Assembly: GCF_010015585.1 (NCBI RefSeq)
Contig: NW_022985067.1
Coordinates: 1,686,940 to 1,750,939 of the forward strand
Direction of reading: 5' to 3'
From: Eremomyces bilateralis CBS 781.70
Taxonomy: Eukaryota > Ascomycota > Dothideomycetes > Eremomycetales > Eremomycetaceae
DNA length: 64,000 nt
This document shows, piece by piece, positions 1-64,000 of the stretch (positions within the stretch are counted from its first letter, which is position 1; every line of letters begins with the position of its first letter). Below the pieces are notes generated by a model. It had not been told where the DNA came from and ran no database searches. It saw only the letters and a program-made list of their open reading frames with translations. Both the position numbers and the translations under genes were made by a program.

Positions 1-658
1 TTTTCAATCCTACAGAATTCTCTAGGAAATTGTCGGCAAACATATTAATGGATAGATCGGTTTAAAGCAGCGTCTAGGAAGAAGCGAGCTGACTGAGGGC
101 TAAGCGCAGTAGAAGTGCCGTTGCGGGTTCGGAGAGCGAGTGGGTCCACGCCTTGCCTAAATAAATATTCATGGCGCCAGTCTTCACATAACTTCGACAA
201 ACTCACGTATTCGAAGTTCACAACTTCACAGAGTACCTCCTCAGTTCTCCCTTACAAAACCATACACGCAAGATGGGAGTTCTCAAGATGCATCTGCAGC
301 TCCCACACGTGTATGAAAGTGCCCGGTCGAGTCTCAGCTGGTGGACGTGTCACACTCAGAGCCTCAGACGGTTTTCAACCACATCCACTAGTATTGAATT
401 GTTTGTCATCTTAAGTCTGCTAATTCGGAGTTGGACTTGGTAGCCCAGTTGAAGCCCTCCACTCGGATCGAATCAAAGCCACCATCCACCGACCCTCCGG
501 CCAGCAACCATTCTCCGCATCCGTACGCGGAGTGCCAGCATCGATTAATGCCTCCCTATGACTCCACACGATAGTACATCTCGCCAGGTCACTCGCCACG
601 ATGAACCGGATACGGCACACCATCGCTGAGATGACGGGCATTGGAGAATATGAGTTCA
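1..658. other. Stretch without a recognised gene
   Basis: Short frames exist on both strands, but none has recognisable protein content or a convincing start and splice context. It probably holds the 3' flank of the DUF6699-like gene, whose stop lies at 659-661. Confidence 0.5.
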
Positions 659-1567
659 TTACTCTTTCCCGGCCTTCTTCTTCGACTTCTTGCCTGAAGG
701 TGCCGGCTTGCTCGCTTCCTTCTTGAGATGCACGATGAATTTAGTGTAGCATTCTTCCCGATCCCACTCGAATCCGGCGAGGTAAGGGTCTTCTAGCTCA
801 TCGTCGGCCTGGATGAAATCTTGTTAGCGGCAATGTCCGATGCGCATATCAAGACGAACGATACAATTGCACGACCTGATTCACGGGGTGTTGAAGATAC
901 AAGGTGAGTGATCGGGTTTAGGGATCACAAGGCCAATAAGATGCGGTGCGCTTGAGGGCATGAAGGTGCAAAGACATACCTTCTTCTTGTACTGCTTGAA
1001 GATGACGTCCAAGGCATCCTTGATGGTCACGCCCTTGAGGTTCCGTGCCGTGACATGCAAGCCAAGCTTGAAGTGCAGGTCGATCTTCTTGACCATGGGA
1101 GTGCAGAGAGGCTTCTTGAGCACATCCTTGTCCTCAATTGTTGCAGGCGAGGTGTTGATCTTCCTATCGCAGGTGTCAGCAATGGTCGGTCCATGGGTGA
1201 GATAGTGGTTGCTACTATGAGTGATAGGATACGATCTCTCTGGTGGAAATGAACAGGGGAGGAAGGTATGGTTGGTGGCACGATCACTTACCAGCCAAGC
1301 TGCTGTGTTTCCGGGGCGATCTTGAGGTCGACGTTCTCCTTCTCTGCGGTCAAGTTAGCATCAAGTCACTTCGATATGACCACGGTGCAGTTGTCCGGAG
1401 ATCTCGGCACGTTGCGGATGCTGGAGATGTGACTTACCAAGGTCGTTGATGTTGAAGACGTTCGAAGCGCTGCTACTTGTTCGCCGATGAGAAGGCTTCT
1501 TCTCCTCAGCGTGGGAGGTAGAATCCACGGCCGAGTCGACCTTGGTCAATGGTTCTGTGGTCGTCAT
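659..1567 (-). CDS. DUF6699-like small conserved protein
   Basis: The inferred structure is four exons on the minus strand, 1567-1438, 1343-1292, 1163-980 and 808-659. All junctions are GT/AG and the phases agree, giving 171 residues. The N-terminus (about residues 1-45) is Ser/Thr-rich and looks disordered. The core (about 60-160) reads as a DUF6699-type fold: a VDLKIAPE segment and a tryptophan, then VKKIDLHFKLGLHVTARN and the hallmark GVTIKDALDVIFKQY, then a final FEWDREECYTKF strand. The tail is Lys-rich (KKSKKKAGKE) and could be a nuclear signal or an RNA-contacting tail. The family has no established function; family assignment rests on pattern recognition only. A purine-rich tract upstream on the plus strand, pyrimidine-rich on the coding strand, fits its promoter. 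Confidence 0.75.
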
Positions 1568-3856
1568 TCTCGCTTACTGTGCTTAGGTTGGGAAGACGAG
1601 ATGAGCCTTGGACGCGTCTCTACCGGGATGACAGTAGAGGTGACAGGTGGTGGTGAGTGAAGTGAGCTGCAGCGATATAAAGCTGAAGCTCAAATGTAGG
1701 ATTGGGTTGCTGATGGTAGCAGCGTGGGAGACCTTGATGCACGATGATGGTGAGGATGTAATGTTGAGAGACTTGTTAGATTGCAGTGACAGTGAAGAGG
1801 GGAAGAAGAGAGGAGCTGAGAGAGCACGAGAGGAACTGAGCAGGAGATTGGAGAGGCGTGATCACCTGCCCTTCACGTTGGGGCGAGGGGAGGAGCATGA
1901 GGAGGCGTGATCAGCGGGGGGGAGACGGAGGAAGGAGCGAGCGAAAGAGAGGGGCGCCTCTCCTGCATTAGGAATCCGCATGACCCCTGCCTGTGGTAGT
2001 TGCCATCTTTGTTTGATGTTTGAGCCATTTGATGACCTCAAGTACCGGGTACCTTCCGATTCTTCCTTCTCCTCAGCAGCATCGGATATCGCGGGCTTTG
2101 TTCGTGCACCTGACGGATCCGGTCACGTTACGATACACGCCACAGTCATCATACAGTCAGGTGATGATAGATGGGCTTTGTTCTGAAGATTGGTCAATCG
2201 CTACGATGTTGACAAGTATCCCTTGATGAGGTCTTCTACGCTTCTCCCTGGGATGGTTCGTAACCGTACCGTACCGAGTACATAGGTATTCCCTGAGACA
2301 CGGTACAGGGCCAACAGGGCCTCGTATGATCGCCACCAGAGCTCCAAGCACCTCCTCTCTTCCCAACTGTACACCGTCTTACATTTCATCCTGTACCTTT
2401 TCGTATTCTCGTCCTCATAATACAGTCTTTTCCTAGTTGTTACACGTTTCATTTCCTTTTAGCAACACCAAAACACTCGCTCAGCTTCGTCAATCGCCAT
2501 GAGGTAATGAACAAGGATAGGTCGGCTCACGTGGGTTGGGCTAGTTACCCCGCAAACTCCAAGTTGGCTGCAGGCGCTAATCAAGGCGAAATCCCCACAG
2601 TCAGGCCCACTTACCGTTCTCAAGAGAGTCCACTCCAGTCAACTCCATCTCCCGCAATTCACTGCAGTTCCAGGCTTCCAGCCCAGAAAAGTACCGAAAT
2701 GGAAGGCCTCATCTGATATTCTACCTGCACTGTGGAAGTACCTACAGCTGAGTAATAGAATTGGGGTCAAGAGAAACCTTCCCGTCTCTGCTAAGTGGAC
2801 ATGCCAACCGACTTCCGACCTAGGCACTTGGGGCCGGGATACCTTAGGATCGAAATGTTTGGTTAGTTATTGCAGCGATACACCTGAAACCCGCACCACG
2901 ACTGAGCTTGAGGGAGGGTTAGAGATGCCTAGAATGCCTAATATATTGCCCTCCATTGATCAATCAATTCATGACCAGACCATATCATCCGAATAGTTTG
3001 AGGGTTGAGACACCAAAGATGCAGCACGGTAAATCAGACGCAAATGCATCGACACCGTCCTTGGGATATCTCCAATTATTTCGCTATTATTTCAAGGGAA
3101 TTAATCTTCTCCACACTCATTCTATAGAATCTCGCTTTTGTGCTTGTCGTAATCATCCTTCTCTATGTTCTATGGAATCTTTCAATTTTGAAGGCATTGT
3201 CGGCAGGAAATATGTGTTACATCCATGATTTGGGCCGGAGCAACCGTCACCACTATATTGGTGCATTCTTGCTCTCCTCGCAAGCGTTACCTGTCCCATC
3301 GACCTAGTTGGCTGAGTTGCCGTAAATGAATCCGTCCTGAGACGTACAGACACTAACCATTGGCCTTCCTCCCGACGACATTACGTATCGTAAGACGCGG
3401 TGATCCGACCAGCTCAGTCGGGGATTGGAGGATCGAGATTTCCACTACTGTTTTCATCGTTCGATGTGGTGCATGGCACGACGTACATGGACGTTTGCCG
3501 CCAATTCCCATAGGGTCATGCTATTGGCCATTGGTTGTATCCTTCTGCTGAGTCGACACTGTTATTGGTCAATATCTACAGCACTATCTTAGGTAAGCAC
3601 CGTCTAACCCGGAACACCCCTGCCGATATCGTCATTCGCATCCATGACGACAACCGTCCTTTGTGTTGCAGTCGTACGTGCAATTTGATGACCTGTGTCT
3701 GCTGCCTTCAAATTTTGAATTTGTCGGCTTTCTTATCCTTCCTCAAATGCCAGTGCTTGTGCCTATATGTTGAACGGGATATCTTGACCCCTTGATTTCA
3801 TACATTGGACCAATTCCGACGGCCTACAATTCAACCGCTCCCTTCGAACAACCACC
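1568..3856. other. Divergent intergenic region
   Basis: It lies between the start of the DUF6699-like gene and the rhodopsin start. About 1780-1960 is strongly purine-rich on the plus strand, i.e. a pyrimidine tract upstream of the minus-strand gene, as is common in fungal promoters. The rest has only short, unsupported frames. Confidence 0.5.
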
Positions 3857-5023
3857 ATGTCGTTTGAATCCGTGATTGCGGAGGCGACCAAGAGCCTCTT
3901 GGTTCCCACCAATACCGGATCAAGCGTTTCTAAGAGTGCAACTCCGCTTCCTACTGTCATTCCAGATATGCCGGAATATCAGACTGCGACGAGGGCAGGC
4001 GGGATTGCTCTTTGGTATGTAAATTGATCCTGCTGACCCGGAGCTCCTTTGGCTAACCCAGCAATAGGATCGGCTGTACGCGAGATTTTGCGTATAAATT
4101 CGGGATGGCAAACTGATCTCGCTTATAGTTGCTATAATGCTCATTTCCTCGGCCGTATTCGCCGGACTGTCATGGAAAGTGCCTATTGTAAGTTGGCTTC
4201 TCCCCTACGAAACCCTACGGTGTCCAGACTGACCACCCTACCCAGTCCAAACGTGTCTTCCATGTCGTCACTACTTTGGTCACCATCATCGCCACGCTTT
4301 CGTACTTCGCCATGGCCCTCGGCCAAGGCAAGACATTGCACAGGACCGTGGTCGTCCACGAACACAAACACGGCATCCCGCCGGTTTACCACACCATCTA
4401 CCGCGAGCTCTACTACGCACGCTACATCGACTGGTTCCTCACTTTGCCACTCCTGCTCCTCGACCTGACCCTTCTCGCCGGGGTGAGCGGCGGTCACATC
4501 CTCATGACCGTCCTCGCCAGCATGATCATGGCCCTGAGCGGCCTTTTCTCTGCGCTTGGGGCGGAAGGAACCGGACAGAAATGGGGTTGGTACGCCGTCG
4601 CATGCATCGCGTACCTGGTCGTCATCTGGCATTTGGCGATCCATGGCCGCGCCGCCGCGTACGCGAGAAACAGCAAGGTCGGCAACTTCTTCGTTGCCAT
4701 TGCTGGATACACGATAATCGTTTGGACGGCGTATCCTGTGTAAGTCTACCGATGAAGGAAGCCGAGTGACACCGTGCGTGTGGATCGTGCTGACAAACGA
4801 CTGCAGTGTATGGGGAGTCGCGAATGGCTCCCGACATACCAGCGCCGTCAACGGGGAAATCATCGCCTATGTGGTGCTTGATATCCTGACCAAGCCTGTG
4901 TTCGGTCTCTGGCTGCTGTGGACGTACACCCGTGTGGCAGAGACGAACGTCGACATTGGTGGTTTCTGGACGAATGGACTGTCGGGTGAGGGGAGGATCC
5001 GACTCGACGACGACGCAGCGTAG
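3857..5023 (+). CDS. Microbial rhodopsin, CarO/NOP-1-like, proton-pump signature
   Basis: Inferred exons are 3857-4014, 4068-4075 (8 bases), 4129-4187, 4246-4739 and 4807-5023, giving 311 residues. It is a seven-helix retinal protein of the plasma membrane. Helix C reads ARYIDWFLTLPLLLLDL, so both bacteriorhodopsin Asp85 (here D137, proton acceptor) and Asp96 (D148, proton donor) are kept. Helix G reads VVLDILTKPVFGLW with counter-ion D265 and retinal Schiff-base lysine K269. Of the release pair, Glu204 is present and Glu194 is Gly. A leucine at the helix C tuning position suggests green absorption. The C-terminus (AETNVDIGGFW...EGRIR) matches fungal opsins. The Asp/Asp pair points to light-driven proton pumping rather than the slow NOP-1 type, which has Glu at the donor site. 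Expression timing cannot be read here. Confidence 0.93.
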
Positions 5024-5180
5024 TTTCCGGACTGGTGATGGCTGCTTGGAGAAATAGATACGGGCTGACAGAAGCAAGAGAAAGAAGTCAAATTCGCGAA
5101 AATGATTAACTGGCTCGCGTTGCCCGCAAGTTAAACTTTTGAGCCGTCCAGAAGCTTTCACAATGGTGATCATTTGCCTC

Positions 5181-6422
5181 TTAAGGAAGGGAGAATATCG
5201 ATTCGGAGGGACTGTTCATAGTCTTTGCAATATCGCACAGGAAGAAAGAACCCTGAAAAATACGTACATACTGCTCGGCTGGACTGGTTTCGGTCCCTTG
5301 GGTGAGAGATTGATCCGAAATATTTTTACCGCTCTCTCGAGATTTGGCAATGGTTAAGGCTTTATGGGCATTGTACATCGCAATACAGACCACAGTGCCG
5401 GGTTCGCCTTTGGGGGTACAGTTAAGAGCAGCGAATGCGAGGCACTCGCTCCTAGACCACATCCCCCTGGTTTCTGGGAGGTGTTGCACAGATTGCTCAA
5501 GCATCTGGTCAGTCCAATCCTTCGGATCCACAAACCTGACACGCATGGAAATTCCAGCATTCGTGATGGAATAGGGGAGGTCCCGTCGACCATGCAAGCG
5601 TGCGAGTTCGCCAGAACTCTCAAAGTGTCTTATTTCGGGGACTAGCAGCCCACAAGATCTTCCCAATGGGCCCGGGTTTCCCAATTCTCGCCATGCGAAA
5701 ATCGTATGATCTGTAGCAGTCTTCATAATGTTCTCCTACAGTCTCCGAAAAGCATTGGTCCCCTCGCCGTAGAGCAAAGGTATGTGGATTCCGAACAGAC
5801 CTAATAAACAATAGGTCACGTCCTCCACCAGGGCTATTTTCCTTCTTGCCGCCCAGGACATCTTGCGACTGGCGGGCAGGGTCCCCAGTTTGAGATGAAG
5901 CTGAAGAAAGTCCTCAAAGATACCCGTGACCTGTGAGATGACATCGGATAAATCCTCTCGGCTACCAACGTACTGCCAGTCTATTGTATAGAATTCGACC
6001 GACTCGGGGGCAATAAGCTCCTGCAACGTCCAGCCTCTTGTAAACCAACGGCTCCTAGAAAATGCGGAGCTTTCCTGATGTGGGTCATCGCCATCCGGCA
6101 CATCGACCAGATAAACATAGCAGATCCTTGATCCGTGATACCGCAGGAACATAGAATTGATGGCCTCAGATAACTCGGCACTGCTCGTCTTGTCGATGCG
6201 GCAAGTGTCGATCCATATCCATTGGTGCCCGTCACCTCGGGCTAAGTCACAGCTCATCGCAATTTTGGAGAATTGAGGTCTCGACCAATCCGCATAGGTC
6301 GCGCTATTCAATCTCTGAAGTGTCACCTCCTCTTCGCCCCAAGTGTGGGATAGAATCGCATAGCGGGGGATGCCCGATACGAACCCCTTCAGTTCTCGAG
6401 TCTCGGTGTTCAAAAGTCGCAT
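5181..6422 (-). pseudogene. HET-domain (heterokaryon incompatibility) gene, interrupted
   Basis: The start at 6422 (MRLLNTETRELKGF) matches the usual HET-protein beginning. The three HET blocks are visible: RYAILSHTWGEEEV, then the WIDTCRIDK...ELSEAINSMF block, then RWFTRGWTLQELIAP. HET proteins act in non-self recognition and trigger compartment cell death when incompatible hyphae fuse. The first part ends after the LLYGEGTNAFRRL motif, about 229 residues in. The downstream reading, which continues in the same frame with family-like sequence (MKTATDHTIFAW), lies beyond one stop. I therefore call it a pseudogene with one break. A sequencing error, or a truncated protein carrying only the HET domain, is also possible. 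The normal C-terminal half seems short for the family (about 410 residues in all). Confidence 0.75.
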
Positions 6423-7897
6423 GGCGGGTGGTATTGAACTCGGTCGTAAGGGGGATATATTGCACAGCTTCAACTTGGAAGTGCTCTCAAACTCGCTGAA
6501 GGGAATGCGCGCGGCTGTGGAATTATAAGATCATCCCTGCCCAACAGCGAATAAACTGCGAGCCTCGCCATGAGCTCATGCTAGCCTCATCTTGGCTCAC
6601 TGCACATTCATCTAATGACATACTGACATCTTTCAACTCACACACCGCCTCCTAACAATGAGGGTAGCTTACGAGCTCGCAAAGAATAATAACTACTGAT
6701 TCGCACACAGAACATCAACCCTCGGCACGCAGCAGTTTGCTTAACTGGATTCATTTATCGACATCCCTGAGAGCCGTGGATGACACTTCTCTCCGACTAG
6801 GAGGGTAATCAAAGCCGGACAGAAAAGACACGTCTGGGAATGACGTTGCGCTCCTATATCAGTCGCAGGTGTAAAAATACATGAAACAGTAACGGCGATG
6901 AATCCAAATAGCTGCATTCATGGATCCAATAAAGCCACCAAACCAAAAATCGACTCAGCCTCCTTATTCATGGTCGACAGGCTAGGTTTGAAACGCATCG
7001 TCGTCCACCCAAGAAACTACGTGCTTGTTTTCCAATCTCTACCTATGACATTGTAAAAGATTCTTGAAAAGTCCAATTGTTAGAAAATGTGGCCGAGAAG
7101 AGACATACAAGTACAATGTGAACGCAGAATAATATGACAGCAAGTCTTCCTGACTAGTACGCCGCGTGCCACTTGCATTTTCACTTCAGCTGCACCGTGA
7201 GGAACAGAATGAATAGATATGGCAAAGGTAGGTACCAAAATTAAGACCTACGCAAAAAACGGATGGATTCGGGAATAATTAAGAGAACGCGAAGAGAAGT
7301 GCCGTGGCAGCTCCATCGGAGCGGGAATTTACATGGGATATAAAAATCCGTGACGACAGTTCCGCGGAGCTGGGACGGGGTTTGGAGTGAAGGGCGAGGT
7401 GTTGGGGAGACGACAGAATGATAGGGTGTATAACGCCGATTGTGGAAACAGATTGCAGTGGCACCATCCCAAATATTTTGCATTTGCCCAAATTCAAGAA
7501 ACTCCAGCGCCGAGTCGCAACATAAGATACATGACACTCATGAAAGGAAGCCAAGCGGACGTGGGGACGATGCCGTCCGCCGCCGAACAAGCGGGGGGTC
7601 GGAGTCTCGTCGGTACCTAGCGCCTAATGCATCGGTGAAATTAACACGATGAGGGAAGTAGGAGCCAGCGATCAGCCAACCTGCGGAGCTCAAGCTCGGA
7701 CCCAGCTTAACTGTTGGGCGCGCAGGAGATCTACTTCGACAGACTTGTCGGATGCGCAATCGCATCGCATTCCCGCTAACTACGAAGGTTGCGAGACTAA
7801 GCGACAGGCGCTCTGGACTACCAACCTTATATCCAGACCTCCTCGTTCAGGAATCGGTCCGAGTTATCGGATTTCTGGACGCGGATGCACGCTCGCA
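6423..7897. other. Stretch without a recognised gene
   Basis: Upstream flank of the HET gene and downstream flank of the zinc-finger gene. Only short overlapping frames on both strands near 7240-7950, with no recognisable domains or splice-linked extension. Confidence 0.5.
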
Positions 7898-9805
7898 TCA
7901 CGTAGGCATTTGCGGTTGAATAATGCTGTCATCGTCCCCGATCTGCGTTGAATAGGCACTACTCCACTCCTCATTCCCTTCAAAAGTGAGCGGGATCTCG
8001 TGAGGGGGGAGCGGAGGCAGGTCCTTGTCCACGAAAAGGCCAGCCATGTTGCCCATGGCGAACGGTCCGGACGGGGAGAAGGGGTGCATATGCTGCGATT
8101 GCGACAGGTGTTGTTGCTGTGCCCAGGCGGCTGTAGGCATGCCGGATGGGTGGGATGATAGAGGACCTCCGAATTGGTTCATATGCATTTGGTTGGGGTC
8201 GAAGTAGACGGTGAAGGCGTCGTTGGGGTCGGTGCCGGACATGGAATGGTCCATGGGGACGGACGCAGTGTCGGATGGGTCGGCATTTGCGGGAACGGTG
8301 ACTTGGACGGGGTTGAAGGCGTCTTGGAGGCTCGTGGTTGGGGTGGGGGCGGCGGGAGAGTCATCGGGGGGGCTCACGGAGGGAGTTGGCTCGGATTTTG
8401 TTCGAGGTTGCATTTGGGGGGATTTTATAGCCTGAGGGGAGTCGGCGAGAGCAATGGGGAAATTGCTGTTCCGTCGTTGAAGTTTGAGGACGGGAGGAGT
8501 CGATTGAAGTATGCCGTTATCGTAAGCCATTTGTACAACGGACTGTACCGATTCCTTGGTACGGGCAAACTCGAGCAAGTCTTGTAGTTGGCCGCAACCC
8601 GATTCCCGGAAGCCTTGTTGACGACCGGTGACCTTCGCTTTCCAGCTGAAACAAGGTTGAGGATCGGGGAATTGGCCGTGCTTGAAGATGAGCAACGCAC
8701 GCCAGGCTTCCAGGAGATCCGGTTGGTGAAGCAAGCCATAGATGACGTTGGAGTGCTTCCAATCGTCTTTGGATTCGCCTTTGTCAAAGTGGGTTGCGAC
8801 ATGTTTGCAGCGCTCTTCCCATGCGTAATGGATGGCAGCACAGAAGCCACAGCCCCATGCCGTTCTCTTCTCGAGATCCTGTTTTACGGAGGTCGCGTGT
8901 GGGCAGTTCTTACAATTGTGGGCGGATTTATGATGCTGGTTGAACGAGTTCTCGCTCCAGAACTCCTGATTGCAGTCCGGACACGGGAATTTCCTCCATC
9001 GCTCATGAACGGTTTCCTCATGATGCTTCCAATCCCACCGTCGCGTGAACTTGACTTCGCATGACGTGCAGACGTACTTCTGCTTCTTTTCGGGGTCGCT
9101 TCGAGGTGCAGGACGAGGGGACGACCGCGGAATCCCAACGATGTTGGCCGTCTGAGACATGGGCGCTGCCGTGGGACTCATGGGATTCCGACGTTGCGGC
9201 TGTTGTTGCGAGGCGAGAGGCACTTGAGGGAGTGCAGTGGGACCTTCGAAGTTCCATTGCTGAAACTCGCCGGCAGGGGAGAATTGATCGGATCGCCCGG
9301 AGAGGACGGTGAAGTTGGTGTTTGCTGAGCTAATCGATTGGCGATGGCCTGGTGGCGCAGAGAAGATACTCGAGGTGGTCGACTGTCTCCCGATGGACGA
9401 CGCAACGGAGAGACGTGGCTGATGGTGAGGGATTCCATGGGGGAATTGCGAGGTGGCACCAGGAGAGACGTTGTTGAGCGCTGAAACATGAGACAATAGT
9501 TAGCAGTGCACGTATGTATTGACTTCTCGATGTTGGAATGAGCAATCCCAAACGTGGTTACACTCGGAGAATCGGTCATGGAGGAGAGGGCGCCTACCTT
9601 GCTGCCGATCGAGCGTGATCCATCGAATGACGGCCTCGAGGTCAAATCTTCGAAGCGCTTGGAGATGCGGCGCGACTTCTGGCGGGATGGGAAATGAGAT
9701 ATCTTGGTGAGGTTCGGAGACGCTGCGATTGTTGGGACGAATGGATCCAGATGCGGTCCTCTTCGGAGCGACGGGCGGAGGCATGTGGTGGAGTTGGTGA
9801 TCCAT
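7898..9805 (-). CDS. C2H2 zinc-finger protein, putative transcription regulator
   Basis: Two exons are inferred, 9805-9598 and 9480-7898, joining ...LDRQQ to ALNNVSPG with matching phase and giving 596 residues. Start MDHQLHHMPPP is the first ATG of exon 1. Residues about 205-255 hold two adjacent C2H2 fingers, each C-x2-C-x12-H-x4-H (CTSCEVKF...H and CPDCNQEF...H), followed by a Cys/His/Trp-rich block (CKNC, WGCGFCAAIHYAW). This is a layout seen in a large filamentous-fungal family of C2H2 proteins. The flanks are Ser/Pro/Gln-rich and probably disordered; the C-terminal third is acidic and Pro-rich, as in activation regions. DNA binding is inferred; no target is known. It stands alone between two gene-poor stretches. 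Confidence 0.88.
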
Positions 9806-12800
9806 GGCTCAGGTACCCGCTCGGTGCGCAGAAGACCAGACGATTGCGGGTGAGTTCGTTTGCCTTTCCGCAACGGCGGATCGCAGCGGACTTTTGTGAA
9901 GCAAAGGTCGACGAGTGGATTGGAGATGTGGACTTGGATGATCGAGGCGGAGCGGGTATGTTAGCCGCGAAATGGTATCGAAGGCAACGGAACGATCGGG
10001 TAGGCGCAATCAAATTCTAAAACGAGCGACGAAGTGATATACCTGAGGATGACAATGGGCGAAAAGAGAATGTAAAAACGAGAGGGAGCTTCAGGGAATT
10101 ATGAGAGGCGCGGGATCAGGATGATGTTGGCAACAAGAGAGCCCAGCGAAGCGGTTCCCAAGCGCGTGCAGACAGCAGACGAAGCTGTGCGGATGTTGCA
10201 GCAGCAGAGACAGTAGAACCACCAGCGTCCCGTGTCCAGCAGCACCAGCAGAAGCAATAGCGGTTTAGTTAGACTGGGGGAGCCAGCGGGCGTGAAGGAC
10301 ATCAAGGATAGCCCCAGGGTCTGTCTGGGGCATCGATTACGGAAAACCTGGATGTGGTCTGGGCTAAGGGTTACACTTTGCAGCAACGTGTTCGACTACA
10401 GGCTAACGATGCGGGACAGCGGGTAGTAGATAGTGCGATTTCGACTCCGGAGCGCTAGACTGGGTGTCGGAGACTGGTATAAGAATCCTTCGGGGGAAGA
10501 AGTTGGAGAAGAAAGGATGAGACAGCACTTATTCCGTACAAAACGATGATGCACAGGAGGGAATTGTAATCTCTCATCTGTCAGCGCCCCAGCGGGGGGA
10601 GGTACGGAATCAGCCAGACTGCAAGCAGAGAGCATCATCGCCAGCCCTGGCTACGAGCTCGTCCAGGGGAATCCCCGAAAAACGCAGCTCTGAAACCGCA
10701 CACCAATCCCGATTTGGAGTTGTGGTGTCAGTGACCAGAAGGATCCAACATCATATCGCTGGCACAGTGGCACTGGGTCAATTCTCCGAGAAGCTCCCCA
10801 GTGCCCGCGGCGACACTATCCCAATTCCCAAACGCTTCGACCCTCTCCTCCAGGGTCCCTTCACCCGCCAGCCACCCCAAGAACTGAGACATCAACCAGT
10901 CGTATTCTTCCAATGAGAATCGGTGCTAGCTCAGAGCGCGGCCTCGCCCGTAGACCACGATCGTATCCGTGGAGCGCATCTTTTGCCATTTCATATTTGT
11001 GAGATTCGTCCATCCAGTGATAATAACTATTCCGTAGAACTTGTACACTCGTGGTAATCGATAGACTGCAGGGTCGACTACCTATACCTTGCTTTCCAGT
11101 GGGCACATATGATCCATGGTGAATGAATGCTATTCATGCCGTGCTCTGGAAGACCTGAACACAGGCCTTCGCCTAGGCGATGCGGAAGCTCAGCATGCAT
11201 AGTGGCATCGACTGTATCCTGATCTCGGTTCAGGGCTTTCAAGCCCGAGACTCGTTGTCGCTTCATGACAGCATGACGAAAACCGTCCGAGTCCGAAGAA
11301 AAGAAGGGCTTATATTTAATTGGACCAAGCCTCTCTGCTCAGGTCCTCGGGTGGCCCTGATTCGCTCACGATGCAACTCCTGTCACACCTTGGGGAGCAT
11401 CCAGCTGCTCGAATCACTCACTGCAAGAGCAAGCGCCATCTTTTTCTGGCTTTTCCTTTATTCCTTATTTTGTCATTCATCAGTACCCCATTCAGCCGAA
11501 TTTCGTGCTCGGGTTTGGGAATAACGCGGATGGCGGGGATCACCCTGCTTACGATCTCTCAACTACCAGCATGCGACCGACCATCTGGATAGTGGGCACT
11601 CGGTACCTTATGTATTTCTGTATTCATGTTGCGGAAGCCGGTGGCCCAGCATGTGGCAGAGGCGCTCTTAACAGAATATTGGCATTCCGTACAGTAATTC
11701 TCTTTAGCCTGGTTCGCTAATTAAGAGATAGATCGTAGACAGTAGCTAGACATTAACTAACTAGGTCAAAAAGTATCAGCATTGAACAAGCTTCCGAGGA
11801 GGAACAAATCCTATCTCCTGGGTGCCGTGGGAATAGTGAAATCGAACCCCTTCCAAGGAGGCAAAGACTTTCTCTCTACTCCGTACGGAGGTCCATTTCA
11901 AAAGTTATTGCTCGCCAAGGAAGTGGCGTGATTATATAAGCAGTTTCGAGAGCCTATGCCACGGGCACTGGACTGCCTATCAACTGGGCATTTAATTCAG
12001 GTCTTATAGAGCATATCCGAACATTAATCCGACAGTCTGACAGAGAAAGAACAGGGTTGGACACTGTATCTATGGCAGGCTAGGCGCATGCAGTGACTCT
12101 CCGTCTCGGAAACCAATAAAATCCTTTGTGGTGCCAGTTGAAGTCAACCGCCTGTGGGGTGGACGATGACGCTTACCACTGCAGACACGATTCTGCGATG
12201 GCCTTCTGGATTCGCAGGATTCGGTGTCATAGGAGATCAGCTTTCGACCGTTTTGAGGGGTACCAATAATGAGTTTCCTAATTCCTTCCCCGGGCTTCCT
12301 TGAAGGATGATCCGCATCGGCACCATGAGCATCTCATCATGTAAGTCCAAATGAAACAGCCAACAAGGAGCTGTCCCCGAGGCATGGTATGACACGGGCA
12401 CCATGGCGGCACTTATATCGTCGCAGATGGATATCCAGGAACCGAGCGAGACCTAATTGTCTTGTCAGGGACAGAGTTATGAGATAATCAACCGGCACCT
12501 TAATCTGTAACGAGTACCTGGTAACCCTCAAGCCTTCAAGCGGGGGTATTCCGATGGACAGGCCACAGATGGCACGATGACACCGGCCAAGCCCTGATCG
12601 AGTGTGTGATAATCTTACATGCTCGGAAAAGCTGAATTTGTTGGGGCCATGGAGAAAAGACCATAGCCCACAGAAAGGATAGGAGGTAGCCTACTTGTTG
12701 GACTGTTGGGTAATAACTAGTTAATAATCATAGTTATGAAAATTATAAGTCGTAATAGACGGAAGGGGAGTGTAATGCCTCGCCAGGATATCGGGTGCCG

Positions 12801-14371
12801 GTCAGGGGTTAAGAGAAACGATCCATCGGTTGGTCACCAGTCATCGTGGATCGTGGTCCTTGGTCCTGTAAAACCACACCAGTCAACGTTACAATAATCC
12901 ATGGAACCACGAGGCCGTGTTCTCTACTATCAGGTACTAGTTAGTTCCTACTTACTATTAGAAAATAGTACTATGTAGTACAATGCTGTACATATTCAGG
13001 AGTAAAGGTTTCGATTACGTAACTTGATTACTCCTCGTACTTTCGTAAACATCGAGAACACTGGCATTGAGACCACGACAGGACGACAAGCGACGACCAT
13101 CCAAAATTATGGGCTCCGAGCCTCCGACGATTCGATCGGATCATCATCAGCCATCAGGAATTCCAGAATTGCGCATGTTTCGCAGGTTGAAACACCGCTT
13201 GCCCTCTTTGTCTTGCCCTCGCACCAACCCATGGTGCCACTCAGCCACGGGCTGTACCTTGTCTTCGATTAACTTCTTCCTACGTTCCATAAGACTTCCG
13301 TGCTTGCTAGCTGCAAACCTCATTGGATCGTTCGTCCTTCATCATGGCCTCGACTGCGAACTTCGAAGCCTTCGAAGCGCAGAAACTTTCCCGGCGTTTG
13401 AGCGCTGCAGGAATGAGCAGGACAGAAGGAGTAAGCACAAAAGGATGGATGACCCCTCGGTGTGTCGTATGGTTGCAAAGGCCGATGGGACCACTGATTA
13501 GACGATGGATTCTAAAAGGTAATAGAATGCCTTTGATTAGGATATTAGAGTGCATCGCGTGGTACCTTTGTATTACTATTCAATACGAAACCAGAACAGC
13601 TGGCGGGTGGTTCGGTGTCTGGATCCCGACGCCACCGTCGTCCGAAGCTCTCCATGTCCCTTACTCAGAGTCACTGCCAAATCTGTCACAACTCCAGTCA
13701 CAATTCTGAATTCACAAGTTGACACCCCACAGATTTCCCGCTGGGCTTTGCGCTACTAAACGGTTCAACAGGGGCACCGGGGCACCAACACAAGAATATA
13801 TATTTCCGGGTCGCTTGACCGAGATTCCAAATTTCCTCAGCCTGCCCCTGACGCTATCGCAGCGGTTGGAGAATGGAATCTCGTACCCCGGAGCCCTGGA
13901 CGTATTCGTCACTGACTTTGTCAACGTCTCGGCGACCACTAGCTGCTGGAGTGCTGATACGTACGTACATAGTATGTGATTGGGCGCATAAGCAGCTAGC
14001 AACTAGTGTACTCAGGAAGTATCAGGCAACAAACAATCTGAGGATTGAGGGACCTTTGAACTACGACTGATGCCTAAAAGATACTGTTGATCCATCGCTA
14101 TCGGACTAGCCTCTATGCATCGGTGACTCGACCCAGCAGATATGATGAACCTCATCGGATGCTTTGAAATCAGTCCAGAGCATCAACTGGCGATGCTTGG
14201 AATATAAGAAGGCCAGATGGGATACTCACTAATTAGAACCTCGCTCTATGCGCTCACTACCGCTAGTGCCTCATAGTCAAAGTTATAGAGTTGTTTTGAT
14301 TGGTCAAAGCCGAATAACTTCTTCCTCAAGTCAATTATCCCTTTCCCCTTCCACGCAGAACCTGTTCGGAA
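9806..14371. other. Long stretch without a supported gene
   Basis: This 4.5 kb lies between divergent genes. It contains a CAG/CTG-rich patch at about 10190-10260, a protein-like but unsupported minus frame at 10728-10913, and an AT-rich part at about 12700-13020 with short inverted TAGTAC-type motifs. The pyrimidine-rich leader of the NmrA-like gene occupies about 14320-14371. I found no RNA gene or transposon ends. Confidence 0.45.
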
Positions 14372-15590
14372 ATGTCTGAGATCAAGAAAGTCATTGTGAT
14401 TGGGGTAAGAAGAATAGAAACCCCATCTACAAACCCATCCCCAGGACGATCACTAAGTCTCAATAGGCGACAGGCGAGATTGGTCGATCTATCATCGCTG
14501 CGCTGCTCTCACATGGTTTCACCGTCACCATTCTCACTCGCTCTGCATCCTCCACATCCGTGTTTCCTCCCGCGACTCTTGCCCAGCTAAAGATCATCGC
14601 CGCCGAGTACACGCCCGAGACGTTCCGCTCCGCCTTCACGGGACAGGATGCCATTGTTTCCGCGATTTCGATAGGGGGCATTTCCGCGCAGATCCAAATG
14701 ATCGATGCGGCTGCCGATGTGGGAGTGCAAAGGTTTATGCTCAGTGAGTTCGGCAATGCGCCGGAAGATGTGCAAGGTCGGCTGGATGTGCCGTCTTTGA
14801 AAGCCGCGAGGGAAATGAAAGTGAAGGTACTGAATCATGCAAAGATGAGAGTGGATGAGAGCAAGGGAAAGTTCGAGTGGAGCGCTGTAGCAGTGGGGAG
14901 TATTATTGACTGGGTAAGTCGAGCATCATTCGTTTCGGTTCAGTTTCCAAGAGTTCTTGTATACTTCGGATACAAGATACTTACCATCGATCCCTTTTTC
15001 TGTTGCCCGAAAAGATTTATAGAATGCCAGCTTCATTTTCCACTTCTTTCCATCTGTATGGGGTCAACTTGAGTAGAAATTACAGCAAGAGGCATCGAAC
15101 TGATCTGTTCCAGGCAATTATCAAGTTCCCAGGTGCGATGGGCTTCGACATACCCAACCGGACAGCTCGTCTTTATGACGATGGAACAGAACCATTTACC
15201 GGGACACGAATCGCGGACATCGGTCTAGCTGTTGCGGGGAGTCTTGCAAATCCCTCCAAAACGGCAAACCGCTTCCTTCGCCTTCGGTCAGTGCAGACCA
15301 CACAACTGGAGCTGCTGCACGCCTTCAATGACGCCACTCAGGTGAAATGGGCGAATGAGTTCGTCAGCTCGAACGATGTGCTAAAAAATTCGGAGGAAGC
15401 AATGCGCCTGGGAGAAGCCGGGAAGGCCGTTCAGGGGTTTGTTGCGGTGCAGACGTTCCAAAAAGGAGCGCATAGGTCGGTGGTGGCGACGAAAGAAGAG
15501 GCAGATAATGGAATCGTCGGACTCGAAGAAGTCGATGCTGTGGAGATTGTCCGAGGGGTCTTGAAAGCGCTCGGAGAGAGCGAAATATAG
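14372..15590 (+). CDS. NmrA-like / isoflavone reductase-like NAD(P)-binding protein
   Basis: Inferred exons are 14372-14404, 14467-14913 and 15114-15590, all phase 0, giving 318 residues. The first intron cuts the dinucleotide-binding motif exactly: exon 1 ends VIVIG and exon 2 opens ATGEIGRSII, restoring G-A-T-G-x-I-G. The fold continues with a second strand ending in TVTILTR, the conserved LSEFGN, and NHAKMRVDESKGKFEW. Exon 3 has FDIPNRTARLYDDG, typical of the fungal isoflavone reductase-like group of atypical short-chain dehydrogenases. Members are NADPH-dependent reductases or redox-sensing regulators; the substrate here is unknown. The usual catalytic Tyr-x3-Lys is not obvious. The second intron (200 bases) is longer than the local norm. 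Confidence 0.88.
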
Positions 15591-15984
15591 ATGGAATTGT
15601 TTTGCTCTCGAATCCTCTGCTCTCGCGGTCTCCCGATCTGCTTTGATATGGTGCAGTCAGAAAATTGATGACGGATAATATTCAAGTACCAACGAAACAA
15701 TCCATATTTATGAGAGCAACTATAAATACCGATACTTGCCTAGATGCGATGTACAATACCAAAATAGATGCAGTTGGATCATCTCCTTGAGATGGAGTTG
15801 ATTCGTCTCAGCTGCACCTGTAACCTGTTTTGTTCGGGGACGCTCGGACCTTCTATCACGGATTGCTCTCAAGACCTCAAATTTTGTTCGGTTTTGGTAG
15901 ATATCCCGCAATTGCATGACGGGAGAGTACGAAGCCCGTGGAAAGCGGATTTTATGAGCCAATTGGCCATGTCCGTTCCCTAAA
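15591..15984. other. Intergenic region, 394 bases
   Basis: 3' flank of the NmrA-like gene and 5' leader of the next gene; nothing else seen. Confidence 0.5.
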
Positions 15985-18301
15985 ATGGCCAAAAAGAAGA
16001 AAGATTCGCCAGGAGGGGACGCCGAGAATGTTCCCAATGCGACGAAAATAGACGGGCAATCACGAGGAAGCAAGCCGAGCTCGAAGTCTCTTCCTCCATT
16101 GTTGATATGCCGGAATAAGTGAGTGAGTCTGATTGCCGTTTATCTGATTAGATCTCTGCCGTACTTCCTCCTCGATCCGTACTAATGCGTCTTTCCGCGG
16201 ATACAGACATTGGAGATATATCTCGGCGTACCACGGGCCATGGCTTCAACTCCCCCCGGAAATCCTCGAGACCATCGCCCACAGTAACTACCTTTCCCCT
16301 CGCCCGCGTACCATCGATCCCGCGGTCTGTTTCGACCTGGTGAAGATCCGCAATGCGGTCGACGAAGCGTCCAACCTGGCAGTGCGTGCCGCCAGCGGGC
16401 TTACCTCCGCCGCCATGAGCTCCTCGGCGAACTTCTCCCAAGGGGTGGTGAACCGCACGGGTGCCGCGGCGCTTGGATTGGGGTATAATGGGCATGGATC
16501 CACAGAGCTGAGCCGCGAACGGAAATACCGCATGCGAGAGATGGCGGCGCGGCAGCTCGCGCACGCGTATCGGACCGACGAAATCGCGACGAGCGTGGCG
16601 ACGATGCAGGCAACGAGCACGATCGACGAAGTCGCCCACTTGGTGTTGCAGCGGAATTCGGACGAGGCGGATGCGAAATACGTGCACTTTTTCCACGAGA
16701 AGATCCCGTCGCGGATGATGGCGCAGCATTCGCCCCTGGATGTGCTAGACGACGTCAGTGCCGATTGCTCGGCGGATCCGGCGCCGCTCCGGACGAGAGC
16801 GCTCGTGAGGATATTCAAGGAGGATTATGCGGGTGCAGCGAGGGATTTTACGGCCGCATTGAAGATCTATCGGCATCATGAAGCGCAGCATCGGGCGAAC
16901 CGAAGTCAACTTGTGCGGCAAACGGAGGGGCAAGAGCAGAGGGAACGGCTGATGCACCGCGATAAGATCGAGGAGGTGGACCAGCCTAGCAGCTTGGAAG
17001 GCCAGTTGCTGTTCCACAGGGCATATGTCTATCTTGCTTTGGCTTGTCAGCACGTCTACATTGCGCTGGAGGAACCACCGAAGGAGGAGCAGACCGGACA
17101 TCTGCCAGAGAATAGTGAATCGAGCAGTGCCCAGGGAGCTGCTCTGCAGAGGAAGTTGGAGGCACAAACCCATGTCCGGACCTACGCAAGGAGGGCGATC
17201 CGAGACCTAGTCTCCTTTCTGAACCTACTGGATTATACGCCGGGTCTCGCTTTTGACGTTGCGGATCGTTTCGTCGAGCAAGTCCTTGGCTACACATCTC
17301 ATCCGGTTAACGGCTCGAGTACACCTCAAACCTCCCCGGCCTCCACCTCCGTCAACTCAGAAGCGTCGTCACCCGATTCCCTGGCGCCGTATCGCAAACC
17401 TCCCACCCACCGAGAGCTCACCCAGAAAATTGCCCAATTCACCCACGAGAACGGCAAGGAATGGGTTCCCAAAATCTACTCCGCCTCCGCCCTCTTCTCC
17501 CCCACCCCACCCTCCGATCTCCCTCCCTTCCCCCTCACCTCCGCACGCCACCGCCTCGACCTCCCCCCACCTTTCCAAGAAAGCCTCACCTTCCACCCCC
17601 TGCTCACCGAAGCGCTCCACTCCCTCCTCCTGGCCCACAGCCTCGCGCAGACGCCCCCGACGGAACTCCGCCGACATGCGCACAACGTCGCCCGCCTCTC
17701 CAACCTCGTGGACGGCTACCCCGTCTTTGCCACCTCTACCCGCTGCCCGGCCCGCGCCGACTGGGTCGAGCTGCTCAACTTGACCAACAACTGGCTCGAT
17801 GTGGCCACTGGCGCGGGCGGCTGGGAGGGGCTGTGTCGACTCTCGAGCGTCAGCGACGCTGTTCCCAGCCCCAGCAAGGCCGCGGAGCGAGATGGCCGTA
17901 CGCACGCTGTGGCCACCGCCAAGCCATGCGGTCCCGGCGGAACGTCCGCATCCGCAGGCACGGAACCCAGCCGCAAGAGCACGGATAACGGGCTGACGGA
18001 CGAGATCCGGAAGCTGGAGCGGGACGAGCCGATGCTGACGCCGACGTTCGATAGCGGTGGGGCGCTGGCGGGGTTCCGGTCGAGTGAGCGGGTGGACCTG
18101 ATCGCGCGGTGGGTGGTGGAAATTCCGGAGCCGGCGGAGGGGGCGGGGAAGGGGAGGAAGGCTAGGGGGGGAAAGAAGGGGAGGAAGATGAGGAGGGGGA
18201 CGGGGGATGTTGATGCAGTTGGGGAGATGGGCAAGTTGAAGGTGGATGAGGGAGTCGGTGAGAGGATTGACAACGCGCAGTCCGATGGTCTGGCTGCTTG
18301 A
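15985..18301 (+). CDS. Conserved ascomycete protein with F-box-like and TPR-like parts
   Basis: Exons 15985-16118 and 16207-18301 join in phase as CRN-K-HWRYISAYHG, giving 742 residues. The start follows a short Lys-rich head (MAKKKKDS). The segment WLQLPPEILETIAHSNY has the look of an F-box start (LPPEILxxI). The segment around residues 190-220 (RALVRIFKEDYAGAARDF...) has a TPR-like helix pattern. A Pro/Ser-rich linker and more helical sequence follow. The tail holds a basic cluster (GRKARGGKKGRKMRR), a likely nuclear or nucleolar signal. I recognise the N-terminal half as widely conserved in Pezizomycotina but do not know a function. The GC-rich C-terminal coding region produces long antisense frames that I disregard. 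Confidence 0.85.
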
Positions 18302-19151
18302 ATTAGATCGTCAGGGTTGGAGGGCAATTGGATATTTGACTCCAGTGCCGCTATGGAGATATCTGTGGTTCTTTCAGTGAGTGCTGTTGCTCCTCTATCG
18401 GCCATATTCTTGCTGCGTACAAATAGTACTCCCTCAACTCAGGTTGCCCCTGAAGGGTCCCAGTTGACAATGCTCCAGCTAGCCACAGAATATAAGTATG
18501 AATCCATCGTATTGCAGTTCAGTTGTAATCTCTTGCTCTCCCTCAGGGGAACATGGACCATTGTCTCCTCATGCTGTGACGTTCTCACTGTGATCTCAGT
18601 CCCCTCAGTCCCCACAATCCTCAGTTCTCATAATCCTCACCGCCCTCATCGCCCTTACGTGTGCAGCAGAGTGCAGTCGAGGACTATTCCCTCATCAGAC
18701 TTCCGGCTTCTGGAACTTTTGAGAACGTGCCTGCCGTACCTGGCATTGACGGCGATTGCCTAATGTGCTCTCACCGCATCGCGGTCTTTCCACGTGAAAT
18801 GGGCTCCTCCTTCCAATCCTAGGCCTTCAATTCGTTTGAAATTACGCAGTATAGTCACTGCACGGAACTAAGTGGTGTAATTCACCCACAGCAAACGGAT
18901 TTCCAAGGCAGTCGCGGTGACCACATGCCTTACGGTCTCTGGGAAATCCTCATCACTTCCTCCCCGTTGTCTATTTAAGAAGCTGTTCCTCCCACTTCTC
19001 TTCAACTTCTCCTCGTCACAACTCACATCAACTCACTCATCCACTACAATCCCAACAGCTTCAAAGCAATCAGCCAACTTTGTCAAACTTCCTCCATCGC
19101 CAACCAACTTCCTCCACCACCAACCAATTACCTCAACTCTCAACAGTCATC
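18302..19151. other. Intergenic region, 850 bases
   Basis: The last 180 bases are a pyrimidine-rich leader with repeated CAAC/ACTTCCTC words (about 18990-19140), typical of the 5' UTR of a well expressed fungal gene. Nothing recognised before that. Confidence 0.5.
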
Positions 19152-19495
19152 ATGTCTGCTCCTACCAACACCAACACTGGCACTAGTGCCCCGGACGCCG
19201 ACCCTGCGGCTGCCCCCCATCAGCCCGCCTCACCGGTATGTTCCTTCCTGCATCCACCCCGATGGTTTGACCACTGACACTCTCTGACAGGCCCAGAACC
19301 TTGCGCCCAACCCTGACCAGTCTGCTGACATTGACAATAAACTGGTATGACAACACACCCTTACTCTATCCTTTCCCTTCCTTTCCCTTGATCACCATCA
19401 CCAGCTAACACGATGGACTGTAGGACACCCCCGAGGCTCCCCTGGCTTCCCCGGGCAAGCCTGGCGAGAAGGCAGCTGAGGCACCCAAGAAATAG
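19152..19495 (+). CDS. Small disordered conserved-type protein, 69 residues
   Basis: The inferred exons are 19152-19235 (84 bases), 19291-19344 (54) and 19424-19495 (72). All are in phase 0 with clean GTATG donors and CAG/TAG acceptors. The protein is Pro/Ala/Asp/Asn-rich (MSAPTNTNTGTSAPDAD...), has no hydrophobic segment and ends EKAAEAPKK, so it is probably intrinsically disordered and soluble. The pyrimidine-rich leader with a CATCATG start and three well-formed small exons support it as a real gene; it is too small for length-based gene calling. No function can be assigned. It could alternatively be a stress- or development-related small hydrophilic protein. Confidence 0.65.
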
Positions 19496-21192
19496 GTGCT
19501 GGCTTGCCTCACACATCTTCTCATCAAGTGCAGGAAGGATAGAGAGCACTGATCAGAGATGGGGATGCCTGGAGAATTGATGGATGAATCATCACAGCAT
19601 GGTTACTGAGGTAGCAATTCCGCGATTGTCGACTAAAGCTCGCAGCATGGAATGAATCAAGAGTTTACACATCACACAGCATCTGCCAAAGTGACATTCT
19701 GAAAACCGTGATTTAATTTGATGATGACCTACATGTGGCTTGAGTTTGGGATACGTGTATGCCACTGTGGAAGCTACTGCATGCACATTTGTCCAGCTGA
19801 TTTCTTTGTTTGATGCAGTGAGCCGATTGATGGTGCATTGCCAAACAATATGAATTGATGAGAGGACGTTGATAGACATTCGATGATACATACCTTGATG
19901 GCCAGCGGCTGCATGCTGTACGGAATGTATTTGCTAATCAAGCTAATCCAGCCGATATCGCCGCCTCATTGGACGCCTCCAACGCCACCTTGGGCGATTC
20001 CTGGTTTTCCTGAACCTCCCAGCCGAACTCCGAGTCGACGCCGTCCACAACATCATCGAAGCCATCAGAACTCGAGATGTGAGTTGGCGGAGCCCAATCG
20101 GTGCTTGGGACTGGGACGTGGGTTGGCGGATTTATTTCTTATCATTTCACGGTAGCAGTTTGCTTTTCACACTGCTATCCAACGTCTCGGGAGTGACGAA
20201 TTGTTCAATTCCCAGCCAATGCAAGGGCCCGAACGTTGGACTGTGGACGTGGTGGTACGCCTCGTGCTGTTGGGCACCTAGATTCCGTCAACTCGGAATG
20301 ACAATACAGTTGCAGTCGAATCTTGATATACACGACGAATTGGTAGGAACCAGTGCAGTCTTCAAATGAACCAACTCCCCAAGCCTCCAAGTCGTCAGTT
20401 CCTTGGCCTGTCTTCATTTTCCTAAGGCCTGTTTCATCTTAGGCGGGAACTACATACATACTACGTAGTAAGATTGACGCAACACGCATGCGGCGAGGCT
20501 TTCGCAGTTTCGCCGCTTAAATTTTCCTCCGCCCTTGAAGATCTTTGGGTCCCGGATCCGCCCATCTGCAATATCTTATCGAGTTAGCTGTCTAGTGTAA
20601 TAAGCGCATCTACCCTGGCCACCGGGTGATAAATCCCCATCGATTATTCGCGCGCGCTACCTGGGTTTCCATCAAGGTATGTGGGCAGGGCATAGAGATC
20701 AGAGTTCTTTTATCGGAGTCAAGAGTTCGGGCATTTGCTCGTCCGCTGTTCAGAGGCGGCATTCCTGGGCTCGTCCAATGTCATTTGCTCATCTTTCACT
20801 CATTTCTCCCGCTGCTGTCACTGGTCAACTCCAGCTACCCATCAAGGTAAGTGCTGGTTGCGATACAATGGGTCGCTACTGTGACGTTGGAATTTCCACG
20901 GTCCCTCATTCGAAAGTTCTTATTCAACGCTCGTCCAGTTAATTCTGTTCTTGTAATTGTCCGTTTTCTTATTGTCATTGGGAGACTCCTGCGCACGACA
21001 AACGCCGGCTATAGTGTCACCGTATATATTTCTGAGTGCATATATTTCGTCCGGCGTCCTCCTTCCACTGCAATCTGTTGGTCCTTACCATCTACTTCCA
21101 CTGCACTGGGTCCTCGCAGTTTATGTCCAGTCTCTAGGCGTCCATCAGAGTTGTCTGTATAATCTTGGCCTAGCCTCAAAAGTTCTTCAACC
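19496..21192. other. Intergenic region upstream of the ZIP transporter
   Basis: 1.7 kb with only short frames. About 20600-21190 looks like a long leader of the ZIP gene and contains two CATCAAGGTA words that could be 5'-UTR intron donors or regulatory sites. Confidence 0.45.
20669..20850 (+). promoter_or_regulatory. Repeated CATCAAGGTA words upstream of the ZIP gene
   Basis: The same ten-base word occurs near 20670 and 20840, about 170 bases apart, followed by TG and AG (GTATGT and GTAAGT). Each could be a 5'-UTR intron donor. Each also contains CAAGGT, similar to zinc-responsive sites reported for fungal Zap1/ZafA regulators; this is recalled, not checked. Confidence 0.3.
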
Positions 21193-22362
21193 ATGGATCC
21201 GTTCAGCTCCACATGGACCCTTTTCTCCAGGCACGTCCCGATGGACGATGAGCACCATGAACCCGGGCAGTGTGACACCGGTAATGAGTTCGACGGTCAA
21301 ATGGGCCTCCGCATATCCGCCATCTTCGTCATTCTGGTCGGCTCGCTCTTCGGCGCATGGTTTCCCGTCTTCGCTCAGCGACATGCCGGGTCGTGGATTC
21401 CGGAGTCCTTCTTCTTCATCTCCAAGTTCTTCGGCTCCGGGGTGATCATCGCCACGGCTTTCGTTCATCTCCTAGCTCCCGCACATGAGGCGCTTTCGGC
21501 TTCATGTCTCACTGGCCCCATCACGGAGTACCCTTGGGTGGAAGGGATCTCCCTAATGGCGGTGTTCTCCCTGTTCGTTTTGGAGATTGTAGCCATGCGG
21601 TACGGGATGCCAGGTGGACATGCCCATACGCACACGCATAACCACGAGCACCCTACTGGAGACGCCTCTATCCCCCTTAAGGTGGAAAGTTCCGAAACCA
21701 CCGCCACCACCGTCACCAATGAACCGGCCACCAATGGAACGGCCACCAATGGAACGGCCCGCGAAGGAGGCAGAATCAACACACTCTCTCCTGGAGCCGA
21801 CCACTTCGGCCACGCCCGCTCGCACGTCGACAACAGCGACGCGGAGCACGGCGGGGTGTCCCCTGAGAGCCTCGCCGCGCAGATGACCTCCATCTTCATC
21901 CTCGAATTCGGCGTCATCTTCCACAGCATCTTCATTGGGCTCACCCTCGCCGTCGCCGGGGAGGAGTTTAAAATCCTGTATATCGTCCTCGTCTTTCACC
22001 AGACCTTCGAAGGGCTCGGTCTCGGCGCCCGGCTCGCCATGATCCCCTGGCCGGCCCACCGGAAATTCATGCCGTACGGGCTCGCTATCGCGTACGGCCT
22101 CAGCACGCCGATCGCCATTGCGGCCGGGTTGGGGGTGCGGACGTCGTACGCGCCCGGGTCGCAGACCACGCTGATCGTCAACGGGGTGTTCGACAGCATC
22201 AGCGCGGGGATCCTGATCTACACGGGACTGGTGGAGTTGATGGCGCACGAGTTCATGTTTAGCCCGACCATGTCGAAGGCCCCGGCGAAGACGGTCATGA
22301 GCGCGATTGGGTTGATGGCCCTAGGTGCCGGGTTGATGGCCCTGCTAGGGAAGTGGGCGTAG
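21193..22362 (+). CDS. ZIP-family zinc transporter (Zrt1/Zrt2-like)
   Basis: Single exon, 389 residues. It imports zinc into the cytosol, most likely at the plasma membrane. The extracellular N-terminus has DDEHHEPGQCDTG. Three helices follow, with helix 2/3 motif SKFFGSGVIIATAFVHLL, then a His-rich cytoplasmic loop (GGHAHTHTHNHEH) and a variable linker with a short tandem repeat. The C-terminal five helices carry the metal path: FHSIFIGLTLA (helix 4 His) and VFHQTFEGLGLGARLA (helix 5 His and Glu). Length and order match fungal Zrt proteins. Loop histidines are commonly linked to zinc sensing or turnover. Zinc-dependent transcription is likely from family knowledge but not shown. The start is the only ATG near the frame opening. 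Confidence 0.95.
   Translation: MDPFSSTWTLFSRHVPMDDEHHEPGQCDTGNEFDGQMGLRISAIFVILVGSLFGAWFPVFAQRHAGSWIPESFFFISKFFGSGVIIATAFVHLLAPAHEALSASCLTGPITEYPWVEGISLMAVFSLFVLEIVAMRYGMPGGHAHTHTHNHEHPTGDASIPLKVESSETTATTVTNEPATNGTATNGTAREGGRINTLSPGADHFGHARSHVDNSDAEHGGVSPESLAAQMTSIFILEFGVIFHSIFIGLTLAVAGEEFKILYIVLVFHQTFEGLGLGARLAMIPWPAHRKFMPYGLAIAYGLSTPIAIAAGLGVRTSYAPGSQTTLIVNGVFDSISAGILIYTGLVELMAHEFMFSPTMSKAPAKTVMSAIGLMALGAGLMALLGKWA
21715..21759 (+). repeat. 15-base tandem repeat, three copies, inside the ZIP loop
   Basis: Copies at 21715, 21730 and 21745 encode TNEPA, TNGTA and TNGTA in the cytoplasmic loop. The last two are identical, so the array probably expanded recently by slippage while keeping frame. 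Confidence 0.8.
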
Positions 22363-22831
22363 GATGTTCGATGCCGATGATGAGCGTTCTGAATTGAGAC
22401 ACGACCAAACATAAAGGCGTTTGCGGAGTTTGATAACCAGTTGTGAGGTTAGGATATGGGATATACCACAGGCAGTGGAAAAATCGTTCGGCGTCGGAGG
22501 GCATTTGGCTTCAAATTCATTGATGATGAGCGATAGAGAATCAATTCCACAACGAATTCACAATTCATCCAAATACGCACCCTGAGGTGCGACGTGTTGT
22601 ATCTAACTATGTAATACCATGAACAACTTACTGGTGTAGCACTTGTCCTATTGCATTTTCGTGTAGCTCCAAATCAGCCCATCTCAGCTCGAATTTTCCA
22701 CCCTGCTGTCCCTGCAAGCTATTAGCCATCTCACAATCCCTGCACGCCCATCCTATCCGATCTCCAAAAAAATTCCAATTGCCTCACAAGTCACAACACG
22801 AAAACCAAACCACACGTCACAATCGCCCACC
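22363..22831. other. Intergenic region, 469 bases
   Basis: ZIP 3' flank and Jip5 leader; an ACAAGTCACAACACG-type leader precedes the start. Nothing else seen. Confidence 0.5.
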
Positions 22832-24241
22832 ATGTTCGACAACGTTTGCAGTCTCCCCCTCTCCTCCGACCTTTTCGCTCAGGCCGTCCATCCCACCGAG
22901 CCCATCGTCGCGGTCGGCCTGCTGACGGGCCACGTCGCGGCGCTGCGGCTCCCTGCCGCCGACGACAACGGCGACGCGAGCGTGCTCAGTGCGGCGACGA
23001 CGGAGTCCGGGACCGGGACGATCGAGACGATCTGGCGGACGCGGCGGCATCAGGAGAGTTGTCGGAGCTTGGGGTTCAGCGTGGATGGGCGGACGCTATT
23101 TTCGGCGGGGGCGGATGGAGTGGTGAAGGCGGCGGAGACGGAGACGGGGGTGGTGAGGAGTAAGATTGTGTTGCCGGCGGAAAAGTATGCATCTCTCTAC
23201 CTTTTCTATGCATGATGGTTCTTCCTATGGATCGACCAATTGGCTAATTCGATGTCGTATAGGAACTCCCCCATCGACGCCGCCACCGTCCTCCACGTCC
23301 TCTCCCCACAAACCCTTCTCATCGGCACCGATTCCTCCGCCCTCCACCTCTACGACCTCCGCATCCCCTCCGCCCCTGCAGGAAACTCCACCACCTGGTT
23401 CCGCTCCTCTAAACCCCAGCAAACCCACCGCCCGCACGCCCCCTCCCACATCTCCTCCATCACGCCCTTCCCCCCCTCCGACACCAGCACCTCCGGCTAC
23501 AGCAAGCAATGGCTCAGCACCGGCGGCGGCACCGTCGCCGTGACGGACCTGCGGCGCGGTGTGCTCGCGCAGAGCGACGACGTAGGCGAGGAGCTGATGT
23601 GCTCGGCGTACGTGCCGCACTCCGGGCGGAAGGGGCGCGGGGATCAGATCCTGGTGGGGTCTGGGGAAGGGGAGGTGATGATATGGGAGCGGGGCCATTG
23701 GGATAGCTGGGGGGAGCGGATTAATCTAGGTGGGGGGAACGAGACGGTGGAGACGTTCGCGGTGTTGCCCGCGGGGTGCGGGGGAGTCAAGGGGAGTGTG
23801 GCGGCGATTGGGATGGGAATGAGTGATGATGGGTGGGGGAGGGTGAAGTTAGTGGATATCAAGGCGAGGAGAGTGGTGGGGGAGCTGTTGCATGAGGTGA
23901 AGGAGGATGTCACGGCGATCGGGTATGACGTGGCTGGCAGGCTGATCACTGGTGGGGGGTGCGTGCTGAAGGTGTGGCATGAGAAAGGCGAGGGCGAAGA
24001 GGAAGATGAGGAGGAGGATGAGGAGGGGGAGCAGGAGGAGGATCAGGAGGCTACAGTCAGTGCCAATGGCCACTCCAAGCGGGCTCCCGAAAGCGAGGAT
24101 GAAGAAGATTCCGACGACGATTCGGACAGCTCGATGGATATGCCGTCCAGGAACAAACCATCGCCGACGAAGAAGCCGAAGAGGAAGGGCAATCTGCCCA
24201 ACGGGGGGGTGGCGGAATTGGCGTTTGATGGGCTAGACTAG
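22832..24241 (+). CDS. JIP5: WD-repeat protein Jip5 (WDR55-like), ribosome biogenesis
   Basis: Exons 22832-23184 and 23263-24241 join in phase ([12 protein letters not shown]), giving 443 residues. The start [21 protein letters not shown], early repeat motif [12 protein letters not shown], then [20 protein letters not shown] and [16 protein letters not shown] match the Jip5/WDR55 family, a six- to seven-blade propeller. Later blades include [16 protein letters not shown] and [15 protein letters not shown]. The tail has a long Glu/Asp tract, a DSDDDSDSS cluster, a Lys-rich segment ([11 protein letters not shown]) and the conserved family ending [11 protein letters not shown]. Yeast Jip5 is nucleolar and needed for 60S subunit maturation. 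The second exon is very GC-rich at first, which creates long shadow frames. Confidence 0.92.
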
Positions 24242-24714
24242 GACAACTGACGGCGTATTGGAGGATATCAACAGCGTGCCGGCGTTGGTGAGTTTGTACG
24301 GCAGTTGGTCACTCGGTCAAGCTCCTCTTGTCCATGCTTGACTGGCGATAGGAATATCGAGGCGTTGAGGCATACATATGCTGCTCCAAATCCGCAGCAT
24401 CGAATGACAATGGAAGCACCACGGAATCAATACCTACCTAATAGGTCTCTATGACACTGAAAGAGGCTATCATCATCAATCTGGGGATTTTCCAGTCCGT
24501 TTGCCTCCGTCTGAAGTTTCACGTTCGGTTTTCTCACATGCAGCCTGCCGGTACTGCAGAAGTCGCTCAGTGAAATGGTTGCTTCTTGATTTTCGATTTC
24601 ACTTCGAGAGGCCAATCTTCTGTCTCTCACCTCTCACCCCTGTTCTTACTTTTTTCATAATCGTGTAGTTGAGGGCGCTTTTCTTCCTCAGATCAAGCGC
24701 AACTGCTTCCAAGG
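24242..24714. other. Intergenic region, 473 bases
   Basis: Jip5 3' flank and leader of the La-Arb1 gene (pyrimidine-rich near 24600-24690). Nothing else seen. Confidence 0.5.
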
Positions 24715-26623
24715 ATGGAGACTCAGGAGCTTCCTCACATCGAGGACCACCCTCAAGGTGACGATGTTCGTCGGCAGGTAAGGGTTTCCATTTCAGTCGT
24801 ATCATAAATATCTGCGGCTGGTATTCACGCAGCGAGCATTGTTCTATTCCATCCGGTGCCAATTTTTATCTTCAACATATCAGTCCGCACTAATATTGAC
24901 GTCCCCCAGGTCGAGTACTATTTCTCCGATGAGAACCTCCCCAACGACGCGTACCTCCTCGAAAAATGCTGCGGCTCCCAGAACCTTCCCGTCTCCATCA
25001 AGAAAATCTGCAGCTTCGCCATGATGCGGAAGTACAAGCCCTACAGCGCCGTCGTCGCCGCGCTGAAAAAGAGCATTTACCTCGACGTCGTCGACGACAA
25101 ACTCATCAAGCGCAAAATCCCCGTGATCCTCGAAGAGGTAATCAATGCGGAAGGGAAGCCCACGTACAAGAAGCCTCCACCGAATCTAGGTTTCCCCGAG
25201 AATCCTAAGGGACCAACGTCGAACAACCCGTTGATGACCAAGGGGATGCTGAAGCCGACCGGGTTCGAGGAATGGTACGCGGACCCGCCCGTGACGCCGG
25301 CGGAGTACAAGGACGATGCGCAGTGCTACGATTCGAGCATCCCGATCGACGCGCGCATGGAGGCGGCGGTGCAGCGCTACAGCTCGCGGAGGAAGTTCCA
25401 TCAAACGACCAGGGCGATCTTTAGCGCGTGGTTTCGCTACAGTGGCTGGGATGCCGGTCAGCGTCAGTTTCAGGGGAACGACCCGAAGGAGCTGGAGAAT
25501 TACGACGCGCCTGAAATCGCGCTGATGACATCGACGTTGTTCCCTGGCGAGGATAAAGATGATCGGACGAAGTGGGTGGTGGATTTCGAGGGCGTGGCGA
25601 AGGGGTTTCTGTACGTTGCCATGCTGGTTCCATTGGTTATGCAATCGTTTGACCTTCGATAGCTCTACTCGCCTTCCGAACATCATCCATTTATCCACCG
25701 ACAATGTGAAGACTGCCACCCAGGTCATGATGAACATGTACAACTGGTTCCTCCACCACAACGTATGCCCCGAGTACAGCCAAGAGATCCTCGCCGCTCG
25801 CTCCGTCTGCGGGTTGGCGTACGAGGAATATCAAAAGTTGATCCCCCTTCGCCCGCAGCTTCCCGGCCCTTTCAATATCGCCATGTCGACGCTGTTTGAT
25901 GGCTACTACGGCCCCATTTACGGGGAAGGGGATGAGATGGTGGACATTAAGGAGCTTCGCGCACAGGCGTGGGACGGCATCATCATGAATTATCACATGG
26001 CGAAGGTCAGCGTCTTGGCTGGGTTGGCCGCGATTGCATCGGAGAAGCTGTTCGCTGCTATCATTGACAAGCCTGCCGGTGATGAGACGGAGAAGAACAA
26101 CGGCAATGGCGAGTGCAAGGATGGTCCATCTTCCGACGCTGAAGAAACCTGGGTCGAGCGCGCCAAAGCGCTTATCCCCAACGTTCGCCGCGAAGTGGGC
26201 CTCCAAATCACCGCGATCGAACCGCCAAGCCAAGAGGTAAAAGAGCTCTACCACCAGCATAACGCGGAAGTCCGGAAGAAGATGCACCTAAAGCCACTAG
26301 GGACACTTCGCTGCAAGCTCTGGGACCTTCAGACGTTCCGGCCGCGAGATATGCCCGAGCAGAAGCGCTGGAATCCAGGCGAGATCGTGGTTCACCTCGA
26401 GGACGACCTTCTCGCGCATTGCTTCGTGGGGATGAAGATCAGCGGGGTGATTCGGATGGTAGAAGAGGGGCACTGGTGGCTGGATGAAGTGTTGGCGGCA
26501 TTTCCAAGCTTCTATACGTTGCTATTAAATGACATTCAAGTCAAGAAGTGGAGGCAGCCCCGATGGCTGAAGAGCAGAGAGGAGCAGGAGAAGGCGGAGC
26601 GGAAGGATAACATGGCGGAATAA
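24715..26623 (+). CDS. ARB1: La-motif/Arb1 fusion: putative Argonaute siRNA-chaperone subunit
   Basis: Inferred exons are 24715-24777, 24910-25610 and 25663-26623, giving 574 residues. Residues about 15-95 form a La-type winged helix (RRQVEYYFSDENLPNDAY ... KKICSFAMMRKYKPYSAVVAAL). Aligning by eye to human La, the oligo-U-contacting Q20, Y23, Y24, D33, F35 and F55 correspond to Q21, Y24, Y25, D34, Y36 and F57. From about residue 130 the protein is Arb1: KPTGFEEWYADPPVTPAEY, the basic YSSRRKFH stretch, TKWVVDFEGVAKGFLSTRLPN and HHNVCPEYSQEILAARSVC, running to the C-terminus. In fission yeast Arb1 sits in the ARC complex with Ago1 and Arb2, holds duplex siRNA and is needed for heterochromatin. 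No RRM follows the La motif. Both domains share exon 2 with no intron between them, so the fusion is not an exon-joining artefact. Confidence 0.88.
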
Positions 26624-26755
26624 GTGGCGCACGATCAATTTGCTTCAGGGGAGTCACGGGTCACTGGTAACACTGGAGAAGGGGAAGATAAACCTATCCT
26701 TCAACAGACAGGAGCGAAGATAGTCGCACCAGCGGCTGAATTGATTCCATGCCAC

Positions 26756-28042
26756 TTAAGGCTTCAAAAGGAGCTTTCCCGTTGTCTTACGGCTTTCAAT
26801 GTCCTATAAATGTTAGCGGGAATCCACGCCATCGTTGTCTCTGAACTTACCGCGTGTGCCCGAGCAACGTCCTTCAACGGATAGATCTCATGGATCTTAC
26901 ATCCCATGTTGTGGTGGATGAGGAAGTCGACCACCTCGCCCATGTACTTCTGGAACTCCTCCCTGGTCTGGATATAAGGGAACAAGCTCGATCGGAGCAG
27001 CTTGATGTTCTTCGCGCTGAGCCGGCTGGATCGATGTTAGCCCTGGCATGTAGTTTCAACATCCAATGAACCCAGGTACTTACGCGATTTGGAACGCTGG
27101 CACCGCTCCACTCGAGTTGCCAAAGCTCACCATCGTGCCTTTCCGCGCCACCAAGCTCAGAGTCAAATCAAACGTGGATGCACCAACACTGTCGAACACA
27201 GCTTTGACGCCCTCACCGTTTGTCTTCTCATTCACCACCCTCCTCAGTTCCTCCTCCTCATACCCCACCGACACCTCCGCACCATAATTCCTCGCCATCT
27301 CCCTCTTCGTCTCGTCGCTCGCCACGGCGATAGTCCGACCACCTATATGCTTCAACAACTGGCACAGCCACCCCCCCACGCCCCCCGCCGCCGCTGTCAC
27401 GAGCACCCAATCCCCCTTCTTCACCTCGTACGCCTCGCGGATCATCGTCCATGCCGTTAGCGCTTGCAACATGGCCGCGCACGCGATCTCCGGCTTCATC
27501 CCGTCCGGGAGCTTGTATGCCCGGTCCGCGCCCACCGTGACGTATTCAGTATACGTGCCCTCCTGCATAAAGACAACCTGGTCCCCGGGCTGCAGTCCGT
27601 AGGTCTCCCCTGAGCCGAGCGCGGCCACGGTGCCAGCGGCTTCGCGGCCGAGGATGTAGGGGAAGGAGGGGGCTTTGTAGAGGCCGGTTCGGAAGTAGGT
27701 ATCGATGTAGTTGACTCCGATGAAGGCGTTCTTGACGAGGATCTGTCCGGGTTGGGGCTCCGGGACGGGGAGGTGGGTGGTGTATTGCAGGACGGAGGTG
27801 TCGCCGTTCTCGGCGATTTGCACACCGGCCATCGTGGATGGGATGGGATTGGATGCCATGATGGAGGAATGGAAATAATGAGAGGAAATAGGAGGGCCAA
27901 AAGGAGGACTTGACGCTTTGGGGAAGGTGCTTAGAAAGAACGGTTGTACTCTCGAAGATCCGAGATGGAGGATTGACTGAACTGCGAGCTTCGGAGGGGT
28001 TAGTCGGGCGAATTGAGGGACACAACACTTATAAATGAGCAT
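26756..28042 (-). CDS. NADPH quinone oxidoreductase, zeta-crystallin/Zta1-like (MDR family)
   Basis: Exons 28042-27084, 27025-26851 and 26803-26756, giving 393 residues from the first ATG. MDR features in order: GVNYIDTYFRTGLY, GREAAGTVAALG, PGDQVVF, the nucleotide-binding VTAAAGGVGGWLCQL, and AVFDSVGASTFD. No zinc ligands, as expected for the QOR group. It would reduce quinones or enones with NADPH; yeast Zta1 also binds AU-rich RNA. The first 61 residues before a second Met (MASNPIPSTM, near 27859) lack any acidic residue and are rich in Ser, Arg, Lys and hydrophobics, like a mitochondrial presequence. The last coding exon is only 48 bases. The stop lies 132 bases from the stop of the convergent La-Arb1 gene. 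Confidence 0.92.
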
Positions 28043-28725
28043 TGCGGAGCTATCGGTCGCTAGGAGGAATAGATTCGGAATTTACACTTCTGCTTAGAGC
28101 AGTCTGCTCGGGGTATATGTGATACTACAGGTTAACTATGGCGTCTGAAAACGTAATATCCCCGCTCTCATGCGGATCGCAGAATTATCGGCGTTAAAGA
28201 TAGGCGGCGTTAAGATAGGCTTCCACCAGCAGCCGAACCTCCGCATTCGGGAGCGCCACAATACCGTACAGGTGTTCAAGATGGGACACAAGATATGATG
28301 ACTGCCGGTGCGATAAGGAGGGTATCTCTAGACGCGTATGCGGCTGTATATTCGAGACTTTAATTGGAAAGGATACGCCCAATTACCGCCGTACATGGAC
28401 GCAGTCACAAAGTCCGCAACAAGGCGTGCAAGGATGGAATCACATCTTGACAAGGCCTTTAGTAGTAGAGAAAAGCGGTCCTTGTTCAATGGTTATGGTA
28501 AGGAATAGATAGTCGTTCGAATGATTTGCCATGCCGTCTCATACACCATGCTTCGCTACTCGAAAGTCGCTAGCAGACAATTAGAAGAATATTACACGAA
28601 TCAAAACCTTTTACCTCGACATGCCACGCAGACGAACAAGCCGAAGATCCCATGCACAGCAGAATCCCGACCTTATGTACTCCTTGCTAGGCCACTTCCC
28701 TTCCATTCATCATGTCCCATCAACC
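28043..28725. other. Intergenic region, 683 bases
   Basis: Leader of the quinone oxidoreductase and 3' flank of the GH72 gene. A short imperfect direct repeat (GGCGTTAA-A-GATAGGC twice) lies at about 28190-28217. Otherwise nothing seen. Confidence 0.45.
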
Positions 28726-30287
28726 TCACAAGCTCACCACCAACACCACGGCCGCAGCCACCAACGCAAACATCGAATTCACCGTCATCGCGCTCGCGGC
28801 ACCCGTCTTAGTCGGCTCCGGCCCGCCCGAGGTGCCCGTCCCACTCCCACTCGCCCCACTCGGGAGATTGCTCTCGCCGTCCTTCACCTCCACGAGTTTC
28901 AACCCTTGGATCGGGGTCCAGTCGACCGCGAAGATGTCACCCACGACGTCCGTCTTGGTGACGGGAACCAGCTTGCCTTGGTTGGGGTTCGACAGACCGG
29001 AGTTGATGACCTCGGTGATCTCGTCGGGTGTGTCGGGGATGTTGAATTCGCTGGAGAACTTGGAGTTGGTGATGAGGGACTTGTCGCATTGGGGCGGGTC
29101 TTGCGAGGCCGCGGACGGGCTGGTGGATTGGATGAGGCCGATGTCAAGCTTGCTATATTGGTTTTTCAGGTTGTCGTAGTCGATGCGGAAGTGGACCGTG
29201 CCGTTGTCGAACGAGTCCACCAGGCCGTAGTTGGATTCCTCCTGGCTGTATTCGTACACCAAACCACCAGACAACGCCGTCAACTTAGTCCCGTACAAAG
29301 ACTGTACTTCGTTGAACGACCGTGGTGTCACCTCGTTGCAGCCGTATTCGCTGAAGAAGACGGGAACGCTGGTCTTTTCGAACATCGTGGCCAGCTTGTC
29401 AAATCCTGCGGACTCGAAGGTCGCGTCGGCACCGCACCAGCTGTAGGAGTTCAGGCCGAAGAAGTCGGAGCGCGAGACGTCGTTGTCACCGATCTTGCAT
29501 TGGAAGTAGGCCCAGCTATCTTGCAGGATGGGACGCACGTCAGCGGCCGAGTAACCAACGGGAATGGCGCGCTCGCTGTTCTTGGCGATGTAGTTCTTGA
29601 TGTCGCGTTGGATGGCCTAGGTTCACACGAACTTGTTAGAGAGTGCGGTTTCCAGTCACTCATCGAAGGCATGACTTACTCGGATATACTGAGGGTTTTT
29701 CTCGGCGGTATCCATGTCGTTCATGACCTCATTCGCCGCGAAGAAGCCCATCGTGTTGGGATAATTCTTGAACGCCTCCACCACCCCAAACGTCCGGGAC
29801 AGATATCCCACATGGTATGACCCCTCGGGATCACTCCGATCCAGACTTTCGCCGCCAAACGGCGCATTGACGTCGACGATCATGTACATCCCGGCATAGT
29901 TGAAGATGCTCGCACACTCATCATGGTTGAGGGTCGGGTCCACATTGTACACCCGGATGGTGTTGATGCCCAGTTGCTGCATGATTGTCGCGTCACGCAG
30001 ACAGACTTCCGCATCGCTGAGCGGGTCCCGGTCCTCGTCCGGCTTGTATCCGGCTTGCCCGCCTGGCTGATAGTCCACGCCGATGATCATGACACGTTTA
30101 TTGGTGACGGAGTCGACGAATTGAGAGCCGGCGATTTTGACGGGGTTGACCGCGGCGGCGAGCGTCGCAAGGGACGCGAGTGCGCCGGCGGCGAGGGAGG
30201 TCTAATGGGGGGTCAGCATCGGATATACGGGAAGGGGGTGCGCGTCTAGCTGGAGGAGACTAATGCTAGACAGATACCTACCTTCAT
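28726..30287 (-). CDS. GPI-anchored 1,3-beta-glucanosyltransferase, GH72 (Gel/Gas family)
   Basis: Exons 30287-30282 (ATG AAG only), 30201-29680 and 29616-28726, all phase 0, giving 472 residues. A signal peptide (MKTSLAAGALASLATLAAA) is formed across the first intron. The GH72 barrel has VDYQPGG, the INTIRVYNVDP strand, catalytic acid/base E160 in FFAANEVMND and nucleophile E266 in FFSEYGCNE, with family YSWCG. After the barrel there are two cysteines (DPPQCDK and earlier) but no full CBM43 module, so it belongs to the shorter Gel subgroup. The C-terminus has a Ser/Gly-rich linker and a hydrophobic tail (FALVAAAVVLVVSL) as a GPI signal. It elongates and branches wall beta-1,3-glucan at the cell surface. 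A purine-rich region at about 30340-30540 is its pyrimidine-rich leader. Confidence 0.95.
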
Positions 30288-32543
30288 TTTGATTTGAATA
30301 TCAGACCGTGATGTCGCTGAGTGTATTTCTGGATGGACTACCCCGTGTTGGTGGAGAGAGAAGCAAACAGGGGGAGGATGTCGCGGTCGAAGGAGCGGAT
30401 GAAAGGTAAACAGCGAGAGGGAGTCGCTGTTCCTTTCACGGGTAGGAGGAAGGAGAGAGCAGAAAGCAAGAACGAATGCAGTGCGAATGAGCGACTAAAC
30501 AGTGAGTATGAGCATTGTAGAAGGGAGAGATTGGAAACAAAGGAGGTGGTTACATTCATCAGTCTAACTCCATTTCAACCAATCACCGGCTGTCAACCAT
30601 CAACCCGAGATTAGGTACGGAATACGGAGTATTAGCGTCTCTCTCACGTGTATCTCCCCGTATTCCATAAACTCCGTAGGTGAAGCTTAAGACTTCGATT
30701 TAATTAGCCAATTGGCAGATCTTCGAGTTATTACTAATTCTTGACATTACCACCTGCCCAGTGCTGGCAGGTGCAAACATGAAACAACGCCTAGCTTCAC
30801 TCGAAACATCCCGGATTCCCGATCACATCTTACCCGTAGTAGCCAACCAACTAGTTAGCGATCGATCTGCTTCTTCTCATGTTTGTCAAGAAGGGCAATA
30901 TCCGGCTTGACAAAAGTTTTCTGCAAACCTTATGGTATATTTGAGTCCCTTGCGAGTGTTCTTACAATTCGCCATGTGGGCATATATTCGTAGTTACATC
31001 TATCCAAGTCAATGATAGAAGCTTCAAGTTTGCAATGCCTGCCAAGCGAATGTTCTATGCTTGAATGGCTGTTATAGTTATGTTGTATGATGAGGTATAT
31101 CTGGGGGGATCTTCGTTCTAGTATCCAAGTACGCGATTCAATCTAGTTCTCCATCGATCGCATGCGACACCAATATGATGAAGTCCCTCTACCCCTTCAT
31201 GCCTTTCCGGTACTAGCATTAAGGTGTGTCATAGCTGAGTTGTCCACTGGAGAATTTTAGAAGCGACAATGCCTTCAATTCCGCTGCATATCAATGCATC
31301 AAGCTTGCGCTTTGGCCAGAAACGGACACAGTAGAATCTAGAATGAAAATCAATCAGCAAATCGGGCATCTATAATCTATTCCTGCCCAGAAAATTTTCA
31401 ATATGGGATGAGTTCAAAAACAAAAGAAATGGCGAGGGGTCATTAGAAGTCCTTTTCGCAAAGGGTGGACGGCAAAGTACATCATACTGGGCATGGGACA
31501 TTTCCATTCAGGCGAAGACACAGAACTGCGTTGCTGGGCAGTATACTGGTCTCCAAGTGCGCTTCCAGAGTAGTCACCAGCTCAAGAAAGGATATAATGC
31601 ATTTGATTTGATTTTTCCGGTATAGAAGTATGGAATTAGCGAACATACACAGACCGACTCTTCCTGCATGTCCGTACGGATGGAGGCAAGGTAGCTGATA
31701 TCCGCTCAACTACCTTACAACGAACTACAATGCTAACAGAACCGGTCAGAGGACTCGAGAATAGTACTGGAAGTCATGGAAGTCACGACCTGATCGACAT
31801 GTCTATCGTCCGCCCCATCCGACACTGACCGCACTGGCAGAATGGCGCCTCAAGCTAGTCAAGAGACGGCGTTGACAGAATGAAATTCGGCGAGCTCGAA
31901 GACTGGTCGTCTGTTCAATATAACTGAGTGAGAATGTCGACGGTCAAAGGCTTGTAGCGGCGAGCGGATTGCACTGAGGGCACATACCGGTGGAGGCTTT
32001 CCAATCTTGCGTTTCATCCCTAAGTCTACCGGCTTCGTTTGTTGAAAGCAGCCGGTGCGTGGACCCAGATCATCGAGCTCTTGTGTTGTATACCTATTTC
32101 GGATATCATTGCATCATATATAATTGAATAGGGACACTGGAGCGTGCTATATGTCTATGGAGCGGCCCGACCCTCCTCCCAAGCTCATTGGGGCTATTCT
32201 CGAGAACCAATAGTTATAGAATGGGGACTGGTGGTATTGCTGGAAGTGTGGGCACCAAGGCAGGTTCAATTAAATTCAATTGATGGTCTTGATAGTCATG
32301 GAGGAGCGGGAATAGGCAGGATTGAGGTGAATGGTTCCTGCTATTGACGAAAAGGGATGTATATGAATAGAAGGAGACGAAGGTGATGTAGGTACTGATG
32401 GAGACACACAGCAATTTCAACCGTCCCGAATCCTGATCTACCTTTAAGACTCTTACTTCTTCTCTTCTATCCTCTCTCGTCTTTCTTCCCTCAACATCTT
32501 TACTTCTCCACAAACAACCAAACTAGCAAACCAGCAACCAACC
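30288..32543. other. Divergent intergenic region, 2.3 kb
   Basis: About 30300-30600 is the pyrimidine-rich (minus strand) promoter/leader of the GH72 gene. About 32440-32543 is a pyrimidine-rich leader ending in a good start context (ACCATGG) at 32544. Between these I see nothing. Confidence 0.5.
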
Positions 32544-32588
32544 ATGGAGATGGAGATGGACTCTGACTTGCCTTCAGGAAATATCTAC
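32544..32588 (+). CDS. Candidate first coding exon of the Ulp1-like gene (15 codons)
   Basis: A pyrimidine-rich leader, a CAACCAACC-type 5' UTR and ACCATGG precede a 15-codon frame (MEMEMDSDLPSGNIY) ending at a GTGAGT donor. Splicing in phase 0 to an acceptor at 33231-33236 (CAGCAG) would enter the Ulp1 frame at FEEEGNLPVEMEGVEMK, with matching Met/Glu-rich style. The intron would be 648 bases, long for this window. It may instead belong to an alternative transcript or a short upstream frame. Confidence 0.4.
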
Positions 32589-32807
32589 GTGAGTAACTAA
32601 TTACTTTATACTGTCTTCACACTCTGTCATGCCTCTGCTTTCCCTTTCATTCCCTGGTATGCTTGTTCTGGGCCTGGTTGGCGAAGGTAATGTTACCGTC
32701 TCTGAGAGACTCGAGACTCAAGCCCTGAGCCCTGAGCATGCATTCCTTCTCACTCCCTGAGCAGCATGAGTGAGAACATCATGTACTTCCTTGTCTTCTC
32801 TCACTGA

Positions 32808-32822
32808 ACTTCTAGGTGAGTA
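32808..32822 (+). other. Back-to-back acceptor and donor (AG|GTGAGT) in the long intron
   Basis: Inside the candidate 648-base intron, a pyrimidine-rich stretch ends CTTCTAG and is followed directly by GTGAGT (junction 32815/32816). This has the form of a zero-length recursive splice site. Chance or a use as an ordinary alternative acceptor or donor cannot be excluded. Confidence 0.3.
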
Positions 32823-33059
32823 TCTCCAATTCCCATCTCTTCCCCCAATTTTCACAACCTCCATGTTTTGGGGGTAGCGTGGTTCCTTCAGAGTCAGGTT
32901 ATGTGCCTGTCAGTCAACACCAGCTGCAACTTGAGGTCGGTGTCTCACGGGATTGCGAGCAAGGCGACATGTGGTCGTCAAAATTCACTTGCAGAAGCCA
33001 GTCGGTCAATTATCGCAACAACAAATGAATTTCCAAAGTGAAACTTCCCAGTGAAAGGT

Positions 33060-33218
33060 TACCAGCTCTCACTCACTTTAATTTTCACTCTCACTCTCCT
33101 CTCACTCATCTTTAAATCTCTCTCACACAGTTCTCTCACATCAATTCCTCACCAATTTCTAGTCACTCACAAAAACTCATTGAGAGCAACACACTGAAAG
33201 TAACACACAACTAACGTG
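33060..33218 (+). promoter_or_regulatory. Probable internal promoter and leader of the Ulp1-like gene
   Basis: Repeated CTCTCACT words, a TTTAAAT element near 33111 and an A/C-rich leader run up to the ATG at 33219. This looks like a second fungal promoter, giving the shorter form that starts MFSHQQFEEE. Confidence 0.4.
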
Positions 33219-35942
33219 ATGTTTTCACACCAGCAGTTTGAAGAAGAAGGGAACCTTCCTGTCGAGATGGAGGGAGTGGAGATGAAGGAAGATGTTGATG
33301 TTGGGGAAAAGGAGGAGTGGTGGTCGGCCACTTTGGTTGGCATTGTCCCGCCCAGAGCAGGGGATGTCAAGATGGCCTTCGGGCCGAGTTGCCAGGAAGG
33401 GGACTGCGAGGACTTCGTGTTCGGGGTGCCGATGGATTACCGGGCCGAAGGGCGGCGGGGGCGACGCGCCAAGAGTGTTAGCCCCCACCAATGGGAGCTC
33501 TTCATGGTCACCATGGGAAGTGGCCGGCTCCCTGCCATCCTCAACGTCGCTGCCGCCGGAGCTGCATCTGTCGGTCGCTCTCTCCAACTCCGTGCCGTCG
33601 ACGAGCGCAAACGGCCGTATGTGTCAACCGATGGCATTGTCCCCGTCATTTGCAATTGCGCATCGTCAAATGTGCAAAACATGCTGAATGACGCGATTAT
33701 TGACGCGGGACGGTCATCGGAAGTAATCAAACGCTACGGACCCGACCCTCGCATTCTGCTCAAGCGTCGCCGCGCAGCATCCAGCTCACGAACGCGTCGA
33801 TCGTCACCTCCCGGACCTCGCATCATCGACAGGAAATGCCTCTCAACCCCAGTCCCTTCACCATCACAGGCGCCCTCCCCACCCTCATTGCCGAAGCGAA
33901 AGAAGTCGCCGCCAGAGACAGAAAACCAGCTCACGCCAGACGTGGGCAAACGGCATTGCTCGACGAACGGCCGCGTCCACGGGTGGCGGAGGGCGCTCAA
34001 GATGAGCGCCGACAAACTCGCCGATGATGTTGCCGGCTTCCACATCTCCGATGAGGAGGAAGAAATCCAGCAGCTGGAGTGGACAGAGCAAGGCGCCCTG
34101 GATTTCTGGGGGAGGACTAGTTTGGCATCTGTCATGCCTGCCACTCCAGCTGCTGCGATTGAACCTTGCTCGATTGCCGCAGCTGCACCGTCCAACATCC
34201 TAACACCCGCCGAAAGACCTGCGACACAGTCGAGGCAACCCGCCGACGTCCAAACCCCCGTCGAAAAACCTCCGACACAGTCGGGGCAACCAACTCCCGC
34301 CGAAAGACCTCTGACGAGGCAACCGTTCGACGTCCATACCCCGATCGTTTACACACCCACCAACCAGCTGGCTGGAAAAACCAGAATCCACCTGAAGAAC
34401 CTGTCAAGACTGTTCACTCGTCGCGCTCCTCGCCGTCAAGTACTTGGGGAAGAGAGAGAGGAAGTGCAGGCGATCAAGCCTAGCGACCATGCTGAAGCAT
34501 CACGACATGGGGAAGATCGAGCAGCCCAAGTGGTGCCGACTCCGAAAACCGGGCTGGTCAGCCAAATCACCCACGCACTCAAGAAAGCCGGCGAAAGCAT
34601 TCTGTCCCCGGCGACAAAAGCTCCCAAGGTACAAACTCCAGCGATAAAAACACCGGAGACCCGGACGCCGGCATCGACTCCAGCTGTCGCCCCGCAGCCA
34701 GCAAAGCGACCAGTGAAGCTATCAACCCCGGAGTCGAGATCTCTTATTTTCCGTAAACCCAAGCCGGCGACTCCAGCCCGTGCGAAGCCAAAACAAGCTC
34801 CAGGGCCGTCCACACCACATTCACAGCAGAGCCAGATTGCCCCGTCCGTCCTTGAAAACACCCCTTCTCCCGCCACCTCATTTGTCGACGCGTTAGATCC
34901 GGCATTGATTGGCAGAATCAGCCTCCAACCGCTCGCCTTCCGGCCCATCGAGATATCGTCTCGAGCATCACCAGCCGCATTGAGTCCTACAAATCGGGCT
35001 GAGCAAGACCAGGCGAAGGGGAAATCGCCAGCATCATCGGTGTCAGAATATTCACCATCTCCTTCTGCTGGTTCGGAGTCCCCAGTCGAGCGTGCTCCAC
35101 TCATCTGTGCGTTGTCGGAGTCCCAACGTCAGGTGGTGGAGGACGTCGAGACGCATCTCCAGATCCACGCACCGATCTCAAGTCGCGAGAGAGAAGCTGT
35201 CACTGTGAGAGACCTCCAGACCCTGTCCGACCAAGAGTGGCTGAACGACAATGTCATCAACACCGTCCTCAAATACCTCACCGAAGCTGCCGCACAGCAC
35301 GCAACAACCACGAAACCTCCTCGGGGCAAAAACAACCCTCCTGTCGTCGGAGCACTTGGCACGCAGTGGTTCACTACCTATCAGACGAAAGAGAAAGAAG
35401 GCGGTGCCGGCGCAGCAACCATGGGCCGCTGGTTCAACCGGGCGAAACTCGTGAAAAACAACCTCCTCTACTGCAAGTTCCTCGTCCTTCCTGTCCACCT
35501 TGGGAACCACTGGGTCATGGTGGTTATCGAGCCATTGCCGAAGCGAATTCACTATTTCGACAGCATGCACGGAAAACGCGCGGACGTCATCGAGGCACTC
35601 CACGACATCCTTGAGTGCCAGTTGTACGACGATATCTACGAGCAGCGGGTGCAGTGGCGCGTCTCGTACGGTCCCACCAATTCGCAGACCAATGGGAATG
35701 ATTGCGGGGTCTTCTCCATTTGGAACGCGATCGCGACCGTCACGGGCCGATCAACAATAGAGGAAGTCACTGCGGCGGGCATGCCGAACGCCCGATATTG
35801 GCTCAAGGCGGTCCTGTGCAATGGAGGGTTCACGGGTGAGTTTGCCCTGCCGTTTGAACAAGAGTTGAATCTTGGCTGGGATGATTTGAAGAAGGTCATG
35901 GAGCTGGACGCGTTGGAGGCTGCCAGCATTCCACGACTATGA
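33219..35942 (+). CDS. Ulp1-type SUMO protease (C48 cysteine peptidase)
   Basis: One open frame of 907 residues from the ATG at 33219; a longer form may use the exon at 32544. The first 600 residues are low in order: acidic head, basic Ser/Arg stretches (KRRRAASSSRTRRSS), and a TP-rich repeat region. The catalytic domain fills about residues 640-900. It has VTVRDLQTLSDQEWLNDNVIN, the family's substrate-groove start, then catalytic H764 in LGNHWVMVVI, D781 in IHYFDSMHGK, Q823 (oxyanion) and C829 in SQTNGNDCGVF, spaced as in yeast Ulp1 (Q-x5-C). It would process or remove SUMO, probably at the nucleus given the basic N-terminus. Whether it is the Ulp1 or Ulp2 functional equivalent is not decidable here; the C-terminal catalytic position favours Ulp1. 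Confidence 0.9.
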   Translation: MFSHQQFEEEGNLPVEMEGVEMKEDVDVGEKEEWWSATLVGIVPPRAGDVKMAFGPSCQEGDCEDFVFGVPMDYRAEGRRGRRAKSVSPHQWELFMVTMGSGRLPAILNVAAAGAASVGRSLQLRAVDERKRPYVSTDGIVPVICNCASSNVQNMLNDAIIDAGRSSEVIKRYGPDPRILLKRRRAASSSRTRRSSPPGPRIIDRKCLSTPVPSPSQAPSPPSLPKRKKSPPETENQLTPDVGKRHCSTNGRVHGWRRALKMSADKLADDVAGFHISDEEEEIQQLEWTEQGALDFWGRTSLASVMPATPAAAIEPCSIAAAAPSNILTPAERPATQSRQPADVQTPVEKPPTQSGQPTPAERPLTRQPFDVHTPIVYTPTNQLAGKTRIHLKNLSRLFTRRAPRRQVLGEEREEVQAIKPSDHAEASRHGEDRAAQVVPTPKTGLVSQITHALKKAGESILSPATKAPKVQTPAIKTPETRTPASTPAVAPQPAKRPVKLSTPESRSLIFRKPKPATPARAKPKQAPGPSTPHSQQSQIAPSVLENTPSPATSFVDALDPALIGRISLQPLAFRPIEISSRASPAALSPTNRAEQDQAKGKSPASSVSEYSPSPSAGSESPVERAPLICALSESQRQVVEDVETHLQIHAPISSREREAVTVRDLQTLSDQEWLNDNVINTVLKYLTEAAAQHATTTKPPRGKNNPPVVGALGTQWFTTYQTKEKEGGAGAATMGRWFNRAKLVKNNLLYCKFLVLPVHLGNHWVMVVIEPLPKRIHYFDSMHGKRADVIEALHDILECQLYDDIYEQRVQWRVSYGPTNSQTNGNDCGVFSIWNAIATVTGRSTIEEVTAAGMPNARYWLKAVLCNGGFTGEFALPFEQELNLGWDDLKKVMELDALEAASIPRL
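34200..34345 (+). repeat. Degenerate TP-rich tandem repeat in the Ulp1-like protein
   Basis: Three related units of about 40-55 bases encode T-P-[AV]-E-[RK]-P-x-T-Q-S-x-Q-P, the third shortened, each followed or preceded by DVxTP. The Thr-Pro sites are potential proline-directed kinase targets. Confidence 0.65.
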
Positions 35943-37282
35943 ACAGAGAGCAGCAGTTCTCAGACACATCATGAGGATATCCATCAGCCTACGGGCGCAA
36001 AAATTTGGTGTCGTTGTCAGCGGAGTTTTATCATTGGTTTCGAACCCTTTCCACTTTCCCAATGTTTCACATCATGTTCAAGACGGAGATCGACTCGAAG
36101 TGATGTAGTCACTTCTACGAGATAGCCTGGCCAGCGTCTTGTGGATTGTGCTCTACTAACCGAAGGTATCTCAACCAATCCTTTTCCTCTTTTCCCGCTT
36201 TCACAGTTTGTGGATTCTTGTGAGCAAATTCCCTTTTTACCGAGAGCTCTCTTGGGGTAGAAGGTGTATGTCTGGTCGGATTTTGGGTTATCTCTTCATG
36301 GGTGGGAGTTTGGAGGGATGGAGCTTGGTCGACGCCTGATTGTTTTCAACTTGCATTGTCTCCTTGCTTCGAGAAAGTCCACCTTTTGCTGATCTCGAGT
36401 GCCTCCCGGGGATGATGGCCTAGGAGGAGTGTGTGCTCGGTCGGACAGCTTCGAGTTCCTTCTTCAGGGGTGGGAGCTTGGAGAGGTTGAAGTTGGCTGG
36501 TGAGCGCGCCTGACTTGGCTGGTTACTGGCGAGACTGCGAAGGTCGGGTATCAGCGAGTGGATGTGAGAAGATTCGGCGAAGGGCAGAGATGTGAGAGAC
36601 TGGGCGATGGAGGAAAATCCTGGTTTCTGCGATAGTGTGTCATGGTTCGGAATCATCATGGGGATTGACAGAGACACATGGACACGATATACAGGCAGAT
36701 TCGGGTTTCGCAATTGTTTTTATGGTTCGAAGATCTTGGGGATCGGATATAATTCAGCACTCTGTATATGATACCCACAGCCGAGCTCTAGGCAAGATGA
36801 GCATTTGATCAAATATGGAGAGTCGCTCTATTCTATCCAAGTTCGTTTATCCCAAATTCGCTTAATAACTCGACTCACTCGCCAAAACCACATTCAGCAA
36901 ATCGCTTGTCTTATTATGGTGTACCAATTCCATCCATCGAATACCGATCACCCAGATGATATGGAACTGTATGGCGGTATGATCGCTCCTGGGCACCTCT
37001 CCGGAATCTCTCTTGGACTTGGTTCGTTGCTTCATGGCTCCTTCAGTGGCTCCTGGCTTGGATCTCGGGCAGCTAAAGAGGGAACTTTCGACGCACGCGT
37101 ACCAGAAAGGGCATCACGACCATGACACACAGCTGAGACACGGTGATTGTAGGAACTTCGACGATGCTTATGTCTACCGGTTTCGAAGATTCATCGCTAA
37201 CCGTTGGCATATCAGGCACCCCCAACTCATCCATCGTTTATCATAACCCTATTCTCTCGCTAAAGATCAATTAATATCCAGC
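35943..37282. other. Intergenic region, 1.3 kb
   Basis: A minus-strand frame at 36420-36660 (about 80 residues from an ATG near 36662, ending PPLKKELEAVRPSTHSS) could be a small gene but has no other support. Otherwise leader and flank sequence. Confidence 0.4.
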
Positions 37283-38800
37283 ATGCCCAACCGAAGCCAA
37301 CCGTCCCACGCAGGCTACAGGTATCATCAGTCGACCGCCCTCAATATCCACGCGAGCGATTGCCTTGACTGCCGCGTCAAGTTCTGGCAACTCGAATGCG
37401 CCCAACAAGAAGAAAAGGCCGAGAAAGGAAGCGCGAAAGCCAAGATCGTTCGATGGTTGCAGCGGGTTGAAGACAATGCCAATCCTCAAAAAGCATGGGA
37501 CGCTTTCGGGAGATGGGAAACCCCTCTCTTGACAGCACCGGATTCACCATCTCTTTCTGTCATTCTGAAGAGACGCCATTCCAAGCTATCTAAAGGTAGA
37601 CCGGGCTCGCACCAAGATGAGCTATTGATATTTCCAAGGTTACGAAGCGACAGGAACTCGCTGCGATCGAAGCCCTCAGATGGTAGCATCGGCACTACAG
37701 GCGGGTCAACACAGCCAGGCTCGACATATCGGGCCTCATCGTCAGCAACATCGTCTGAAGCGCAAGAGAAATATGGGGAGCCGCCTCAAATGCGACATCG
37801 TTCAGTCCGCGCCCTACAAGCCGCTCCCAGCGACCCGACAGAGTCACCGGATTCAGAACTGATGCTTCGCACTCCGGAAGACCACCATCATTGGCGAAGT
37901 CTCAGAGCGGTCGACTGTAGCTCCAGCAACAGTGTGAGATACAGCAATCGCAAGCGGAGGCCGATGGAGAGAGACGGCGACGCAACGGGTACCACCAAGC
38001 CGGGTCGATTCGTCATGTCGCAGATCAAGTGGGCTCTTATCAACCTGAGAGTCTGTCAAACGACGGATCTCACGATGTCCTTGCCCGAAGTTTCAAGAAA
38101 ACGAGCACAGTACGCCATGTGTTGGAATCCTTTGATAGGTGACATTCGCATCAAGAAGAACAGGTCAGGCCCGCCTCACCCCCGAAGGATACCACACCTC
38201 ACCATAGGACTGCCGTTTATGAAATGGATCGAAGAGAGCGACATCCAATGGGACAAGCACCCGGAGCCTTGCGACTTAGAGACCGCGATGATGAAGCTAC
38301 TTGAGATGGAGACCAAGCCATCCTACGAGCCAGAAATCATCGACAGTTTCTACACCCACTGGATCCGCACCGAGGACATCGCGGCAGCGACCCGTGACGC
38401 GGCCGGGAGCTACTTGCATGAACGATGCGTCCAGCAGGAGCAGCTCTGGCCCCACGATCTCTTCATCCCGACTGCGATCTATTTCCTCGCGCGGTACGTT
38501 CCGCAAGTCCAGCTGGAGGTGCAGTTCCAGGACGCCGTGGTGGCGATGTTGGATGATCTGCCACGGTTCGTCGGTCGGATCGCGCTGCCTTGGGCGTGGC
38601 ATCGCGCCCGACTACCGAAGGACGAGCATTGGAGGAAGGATATCCGGTACTTTTTGCGCATCTTCAATGTGCTCTTCCGAGGCCATGATACCAGCTTTCA
38701 GACATATTTGAATAAGGTGCTGGCAAAGGGGGCGTTGCGTGGACGGAGGGTTGGTTCCAGGCAGCGGCGACGGAACCGCTTTAGTATCAGAAGTTTGTAA
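37283..38800 (+). CDS. Unrecognised basic protein, 505 residues
   Basis: A single uninterrupted frame, much longer than expected by chance. The head has a C-x2-C pair (DCLDCRVKFW) followed by a helical Lys/Glu-rich segment. The middle is Ser-rich and charged. The second half (about residues 250-485) looks folded: MSQIKWALINLRVCQTTD, PHLTIGLPFMKWIEESDIQWD, a helical LWPHDLFIPTAIYFLARYV segment and RFVGRIALPWAWHRARLPK. The tail is strongly basic (RGRRVGSRQRRRNR), suggesting a nuclear location or nucleic-acid contact. I do not recognise the family and assign no function. Codon use looks like that of its neighbours, so I do not suggest transfer. Confidence 0.75.
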   Translation: MPNRSQPSHAGYRYHQSTALNIHASDCLDCRVKFWQLECAQQEEKAEKGSAKAKIVRWLQRVEDNANPQKAWDAFGRWETPLLTAPDSPSLSVILKRRHSKLSKGRPGSHQDELLIFPRLRSDRNSLRSKPSDGSIGTTGGSTQPGSTYRASSSATSSEAQEKYGEPPQMRHRSVRALQAAPSDPTESPDSELMLRTPEDHHHWRSLRAVDCSSSNSVRYSNRKRRPMERDGDATGTTKPGRFVMSQIKWALINLRVCQTTDLTMSLPEVSRKRAQYAMCWNPLIGDIRIKKNRSGPPHPRRIPHLTIGLPFMKWIEESDIQWDKHPEPCDLETAMMKLLEMETKPSYEPEIIDSFYTHWIRTEDIAAATRDAAGSYLHERCVQQEQLWPHDLFIPTAIYFLARYVPQVQLEVQFQDAVVAMLDDLPRFVGRIALPWAWHRARLPKDEHWRKDIRYFLRIFNVLFRGHDTSFQTYLNKVLAKGALRGRRVGSRQRRRNRFSIRSL

Positions 38801-39023
38801 CTTTAACATTCCTTTGGGTATATGCATGTATGGCCTTTATTCATTTGGGTATCTTGTTCATGTCTTCATCAAGCTCGGACAACCCGATCCGGTTAGAACA
38901 AGCCTTCGTCAAATTTATCTTCATTCACCATGATTAGCCCTGTGTCTCTTCTTAGCCGGCTGCGTAAATCATCCCCTAATAGCGGAATGGGAATGGCTTC
39001 TGCCCGCAGGGTCATGATTTTGA

Positions 39024-40900
39024 TCATCTACTCAGTGCTTTCTCCCTGATTCCCCACACTGCTACAGCGGCAAAGGAACCGAAAACCACTTGACAAGCCA
39101 AGGCATTTCTGCTAGCAAGCGCAAAGCACTGTCTGACGACTGCCCGGAACTCCGGGTCGAGCTTCGCAATGGTATCCAGACTCTGCCGGATCATAGCGGC
39201 AAGCTGAGCCGGATCCACATCAGGGGGTGCAGCGCCGGGGTGCTCGGCGATCGCCCGAGCGATGTACGTTCGGAGCGACGCGTTCGCTACGGTCGATGCG
39301 AGGGAAAGGCCGAACACCGAGCCGAGACTTCGGAACAGATACGAGCATGCAGTCACCACGGCCTGGGAGGATGGCGGAGCGTTTGCAATCAACCCGATCA
39401 GGGTGGTTGTGACGGTGACGCCATGCGGAAACGCACAGATGGAGAGGCTGACAATGATGCCAATGGAGCGAATGAGGGGGGTGGTCTGGATGACACCGAG
39501 GAAGAGCACGATGGAGATCAGCGCGAAGACTGGCGTAGTAGCGGAAACCACGGTGATCTTGAAGTATCGTCCGGTTCGCTGCATGTAGAAGCCTCCCACA
39601 AGGCTCCCGGAGACCACACATACTATGACGGGAATCAGCATCACGCCGGCTTGGGTCGCGGTAAACCCCAAGACGGCTTGGAGATAGAGCGGAACATAGA
39701 AGAGGGTAGCCATCCATCCGCCATAGGCGAAGAAGTTGACCAGATAGCACGCAACGAGGCTGCGTTCGAAGATGATGTGTCCCGGTGCAAAGGGTTCCGC
39801 CGCAACTCGCATCTCGACATAGAGGAAAATGCCCGCTAGGGGCACACACAGCGCCAGTGCAGTGATGGTGTACTTGTCAGCCCAGGCAACGTTACTGCCC
39901 CTGTCCAATCCCAGCATCATGAAGAAGACAGCCAGGACTAAGAAGGTGGCTCCGAGAAAATCAACTCTTTTCAGCTTTTCGGCCCAGTGCGAGTGATCCC
40001 GTGTCGGCGCCTTGAATGCAAACAGCACCGCGAAGAAAGCAATGAAGCACATGGGCCCCTGGATCAGGAAGCTCCATCGCCAGCCGATACTGTCGGCCAA
40101 GATGCCTCCCAGGGGCGCTCCCGCGGCCGAACCCGAAGCAAAGATGATGTTGATGTAGCCCTGCCACTTGCCACGTTCGCGCAAGGGCACGGTATCCGAC
40201 AGGATGATGGATACCACTGTGACCATTCCTCCGCCTCCGATCCCGGCGAAGGCACGGGAGGCGATCAGCTCGGTCATGTTGCGCGAGAGGCCGCAGAAGA
40301 GGCAGCCGAGTCCGAAGACGACGTATGCGAAGAGAAGGCATGGCTTGCGGCCGAAGATATCGGACAGTTTTCCGTACAAGGGTTGGAACGAGGTGAGGGT
40401 CAGGAAGTATGCTGTGGCAATCCACGACGTGTTGTTCAGCGCATGGAGGTCAGTACCGATCTTTGGAGACGAAGTCACAATGATGGTTTGGTCGGCGGAA
40501 GCGAGGAACACCTGAATACCGGATTAATCGTGAATTCCTAGAGCCACATCTATATAATCGAACTTACTCCAATTGCAACAGCGGGCAAAAAGTACTTCAT
40601 CTTCTTCTGAAGCTCCAGATCGCCTTGGAATTGCTTCAATCTACTGCTATCATTGCTTCTCTGACGTTCCAAATCATCGCCCCCTCCATTGGCATCCTGT
40701 TGGTTTCCAATCTCTTCCTCATCTCGCTCATAGAATGCATCTGCGCCCTCCGGAGCGAGACCAGCTCCCGGGTCGAATGTAGGTGCTATCAGCTCGCCAT
40801 TGTTCTCTGATAGTACCTTGGGTAGAAGAGGTGAAGTCTCTGAGGCCTGACCATTGGACGAAGACATAACTTTTGGCTCTGCCCCGCTCGCAAATCGCAT
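39024..40900 (-). CDS. MFS transporter, DHA2 type (Fnx1/Vba-like), probably vacuolar
   Basis: Exons 40900-40568 and 40511-39024 join in phase (VAIG-VFLASADQTIIVTSSP), giving 606 residues. The start is the ATG at 40900; a second Met at 40867 is possible. The roughly 90-residue cytoplasmic tail holds ETSPLLP, an acidic dileucine sorting motif, and acidic/Ser-rich sequence. MFS signatures are present: LYGKLSDIFGRKPCLL (loop 2-3 motif A), SRAFAGIGGGGM, RERGKWQGYINI and GAPLGGILADSIGWRWSFLIQG (the DHA2 helix 5 motif C type), with about 14 helices. Fnx1/Vba relatives move basic amino acids into the vacuole; others export drugs. The tail motif favours the vacuolar role. It shares a 423-base divergent promoter with the DUF4202 gene. 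Confidence 0.92.
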
Positions 40901-41323
40901 TGTATTAACGGAAAACAACTCGCTTGAACGTCCCAAGTTTGAAGCAGTGAGGCCACAAAGGAAATACCTAATTACCTGTATAGAGAAATCAATATTCAGA
41001 CGACCCGCCCTGTCTCCCTTCTTTCTTTATTCTTATCGGTTCATCGGCATTTCCCCAAGCAAGAACCCCACCAGTTTAGGCAGCCTAAAGCCCTGAAGCC
41101 TCAAGAATCCGGTGGCGACCTGCAGCTTGCAAAATCTAGCTCCTCCAGTCACCTCTGTCAACTCCTCTTTAGTCCTTCACCGCCAACGCAGTGTAGCGAC
41201 TAACTGACTAACTTATCCCAACCCTCCGAGCATCCAATTAGGCACAAGATCACTTGCCTCAGCACCACCCAAGGAAGATACGTTTCTGCAAGAGACAGCT
41301 CGCGATCTTTAGCGCCAATCGCA
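40901..41323. promoter_or_regulatory. Shared divergent promoter of the MFS and DUF4202 genes
   Basis: 423 bases separate the two start codons, with pyrimidine-rich patches on each side. Co-regulation is possible but not shown. No specific factor site was recognised. Confidence 0.45.
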
Positions 41324-41956
41324 ATGGCAGCAGACACGACTTCATCGACACCTTTCCAGACGGCATTAGAGCTCATCGATGGCGCTCACAGCCTCGACCC
41401 TCGCAAAGTCGACCATGAGGGGGATGAAGTAGCATATGAGCTCGTCTATTCGCGCAAAATGACGCACTTCCTCTCCCAATTGCGCCCTTCCCTCGACGAC
41501 GTTCCAGAGACACTCCGCCTCGCCATCCGCGCCCAGCACTTCCGTCGCTGGGAGGTCCCGCGATCCTCCTACCCGATGACAAGAGTGGGATACCACTCGT
41601 GGCGAACGTTCTTGAAGAAGCGGCAAGCCGAACTGGTCAGTCGACTCTGCGTGGAGGCGGGATACGGCGAAGCGGATGCGGAGAGGGTGGCGGCGTTGAT
41701 ACGGAAGGAAGATCTGAAGAGCGATGCGGACACACAGTTGCTGGAGGATGTGGCATGTCTGGTGTTCCTCGAAGACAAATTCGAGGAGTTCAAGAATGGG
41801 TACGATAAGGAAGGAGGAGACGATAAGGTTGTCGACATCCTACGGAAGACGTGGGCAAAGATGTCGGTAGAGGGCAGAACAGTTGCACAAGAGTTGGCCA
41901 CGGGGATGTCGGAGGATGCGCAGCGGCTTCTAAAACGGGCCCTTGATGGAACATGA
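41324..41956 (+). CDS. DUF4202 family protein
   Basis: Single exon, 210 residues, the usual family length. Family blocks are clear: FQTALELIDGAHSLDP, the helical YELVYSRKMTHFLSQL, the His-bearing LRLAIRAQHFRRWEVPRSSYP, VGYHSWRTFLKKRQAE and LEDVACLVFLEDKFEEF. The motif H-x-x-R-W and the later Glu/Asp residues recall metal-dependent HD-like helical proteins, but that is only an impression. The family spans bacteria and fungi with no settled function. Soluble, no signal peptide or membrane segment. Its stop lies 142 bases from the stop of the convergent small gene. Confidence 0.9.
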   Translation: MAADTTSSTPFQTALELIDGAHSLDPRKVDHEGDEVAYELVYSRKMTHFLSQLRPSLDDVPETLRLAIRAQHFRRWEVPRSSYPMTRVGYHSWRTFLKKRQAELVSRLCVEAGYGEADAERVAALIRKEDLKSDADTQLLEDVACLVFLEDKFEEFKNGYDKEGGDDKVVDILRKTWAKMSVEGRTVAQELATGMSEDAQRLLKRALDGT

Positions 41957-42098
41957 AACAACTCGAGACATCAATTCACATTATTGATATTAATCATTAT
42001 ATCCAGATATCCATTTGTGATACCCGAGTACATTCGTAGTTGACAGTCTTCACCAAAGATTGGTATTGGGACTGATGGGAGACGCTTAGCAACCCCCA

Positions 42099-42326
42099 TC
42101 ATGCGCCACCTTCCCGCTTCGCATATTCCTCTTCAATCCGTTCCTCGTACAACTTCTCGGCCGCACGTTCAACCTCGCTCTTTGATGCCTGTGAGCTCTG
42201 TGCCGTGTTCGATGCGGATTTGGGATCTTGCTGGGCTTGGGTTTTCAGGTTGTCAATGGCCTTGGCGACGCCCTCCCGTGTCTCGGAGGTCGAGGGTTTT
42301 TCCATGGTCTTCTTCGGCAGACCCAT
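42099..42326 (-). CDS. Small conserved-type hydrophilic protein, 75 residues
   Basis: Single exon, start MGLPKKTMEKPSTSETREG with ATG at 42326. It is helical and charged, with no hydrophobic segment. The C-terminus ERAAEKLYEERIEEEYAKREGG is strongly amphipathic and probably a coiled helix. I recognise the general type as a small ascomycete protein but cannot name a function. Confidence 0.65.
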   Translation of the reverse strand: MGLPKKTMEKPSTSETREGVAKAIDNLKTQAQQDPKSASNTAQSSQASKSEVERAAEKLYEERIEEEYAKREGGA

Positions 42327-43560
42327 GTTGATCGTGTGTTTGGGATGTATCGTTTGAAGGGATAAGAGAATAGATGTTTAGTAGTCAGGGTTAGACTTCA
42401 ATAGTTGATGTATATTGTCTATAACTGAATCAGCACCGGAGTTCAAAGGTATTTAAACAGTCATGACTGCTTGATGATACTGGATATGATGACGTAAACT
42501 GTGGCTGAGTGTGGCGATGTCATTTTCCACGTGACCGACTAGATGCGCCGAAACCAATCGACAAACTTCTAGCCTCCTTGGTTTCCATTGCGACAACGAT
42601 GGTTGGGCCGATCGAGCTTTGGAGCAACTGGCGTCTGAATTGCATATGTACCATGTTTATATATCAGCCGCTAGTGTTAGTGTATCTTTGATGACGAGGA
42701 TGATAACTCAATGAAAAGTCTATCGAAACTCGGCTTCAAGTGATCCTGCCTCCACTCTGGCATATCCCGTCTTTTGGAACATGACCGTGGTAACTAACTA
42801 GATATCAACCTCACACATTGCTCCTCTTCTTCGGATTCGCCGTGTCCTATCATCATCAACCCATTCTACCCTTATCTAAACTAATTGCGGTAATTTGGTA
42901 TATCCGGGCATGTTCGTACTCCAGCGGGATTTCCGTCGACTCTCCTCATCCCTGTGACTGTTGAGTCCCTATTCTACATATATTGATCCTGCCTTTGAAT
43001 GCTGAAGCAAGACTGTCAAGTATCGGCCGCTCGGAAATTATTTGTGAATTTCCTTTCGTCTTCCGGATATGTTATGTGTACAATTCTTGGTTCTAACCAT
43101 TGGGCTCTCCACCACAATGGGTGGCGCGAAGGTAAAAACGATCGAGGCAGGCTAGTAAACCTGACATGGACTGTCCAGCGTGTCATGGATAGCTAAGCCG
43201 GCTAAGTTGATGAACACCGGGATCTTGCATGAACCTCGGCCAGGAATAGTCCAGGATGATACCTGGGCCTGTCATACAACATTTAGAGCGGCTCACGATC
43301 TCACATGCGCTCAGGATAAGCTGTTCATCCAAATGAACCACCTAGTGGCGGAAACTGATAGGCCCTATGAGCACTTCAACCGGATATAGGATGGTTTCAT
43401 GGCTCGCTATTAATGGACACAAAAATAGCGGTTTCGCAGACTGGTTCTCTCATGTCATGAGATCATGTAGCATAAAATCACCCAGGTTTGCCCTGAGAGT
43501 ATGGAAGGGGTTCATGATCACATCCTCAACCTATGCTAAGACTCTGTCATAATAAACGAT
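42327..43560. other. Intergenic region, 1.2 kb
   Basis: Rather AT-rich, with short frames on the plus strand (42999-43552) that lack recognisable content. Nothing else seen. Confidence 0.5.
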
Positions 43561-44284
43561 GAAGTACACTACTCTGATTCTCGGCCTTGCCGCCCATCTC
43601 ATGTGAGTGCCCTTCTTGATCGCAAGGTTTCGCAACGAGGTCTCGGAGAAGGCTCTGACGACGGGTGGGGATATGAACGCAGGATAGAATGTAGAGTACT
43701 AACGAGATATCGCAGTTCCGCAAGCCCAGTCGCGAATGAACTCGGGCTAGAGAAACGTGGAATGGCCACCCCAACTTGCACGCTGCTTGTGTTCCAGTCC
43801 GCGGTCCCTTGAACTGTCACAGCAACGACCTTCACATATACGTCTTTTACCAAATGCGGCGGGTTTTCGCTATGGACCGCGTATGAATCTTCGGATAAGT
43901 TTCCCATTATCTCGACGAGTTCTTCATCATCGCTTTTGTCTGCCGCGCATCTTTATGGCTGTGTATAGAACGAGTGACCATTCGACTGCGCGGACCCTCG
44001 CTTTCAGAATAGTTTGAGCCCTCCTATCCTGATACTAACAACCATCTCTTTCTATGCAGACATCATGTGCGTCCACGACCACAAACCCGGGCTTCACGGT
44101 CTCTACCAAAATGGTGTGCGAGGAATCGGCTCCAACGGGGACGGTTATTGGCGATGGCACTGCCGGTCTCGGTAGAGTGACCGGTGGCCTAATATTCTTC
44201 CCCGTTACGACTGGTAGGGCTGGGAAACCAACAGCAGGTCCAACTGGACTTGGAAAATTCAGTGTCAGCGTCACGGTTGACTAG
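43561..44284 (+). pseudogene. Putative small secreted protein gene, broken
   Basis: A signal-peptide exon (MKYTTLILGLAAHL) opens at 43561 and ends at a GTGAGT donor. A second exon after TATCGCAG near 43713 contains a probable Kex2 site (LEKRG), then a Thr/Cys-rich segment (TATTFTYTSFTKCGGF). A last exon after ATGCAG near 44060 carries TSCASTTTNPGFTVSTKMVC. The parts resemble small cysteine- and Thr-rich secreted fungal proteins, but they cannot be read through in one frame; I count at least one break. A different exon layout could rescue a shorter protein. Function unknown. It ends 142 bases from the convergent Med8 stop. Confidence 0.4.
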
Positions 44285-44425
44285 GCGGCCAGGTGTCGCA
44301 GGTATCGATAGGACCAACCTAGCAGGTGTCTCACCAGGTGATGGGCTCGACATGATGTTTTTTCATGGCGTCGTGGCTGGAATGCAAAGACCTTGTTCCA
44401 ACGGGAATCATATGTTGAAACCTCG

Positions 44426-45057
44426 TCATTGTTGGCCCATGACTGTGAACCGTAACACCTGCTCCAAAGACATTCCGGGGACGGTGGTTTGCTGCTGCTG
44501 CGCTTCTCCAGCCCGAGTTTCATCCGCGTCCGCCATTTCCTCATCTTCTTCCTCTTCATCCTCCTCATCGGGCATAAGGACCTCCTTGGCAACCTCGTTC
44601 GCGGCCGGCCCAGCCCAGTCCCACAATTCTTCAAGCATCGAATCGTTGAAACCTTGTGTCGAATCTCCCTCACCGAGTGGTGCGCCGTCTGTCTCTTTTG
44701 ACATGGACGTAATCCAATCCTCAACTTTCGGGTCAAGCTTCTTGCGTAGCAGTTGCTGCAGCATCATCTCTTCTGTGCGTCCCGGGAACTTTGACGCAGG
44801 GTACACGTGCATAGAATTCAGCACTTGCGCCTGCAGGGCAGGTCTTAGAGATGTCAACGGATTTGTGAGGAGCTGGACTGTTCTAAGAATTGCCGGCCTA
44901 AAATCGAATTTCGTCAGCAAATCGCATTTTTGATATAGGATGTTAATGGTGATCACCATGGCGGCAGAGTCTCTGCATTTTCGATGCTTCTGATGAGATC
45001 GTTGAGCGAGGTTCCGATTTGGACCAGGCGCTGGCGAATTTTCTCCGCGTCGTTCAT
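44426..45057 (-). CDS. MED8: Mediator complex subunit 8
   Basis: Exons 45057-44957 and 44897-44426 join as LPPW-PAILRTVQLL, which recreates the tryptophan of the family's LPxWP motif; 190 residues. The N-terminal helix (EKIRQRLVQIGTSLNDLIRSI) and the central EEMMLQQLLRKKLDPKVEDWI are Med8 hallmarks. The latter is the best conserved part of fungal Med8. The C-terminus is acidic (DEEDEEEEDEEMADADE). It is shorter than many Med8 proteins and the last helix is weakly visible. Med8 belongs to the Mediator head, bridging Med18/Med20 to the core and RNA polymerase II. Its ATG lies only four bases after the stop of the next upstream frame on the same strand. Confidence 0.85.
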
Positions 45058-45061
45058 CGTG

Positions 45062-45597
45062 CTACAAGAAGAAGCACCGGCGGAAGGTTTTAATGGAGTC
45101 GAAGATGCAGACTAAAATGACTATGGCGACGCAAATGCCGAGCCAGATGAATGATGGGGATGGATAGCCACTTGGGGTGGTCGGCTGGATTGGTGAGATG
45201 AGGTGGAGGAATTCGAAAAGGTTAAGCTTTGCAGGCTGGGAGGTCATGTTACTATTGTCGTTTAAAATGATAAAGTTGGCAATGGAGAGGTATCGATCGC
45301 TCGGAATAATTTCAATGATTATGGTAGGTCCCGTATCGACAAGAGACAAATACGGTGATACAATCCGAAGGAGATATTGACAGCAGCAAAGGCCCAGTTG
45401 CACTTACCTGTATCTTCTAAAGCATAAATGCTGATATTGCATTGAGATTTGTCTTTAATACTGTATGTGGGGATAATGGACGGTTCGTTGATGAGCATGA
45501 AAGATTGAGTTGATGCAAAGTCTGTGAAGTGAAGTTGAATGTGTTCTCTTCCTTGCGACATCTGACGATGCAGCACACACGATTTGTTCACTTCCAT
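45062..45597 (-). CDS. Putative small single-span membrane protein
   Basis: Exon 1 starts at 45597 (MEVNKSCVLHRQMSQGREH) and has a regular soluble segment (HFTDFASTQSFMLINEPSII). The most workable splice uses a GTGCAA donor near 45407, restoring DTGN-DRYLSIANFIILND. The C-terminus has one membrane helix (FIWLGICVAIVILVCIF) followed by a short basic end. The splice is uncertain because the better GTAAGT donor gives the wrong phase with the only acceptor in reach. No family recognised. Its stop codon is four bases from the Med8 start, which is tight for two separate fungal genes. Confidence 0.35.
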
Positions 45598-45828
45598 CTT
45601 GCTGTGACATCAAATCATCCATCAGATTTTACAGATTTATGAACATCCATTAGCTACTATCCTTTACTATTGTTCCAGCTAAGTAGTTCAAGGTTGAAAA
45701 AATCTTCCATAGAAGAATCATTCTTTACATTAATTGCCCTACGTATTTATCACCACATCGTCGACGAGTAGCAGTAATGGACCGCGCAATCACTTCATAT
45801 TCCTTCAACCGTTTCACGCTATCACCTC

Positions 45829-48128
45829 TCAATGGCTTGCATTCCTTCTTTTTGCATCATCTACCGATCTTTGCCAATTACTGCAATAGAGGAAGATCCC
45901 CTCAACGATTGCAACTCTATCCAAGGGTCAGTCAAAAGCGGTAATGTAAGGGCATACTCAGGTAACCACTTACACGGCGAGCGCTATGGCCGGGCCAATC
46001 CATAGCCCGGGCAAGCCTAAACTAAACCCGAATCCAAGTCCAAATGAGATAGGGATGGCGATCTAACTTTGTCAGACTTATGATATATAGAGCTCACGTA
46101 AGACCTACCACATAGTACGCAACCAGATTCACATACCCGCCAACATCTACATTCGGTCAGCTTGGTTCCGCAGGCGCAAACAAATCCATTCACCTTGTCT
46201 TCCGAGTCCCCTTAGCAAACCACTGCACATCGTTGCTACGGCGTCGAAAAGTTGGAAGGCTGCGCACACGGGGAGAACGTGGGAGACCAAGGAGGTGACA
46301 TCGGGCTGGAGTTAGTATCAGCATCGTAATCCCAACACATTGAAGGCCTTCGGCTTGCGCACGTCGTTTGTGAAGAGCTTCGGTATATATTCCCGAAGCA
46401 ATGAAAGCATGACCATGTTGAAGCAGCCAACAACAGCAGCGGCGACCTAGAGATTGTTAGCAAATGTAATGATGGCATTCCACAATGGGCTTCTAGCTTA
46501 CAAGAGAGACTTTCGCGGCCGTTTTAGCGGCATCGACCTGCATAGTCAGTAATATGTATGTAGATCGAGGATGAGATACTAACCAACGTCGCTCCAATCA
46601 GATTTGCCACTCTTGTAGAGGCCTTGTGAGTTCTCGTGTCAGAAGCGGGAACTGAGTTGTACAGGCTGGAGAGGATGCTTACTGAGATACTCAGTGGAAA
46701 GGGTAGCTGGAATGCGAAGGCCGCCATCGTACTCAAGACAGACTGTGACGCCAGCTCCGTACTTCCAAACCAACTTGCTGCCAACGTTAAGATCTCGAAC
46801 GCAAGCATCTCGGCCACCAGCATGATCAATCCAGGGATGGCAAGCTTGACCATCGGCCACCAGTTTGCAAACGCCCGCCGATCGAACCCTCCCCAACATT
46901 CCATGCCGTTCACAAATCGAACGTAAAGGAATAGACACAGGGCCAGGCAATACTGGATGAACACCACAGCGATTGGTGCCCCAATGAAGCCCCAATCCAA
47001 TTTCCACACGAGCAGCCAGTTCAGCAACACATTCAGCGGCGCGCAAATGAGCAATACCCATAGCGTGGCACTGAATAGCGCCTGGGCTTGGACGAACCGT
47101 TTACCGCTCTCGAACGCCGCATATGCCGGTGTGCCGAAGAGGACGACCTTGAGGTATAGACCGGCCAACTCCGCCGTCTCCCTTTCCGGTACAATGAGTT
47201 TGAGGATATGCGTTGCGCTCAACCAGATAGCGCCTATCGGAATCGTGACGCAGAGCAGAAAGAAGAACATCCTCTGCGTGTGTAATCCCACGAGCTTCTT
47301 CTTGCCCGCACCGTAGGCTTGCGGACACAGGGTGTCAAGGCTCGTGGCCAAGCCCTGGAATACGCAGTAGCCCGTGATGTTAGCGGTCATGGTGCCGAGA
47401 CTGACTGCTCCCAGCTCGATCTTCCCCTTTCGACCGAGCGTGAAGATGGATGTCATCGGCAAGGAGTATTGTAGCATGAACGTGAGGATGAGAGACCGAG
47501 AGTACTGCCACAGCACCTGTGTCTCTCGCTGCCACGTTGTTGTAATCTTTCCCTCTGCTACTGCCTCCTCCCATCTCTTGTCAATGCTCTCGGAATCGTT
47601 GGACTCAAGATTCTCTTCTTGACGCCCTAGGAGAGGGGATTGCTCATTGGCGGAGGGTAGATTTTTAGGCGTTGTAGGCTCCTCGACGACCTTTATACCA
47701 GAGAGCTTAGGGAATGACTGTAAAAATCTCTCGCCAGCTTGCTGGATCGCGTTGCCCTCGCCTCCACTCCGGTCTTCCCTCGGCCCAATGCAATGGTTGT
47801 CGAGCAACAATTGGCGCTCTTCCGCGTGCATTAAGTGTCTTTCTCTCTCCGAGAGCCTGTGATTCACATGATCATCAATTGGTCCGCCTAAGCCCAGTGA
47901 TCGTGGTCCCGAAGCCGCCATGCTGGGTCGCCGATAGCCCCCAGACAAGGAGCAGTCCAGATGAACGAAATCTTCTGAATCGTAGGCAACCGCATCTTCA
48001 CAGCCTTCGGTCTCTGTCCACTCAATCGCATTTTCGACATCATTATCCGGGGAATTGGCTGCATTGTGCACTGTTGCTGGCGCCTCGTATGGCACAATAT
48101 GGCCACCAGACCCGGTCTTTGAAGGCAT
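45829..48128 (-). CDS. MATE-family multidrug/metabolite exporter
   Basis: Eight exons are inferred: 48128-46683, 46622-46584, 46537-46502, 46446-46363, 46305-46194, 46146-46109, 46062-45974 and 45916-45829. All phases agree and give 643 residues. The start is the first ATG of the frame (MPSKTGSGG). A cytoplasmic tail of about 200 residues carries EQSPLLG, an acidic dileucine motif. The 12-helix MATE core includes LGTMTANITGYCVFQGLATSLDTLCPQAYGAG, PAYAAFESGKRFVQAQ, ASTRVANLIGA and LLRGLGRQDVGGYVNLVAYY, matching eukaryotic MATE proteins such as yeast Erc1. It would export organic cations, drugs or metabolites by proton or sodium antiport. The tail motif suggests the vacuole. Three consecutive exons are 36-39 bases long. 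Confidence 0.93.
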
Positions 48129-48606
48129 ATCGATCTCGGGAAAATCGTGGGGCAATGTGGTGCCCCGCAGCCGAGCTCGGGCACCAGTAAATCACTGCAG
48201 CCGATAACTGGATGCAAAAAGAGGAGAGGTAATCCAAGACTTGGAGAGTAAGAGTTAATATACTGGTAGTCGCAAAAGAAGGTGTATATGGTTCAGTTAT
48301 GCCGTCGTGCAGATAACTAGCACAAGAAATATTAACCACTGACCATGATAGTAGCCATTAGGTAGTACGAACTACAGGGACATCCAACAGTCATACCTTA
48401 ATAATCCGCATTATTCCGTAGTCCGTACATGCACCGAAAAGAAAAAACCAGCAGCGAGCCATTGATGAGTGAACACCCTAACTTAATCAGGATTGGTCTG
48501 GATTTCTTGTTCTGCAGGCAGCGGGACCTGATGTCCACATTCTCTCACCACGCCCTTTGTGATTTCGATCTGAGGGGTTTGGGCATATCCAATTTCGGAC
48601 ACCACC
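48129..48606. other. Intergenic region, 478 bases
   Basis: MATE leader and 3' flank of the PNPOx-like gene; nothing else seen. Confidence 0.5.
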
Positions 48607-49485
48607 TCAAGGCCATAATACTTCCATATGCCACCGGCCTGATTGAGCCTGATAGATGTAATTATGCCTCCTCCCCTCGACCGGATCATTTAAATCCAGC
48701 TTCTCCACTTCGTCGGGCACGATCACCACGACTTGGAAGTTCTCTCGAGCAACTGCGTCGTCGAGGCCCTTGAGTTTGGTACCAAGCTGAAGGGTCTTAT
48801 CGTCATAAGGCTTATCGGCCGGTGTTCCTGGTGGAGGTCTCTTGAACGTGCCTACGTTGTTTAGTACGGGATAGATCATCTCAAGCGCAAGTCCGGTGAT
48901 AATCAATAAGTGGTCGCATAACAAGTCGAGCTTACCTCTCATGGTTGGGCTTAGGTTGCCAAAATGAGCCGTCAATTCTCTTGACCATGTCCACTCAGCT
49001 ACTTGTTTCTCGTCTTTGGTGCCCATTCTCTGCTGCAATGCTTCTCTAGCCTTCGCCGCGCCTAGCCCGCCATCGTCGATGTCGTTTCCTACAATATACG
49101 CCCTCCCCTTCACCCTCCACTGAAATCCCACTTCTTCCACCCACCACACCGCTTCCACCGGCCCCCCTCCTCCACTGACACCCTCGCCAGCCGGTGCCTC
49201 CCCAGACGCAAAGATCTCTCCATATTTCAGCATCCGTTTATCCGTCGTGAACGTGACGCAATCGCTCTCGAACGCGGCCGGGTTCTTCTCTGCATTATTG
49301 AGATCGTTCTCCGGCAACGCGCACCACATGCCACGGAAGACGCAGGTGCGTGCGCGTGGGAGCCACTCGGTCAATGAACCAGGCGGTGCGCGGTGGAGCG
49401 TCGAGAGGACAAAGGTTGGCATGGGCATCTTGGAGATGTGGGAGAGAAAGGCGTCGCGCCAGGGGGCGGAAGGTAAGAAGGACAT
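48607..49485 (-). CDS. Pyridoxamine 5'-phosphate oxidase-like FMN-binding protein (Alr4036 type)
   Basis: Exons 49485-48936 and 48851-48607 join as PTMRG-TFKRPPPG, 264 residues. The order is typical for the family: APWRDAFLSHISKMPMPTFVLSTL, RARTCVFRGMW, FTTDKRMLKYGEI, EAVWWVEEVGFQWRVKGRAYIV and the final ending RRHNYIYQAQSGRWHMEVLWP. It has the split-barrel flavin-binding fold, with the Arg/Thr and Lys residues of the R-x-R-T and TD-x-R blocks likely to hold FMN phosphate. Whether it oxidises PNP/PMP or another substrate is not known; fungi usually have a separate Pdx3. Cytosolic by lack of signals. It is divergent from the secreted oxidase gene (637 bases between starts). Confidence 0.9.
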   Translation of the reverse strand: MSFLPSAPWRDAFLSHISKMPMPTFVLSTLHRAPPGSLTEWLPRARTCVFRGMWCALPENDLNNAEKNPAAFESDCVTFTTDKRMLKYGEIFASGEAPAGEGVSGGGGPVEAVWWVEEVGFQWRVKGRAYIVGNDIDDGGLGAAKAREALQQRMGTKDEKQVAEWTWSRELTAHFGNLSPTMRGKLDLLCDHLLIITGLALEMIYPVLNNVGTFKRPPPGTPADKPYDDKTLQLGTKLKGLDDAVARENFQVVVIVPDEVEKLDLNDPVEGRRHNYIYQAQSGRWHMEVLWP

Positions 49486-50121
49486 TGTGCGAAAGTGTCG
49501 GGCTGGTGGAGCGGGAGGGAGGAGGTGATGGCGGAGAGCTGCGACGCGTGCGAGCGCCTCAGTTGGGGGGCGCGATGGTGGAATTGTGAAGGATCTCGAC
49601 CAGTGTCAGGGTGTTAGAGAAATGCTTTCGTCCTGCGGAACTAGAGGATGGAGATTATGACCAGCGAACCTTAGCGGCAGTCTCAAACTCTTAATGCAAA
49701 CTGCTATAACGCTCGTATCACATTTCACAGGCGTATGGATGATGCATTCAGCATTGTTCAACTCCTGCCTCCTCGACCAAATGGATAATGGAAAAGACTG
49801 GCGGACTGTAGATGCCACATCCGCATCGAACATGAAGCCTGCCACTTGATCCTGGCACGCCTGATTCCTGCTTGAACAGCATTATCACTCCATGTCGCTC
49901 GAAGGATCATATTAATACGGGCAATACCAAGGAGCAATTAAAGCGCCCTGTCATTCCTCCGCCACAGCAGGCAGCAGGCAGCAGTCAGATAAACCAACAT
50001 GGCTCGTGAATCTCGATCCCATCGCGGAGCTTTGCAAATGATTGCCATCGTCTCCTAACATGTCCCATGAGCGACTCACCTGCAATTGAATATTTTCATG
50101 TTGATAACATCACTTTTATCA
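49486..50121. promoter_or_regulatory. Divergent promoter region of the PNPOx-like and oxidase genes
   Basis: 636 bases between two start codons. Contains a GCAGGCAGCAGGCAGCAG patch at about 49966-49988. No specific factor site recognised. Confidence 0.4.
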
Positions 50122-51826
50122 ATGAGATTGGCCTTTTGGTCCGCGCTGATTGTTTGGGGGATCCGGCCGATATATGGTCTGCCCGGTCAGCATGTGTTGA
50201 AGCAGAGTGAAGAGGAGGATGTTAGGAAAGCCGTAAGCCTGTGGGAGTCTCCTTTCTGAACTCTGCAATATCCCGCCTTTGCGTGCATTGATGTCGAAAG
50301 TGTCGTGGTCGAGTTGGTTTTGAATTCCATTTTGATCCCTAGCTTCCATCCCAGTCTTCCGAGCGTCCCTATTCTCTAGCCGCCTATGCCAGTATGCCCC
50401 AGTTGTCTTTCACTGATACCTAGCTCATTAGTGCCACTCCCTCGCCCTTGGAATTGGCCGCGACTCCGTCTTCTTCCAAAATGACCAGCAGTACAAGTAC
50501 CAACAAAGAGATTATTGGTACCAGCAACAACGGAACCTGCACCCGAAATGTCGCGTCCTTCCGAGGACAACCGAAGAAGTTCGGAAAGCGATATCTGCGG
50601 TTACAGAGTATTCTGCTCCGTTCGCCGTCAGCAGTGGAAAGCTAGGTAATGCTCAGAGCGTGTCCAATGTGGACAGAGGGATCACAATCGATCTTGGCCG
50701 GTTGGAGAGTATCGAGCTCGCCGACGATGGCAAGTCGGTGACGCTTGGCCCTGGAGCAAGGTGGATAGATGTTTATCGTCACCTGGAGCACTTCCGACTC
50801 GGCGTTAATGGCGCTCGGGATGGTTTCGTGGGAGTTGGAGGATATGTTCTCGGAGGCGGTCTCTCGTGGTATGCAAGCTATTCTGGATGGACCTGTGACA
50901 CCGTCATTGAGTTCGAGGTGGTTCTCGCGAACGGGCTCATCGTCACCGCCGACGCCTCTCACTATAGCGATCTCTTCTGGGCTTTAAAAGGAGGTGGAAA
51001 CAACTTCGGTATTGTCACCAAAATCACGCTTCCCACCTTCGGACTGTGCAGCGTATTCGGTGGTTACATGCTCTTCGACCAGGAGCTTATGGAAGTCGAC
51101 GACCTGCTTTACAATTTCCGCAGGTTCAATAACGAGACGCTTCCGAATACTCGTGTGGGCGGGTTCCTTCAATTCGCCACAATATTCGGAGGCGGTACGT
51201 CGGAAGAAGGCGTGGCATTCGCCTATGTGGACGCCGAAGATGGGACGGCCGACGTGGCGAACCGGTATTTCCATGAGCCGGTCCTTCAGAATCGCACCCA
51301 CATCACTTCGCTCTCCGAGATGTCCCGTTTCATAAGCGAGATCGTGTACCGTCCTCTCCACAAAGTCCGGTTCACATTGACACTCCTCAACGACGAAGTC
51401 CTCTTGACGATTTACAATATCTTCTCCCGCTGGAGCAGACGCCTCAAGAAGGAAGAAACCCTACAAATCCTTGCCATGGGGTTACACCCACTCACGGAAT
51501 CTCATCTCTCGCATGGTAACAATCCTCTCGGACTCCGGGCCCAGGACAGCCCACTCGTCATGATCGATGTCGAGCTCCACTGGCTCCAGTCGGGATTGGA
51601 CCGATATTACGAGAATCTCGGGTGGCTGATATATCTCGAGATGCGATACGCTGCGAAGACACGAGGATCATTTCATCCATTTGTGAATATGAACTATGCA
51701 GCGAAGTGGCAGGACCCAGTCAAGAGCTATGGAGAGGAAAATATCCAGCGCATGATGTCGATCAGAGAAGCGTACGATCCGACCAGGGTGTTTACGAGGT
51801 TCCTGAAGGGTGGGTTCAAAGTGTAA
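50122..51826 (+). CDS. Secreted FAD-linked oxidoreductase, berberine-bridge-enzyme type
   Basis: Exons 50122-50232 and 50432-51826 join in phase 0, 501 residues. Exon 1 encodes a signal peptide (MRLAFWSALIVWG...IYGLPG) and a short acidic stretch; exon 2 opens CHSLALGIGRDSVFF. The FAD_binding_4 domain follows: HPKCRVLPRTTEEVRKAI, GITIDLGRLESIEL, VGVGGYVLGGGLSWYAS, FEVVLANGLIVTA and LFWALKGGGNNFGIVT. The BBE C-terminal motif appears as FVNMNYAAKWQDPVKSYGEENIQRM...YDPTRVF. At the site where the family has the covalent-FAD His (R-x-G-G-H), this protein reads SSGKLGN, so the His is absent. The enzyme may hold FAD non-covalently or be altered in function. Substrate unknown; relatives oxidise sugars, alkaloids or polyketides. 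Confidence 0.88.
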
Positions 51827-54311
51827 CGGTTCAAATGCGGAGTCAGATCTCTGCCACAGGCGGTCGGTATTAATAACAATCGTCGATTCTAAATTTCTAA
51901 TAGGGGTGCTTGTTGTCTTACTAATTGACATAGAATTCAGTACCAACGGCGGACATTACGTGTCCCTCAGCTTATTTATGTATTTGCCGCAGGCCCACGG
52001 CTTTGCACTTTGGTGACCTTTCGTTATCTATGCGTACTAGACTGCTCAGTGCTAACTGCTAGCTGCCTGTCTCTCAAACAACTCGATCGATCGTGCTTAA
52101 TCTTGAGGATCTCATAATACACCATGATAACTGGGGCCAAACTCTCATCTGTCTCAGCTATTATTGGCTCTCTTCATCTGTTGGTACTTGGTATGAAATC
52201 CCCCTTTCGACGATTTTGGACCGCTCTTTCCATGCCTTACCTCTTCACCTGCGCTGTAAAGTTCTTCCCGAGCTCGCCGATTCGATTTACATGTATTCCG
52301 TGCCTATGGTGGGGTCAACTGTGATATGATGATATCACATCACATACTCCGTAGCCGCTATCGATTCAATAGCTCTCCATGTCTTCATCTCCCTCTAAAA
52401 CGTGCATGACTGGCGTATTAGGCATCCCCATTCCATTTGTTGTCCACTCCAGCCTCCACCCTCCTCCACCCTCCGGGCTCATTGCCGTATTAGACACTAC
52501 AGCGCATGCAGGCAGACTCCAGCCTGCCCACCATGCATGCACTCATGTTGATCACGCCAGGTGAGATTTTAATACTCTCCGCGCAGGCACGCATACAGGC
52601 GAAGAGGGAGTCACCCCGCCCGCCCGAGTGTTTTGAGGAGATGAAGCAGTTCCGGCCTGTAGCCTCAAACCGTCACTGACCCTTATTACTTGAGATCTAA
52701 TTCGGTAGGTCGCCTTGAAAGGTTAGCCCGGCGCATGGCTATGGAGTAGGTAGGTAGGCTAATCAACTACTTACTCCTTGCGGAAAATGGACCGGAAAAT
52801 TGGAACAGCTTCATCTGCTCCGGATTCTCCTAGAGTCAGTACTGGAAGCCAAGAATCGTGCCCGGATTCTTCTCAAGCAGATATCCACAGTAATACCCAA
52901 TACCGTGATGCTGGGTGATTAGGCGAGTCCTTTGACTGATCGACTCGCTCATTGCCGACGAACGATTAACGCCTCGAGTCACGGGTTGGTGGAGTACCTA
53001 CCGTTTTCCGCGCTGAGTAGTTACTAATTACTAATTCCCCATCCGGATGCTGGAAGTACCGACCATGTATTCCGCTCGTTCACAGGTGGCTGCCTGGAGG
53101 AAGCGAATCCATGAATACATCTTGATTTGATATGAATTATGAGGACAGGCGTAAGTAGTGGCTCAGCCGCTCAGCCCATGGTCAGTGCAGTGATGCCGAA
53201 GGATCAACCGATCAAGGAGCAGAGCCGAAGGCGGTTGGAAAAAACGCCACATTCATCGCAGGGCTGAAACGTGGTCCAATTGGGGAGATTCCACAGCTCA
53301 TCGCAATTTCAATGCTTGCAAGCGTTCAAGGGACTAAAGCTTGGTTCAAAATCGTCAGCAGCCTGGTGTGATACCCGCCGGACACGTTTGAGAGGATGAC
53401 AATGCCCGTTTTGGTTCGAGATATGTATTAGGTATATGATAGTACGATTTGAGGAACTGTGTTGAACTTCTCAAGGAAGTGTACCCCAGATTCTCTGCAG
53501 TAAAATATGTACTAGATGTAGAAAGCTCATGGGAAGAACGTCGGGAATACACATTATGAATCAATATCCCCGTTTAGAACGCCATTCCATATTCCAGGAC
53601 ACGCTCAGCAAATATAATAACCAGAACTCCATAGCCATTCACCCCAGCCTCAACGCTAGACTGTGTCGCTAAACGCCATCGTGCATGCTCATCAAATCGT
53701 AAGGTCTAGTTCGGTATCGTACGGAAGAAATCGATCGCGGGCGTCTAGCGCAGGTAGGCGCGGTCAGGTGATTCTCGCCCGGAGTCTAAGGTGGAAGATT
53801 GAATGGATTCATTGGATTGTTCGAATCGTTCAGTTGGCCAGCTGGCATGATAATCCCGTGCACAACGGCGGGGCGGAGGAGGCCGATCGGCCAGTCATTT
53901 CCACGGGCGGAATCCGAGCTGGCTCAGGATGTTCCGGGGTTTCTTCCAGACATCCTGCTGCTTTCCTGAGTCGGCAGGACGGTTAAGGCTTGAGAAGTTT
54001 GAGGCCGCCTTGACTGCCTCGAGGGAGAGCATCGGAGGCTCGGGTTTAAACTTGTACTCGAACGACTCTGTGGACTGGATATGTGCATTAGTTACAAGGG
54101 ACCAGGGTGAGGAGCGGACAGTTCTGCTCACGCTTGAATCCGTATCATCCGAGTCTTCAAGAATGATCTTGGGGATTGAATGCTGTGGATTGAACTCTTT
54201 GAACTTCGCCATGGATGAATACATTGGAGCAACGGCCGTGATAGGAAGAGTCGATAGCAAGTCGAAGGCCTAGGATCCAGAGCTGTGACAAAAATCCAGT
54301 GTACCGCACCT

Positions 54312-54404
54312 GGGCAAGACTCCTCAGGAGTTGAATCTCTTGAAAGGGCAAGACTCCTCAGGAGTTGAATCTCTTGAAAGGGCAAGACTCCTCAAGAGTT
54401 GAAA
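54312..54404 (+). repeat. 34-base tandem repeat, 2.7 copies
   Basis: Two identical 34-base units (54312-54345 and 54346-54379) and a shortened third (54380-54404) with one change. Each full unit contains the palindrome CTCCT-C-AGGAG, and its end (AATCTCTTGAAA) partly mirrors its middle, so stems could form. No coding role is evident. Confidence 0.9.
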
Positions 54405-56424
54405 GGCGGAAGCTGGCGATGGAGACGGCCAGGGCCACACAGCGGGTGGGATGAGATAAGCATATATCTCTTATCGACCACCAAGATTTCCTCGCTCTTT
54501 CCAAATTTTAATTTCCACCGATCGGTCAGGCAGGGCTCGGGCGCTTTAAGCTGCTTCATCTTGTTCTTGTTGACCGGCGAGCCGTGTCCATCGCTCGTAA
54601 TCTTACTCCCAATTCTGAAAGTCTCCGCTGGTCGCTGCCTATCAGCTTATCGAAGAGTGGGGACTCCCAGACCTTTTGCCTGGGCATGCGATGAATCTGT
54701 GACTTTCGAGAACGTTGCTAAGAATAACCAATCTGGTGTCACAGCCGAGGGGGCGTCGAGCAGTCTAAGCACCCGCTTGCGGCCGTGAATCAGTGATGTG
54801 CTTCCGCCATGTCACGTCGCCTCCACTGCCTGATTGGGTTGAAGTGATTAGCGAGCAAAGCTTGACCGTTTTGGGAATAGGGGCCCCCTAATACGGAGTC
54901 TTCAGCCGCACCAAAGTGCACCACATTGAGGGAAAAATCAATGGCTAGCAAGGGATCCTAGAGAAGAGCCTCACTTATCGTACAACATCGGTGGAATCTT
55001 GCTAGGAAGCGAAACGGCAAGGCTGAAGGGGTCCAGTTTCAAGGGCCGACGCCCTATGGAGTAATCCAACCCCCATCGGCCCATCCTGTTAACCGAAAAC
55101 ACTGGTGAGTTTAGAATTACCCATGTACTTAGCCCAGACACGTCTGGCAAGTCAGATGTCTGAACTCTGAAGGACTTCAATTGACACTGCATGAGTGTTG
55201 TGTAGAATTGTGAGTCAATATCGTGAGCCGCCCGACCAAGACCGAGACACGGCATTCACGGCATTATTCATGGCCGGAGCGGCCGGTAGAAATGAGAATC
55301 CGTCGGAACAGGGCTCTGGGCTCTGGTTAGTCTGGTACGTAACTCCCTTATTGGGAATTGGTGTTGTAGTAACAGAATTGTACTAATATTGCAGTGGCGC
55401 CATAAAAGCCCCGTAGCTACCGTAGCTATCGGCTCTAGGCCTCTAACAGGAGTCTGGTCCAACCGATCAACAGTATTTGATGAAGCACGACAGTGACGAA
55501 GGAAAACCGATCAAGAAAGGCTACCGAATTAGCTGGAGGTGGTACCAATCTATTACCAATAATCAGGTGGTGACTTCACCTCACAACTTCAACTTTCGAC
55601 CTCACGTCTGTTCAACACTTGTCACTCACTCCAGATGTAACTGCCACTAGCATCTGCCAGCACATCAATGGAGATAATGACACAGCTGAGGTTGGTGTAT
55701 CTTCACCGACAGATGACAAAACTGGCAAAACTGTAGCAATTCGATAGTCGCTATGACGGAATATACGGTAGACCAAGGCTGATGGTAGGGCGCATTTATA
55801 GTTTATACATGATACAAATTTCTGCCAGTAGAAGTGACGGGTCGAGAGACCAGTGTTCCTTCACCATGCAGATCTTTCGTGTAGTCCTACAGCCTTATGC
55901 TTGAGCTTGCAAATTCTTCCTGCTTACTCGACCGGTCTGCGGAGCCTAGGATTCATCACTTGAGGTTTAAGTAGTTAGAGTCAAACTGTCAGCACTTGTA
56001 AGGTGGAGGTGACTCCATAATAGCTGAGTCCATACTCCATACGGACTACGGTACGTATGCACTGCACATTAGCGGCATTGTGCCATCGTCCAATTTCCCA
56101 AATGCAGGTGCAGGTGCCTTCTGCGCCTTCGATTTCTGCTCATCCCTTGACTTCCGCCAAGTTAAAACCCCCATCGTCCCAATCGATGTCGCGATGGAGA
56201 GAAGAAGGGACCGATTGCTGACGCTCTTCTCGGAATTTCGGTCCTCCGATGTTGACGCGAAGTCTCTGTTGGCCTGCTCAGCCCTTCAACCAGTCGTCAA
56301 GAAATTAGCTGTCTTGGCCCTTGAAACAAGCCTCCATATCCACGTCGACTGTGCCGTACGGTACATGTATCCAGTTCTCCCTGCACATCATGAGCATCTG
56401 CCCATATCCGCCCAGCAGGTAATG

Positions 56425-56941
56425 GAAACCTGCCCTGCAGCCTTTCATCGCGGGAACGATCATAGCCTTCATGAACAAGGCTGCGATGGCAGTCTCCCGA
56501 CCGTTGTGCTGCCGGAGTTCGATGTTGATGGGCTGCCAGTGGATACTCGATCCCCGACATCAGATTCGAGGTCTTTCCGCGAACATCCATCGTCTATAGA
56601 TCCGGTATTGACCACTCTTACAGTGCCGCGATGTTTCGATGGCTTTCCCCCTTCAGGAGTTCATCGGTCGAGCACTATGACAACCGGCCCTGCAGCCTTT
56701 CATTGCTAGAACGATCATGGCCTTTATGAGCACGTCTGCGATATTAGTCTCGCGACTCTTGTGCTTCCTCTTGTGCTGCCGGAGTTAGAGACCTGGTGGG
56801 TTTCCAGTCAATGCTCGATGCCAGCTCGAGGTCCTTCCACGAAGGTCTATCGTCCAAAGATCAGGTATTGACCAACTCTTACAGTGCTGCTATGTTTCGA
56901 TGGATTTCCCTTCCTGGGATTTCAACGGTCGAGCCCTAGGA
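56425..56941 (+). repeat. Diverged direct duplication, two copies of about 260 bases
   Basis: Copy A runs about 56425-56680 and copy B about 56681-56941, head to tail. Shared blocks appear in the same order: CCCTGCAGCCTTTCAT, GAACGATCAT, TTGTGCTGCCGGAGTT, CTCGATSCC, GGTATTGACCA, CTCTTACAGTGC, ATGTTTCGATGG and CGGTCGAGC. Copies differ at many positions and by small gaps. No coding frame survives both copies. Confidence 0.85.
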
Positions 56942-57451
56942 AATTTCATGTGCTCATAGCACAATCAGGTTAAATGAAGTGTGCAAGAGCTCGGGTTGGC
57001 CAGCACCTTCGTGGAAATTTCCATGTAGTAGAGCCCTTGGTCTCCGGCTGGTTCATTATGTTCATGTGACAAATTCCCATCATAACTGGAATGGAAAACG
57101 GGTGGATATGGCGCGCGTGTCGCGTCCTCGTAGCCTCGAAAGATTTGAGAATGAAGCTCAGGAGACCCATCTGTTGCGCATTCACTGTTCATATCCATTC
57201 ACCTCTAGCATGAATATCCATTATCTTCTCGCTGCTTTATCCGTCTCCCACGCTCTTTTTGGATTTTTTCTTTCTTCAACTGCCACTCGCTTCAAATTAA
57301 GTGCGCTCTCTCAGTACAACCTTTCAATCGCTTCGATAATAATTCCCGTTAGGTCTCAAGATTTGAGTCTTTCTATCATTCCCTTCTAGCCTCCGTCTTC
57401 GAATCCTTTTACGACAATCTCAAGATAGTTTTCAGAACATTCGCTAGGAAC

Positions 57452-58543
57452 ATGGCTATTGCTAGAGCTTCCCTTCTCGTGGTGGCCGCGACCACTTTGG
57501 TCTGTGGTGTGCCAACTGCCGATCTCAATGCGTGTCGAATCCTAGATCATGCTCTCATGGACTATAACGCGGTCCACACAGCTGGGTCTCTCACCGTTCT
57601 CCGGCCGACCCAGAGCGTTCCGTCGAATCCTAGCCCTCCTGTCCTCGCTCCCGTGCCGGCACAACCTGAGACCGAATCCATGTCGGTGAGCAAGGCCGCT
57701 CTTCCGCTTAAGCTTCCGCCGAGTGGCCGCCCATCGGTTCCCGAGGTTCCACCAAGCGGTGGGAAGCGAGGCATTGCCTACAATGTCCCTGCATACACTT
57801 TCATGTTCAACTGTCCTAAGATCGGTTGGGCATACAATTGGGGCTCGTCGCGCAGTACGGGACCTATCTCTGATCAATTCATGTTTGTCCCCATGCTGTG
57901 GAGCGACCACTCAGAGTTGACCAATTCCTGGAATAACAATGTCGAATTGGCCATGAAGACAGGCTCGGACGCAGCCATGGCGTTCAACGAACCCGACGGA
58001 TGCATTGATGGAGGATCCTGTATGCCCGCACCCGGCGAGACCGCGTGGCTTTACAAGGTCGGTTCCGTCCATCTTGGTCAGATCGAACTCAGCAAGCTGA
58101 CATGGCAGACGCTCGTGGCCCCTTTTGCAGGGCGAATCCGCCTGGGCTCCCCTTCGGTTACGAACGGCGACCAAGCGCACAAAGGTATCAACTGGTTCCG
58201 GCAATTCATGCGCGCCTGCAATGCAATCGGATGTCCCATCGACTTCGTCCAGGTGCACTGGTTCGGCTGGTGCAACGATCTCGGAGGCTTCAAGCGCCAC
58301 GTGTGGGAGATGTTCGAGGCCGGTGGACGACGACCAGTGTGGGTGACGGAATACAGCTGCAACTTGGGCGACATGACACCCGACCTCCCCGAGCGCGTGG
58401 AGTTCTTGACGCAGTCGCTGGAATGGCTGGATTCGCAGGACTGGATCGAGAAGTATGCGTACTTCATGGCGCGAGAGGGGGACGGCATGATCAATTCCGC
58501 GGGGACGGGACTGAGCAAGCTTGGGATGATATATAACTCCTGA
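57452..58543 (+). CDS. Secreted glycoside hydrolase family 128 (Asl1-like) protein
   Basis: Single exon, 363 residues. A signal peptide (MAIARASLLVVAATTLVCG) is followed by a Pro/Ser-rich linker (about 45-105) and the catalytic barrel from KRGIAYNVPAYTF onward. GH128 motifs are KIGWAYNWGSSRS, FVPMLWSD, the acid/base E180 in AMAFNEPDGC, VDFVQVHWFGWC-like sequence and nucleophile E300 in PVWVTEYSC, then the terminal EKYAYFMAREGDGMIN. GH128 enzymes cleave beta-1,3-glucan; fission yeast Asl1 is linked to the cell wall. The Pro-rich linker suggests a wall-associated protein. Both catalytic glutamates are present, so it should be active. Isolated between two gene-poor stretches. Confidence 0.93.
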   Translation: MAIARASLLVVAATTLVCGVPTADLNACRILDHALMDYNAVHTAGSLTVLRPTQSVPSNPSPPVLAPVPAQPETESMSVSKAALPLKLPPSGRPSVPEVPPSGGKRGIAYNVPAYTFMFNCPKIGWAYNWGSSRSTGPISDQFMFVPMLWSDHSELTNSWNNNVELAMKTGSDAAMAFNEPDGCIDGGSCMPAPGETAWLYKVGSVHLGQIELSKLTWQTLVAPFAGRIRLGSPSVTNGDQAHKGINWFRQFMRACNAIGCPIDFVQVHWFGWCNDLGGFKRHVWEMFEAGGRRPVWVTEYSCNLGDMTPDLPERVEFLTQSLEWLDSQDWIEKYAYFMAREGDGMINSAGTGLSKLGMIYNS

Positions 58544-61500
58544 TTGCAGAAGGCATGGAGCTGCGAAGCACGCGGTGTGATTCAGTCAGGAACATGTTTC
58601 GATGGTTGAAAGGGAACAGGAGTGTGACGATAGACGACCGGTCCATTATTCTGATCATGGCATATGAGGTACGATGAACGCCAGAACACGATTGTCATGA
58701 TCAATGATAGACGACCGTTCATGATCAACGAACTATGAAAATCATTCTACTTTACGACTTTGTGAGATCCTCCGCGACTGTCCACTGAATCTCTCCACAC
58801 CTACCACCACGTTCCCTCTGTTCCGACGAAAGATTCGTCCATCTGAGCGAACCCATTCTGCATCACCTAGGCGAGTTCGCATTGGCTCCAGCCCGGGTGA
58901 AAGAGATTGATGGTCGTTCGCCTTTGAAGTCCCCCAGCCTAAGTCGCCAGAGAATTGTCGACTCGCCGTGTACTTATCGACTTCCCTAATTAAAAAGAGG
59001 GTAAGATCCACCTCAAGAGAGTCGATGAAAGGCGAACGGAACCCAAGGTAAGCATTTCTATACTTCCGGATGCACCGTCGGAATATCGGAATATCGGATC
59101 TATGACCCGATTCCCTGCCGCTTTCATTAAAACCATGTGGCAGCCACCCGTAGCCTACAGCCTACTGCATGATGGTCGTATTCGCCTCTTCCTAACCCCG
59201 CACACGGTTATGAATGCACCACACCAGTATCATGATGTCGTGTACCGGGTTGAATCCTCCTGATCTACGATGATACGGGCATACTATATATGGTTTGGAT
59301 TCAACGGCGGCCAAGTAGAGGAATTGAAGCGGCATGGGCAATCAACCAACCAACCTGAATGATGGATTCTGGATCCTGGTGGTTTCTTTCTCCGTCCTCA
59401 CACCTCATCCAACATCCATACAATAATATTGGGGCTGTCAAATCGTTAGCGACGGACATGCACCGTGATGCACGACCTGCACTATACATAGTAAGCTTCG
59501 GCCGTCGGGACAGGGCGTGGTTAAGAGACAAGAGTCAACCAATAACTGACTCAGCAGTATACGATGTCAACACAATCGAGTCAACAACGGTCAAGTCAGT
59601 CAATTATTGTCATGATTCAGTCAAGGACCAATGAAACCAACACTTCTCCGCGCCGTACCGATTACAAAACCACAAATGCACAATTCTCTACTATGTATAT
59701 TAATGCAGATTGGTAAATGATATTTCATTGCCCCATGACTTGTCTGGCAAGTGTTCGAGGTGAATAGTACCTACAGACTACATACTATGTACAGTACCTG
59801 GACTTTATACGGAGCAGGATGGAGCAACGCACAGTGCTGAAGTATGTCGTGTACTCTACAGTCTACACGCTATTTATGCAATTACCTAAAACAAATACAT
59901 ATCTCCCCTCGTTACAGAAACCCACTTTCTGTGAAATCGAACTGTCGATCCTACAAGTTATGCCATGTTTACGAACCCATTGGTGGAAAACTGGTGGAAT
60001 GCGGTTGATGCGAGACAGCGAGATGTAACCCGACATCGACCCTAAACTGGGATTACAGATTTTGGAGGGCTCTTTGCTTTGTTCGTCCTGGTCATCAGGT
60101 GCTGTGTTGGTTTCAAGAACTAACACCACGGAGGACGGTCCATCCTGATCATGAATGCTTTCTCAGTCGTGGTTCCGCGGACTTCATCTTCCGCGTTATC
60201 TTTGACGGATTGACGCGGATATGTACATTTTTATTTGAACTCCTCCGCCGATGCGGCGAACAGACGCCGGAGCTTATATGGGGGCAATTAGGACTTGACC
60301 TTATCTCCAATACAAGGACGAGGGATGGTTCTTAGCAAAGCAAAACGAAATGAATGCTAGAACGCCTGGTGTCCGAGGACAACCTTGTCCGCAGTAGTGG
60401 AAGGCTCGTCTTCATCAGGTGATGAAATCTCCTCGCTTAGAAGTACCATCTCGTCGTCTCATGCAGAGTGAATACATGGCGGCACGGAAGACGAAGAATC
60501 TCCTCCATTAGGAAGAGCGCCAGACGCTAAACAGGGGTTCCTCAATCCTTCCGCCCGGGCCGGAGTCCCCTAAAGGAATTGGTCTCCATGGCATTCCCTC
60601 TCTTGGAGCAATTCCGAGTCGGTCTGTGTTTGCGTGAAAGCGAACCGGTGGGGGATCAGAAACTGTGATGCGATGGGGATCAGATACTGATGGACTTCGA
60701 ACGGGAAGAGATGACCCAGGACAGTGGATGAATTGATCTGATCGTGTGAGCAGTGAGAGAGAGGCGTCAGACGGTTCGAGGAACAAAGGAACAAAAGTGG
60801 CGGCTCAGTCCTCACAGTCTCCACTGCAAGCTAAGGAAAAATGAATATCCCCCACGCAGTCTAGCAGTGACTTCTGGATTCTGGAACACAACAACGGCTC
60901 CATGGAATACGAACAGGCGTATGGATGGGCTGTGGGACTGAAAATGGACATCTCCAGTATGCTGATATGCAGGATACGGAAACACTTTATGGGCTTCACT
61001 ACGGAGGCGACAACATCAGCCCAATTTCCAGTCACAAATACTGATAACTAACAACTGATAACATGAAGGCCCGAAGGGAGGCTGGGACTGCAGGAGATGG
61101 GGGAACGAGACGAGGCCTCTCCCGTCAGACTGCAGATCTGCTACTTCGTGGGCGTTCTCACCCACGTGCAGCCCCACATCGCGCTGCTCTTCAGCAGTTT
61201 AACGCTGTCGAAGTCCAAAGTGCAGACCACCTCCAATTCGTCAGGTTGTCTCCGACATCATAATTATTGGCTTAAAACAATAAGACTTATGAGCTATTAA
61301 TTAATGGTCGCTGGTGCTGGTGCTGTCACTGCTGGCTTGCCTGCTTCAAGTCCTTCAACAAGAATAATAAAGAAGCAAGAAACCCGCCCCGATGGTTCAC
61401 GCAGAGTCGGATCCCCCTCAGATGACAGGGCCAAAGGAGCCAATCGGAGGGCAATATGCAAGAAAGCATCCGAGCCAATTACGCTCCTGGTTTCATTCCT

Positions 61501-63398
61501 TGCCCTCGCCTGGATGACGGCTGTTCTGGCTTTCCACCATCACTTTGAAATATTGAGTATCCTATCGAAGGGTCGATTCCGGTCTATGCATTCCGGTCCA
61601 AAGTACCGATGTTTCTACGATAATCGTGATTGGATCCCCATATGGAGTTTTTCGACCATCAAGGTGGAGCTTGTGGGATGACCCGTTGAAGAGTGGCTCC
61701 GAGTTGAGTCCATAACGTCTGGAGAGTGGATTGAGAATGGACATTGGAGGCGGCGGCTGCGGGGGCGCTACGATGCAGAGTGGGAGACGGTGTGGTGACG
61801 GGGAACCTGCCAAGCCGTCCTTCTCCATCGTGAGTCCATAAGCAGTTAGGTACCCGTCGGGCTTTGTATAATGGCAGCAAAAAGCAGCAAAACAGTGGTT
61901 GGAGGATCTGCCCCCGGCGAGGAACAGCGTCCTCCCCAGTCATCCCTCTCGTTCGATTTTCCCGGATGCTGATGAATACTATAGTATCTCATCATTGAGC
62001 ATGGGCGACCCTGCTCGGTCTCCTCAAAGAGGATTGGGATGCAGTAGAAGCGGCGTAAGAGTTGGGAGGGCCTCTACTACGTAGAGTCCTGGTTATCGAG
62101 GCATCATTTTGCTCATCCATCCGTTAACTAAAATTGTGCTTGGAGTGTCGAATAATTGAGTCCATATTAGGCTAATGGGTAGGAAGGGGAGGCAGCTCAC
62201 AGGTCACAGCAATTTGGGCCTCTGGGGGACTTGACAGCATCAAACAAGAATCAAATCAGCTGTCGCAGGTCGGCAAACAAGCCAAGAAGAACTTGGACCA
62301 GCCATGTAATACATCCCCGACAAGCACTAACTTAACTCGGGGCGGATAATCTGAACAGTGAATGAAGCAACATACATACACTTGTAGAATTACAATCATT
62401 AAGTTAGTATTTTCGTACTTACGACTCTCCCAGTACTACCTACCAACTGTCAACTTCCTCCAGCTCTTCACTTCTATCGATCTCTATCAGTTGGGTTTGT
62501 CGCTCGGCCGTTGGTTTCTTCAATTTCTTTACGACCCAATCCACCATTGAATACCAGATGCGAGGACCCTGCAGAATTCATCTTCCCAATCCCCAGCACA
62601 CGCTCTCTCCCCAGTCTCTACGGCCCACAGTCGCATACACAGCACAGTGAGCACACAGGCCATAGCACATAGCACATAGCGGCCTGGCCAGGTTGTCACG
62701 CAACTAGCAGCTCGCAAATTGTTAGCTGTGCCCTCACCCCAGCACCCCCGTCCTCCAGGCCCCAATTGGTGGTCTAAGGACCAAGGGTGAGAACTTAGAA
62801 AACGCACCTTAAGCCCTTAGCCAGCCTGCCAAGCCTGGCATCGTCGCATCCTCGAAACTCGACAAAAGGCGGGCCCCCCCTTTGACCCTTTCGAACCCGA
62901 CCATCCTGTCCACTCACTCCCTCACAAGCTCGCAGCCCTCACCCTCGCTCAACAATCTCCACTCCGTATCCGAGCATCGCTGAAGCTTACCTGCAGAGTG
63001 CAGACTGAAGTAGTTGCCAGCACACAAGGACTCCCATATCCCTTCGTCTGTTCGCTGCAACCTTCCTTTTGCATTCCACCGCACGCATTTGCCCTGACCG
63101 GCCTGCATCGCATCGCCATCTGATATCCTCCGCCCGCCCCCCAGCACTGTGCTCCGACGTTGCTACCCTTCCGTCTTCTCTCACCACCCGCCGTGTCCAG
63201 CCAATATCACCGGCTGGTTTTCCTCATTCAAACGAACGCCTTTTTCCTGCCCAGCTTCATTTGGATCTGATGCGTTGCCATTGACGGGCCTTAAGTTTAT
63301 CCCCCTCGGTTTCTGTCCTCCCTCGCACGGATCCTGTCCCGTCTCTCATCCCTTCAGTGCGTTTGCATCTGGACAGCGTTTCAGCTGGAGTTGTACAA
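58544..63398. other. Long gene-poor stretch
   Basis: 4.9 kb. A plus frame at 61304-61681 (125 residues) has a possible membrane helix (ITLLVSFLALAWMTAVLAF) but no family match or promoter that I recognise. A short CACATAG repeat lies at about 62660-62680. About 63000-63398 is a pyrimidine-rich leader of the last gene. Confidence 0.45.
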
Positions 63399-64000
63399 AT
63401 GTCGCTCCTAGAGTCGACGGAATCTACCAAATGCTTTCCGTTCTTGGTGGATAATATTCCCAACTGGCTAGAAGGCGTCGTCGACGTCGAAAAGAAGATC
63501 AAGGTTCGACGAGATGAAGCTACCCGGGTCACGGTGCCCGTCTCACCACGCAAACGAACCGGCTCCAATGAATCAATACGCATCAACGACGATGACGATG
63601 GCCCAACAAGGCATCCTCCTCATGGGCCATCACCGACGGCCTACTCCCCACTCGAGAACACATCCGCACCCGCCGTCGCACCGATAACCCCAAGCACCAA
63701 CCCGTTACCCTTCGACCGTTCTATCGCCCCGTTGTTCTCCAACCGCAAACGGAAACCGGCCTCCTTGATCAGCAACGCTCCCTCCATCCCCACCAAATAC
63801 CGCACCCGCAGCATGATCATCGTCTACTACGACAGCGAAGTCCAGAAGGGCTTCGAGCAACTGGTCCGCAACATCGGCACTGGCCGCAACATGCTCCGGA
63901 AAGGCAAGATGCAAGCCCGTATGGACGCCTTCACCGGCGGCATGGACAACATGATGTCCGCCCTCGGACGCATCGGGGGGATGTCCGGAGTCGCCGGTGC
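63399..64000 (+). CDS. Conserved protein, N-terminal part, cut by the window end
   Basis: An open frame from the ATG at 63399 to the last base (about 200 residues) with no stop. The start MSLLESTESTKCFPFLVDNIPNWLEG is followed by a Ser/Pro-rich middle with acidic INDDDDG and basic FSNRKRKPASL. A more ordered segment then begins: TRSMIIVYYDSEVQKGFEQL and NIGTGRNMLRKGKMQARMDAF, and a Gly/Met-rich run (TGGMDNMMSALGRIGGM). The ordered segment has the feel of a widely conserved Pezizomycotina protein, but I cannot name it or give a function. A long pyrimidine-rich 5' leader supports the start. More exons may follow beyond the window. Confidence 0.75.
   Translation, partial: MSLLESTESTKCFPFLVDNIPNWLEGVVDVEKKIKVRRDEATRVTVPVSPRKRTGSNESIRINDDDDGPTRHPPHGPSPTAYSPLENTSAPAVAPITPSTNPLPFDRSIAPLFSNRKRKPASLISNAPSIPTKYRTRSMIIVYYDSEVQKGFEQLVRNIGTGRNMLRKGKMQARMDAFTGGMDNMMSALGRIGGMSGVAG

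Follow-up and report, generated by a model that had tools for sequence, protein, structure and literature searches.

A La motif joined to the Argonaute-chaperone subunit Arb1 in Eremomyces bilateralis: a putative grip on RNA 3' ends

Why should an Arb1 gene begin with a La motif, and would that motif still hold RNA? The loading of siRNA duplexes into fungal Argonaute, and the part that Arb1 plays in it, are poorly understood outside fission yeast. There, Arb1 and Arb2 are required for duplex siRNA loading onto Ago1 and hinder release of the passenger strand (PMC5985592), and purified Arb1 inhibits slicing, with passenger release again hindered (PMC13136243). The Arb1 of PMC11237814 is an ABC transporter that merely shares the name.

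The gene occupies positions 24715-26623 on the forward strand of the window, i.e. the whole stretch of 64,000 nucleotides that was analysed, and its three exons would encode a product of 574 amino acids. The splice model adopted is the best supported among the eight combinations that stay open. Exon 1 (24715-24777) carries the start codon, an acidic N-terminus and the first turn of the La motif, placed by the splice model and by the Pfam La match from residue 18; its last codon (24775-24777) specifies the pocket residue Q21. Intron 1 (24778-24909, 132 nt, GTAAGG...CAG) lies in phase 0 between Q21 and V22, follows the GT-AG rule and has a CTRAY branch-like site 20 nt before its end. Exon 2 (24910-25610) encodes La motif residues 22-92, a linker (residues 93-130) and Arb1 from residue 131, as indicated by the open frame, the Pfam matches and the coding signal of the linker. 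Intron 2 (25611-25662, 52 nt, GTACGT...TAG), within the Arb1 domain, is also GT-AG but, unlike intron 1, was found to have no branch-like site; its donor was preferred to an in-frame alternative at 25605, which is the poorer fit to the GT consensus. The remaining Arb1 domain, a basic C-terminal tail and the stop codon are assigned to exon 3 (25663-26623) by the splice model and Pfam. An in-frame stop at 24670 lies 15 codons upstream of the ATG. Codon 130 is a further in-frame ATG; it lies where the Arb1 domain begins and leaves room for an additional isoform devoid of the La motif. The coordinates, frames and domains listed in the earlier note on this DNA agree with this splice model and with the Pfam matches.

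The protein matches two Pfam families, and only these two, at E<=1. The La motif (PF05383) covers residues 18-75 with a complete profile (1-59 of 59), at 67.9 bits against a cut-off of 37.1 (E 6.8e-19), and Arb1 (PF09692) covers residues 131-554 (profile 4-403 of 403), at 359 bits against a cut-off of 25 (E 4.8e-107). Codon log-odds, trained on eight other long ORFs of the window (an uncurated set), are positive in the reading frame for the La motif (0.294), the linker (0.112) and Arb1 (0.182). They turn negative when the forward frame is shifted either way; on the reverse strand, the La motif and the linker each have one frame with a small positive value that stays below that of the reading frame (0.084 and 0.035, respectively). 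Since both curated cut-offs are passed and the in-frame log-odds are positive, we do not consider the domain matches to be due to chance. We reject the reading of two adjacent genes taken for one, as the La motif, the linker and Arb1 lie within one exon with coding signal throughout. The gene is thus almost certainly a real fusion, as first proposed from the continuous frame of exon 2, which indeed stays open from the La motif across a linker of positive coding signal into Arb1, and it would be transcribed as a single mRNA. The accompanying claim that this exon encodes a full La motif must be amended: no intron separates La motif and Arb1, but residues 18-21 of the motif are in exon 1.

To which class does the protein belong? 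No Pfam match to an RRM after the La motif was obtained at E<=1, in agreement with the earlier note, and none to the DM15 region that marks the C-terminus of LARP1. Because neither was found, we class the protein, from its domain content, as an Arb1 with an appended La motif and as neither a genuine La nor a LARP1. Among the matches in solved structures, the meaningful ones are all La-family chains and all fall on the La part. Five Trigger Factor entries (E 0.35-0.81) were judged to be chance matches. AlphaFold2 run without an alignment reached a mean pLDDT of 35.7 for the whole protein and 46.5 for residues 1-100, too low for use; from its sequence, the protein is presumed to have an intact fold.

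The origin of the La motif can be approached within the same genome, which comprises 26.6 Mb in 62 contigs; the locus counts given here may be lower bounds. Three La-motif loci were found. One of them, on contig C12, is a genuine La gene with a La motif (73.3 bits) and an RRM_1 domain (38.1 bits). The La motif of the fusion is identical to that of this genuine La at 42 of 86 positions, without gaps; the corresponding figures are 18/72 for the fungus's own LARP1-like protein, 22/74 for human La, 29/76 for Dictyostelium La, 28/75 for human LARP1 and 28/76 for human LARP6. In a tree of seven La motifs, the fusion motif groups with the genuine La of the same fungus at 94/92, a support below the starred level of 95/80 and obtained from seven rows only, and its branch is the longer of the two (1.02 versus 0.49). 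Moreover, the two genes are interrupted at the same point, by a phase-0 intron that separates the corresponding Q and V codons. Given this sequence kinship and the shared intron, the simplest reading is that a duplication of the 5' part of a genuine La gene, whose RRM was left behind, gave rise to the motif, which has since diverged. The shared intron could alternatively reflect parallel gain at a CAG/GT site, or an intron that is ancient across the La family. As about half of the La-motif residues have changed, the duplication is probably old.

An old duplication should be shared by many related fungi, and it is indeed likely that a La motif followed by Arb1 is simply the standard Arb1 of a large fungal group, inherited in the ordinary way and already present, if uncommented, in domain databases. 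This reading concerns novelty, and any of the mechanisms proposed below could go with it. Our literature search returned no paper with both 'Arb1' and 'La motif', a result that has no bearing on domain databases. Scans for relatives gave 121 pattern matches in viral contigs and four in prokaryote genome contigs, none of them confirmed, as expected for a fungal gene. Our reading covers the gene in one genome, and what we regard as new is the kinship of its La motif with the fungus's own genuine La, which persists elsewhere together with its RRM.

Whether the motif still binds RNA depends on how its pocket is read. The earlier note had aligned by eye the human La residues Q20, Y23, Y24, D33, F35 and F55, whose numbering we keep, and had concluded that the binding of 3' U-ended RNA should be intact. 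All six positions do align, and five are identical, F35 corresponding to Y36 here. However, positions 20, 24, 33 and 55 are identical in all seven La motifs compared; position 23 is Y in five motifs, that of the fusion included, and F in two, one being the genuine La of this fungus; and all six other motifs have F at position 35. Since these residues are common to motifs that include that of human LARP1, which prefers poly(A), we read them as the hallmark of a La motif and not as the mark of a U binder. The affinity of the LARP1 La motif for A6 exceeds that for U6 11-fold; the motif requires a free 3'-OH and does not need an RRM, whereas uridylate binding by La is the joint work of La motif and RRM (PMC11259064). 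The two positions directly after F55, which the earlier note leaves aside, set the fusion motif apart from the other six: position 56 is A instead of N, K or H (N56>A), and position 57 is M instead of R or K (R57>M). In LARP1, the equivalent His368 stacks on a base and the backbone amide of Arg369 holds the terminal phosphate (PMC11259064), so that A at 56 should affect the base contact and M at 57 perhaps less. Together with the change of F35 to Y, these substitutions may weaken RNA binding. The pocket is thus conserved, as first claimed, and makes 3'-end recognition plausible, but its U specificity finds no support. On balance, we consider that the La motif probably does still bind RNA 3' ends, and it would recognise a free 3'-OH while discriminating little, by itself, between bases.

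The same substitutions, each of them unique among the seven motifs, could instead mean that the La motif has given up useful RNA binding and now contributes to Arb1 as a folding element or a protein-binding surface, for instance in contacts with Argonaute or Arb2. The missing RRM partner and the longer branch of the motif point in this direction. Against it, the pocket is otherwise kept, with Y23 retained where the fungus's own La has F, and the motif is still net basic (14 K+R versus 9 D+E). We regard this scaffold role as unlikely, if worth keeping in mind.

The descent of the motif from a genuine La suggests a different cargo. It might capture RNAs that end in 3' U, for example tRNA trailers or transcripts of Pol III, and then deliver them to Argonaute or, conversely, exclude them from it; human La is reported to prevent tRNA fragments from entering the microRNA pathway (Hasler et al. 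2016, cited in PMC10191329). A delivery of such RNAs to Argonaute was the function first suggested for this gene. The lack of an RRM and a pocket that is not U-specific (PMC11259064) speak against such a cargo, a separate genuine La with an RRM is present for such RNAs, and in Naumovozyma castellii the loss of LHP1, a separate La protein, had little effect on silencing (PMC7528652). U capture in either sense appears improbable.

Our tentative proposal is that the gene encodes this fungus's Arb1, a subunit of an ARC-type complex, in which the La motif acts as a grip on RNA 3'-OH ends, probably those of siRNA duplexes. With Arb1 docked on Argonaute, its La motif would grasp a short RNA by the exposed 3'-OH overhang, the guide being held by Argonaute itself; the strand so grasped would most likely be the passenger strand of an incoming siRNA duplex. 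Such a clamp could help duplex siRNA to be loaded or retained, and could protect the 3' end against exonucleases and tailing. A grip of this kind is plausible because the LARP1 La motif binds 3'-OH ends in the absence of an RRM (PMC11259064), and a duplex end is proposed because fission yeast Arb1 and Arb2 load duplex siRNA (PMC5985592, PMC13136243). That the target is specifically an siRNA duplex is a more doubtful point. The further idea that the ARC complex checks or clamps the free 3'-OH of the duplex at loading, which would place a checkpoint in the loading factor and not in Argonaute, we consider rather unlikely, though possible. Two further observations count against the proposal: with 22/74 identities to human La and 28/75 to human LARP1, the La motif shows no greater similarity to the former, and silencing in N. 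castellii was little affected by loss of LHP1 (PMC7528652). That the La part instead promotes release or turnover of the cleaved strand from Argonaute in cis, as the separate La of flies is reported to do by enhancing multiple turnover by RISC (Liu et al. 2011, cited in PMC7528652), is very improbable, as fission yeast Arb1 does the opposite in hindering slicing and passenger release (PMC13136243) and loss of LHP1 had little effect (PMC7528652).

The genome seems to contain the parts for an ARC-type complex, since Arb1, Arb2, Argonaute, Dicer and RdRP loci occur together in it. The fusion is the single Arb1 locus; there are two Argonaute, three RdRP and two Dicer loci. A separate Arb2 gene is found on contig C21 (310387-311441), matched by the newer Arb2 family, and its long frame runs on into an acidic, low-complexity C-terminal region. 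An Arb2-like match on contig C19 was set aside as a partner because a histone deacetylase domain immediately precedes it; the two domains lie at 204372-206497, in the layout of the Hda1/Clr3 type. The bacterial Hen1 model (2'-O-methylation) gave two matches, at 24.2 and 20.6 bits, far under its cut-off of 340; a locus examined in this search (L031) looks like another methyltransferase.

The neighbourhood of the gene in the window is as follows. Upstream, on the same strand, 23216-24241 encodes a WD-repeat protein with an acidic, lysine-rich tail and a weak match to WDR55 (29.5 bits against a cut-off of 200). Downstream, on the opposite strand, 27080-28081 encodes a zinc-binding dehydrogenase or alcohol dehydrogenase-like protein, and this is likely to be a quinone oxidoreductase. 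A 912-residue open frame at 33204-35942 has a Ulp1-type protease domain in its C-terminal part (50.2 bits).

If the proposed grip exists, a fungal Argonaute chaperone would have gained its own reader of RNA 3' ends by capturing the La motif of a genuine La, and what La is reported to do in RISC turnover and in excluding tRNA fragments from Argonaute would be tied to a physical link within one protein. The fusion also offers a concrete handle on Arb1, as single pocket mutations could split its role at Argonaute from the recognition of RNA ends.

How does this protein compare with known systems? In Neurospora crassa, NCU06316 is a putative Arb1, annotated by similarity (PMC4203796), and is thus alike by description, the level at which we compare it. 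Its knock-out arrests perithecium development, with no asci or ascospores formed (PMC4203796, PMC6904875), which suggests that Arb1 is important in filamentous fungi. With LARP1, the fusion protein has in common a La motif without an adjacent RRM and the pocket residues, but it differs in giving no DM15 match and in a motif that is 50% identical to the fungus's own La and 25% to its own LARP1-like protein. The genuine La of the fungus (LARP3) is alike in its La motif, at 42 of 86 residues, and in the position and phase of the intron; the fusion differs from it in having no RRM, a different C-terminal domain and changed residues at positions 56 and 57. Fission yeast Arb1 has about 400 residues and would have no room for a La motif. 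The likeness to the Arb1 of the ARC complex lies in the full-length match to PF09692 and in the Argonaute, Dicer, RdRP and Arb2 loci alongside, and the difference in the additional N-terminal La motif with its 38-residue linker.
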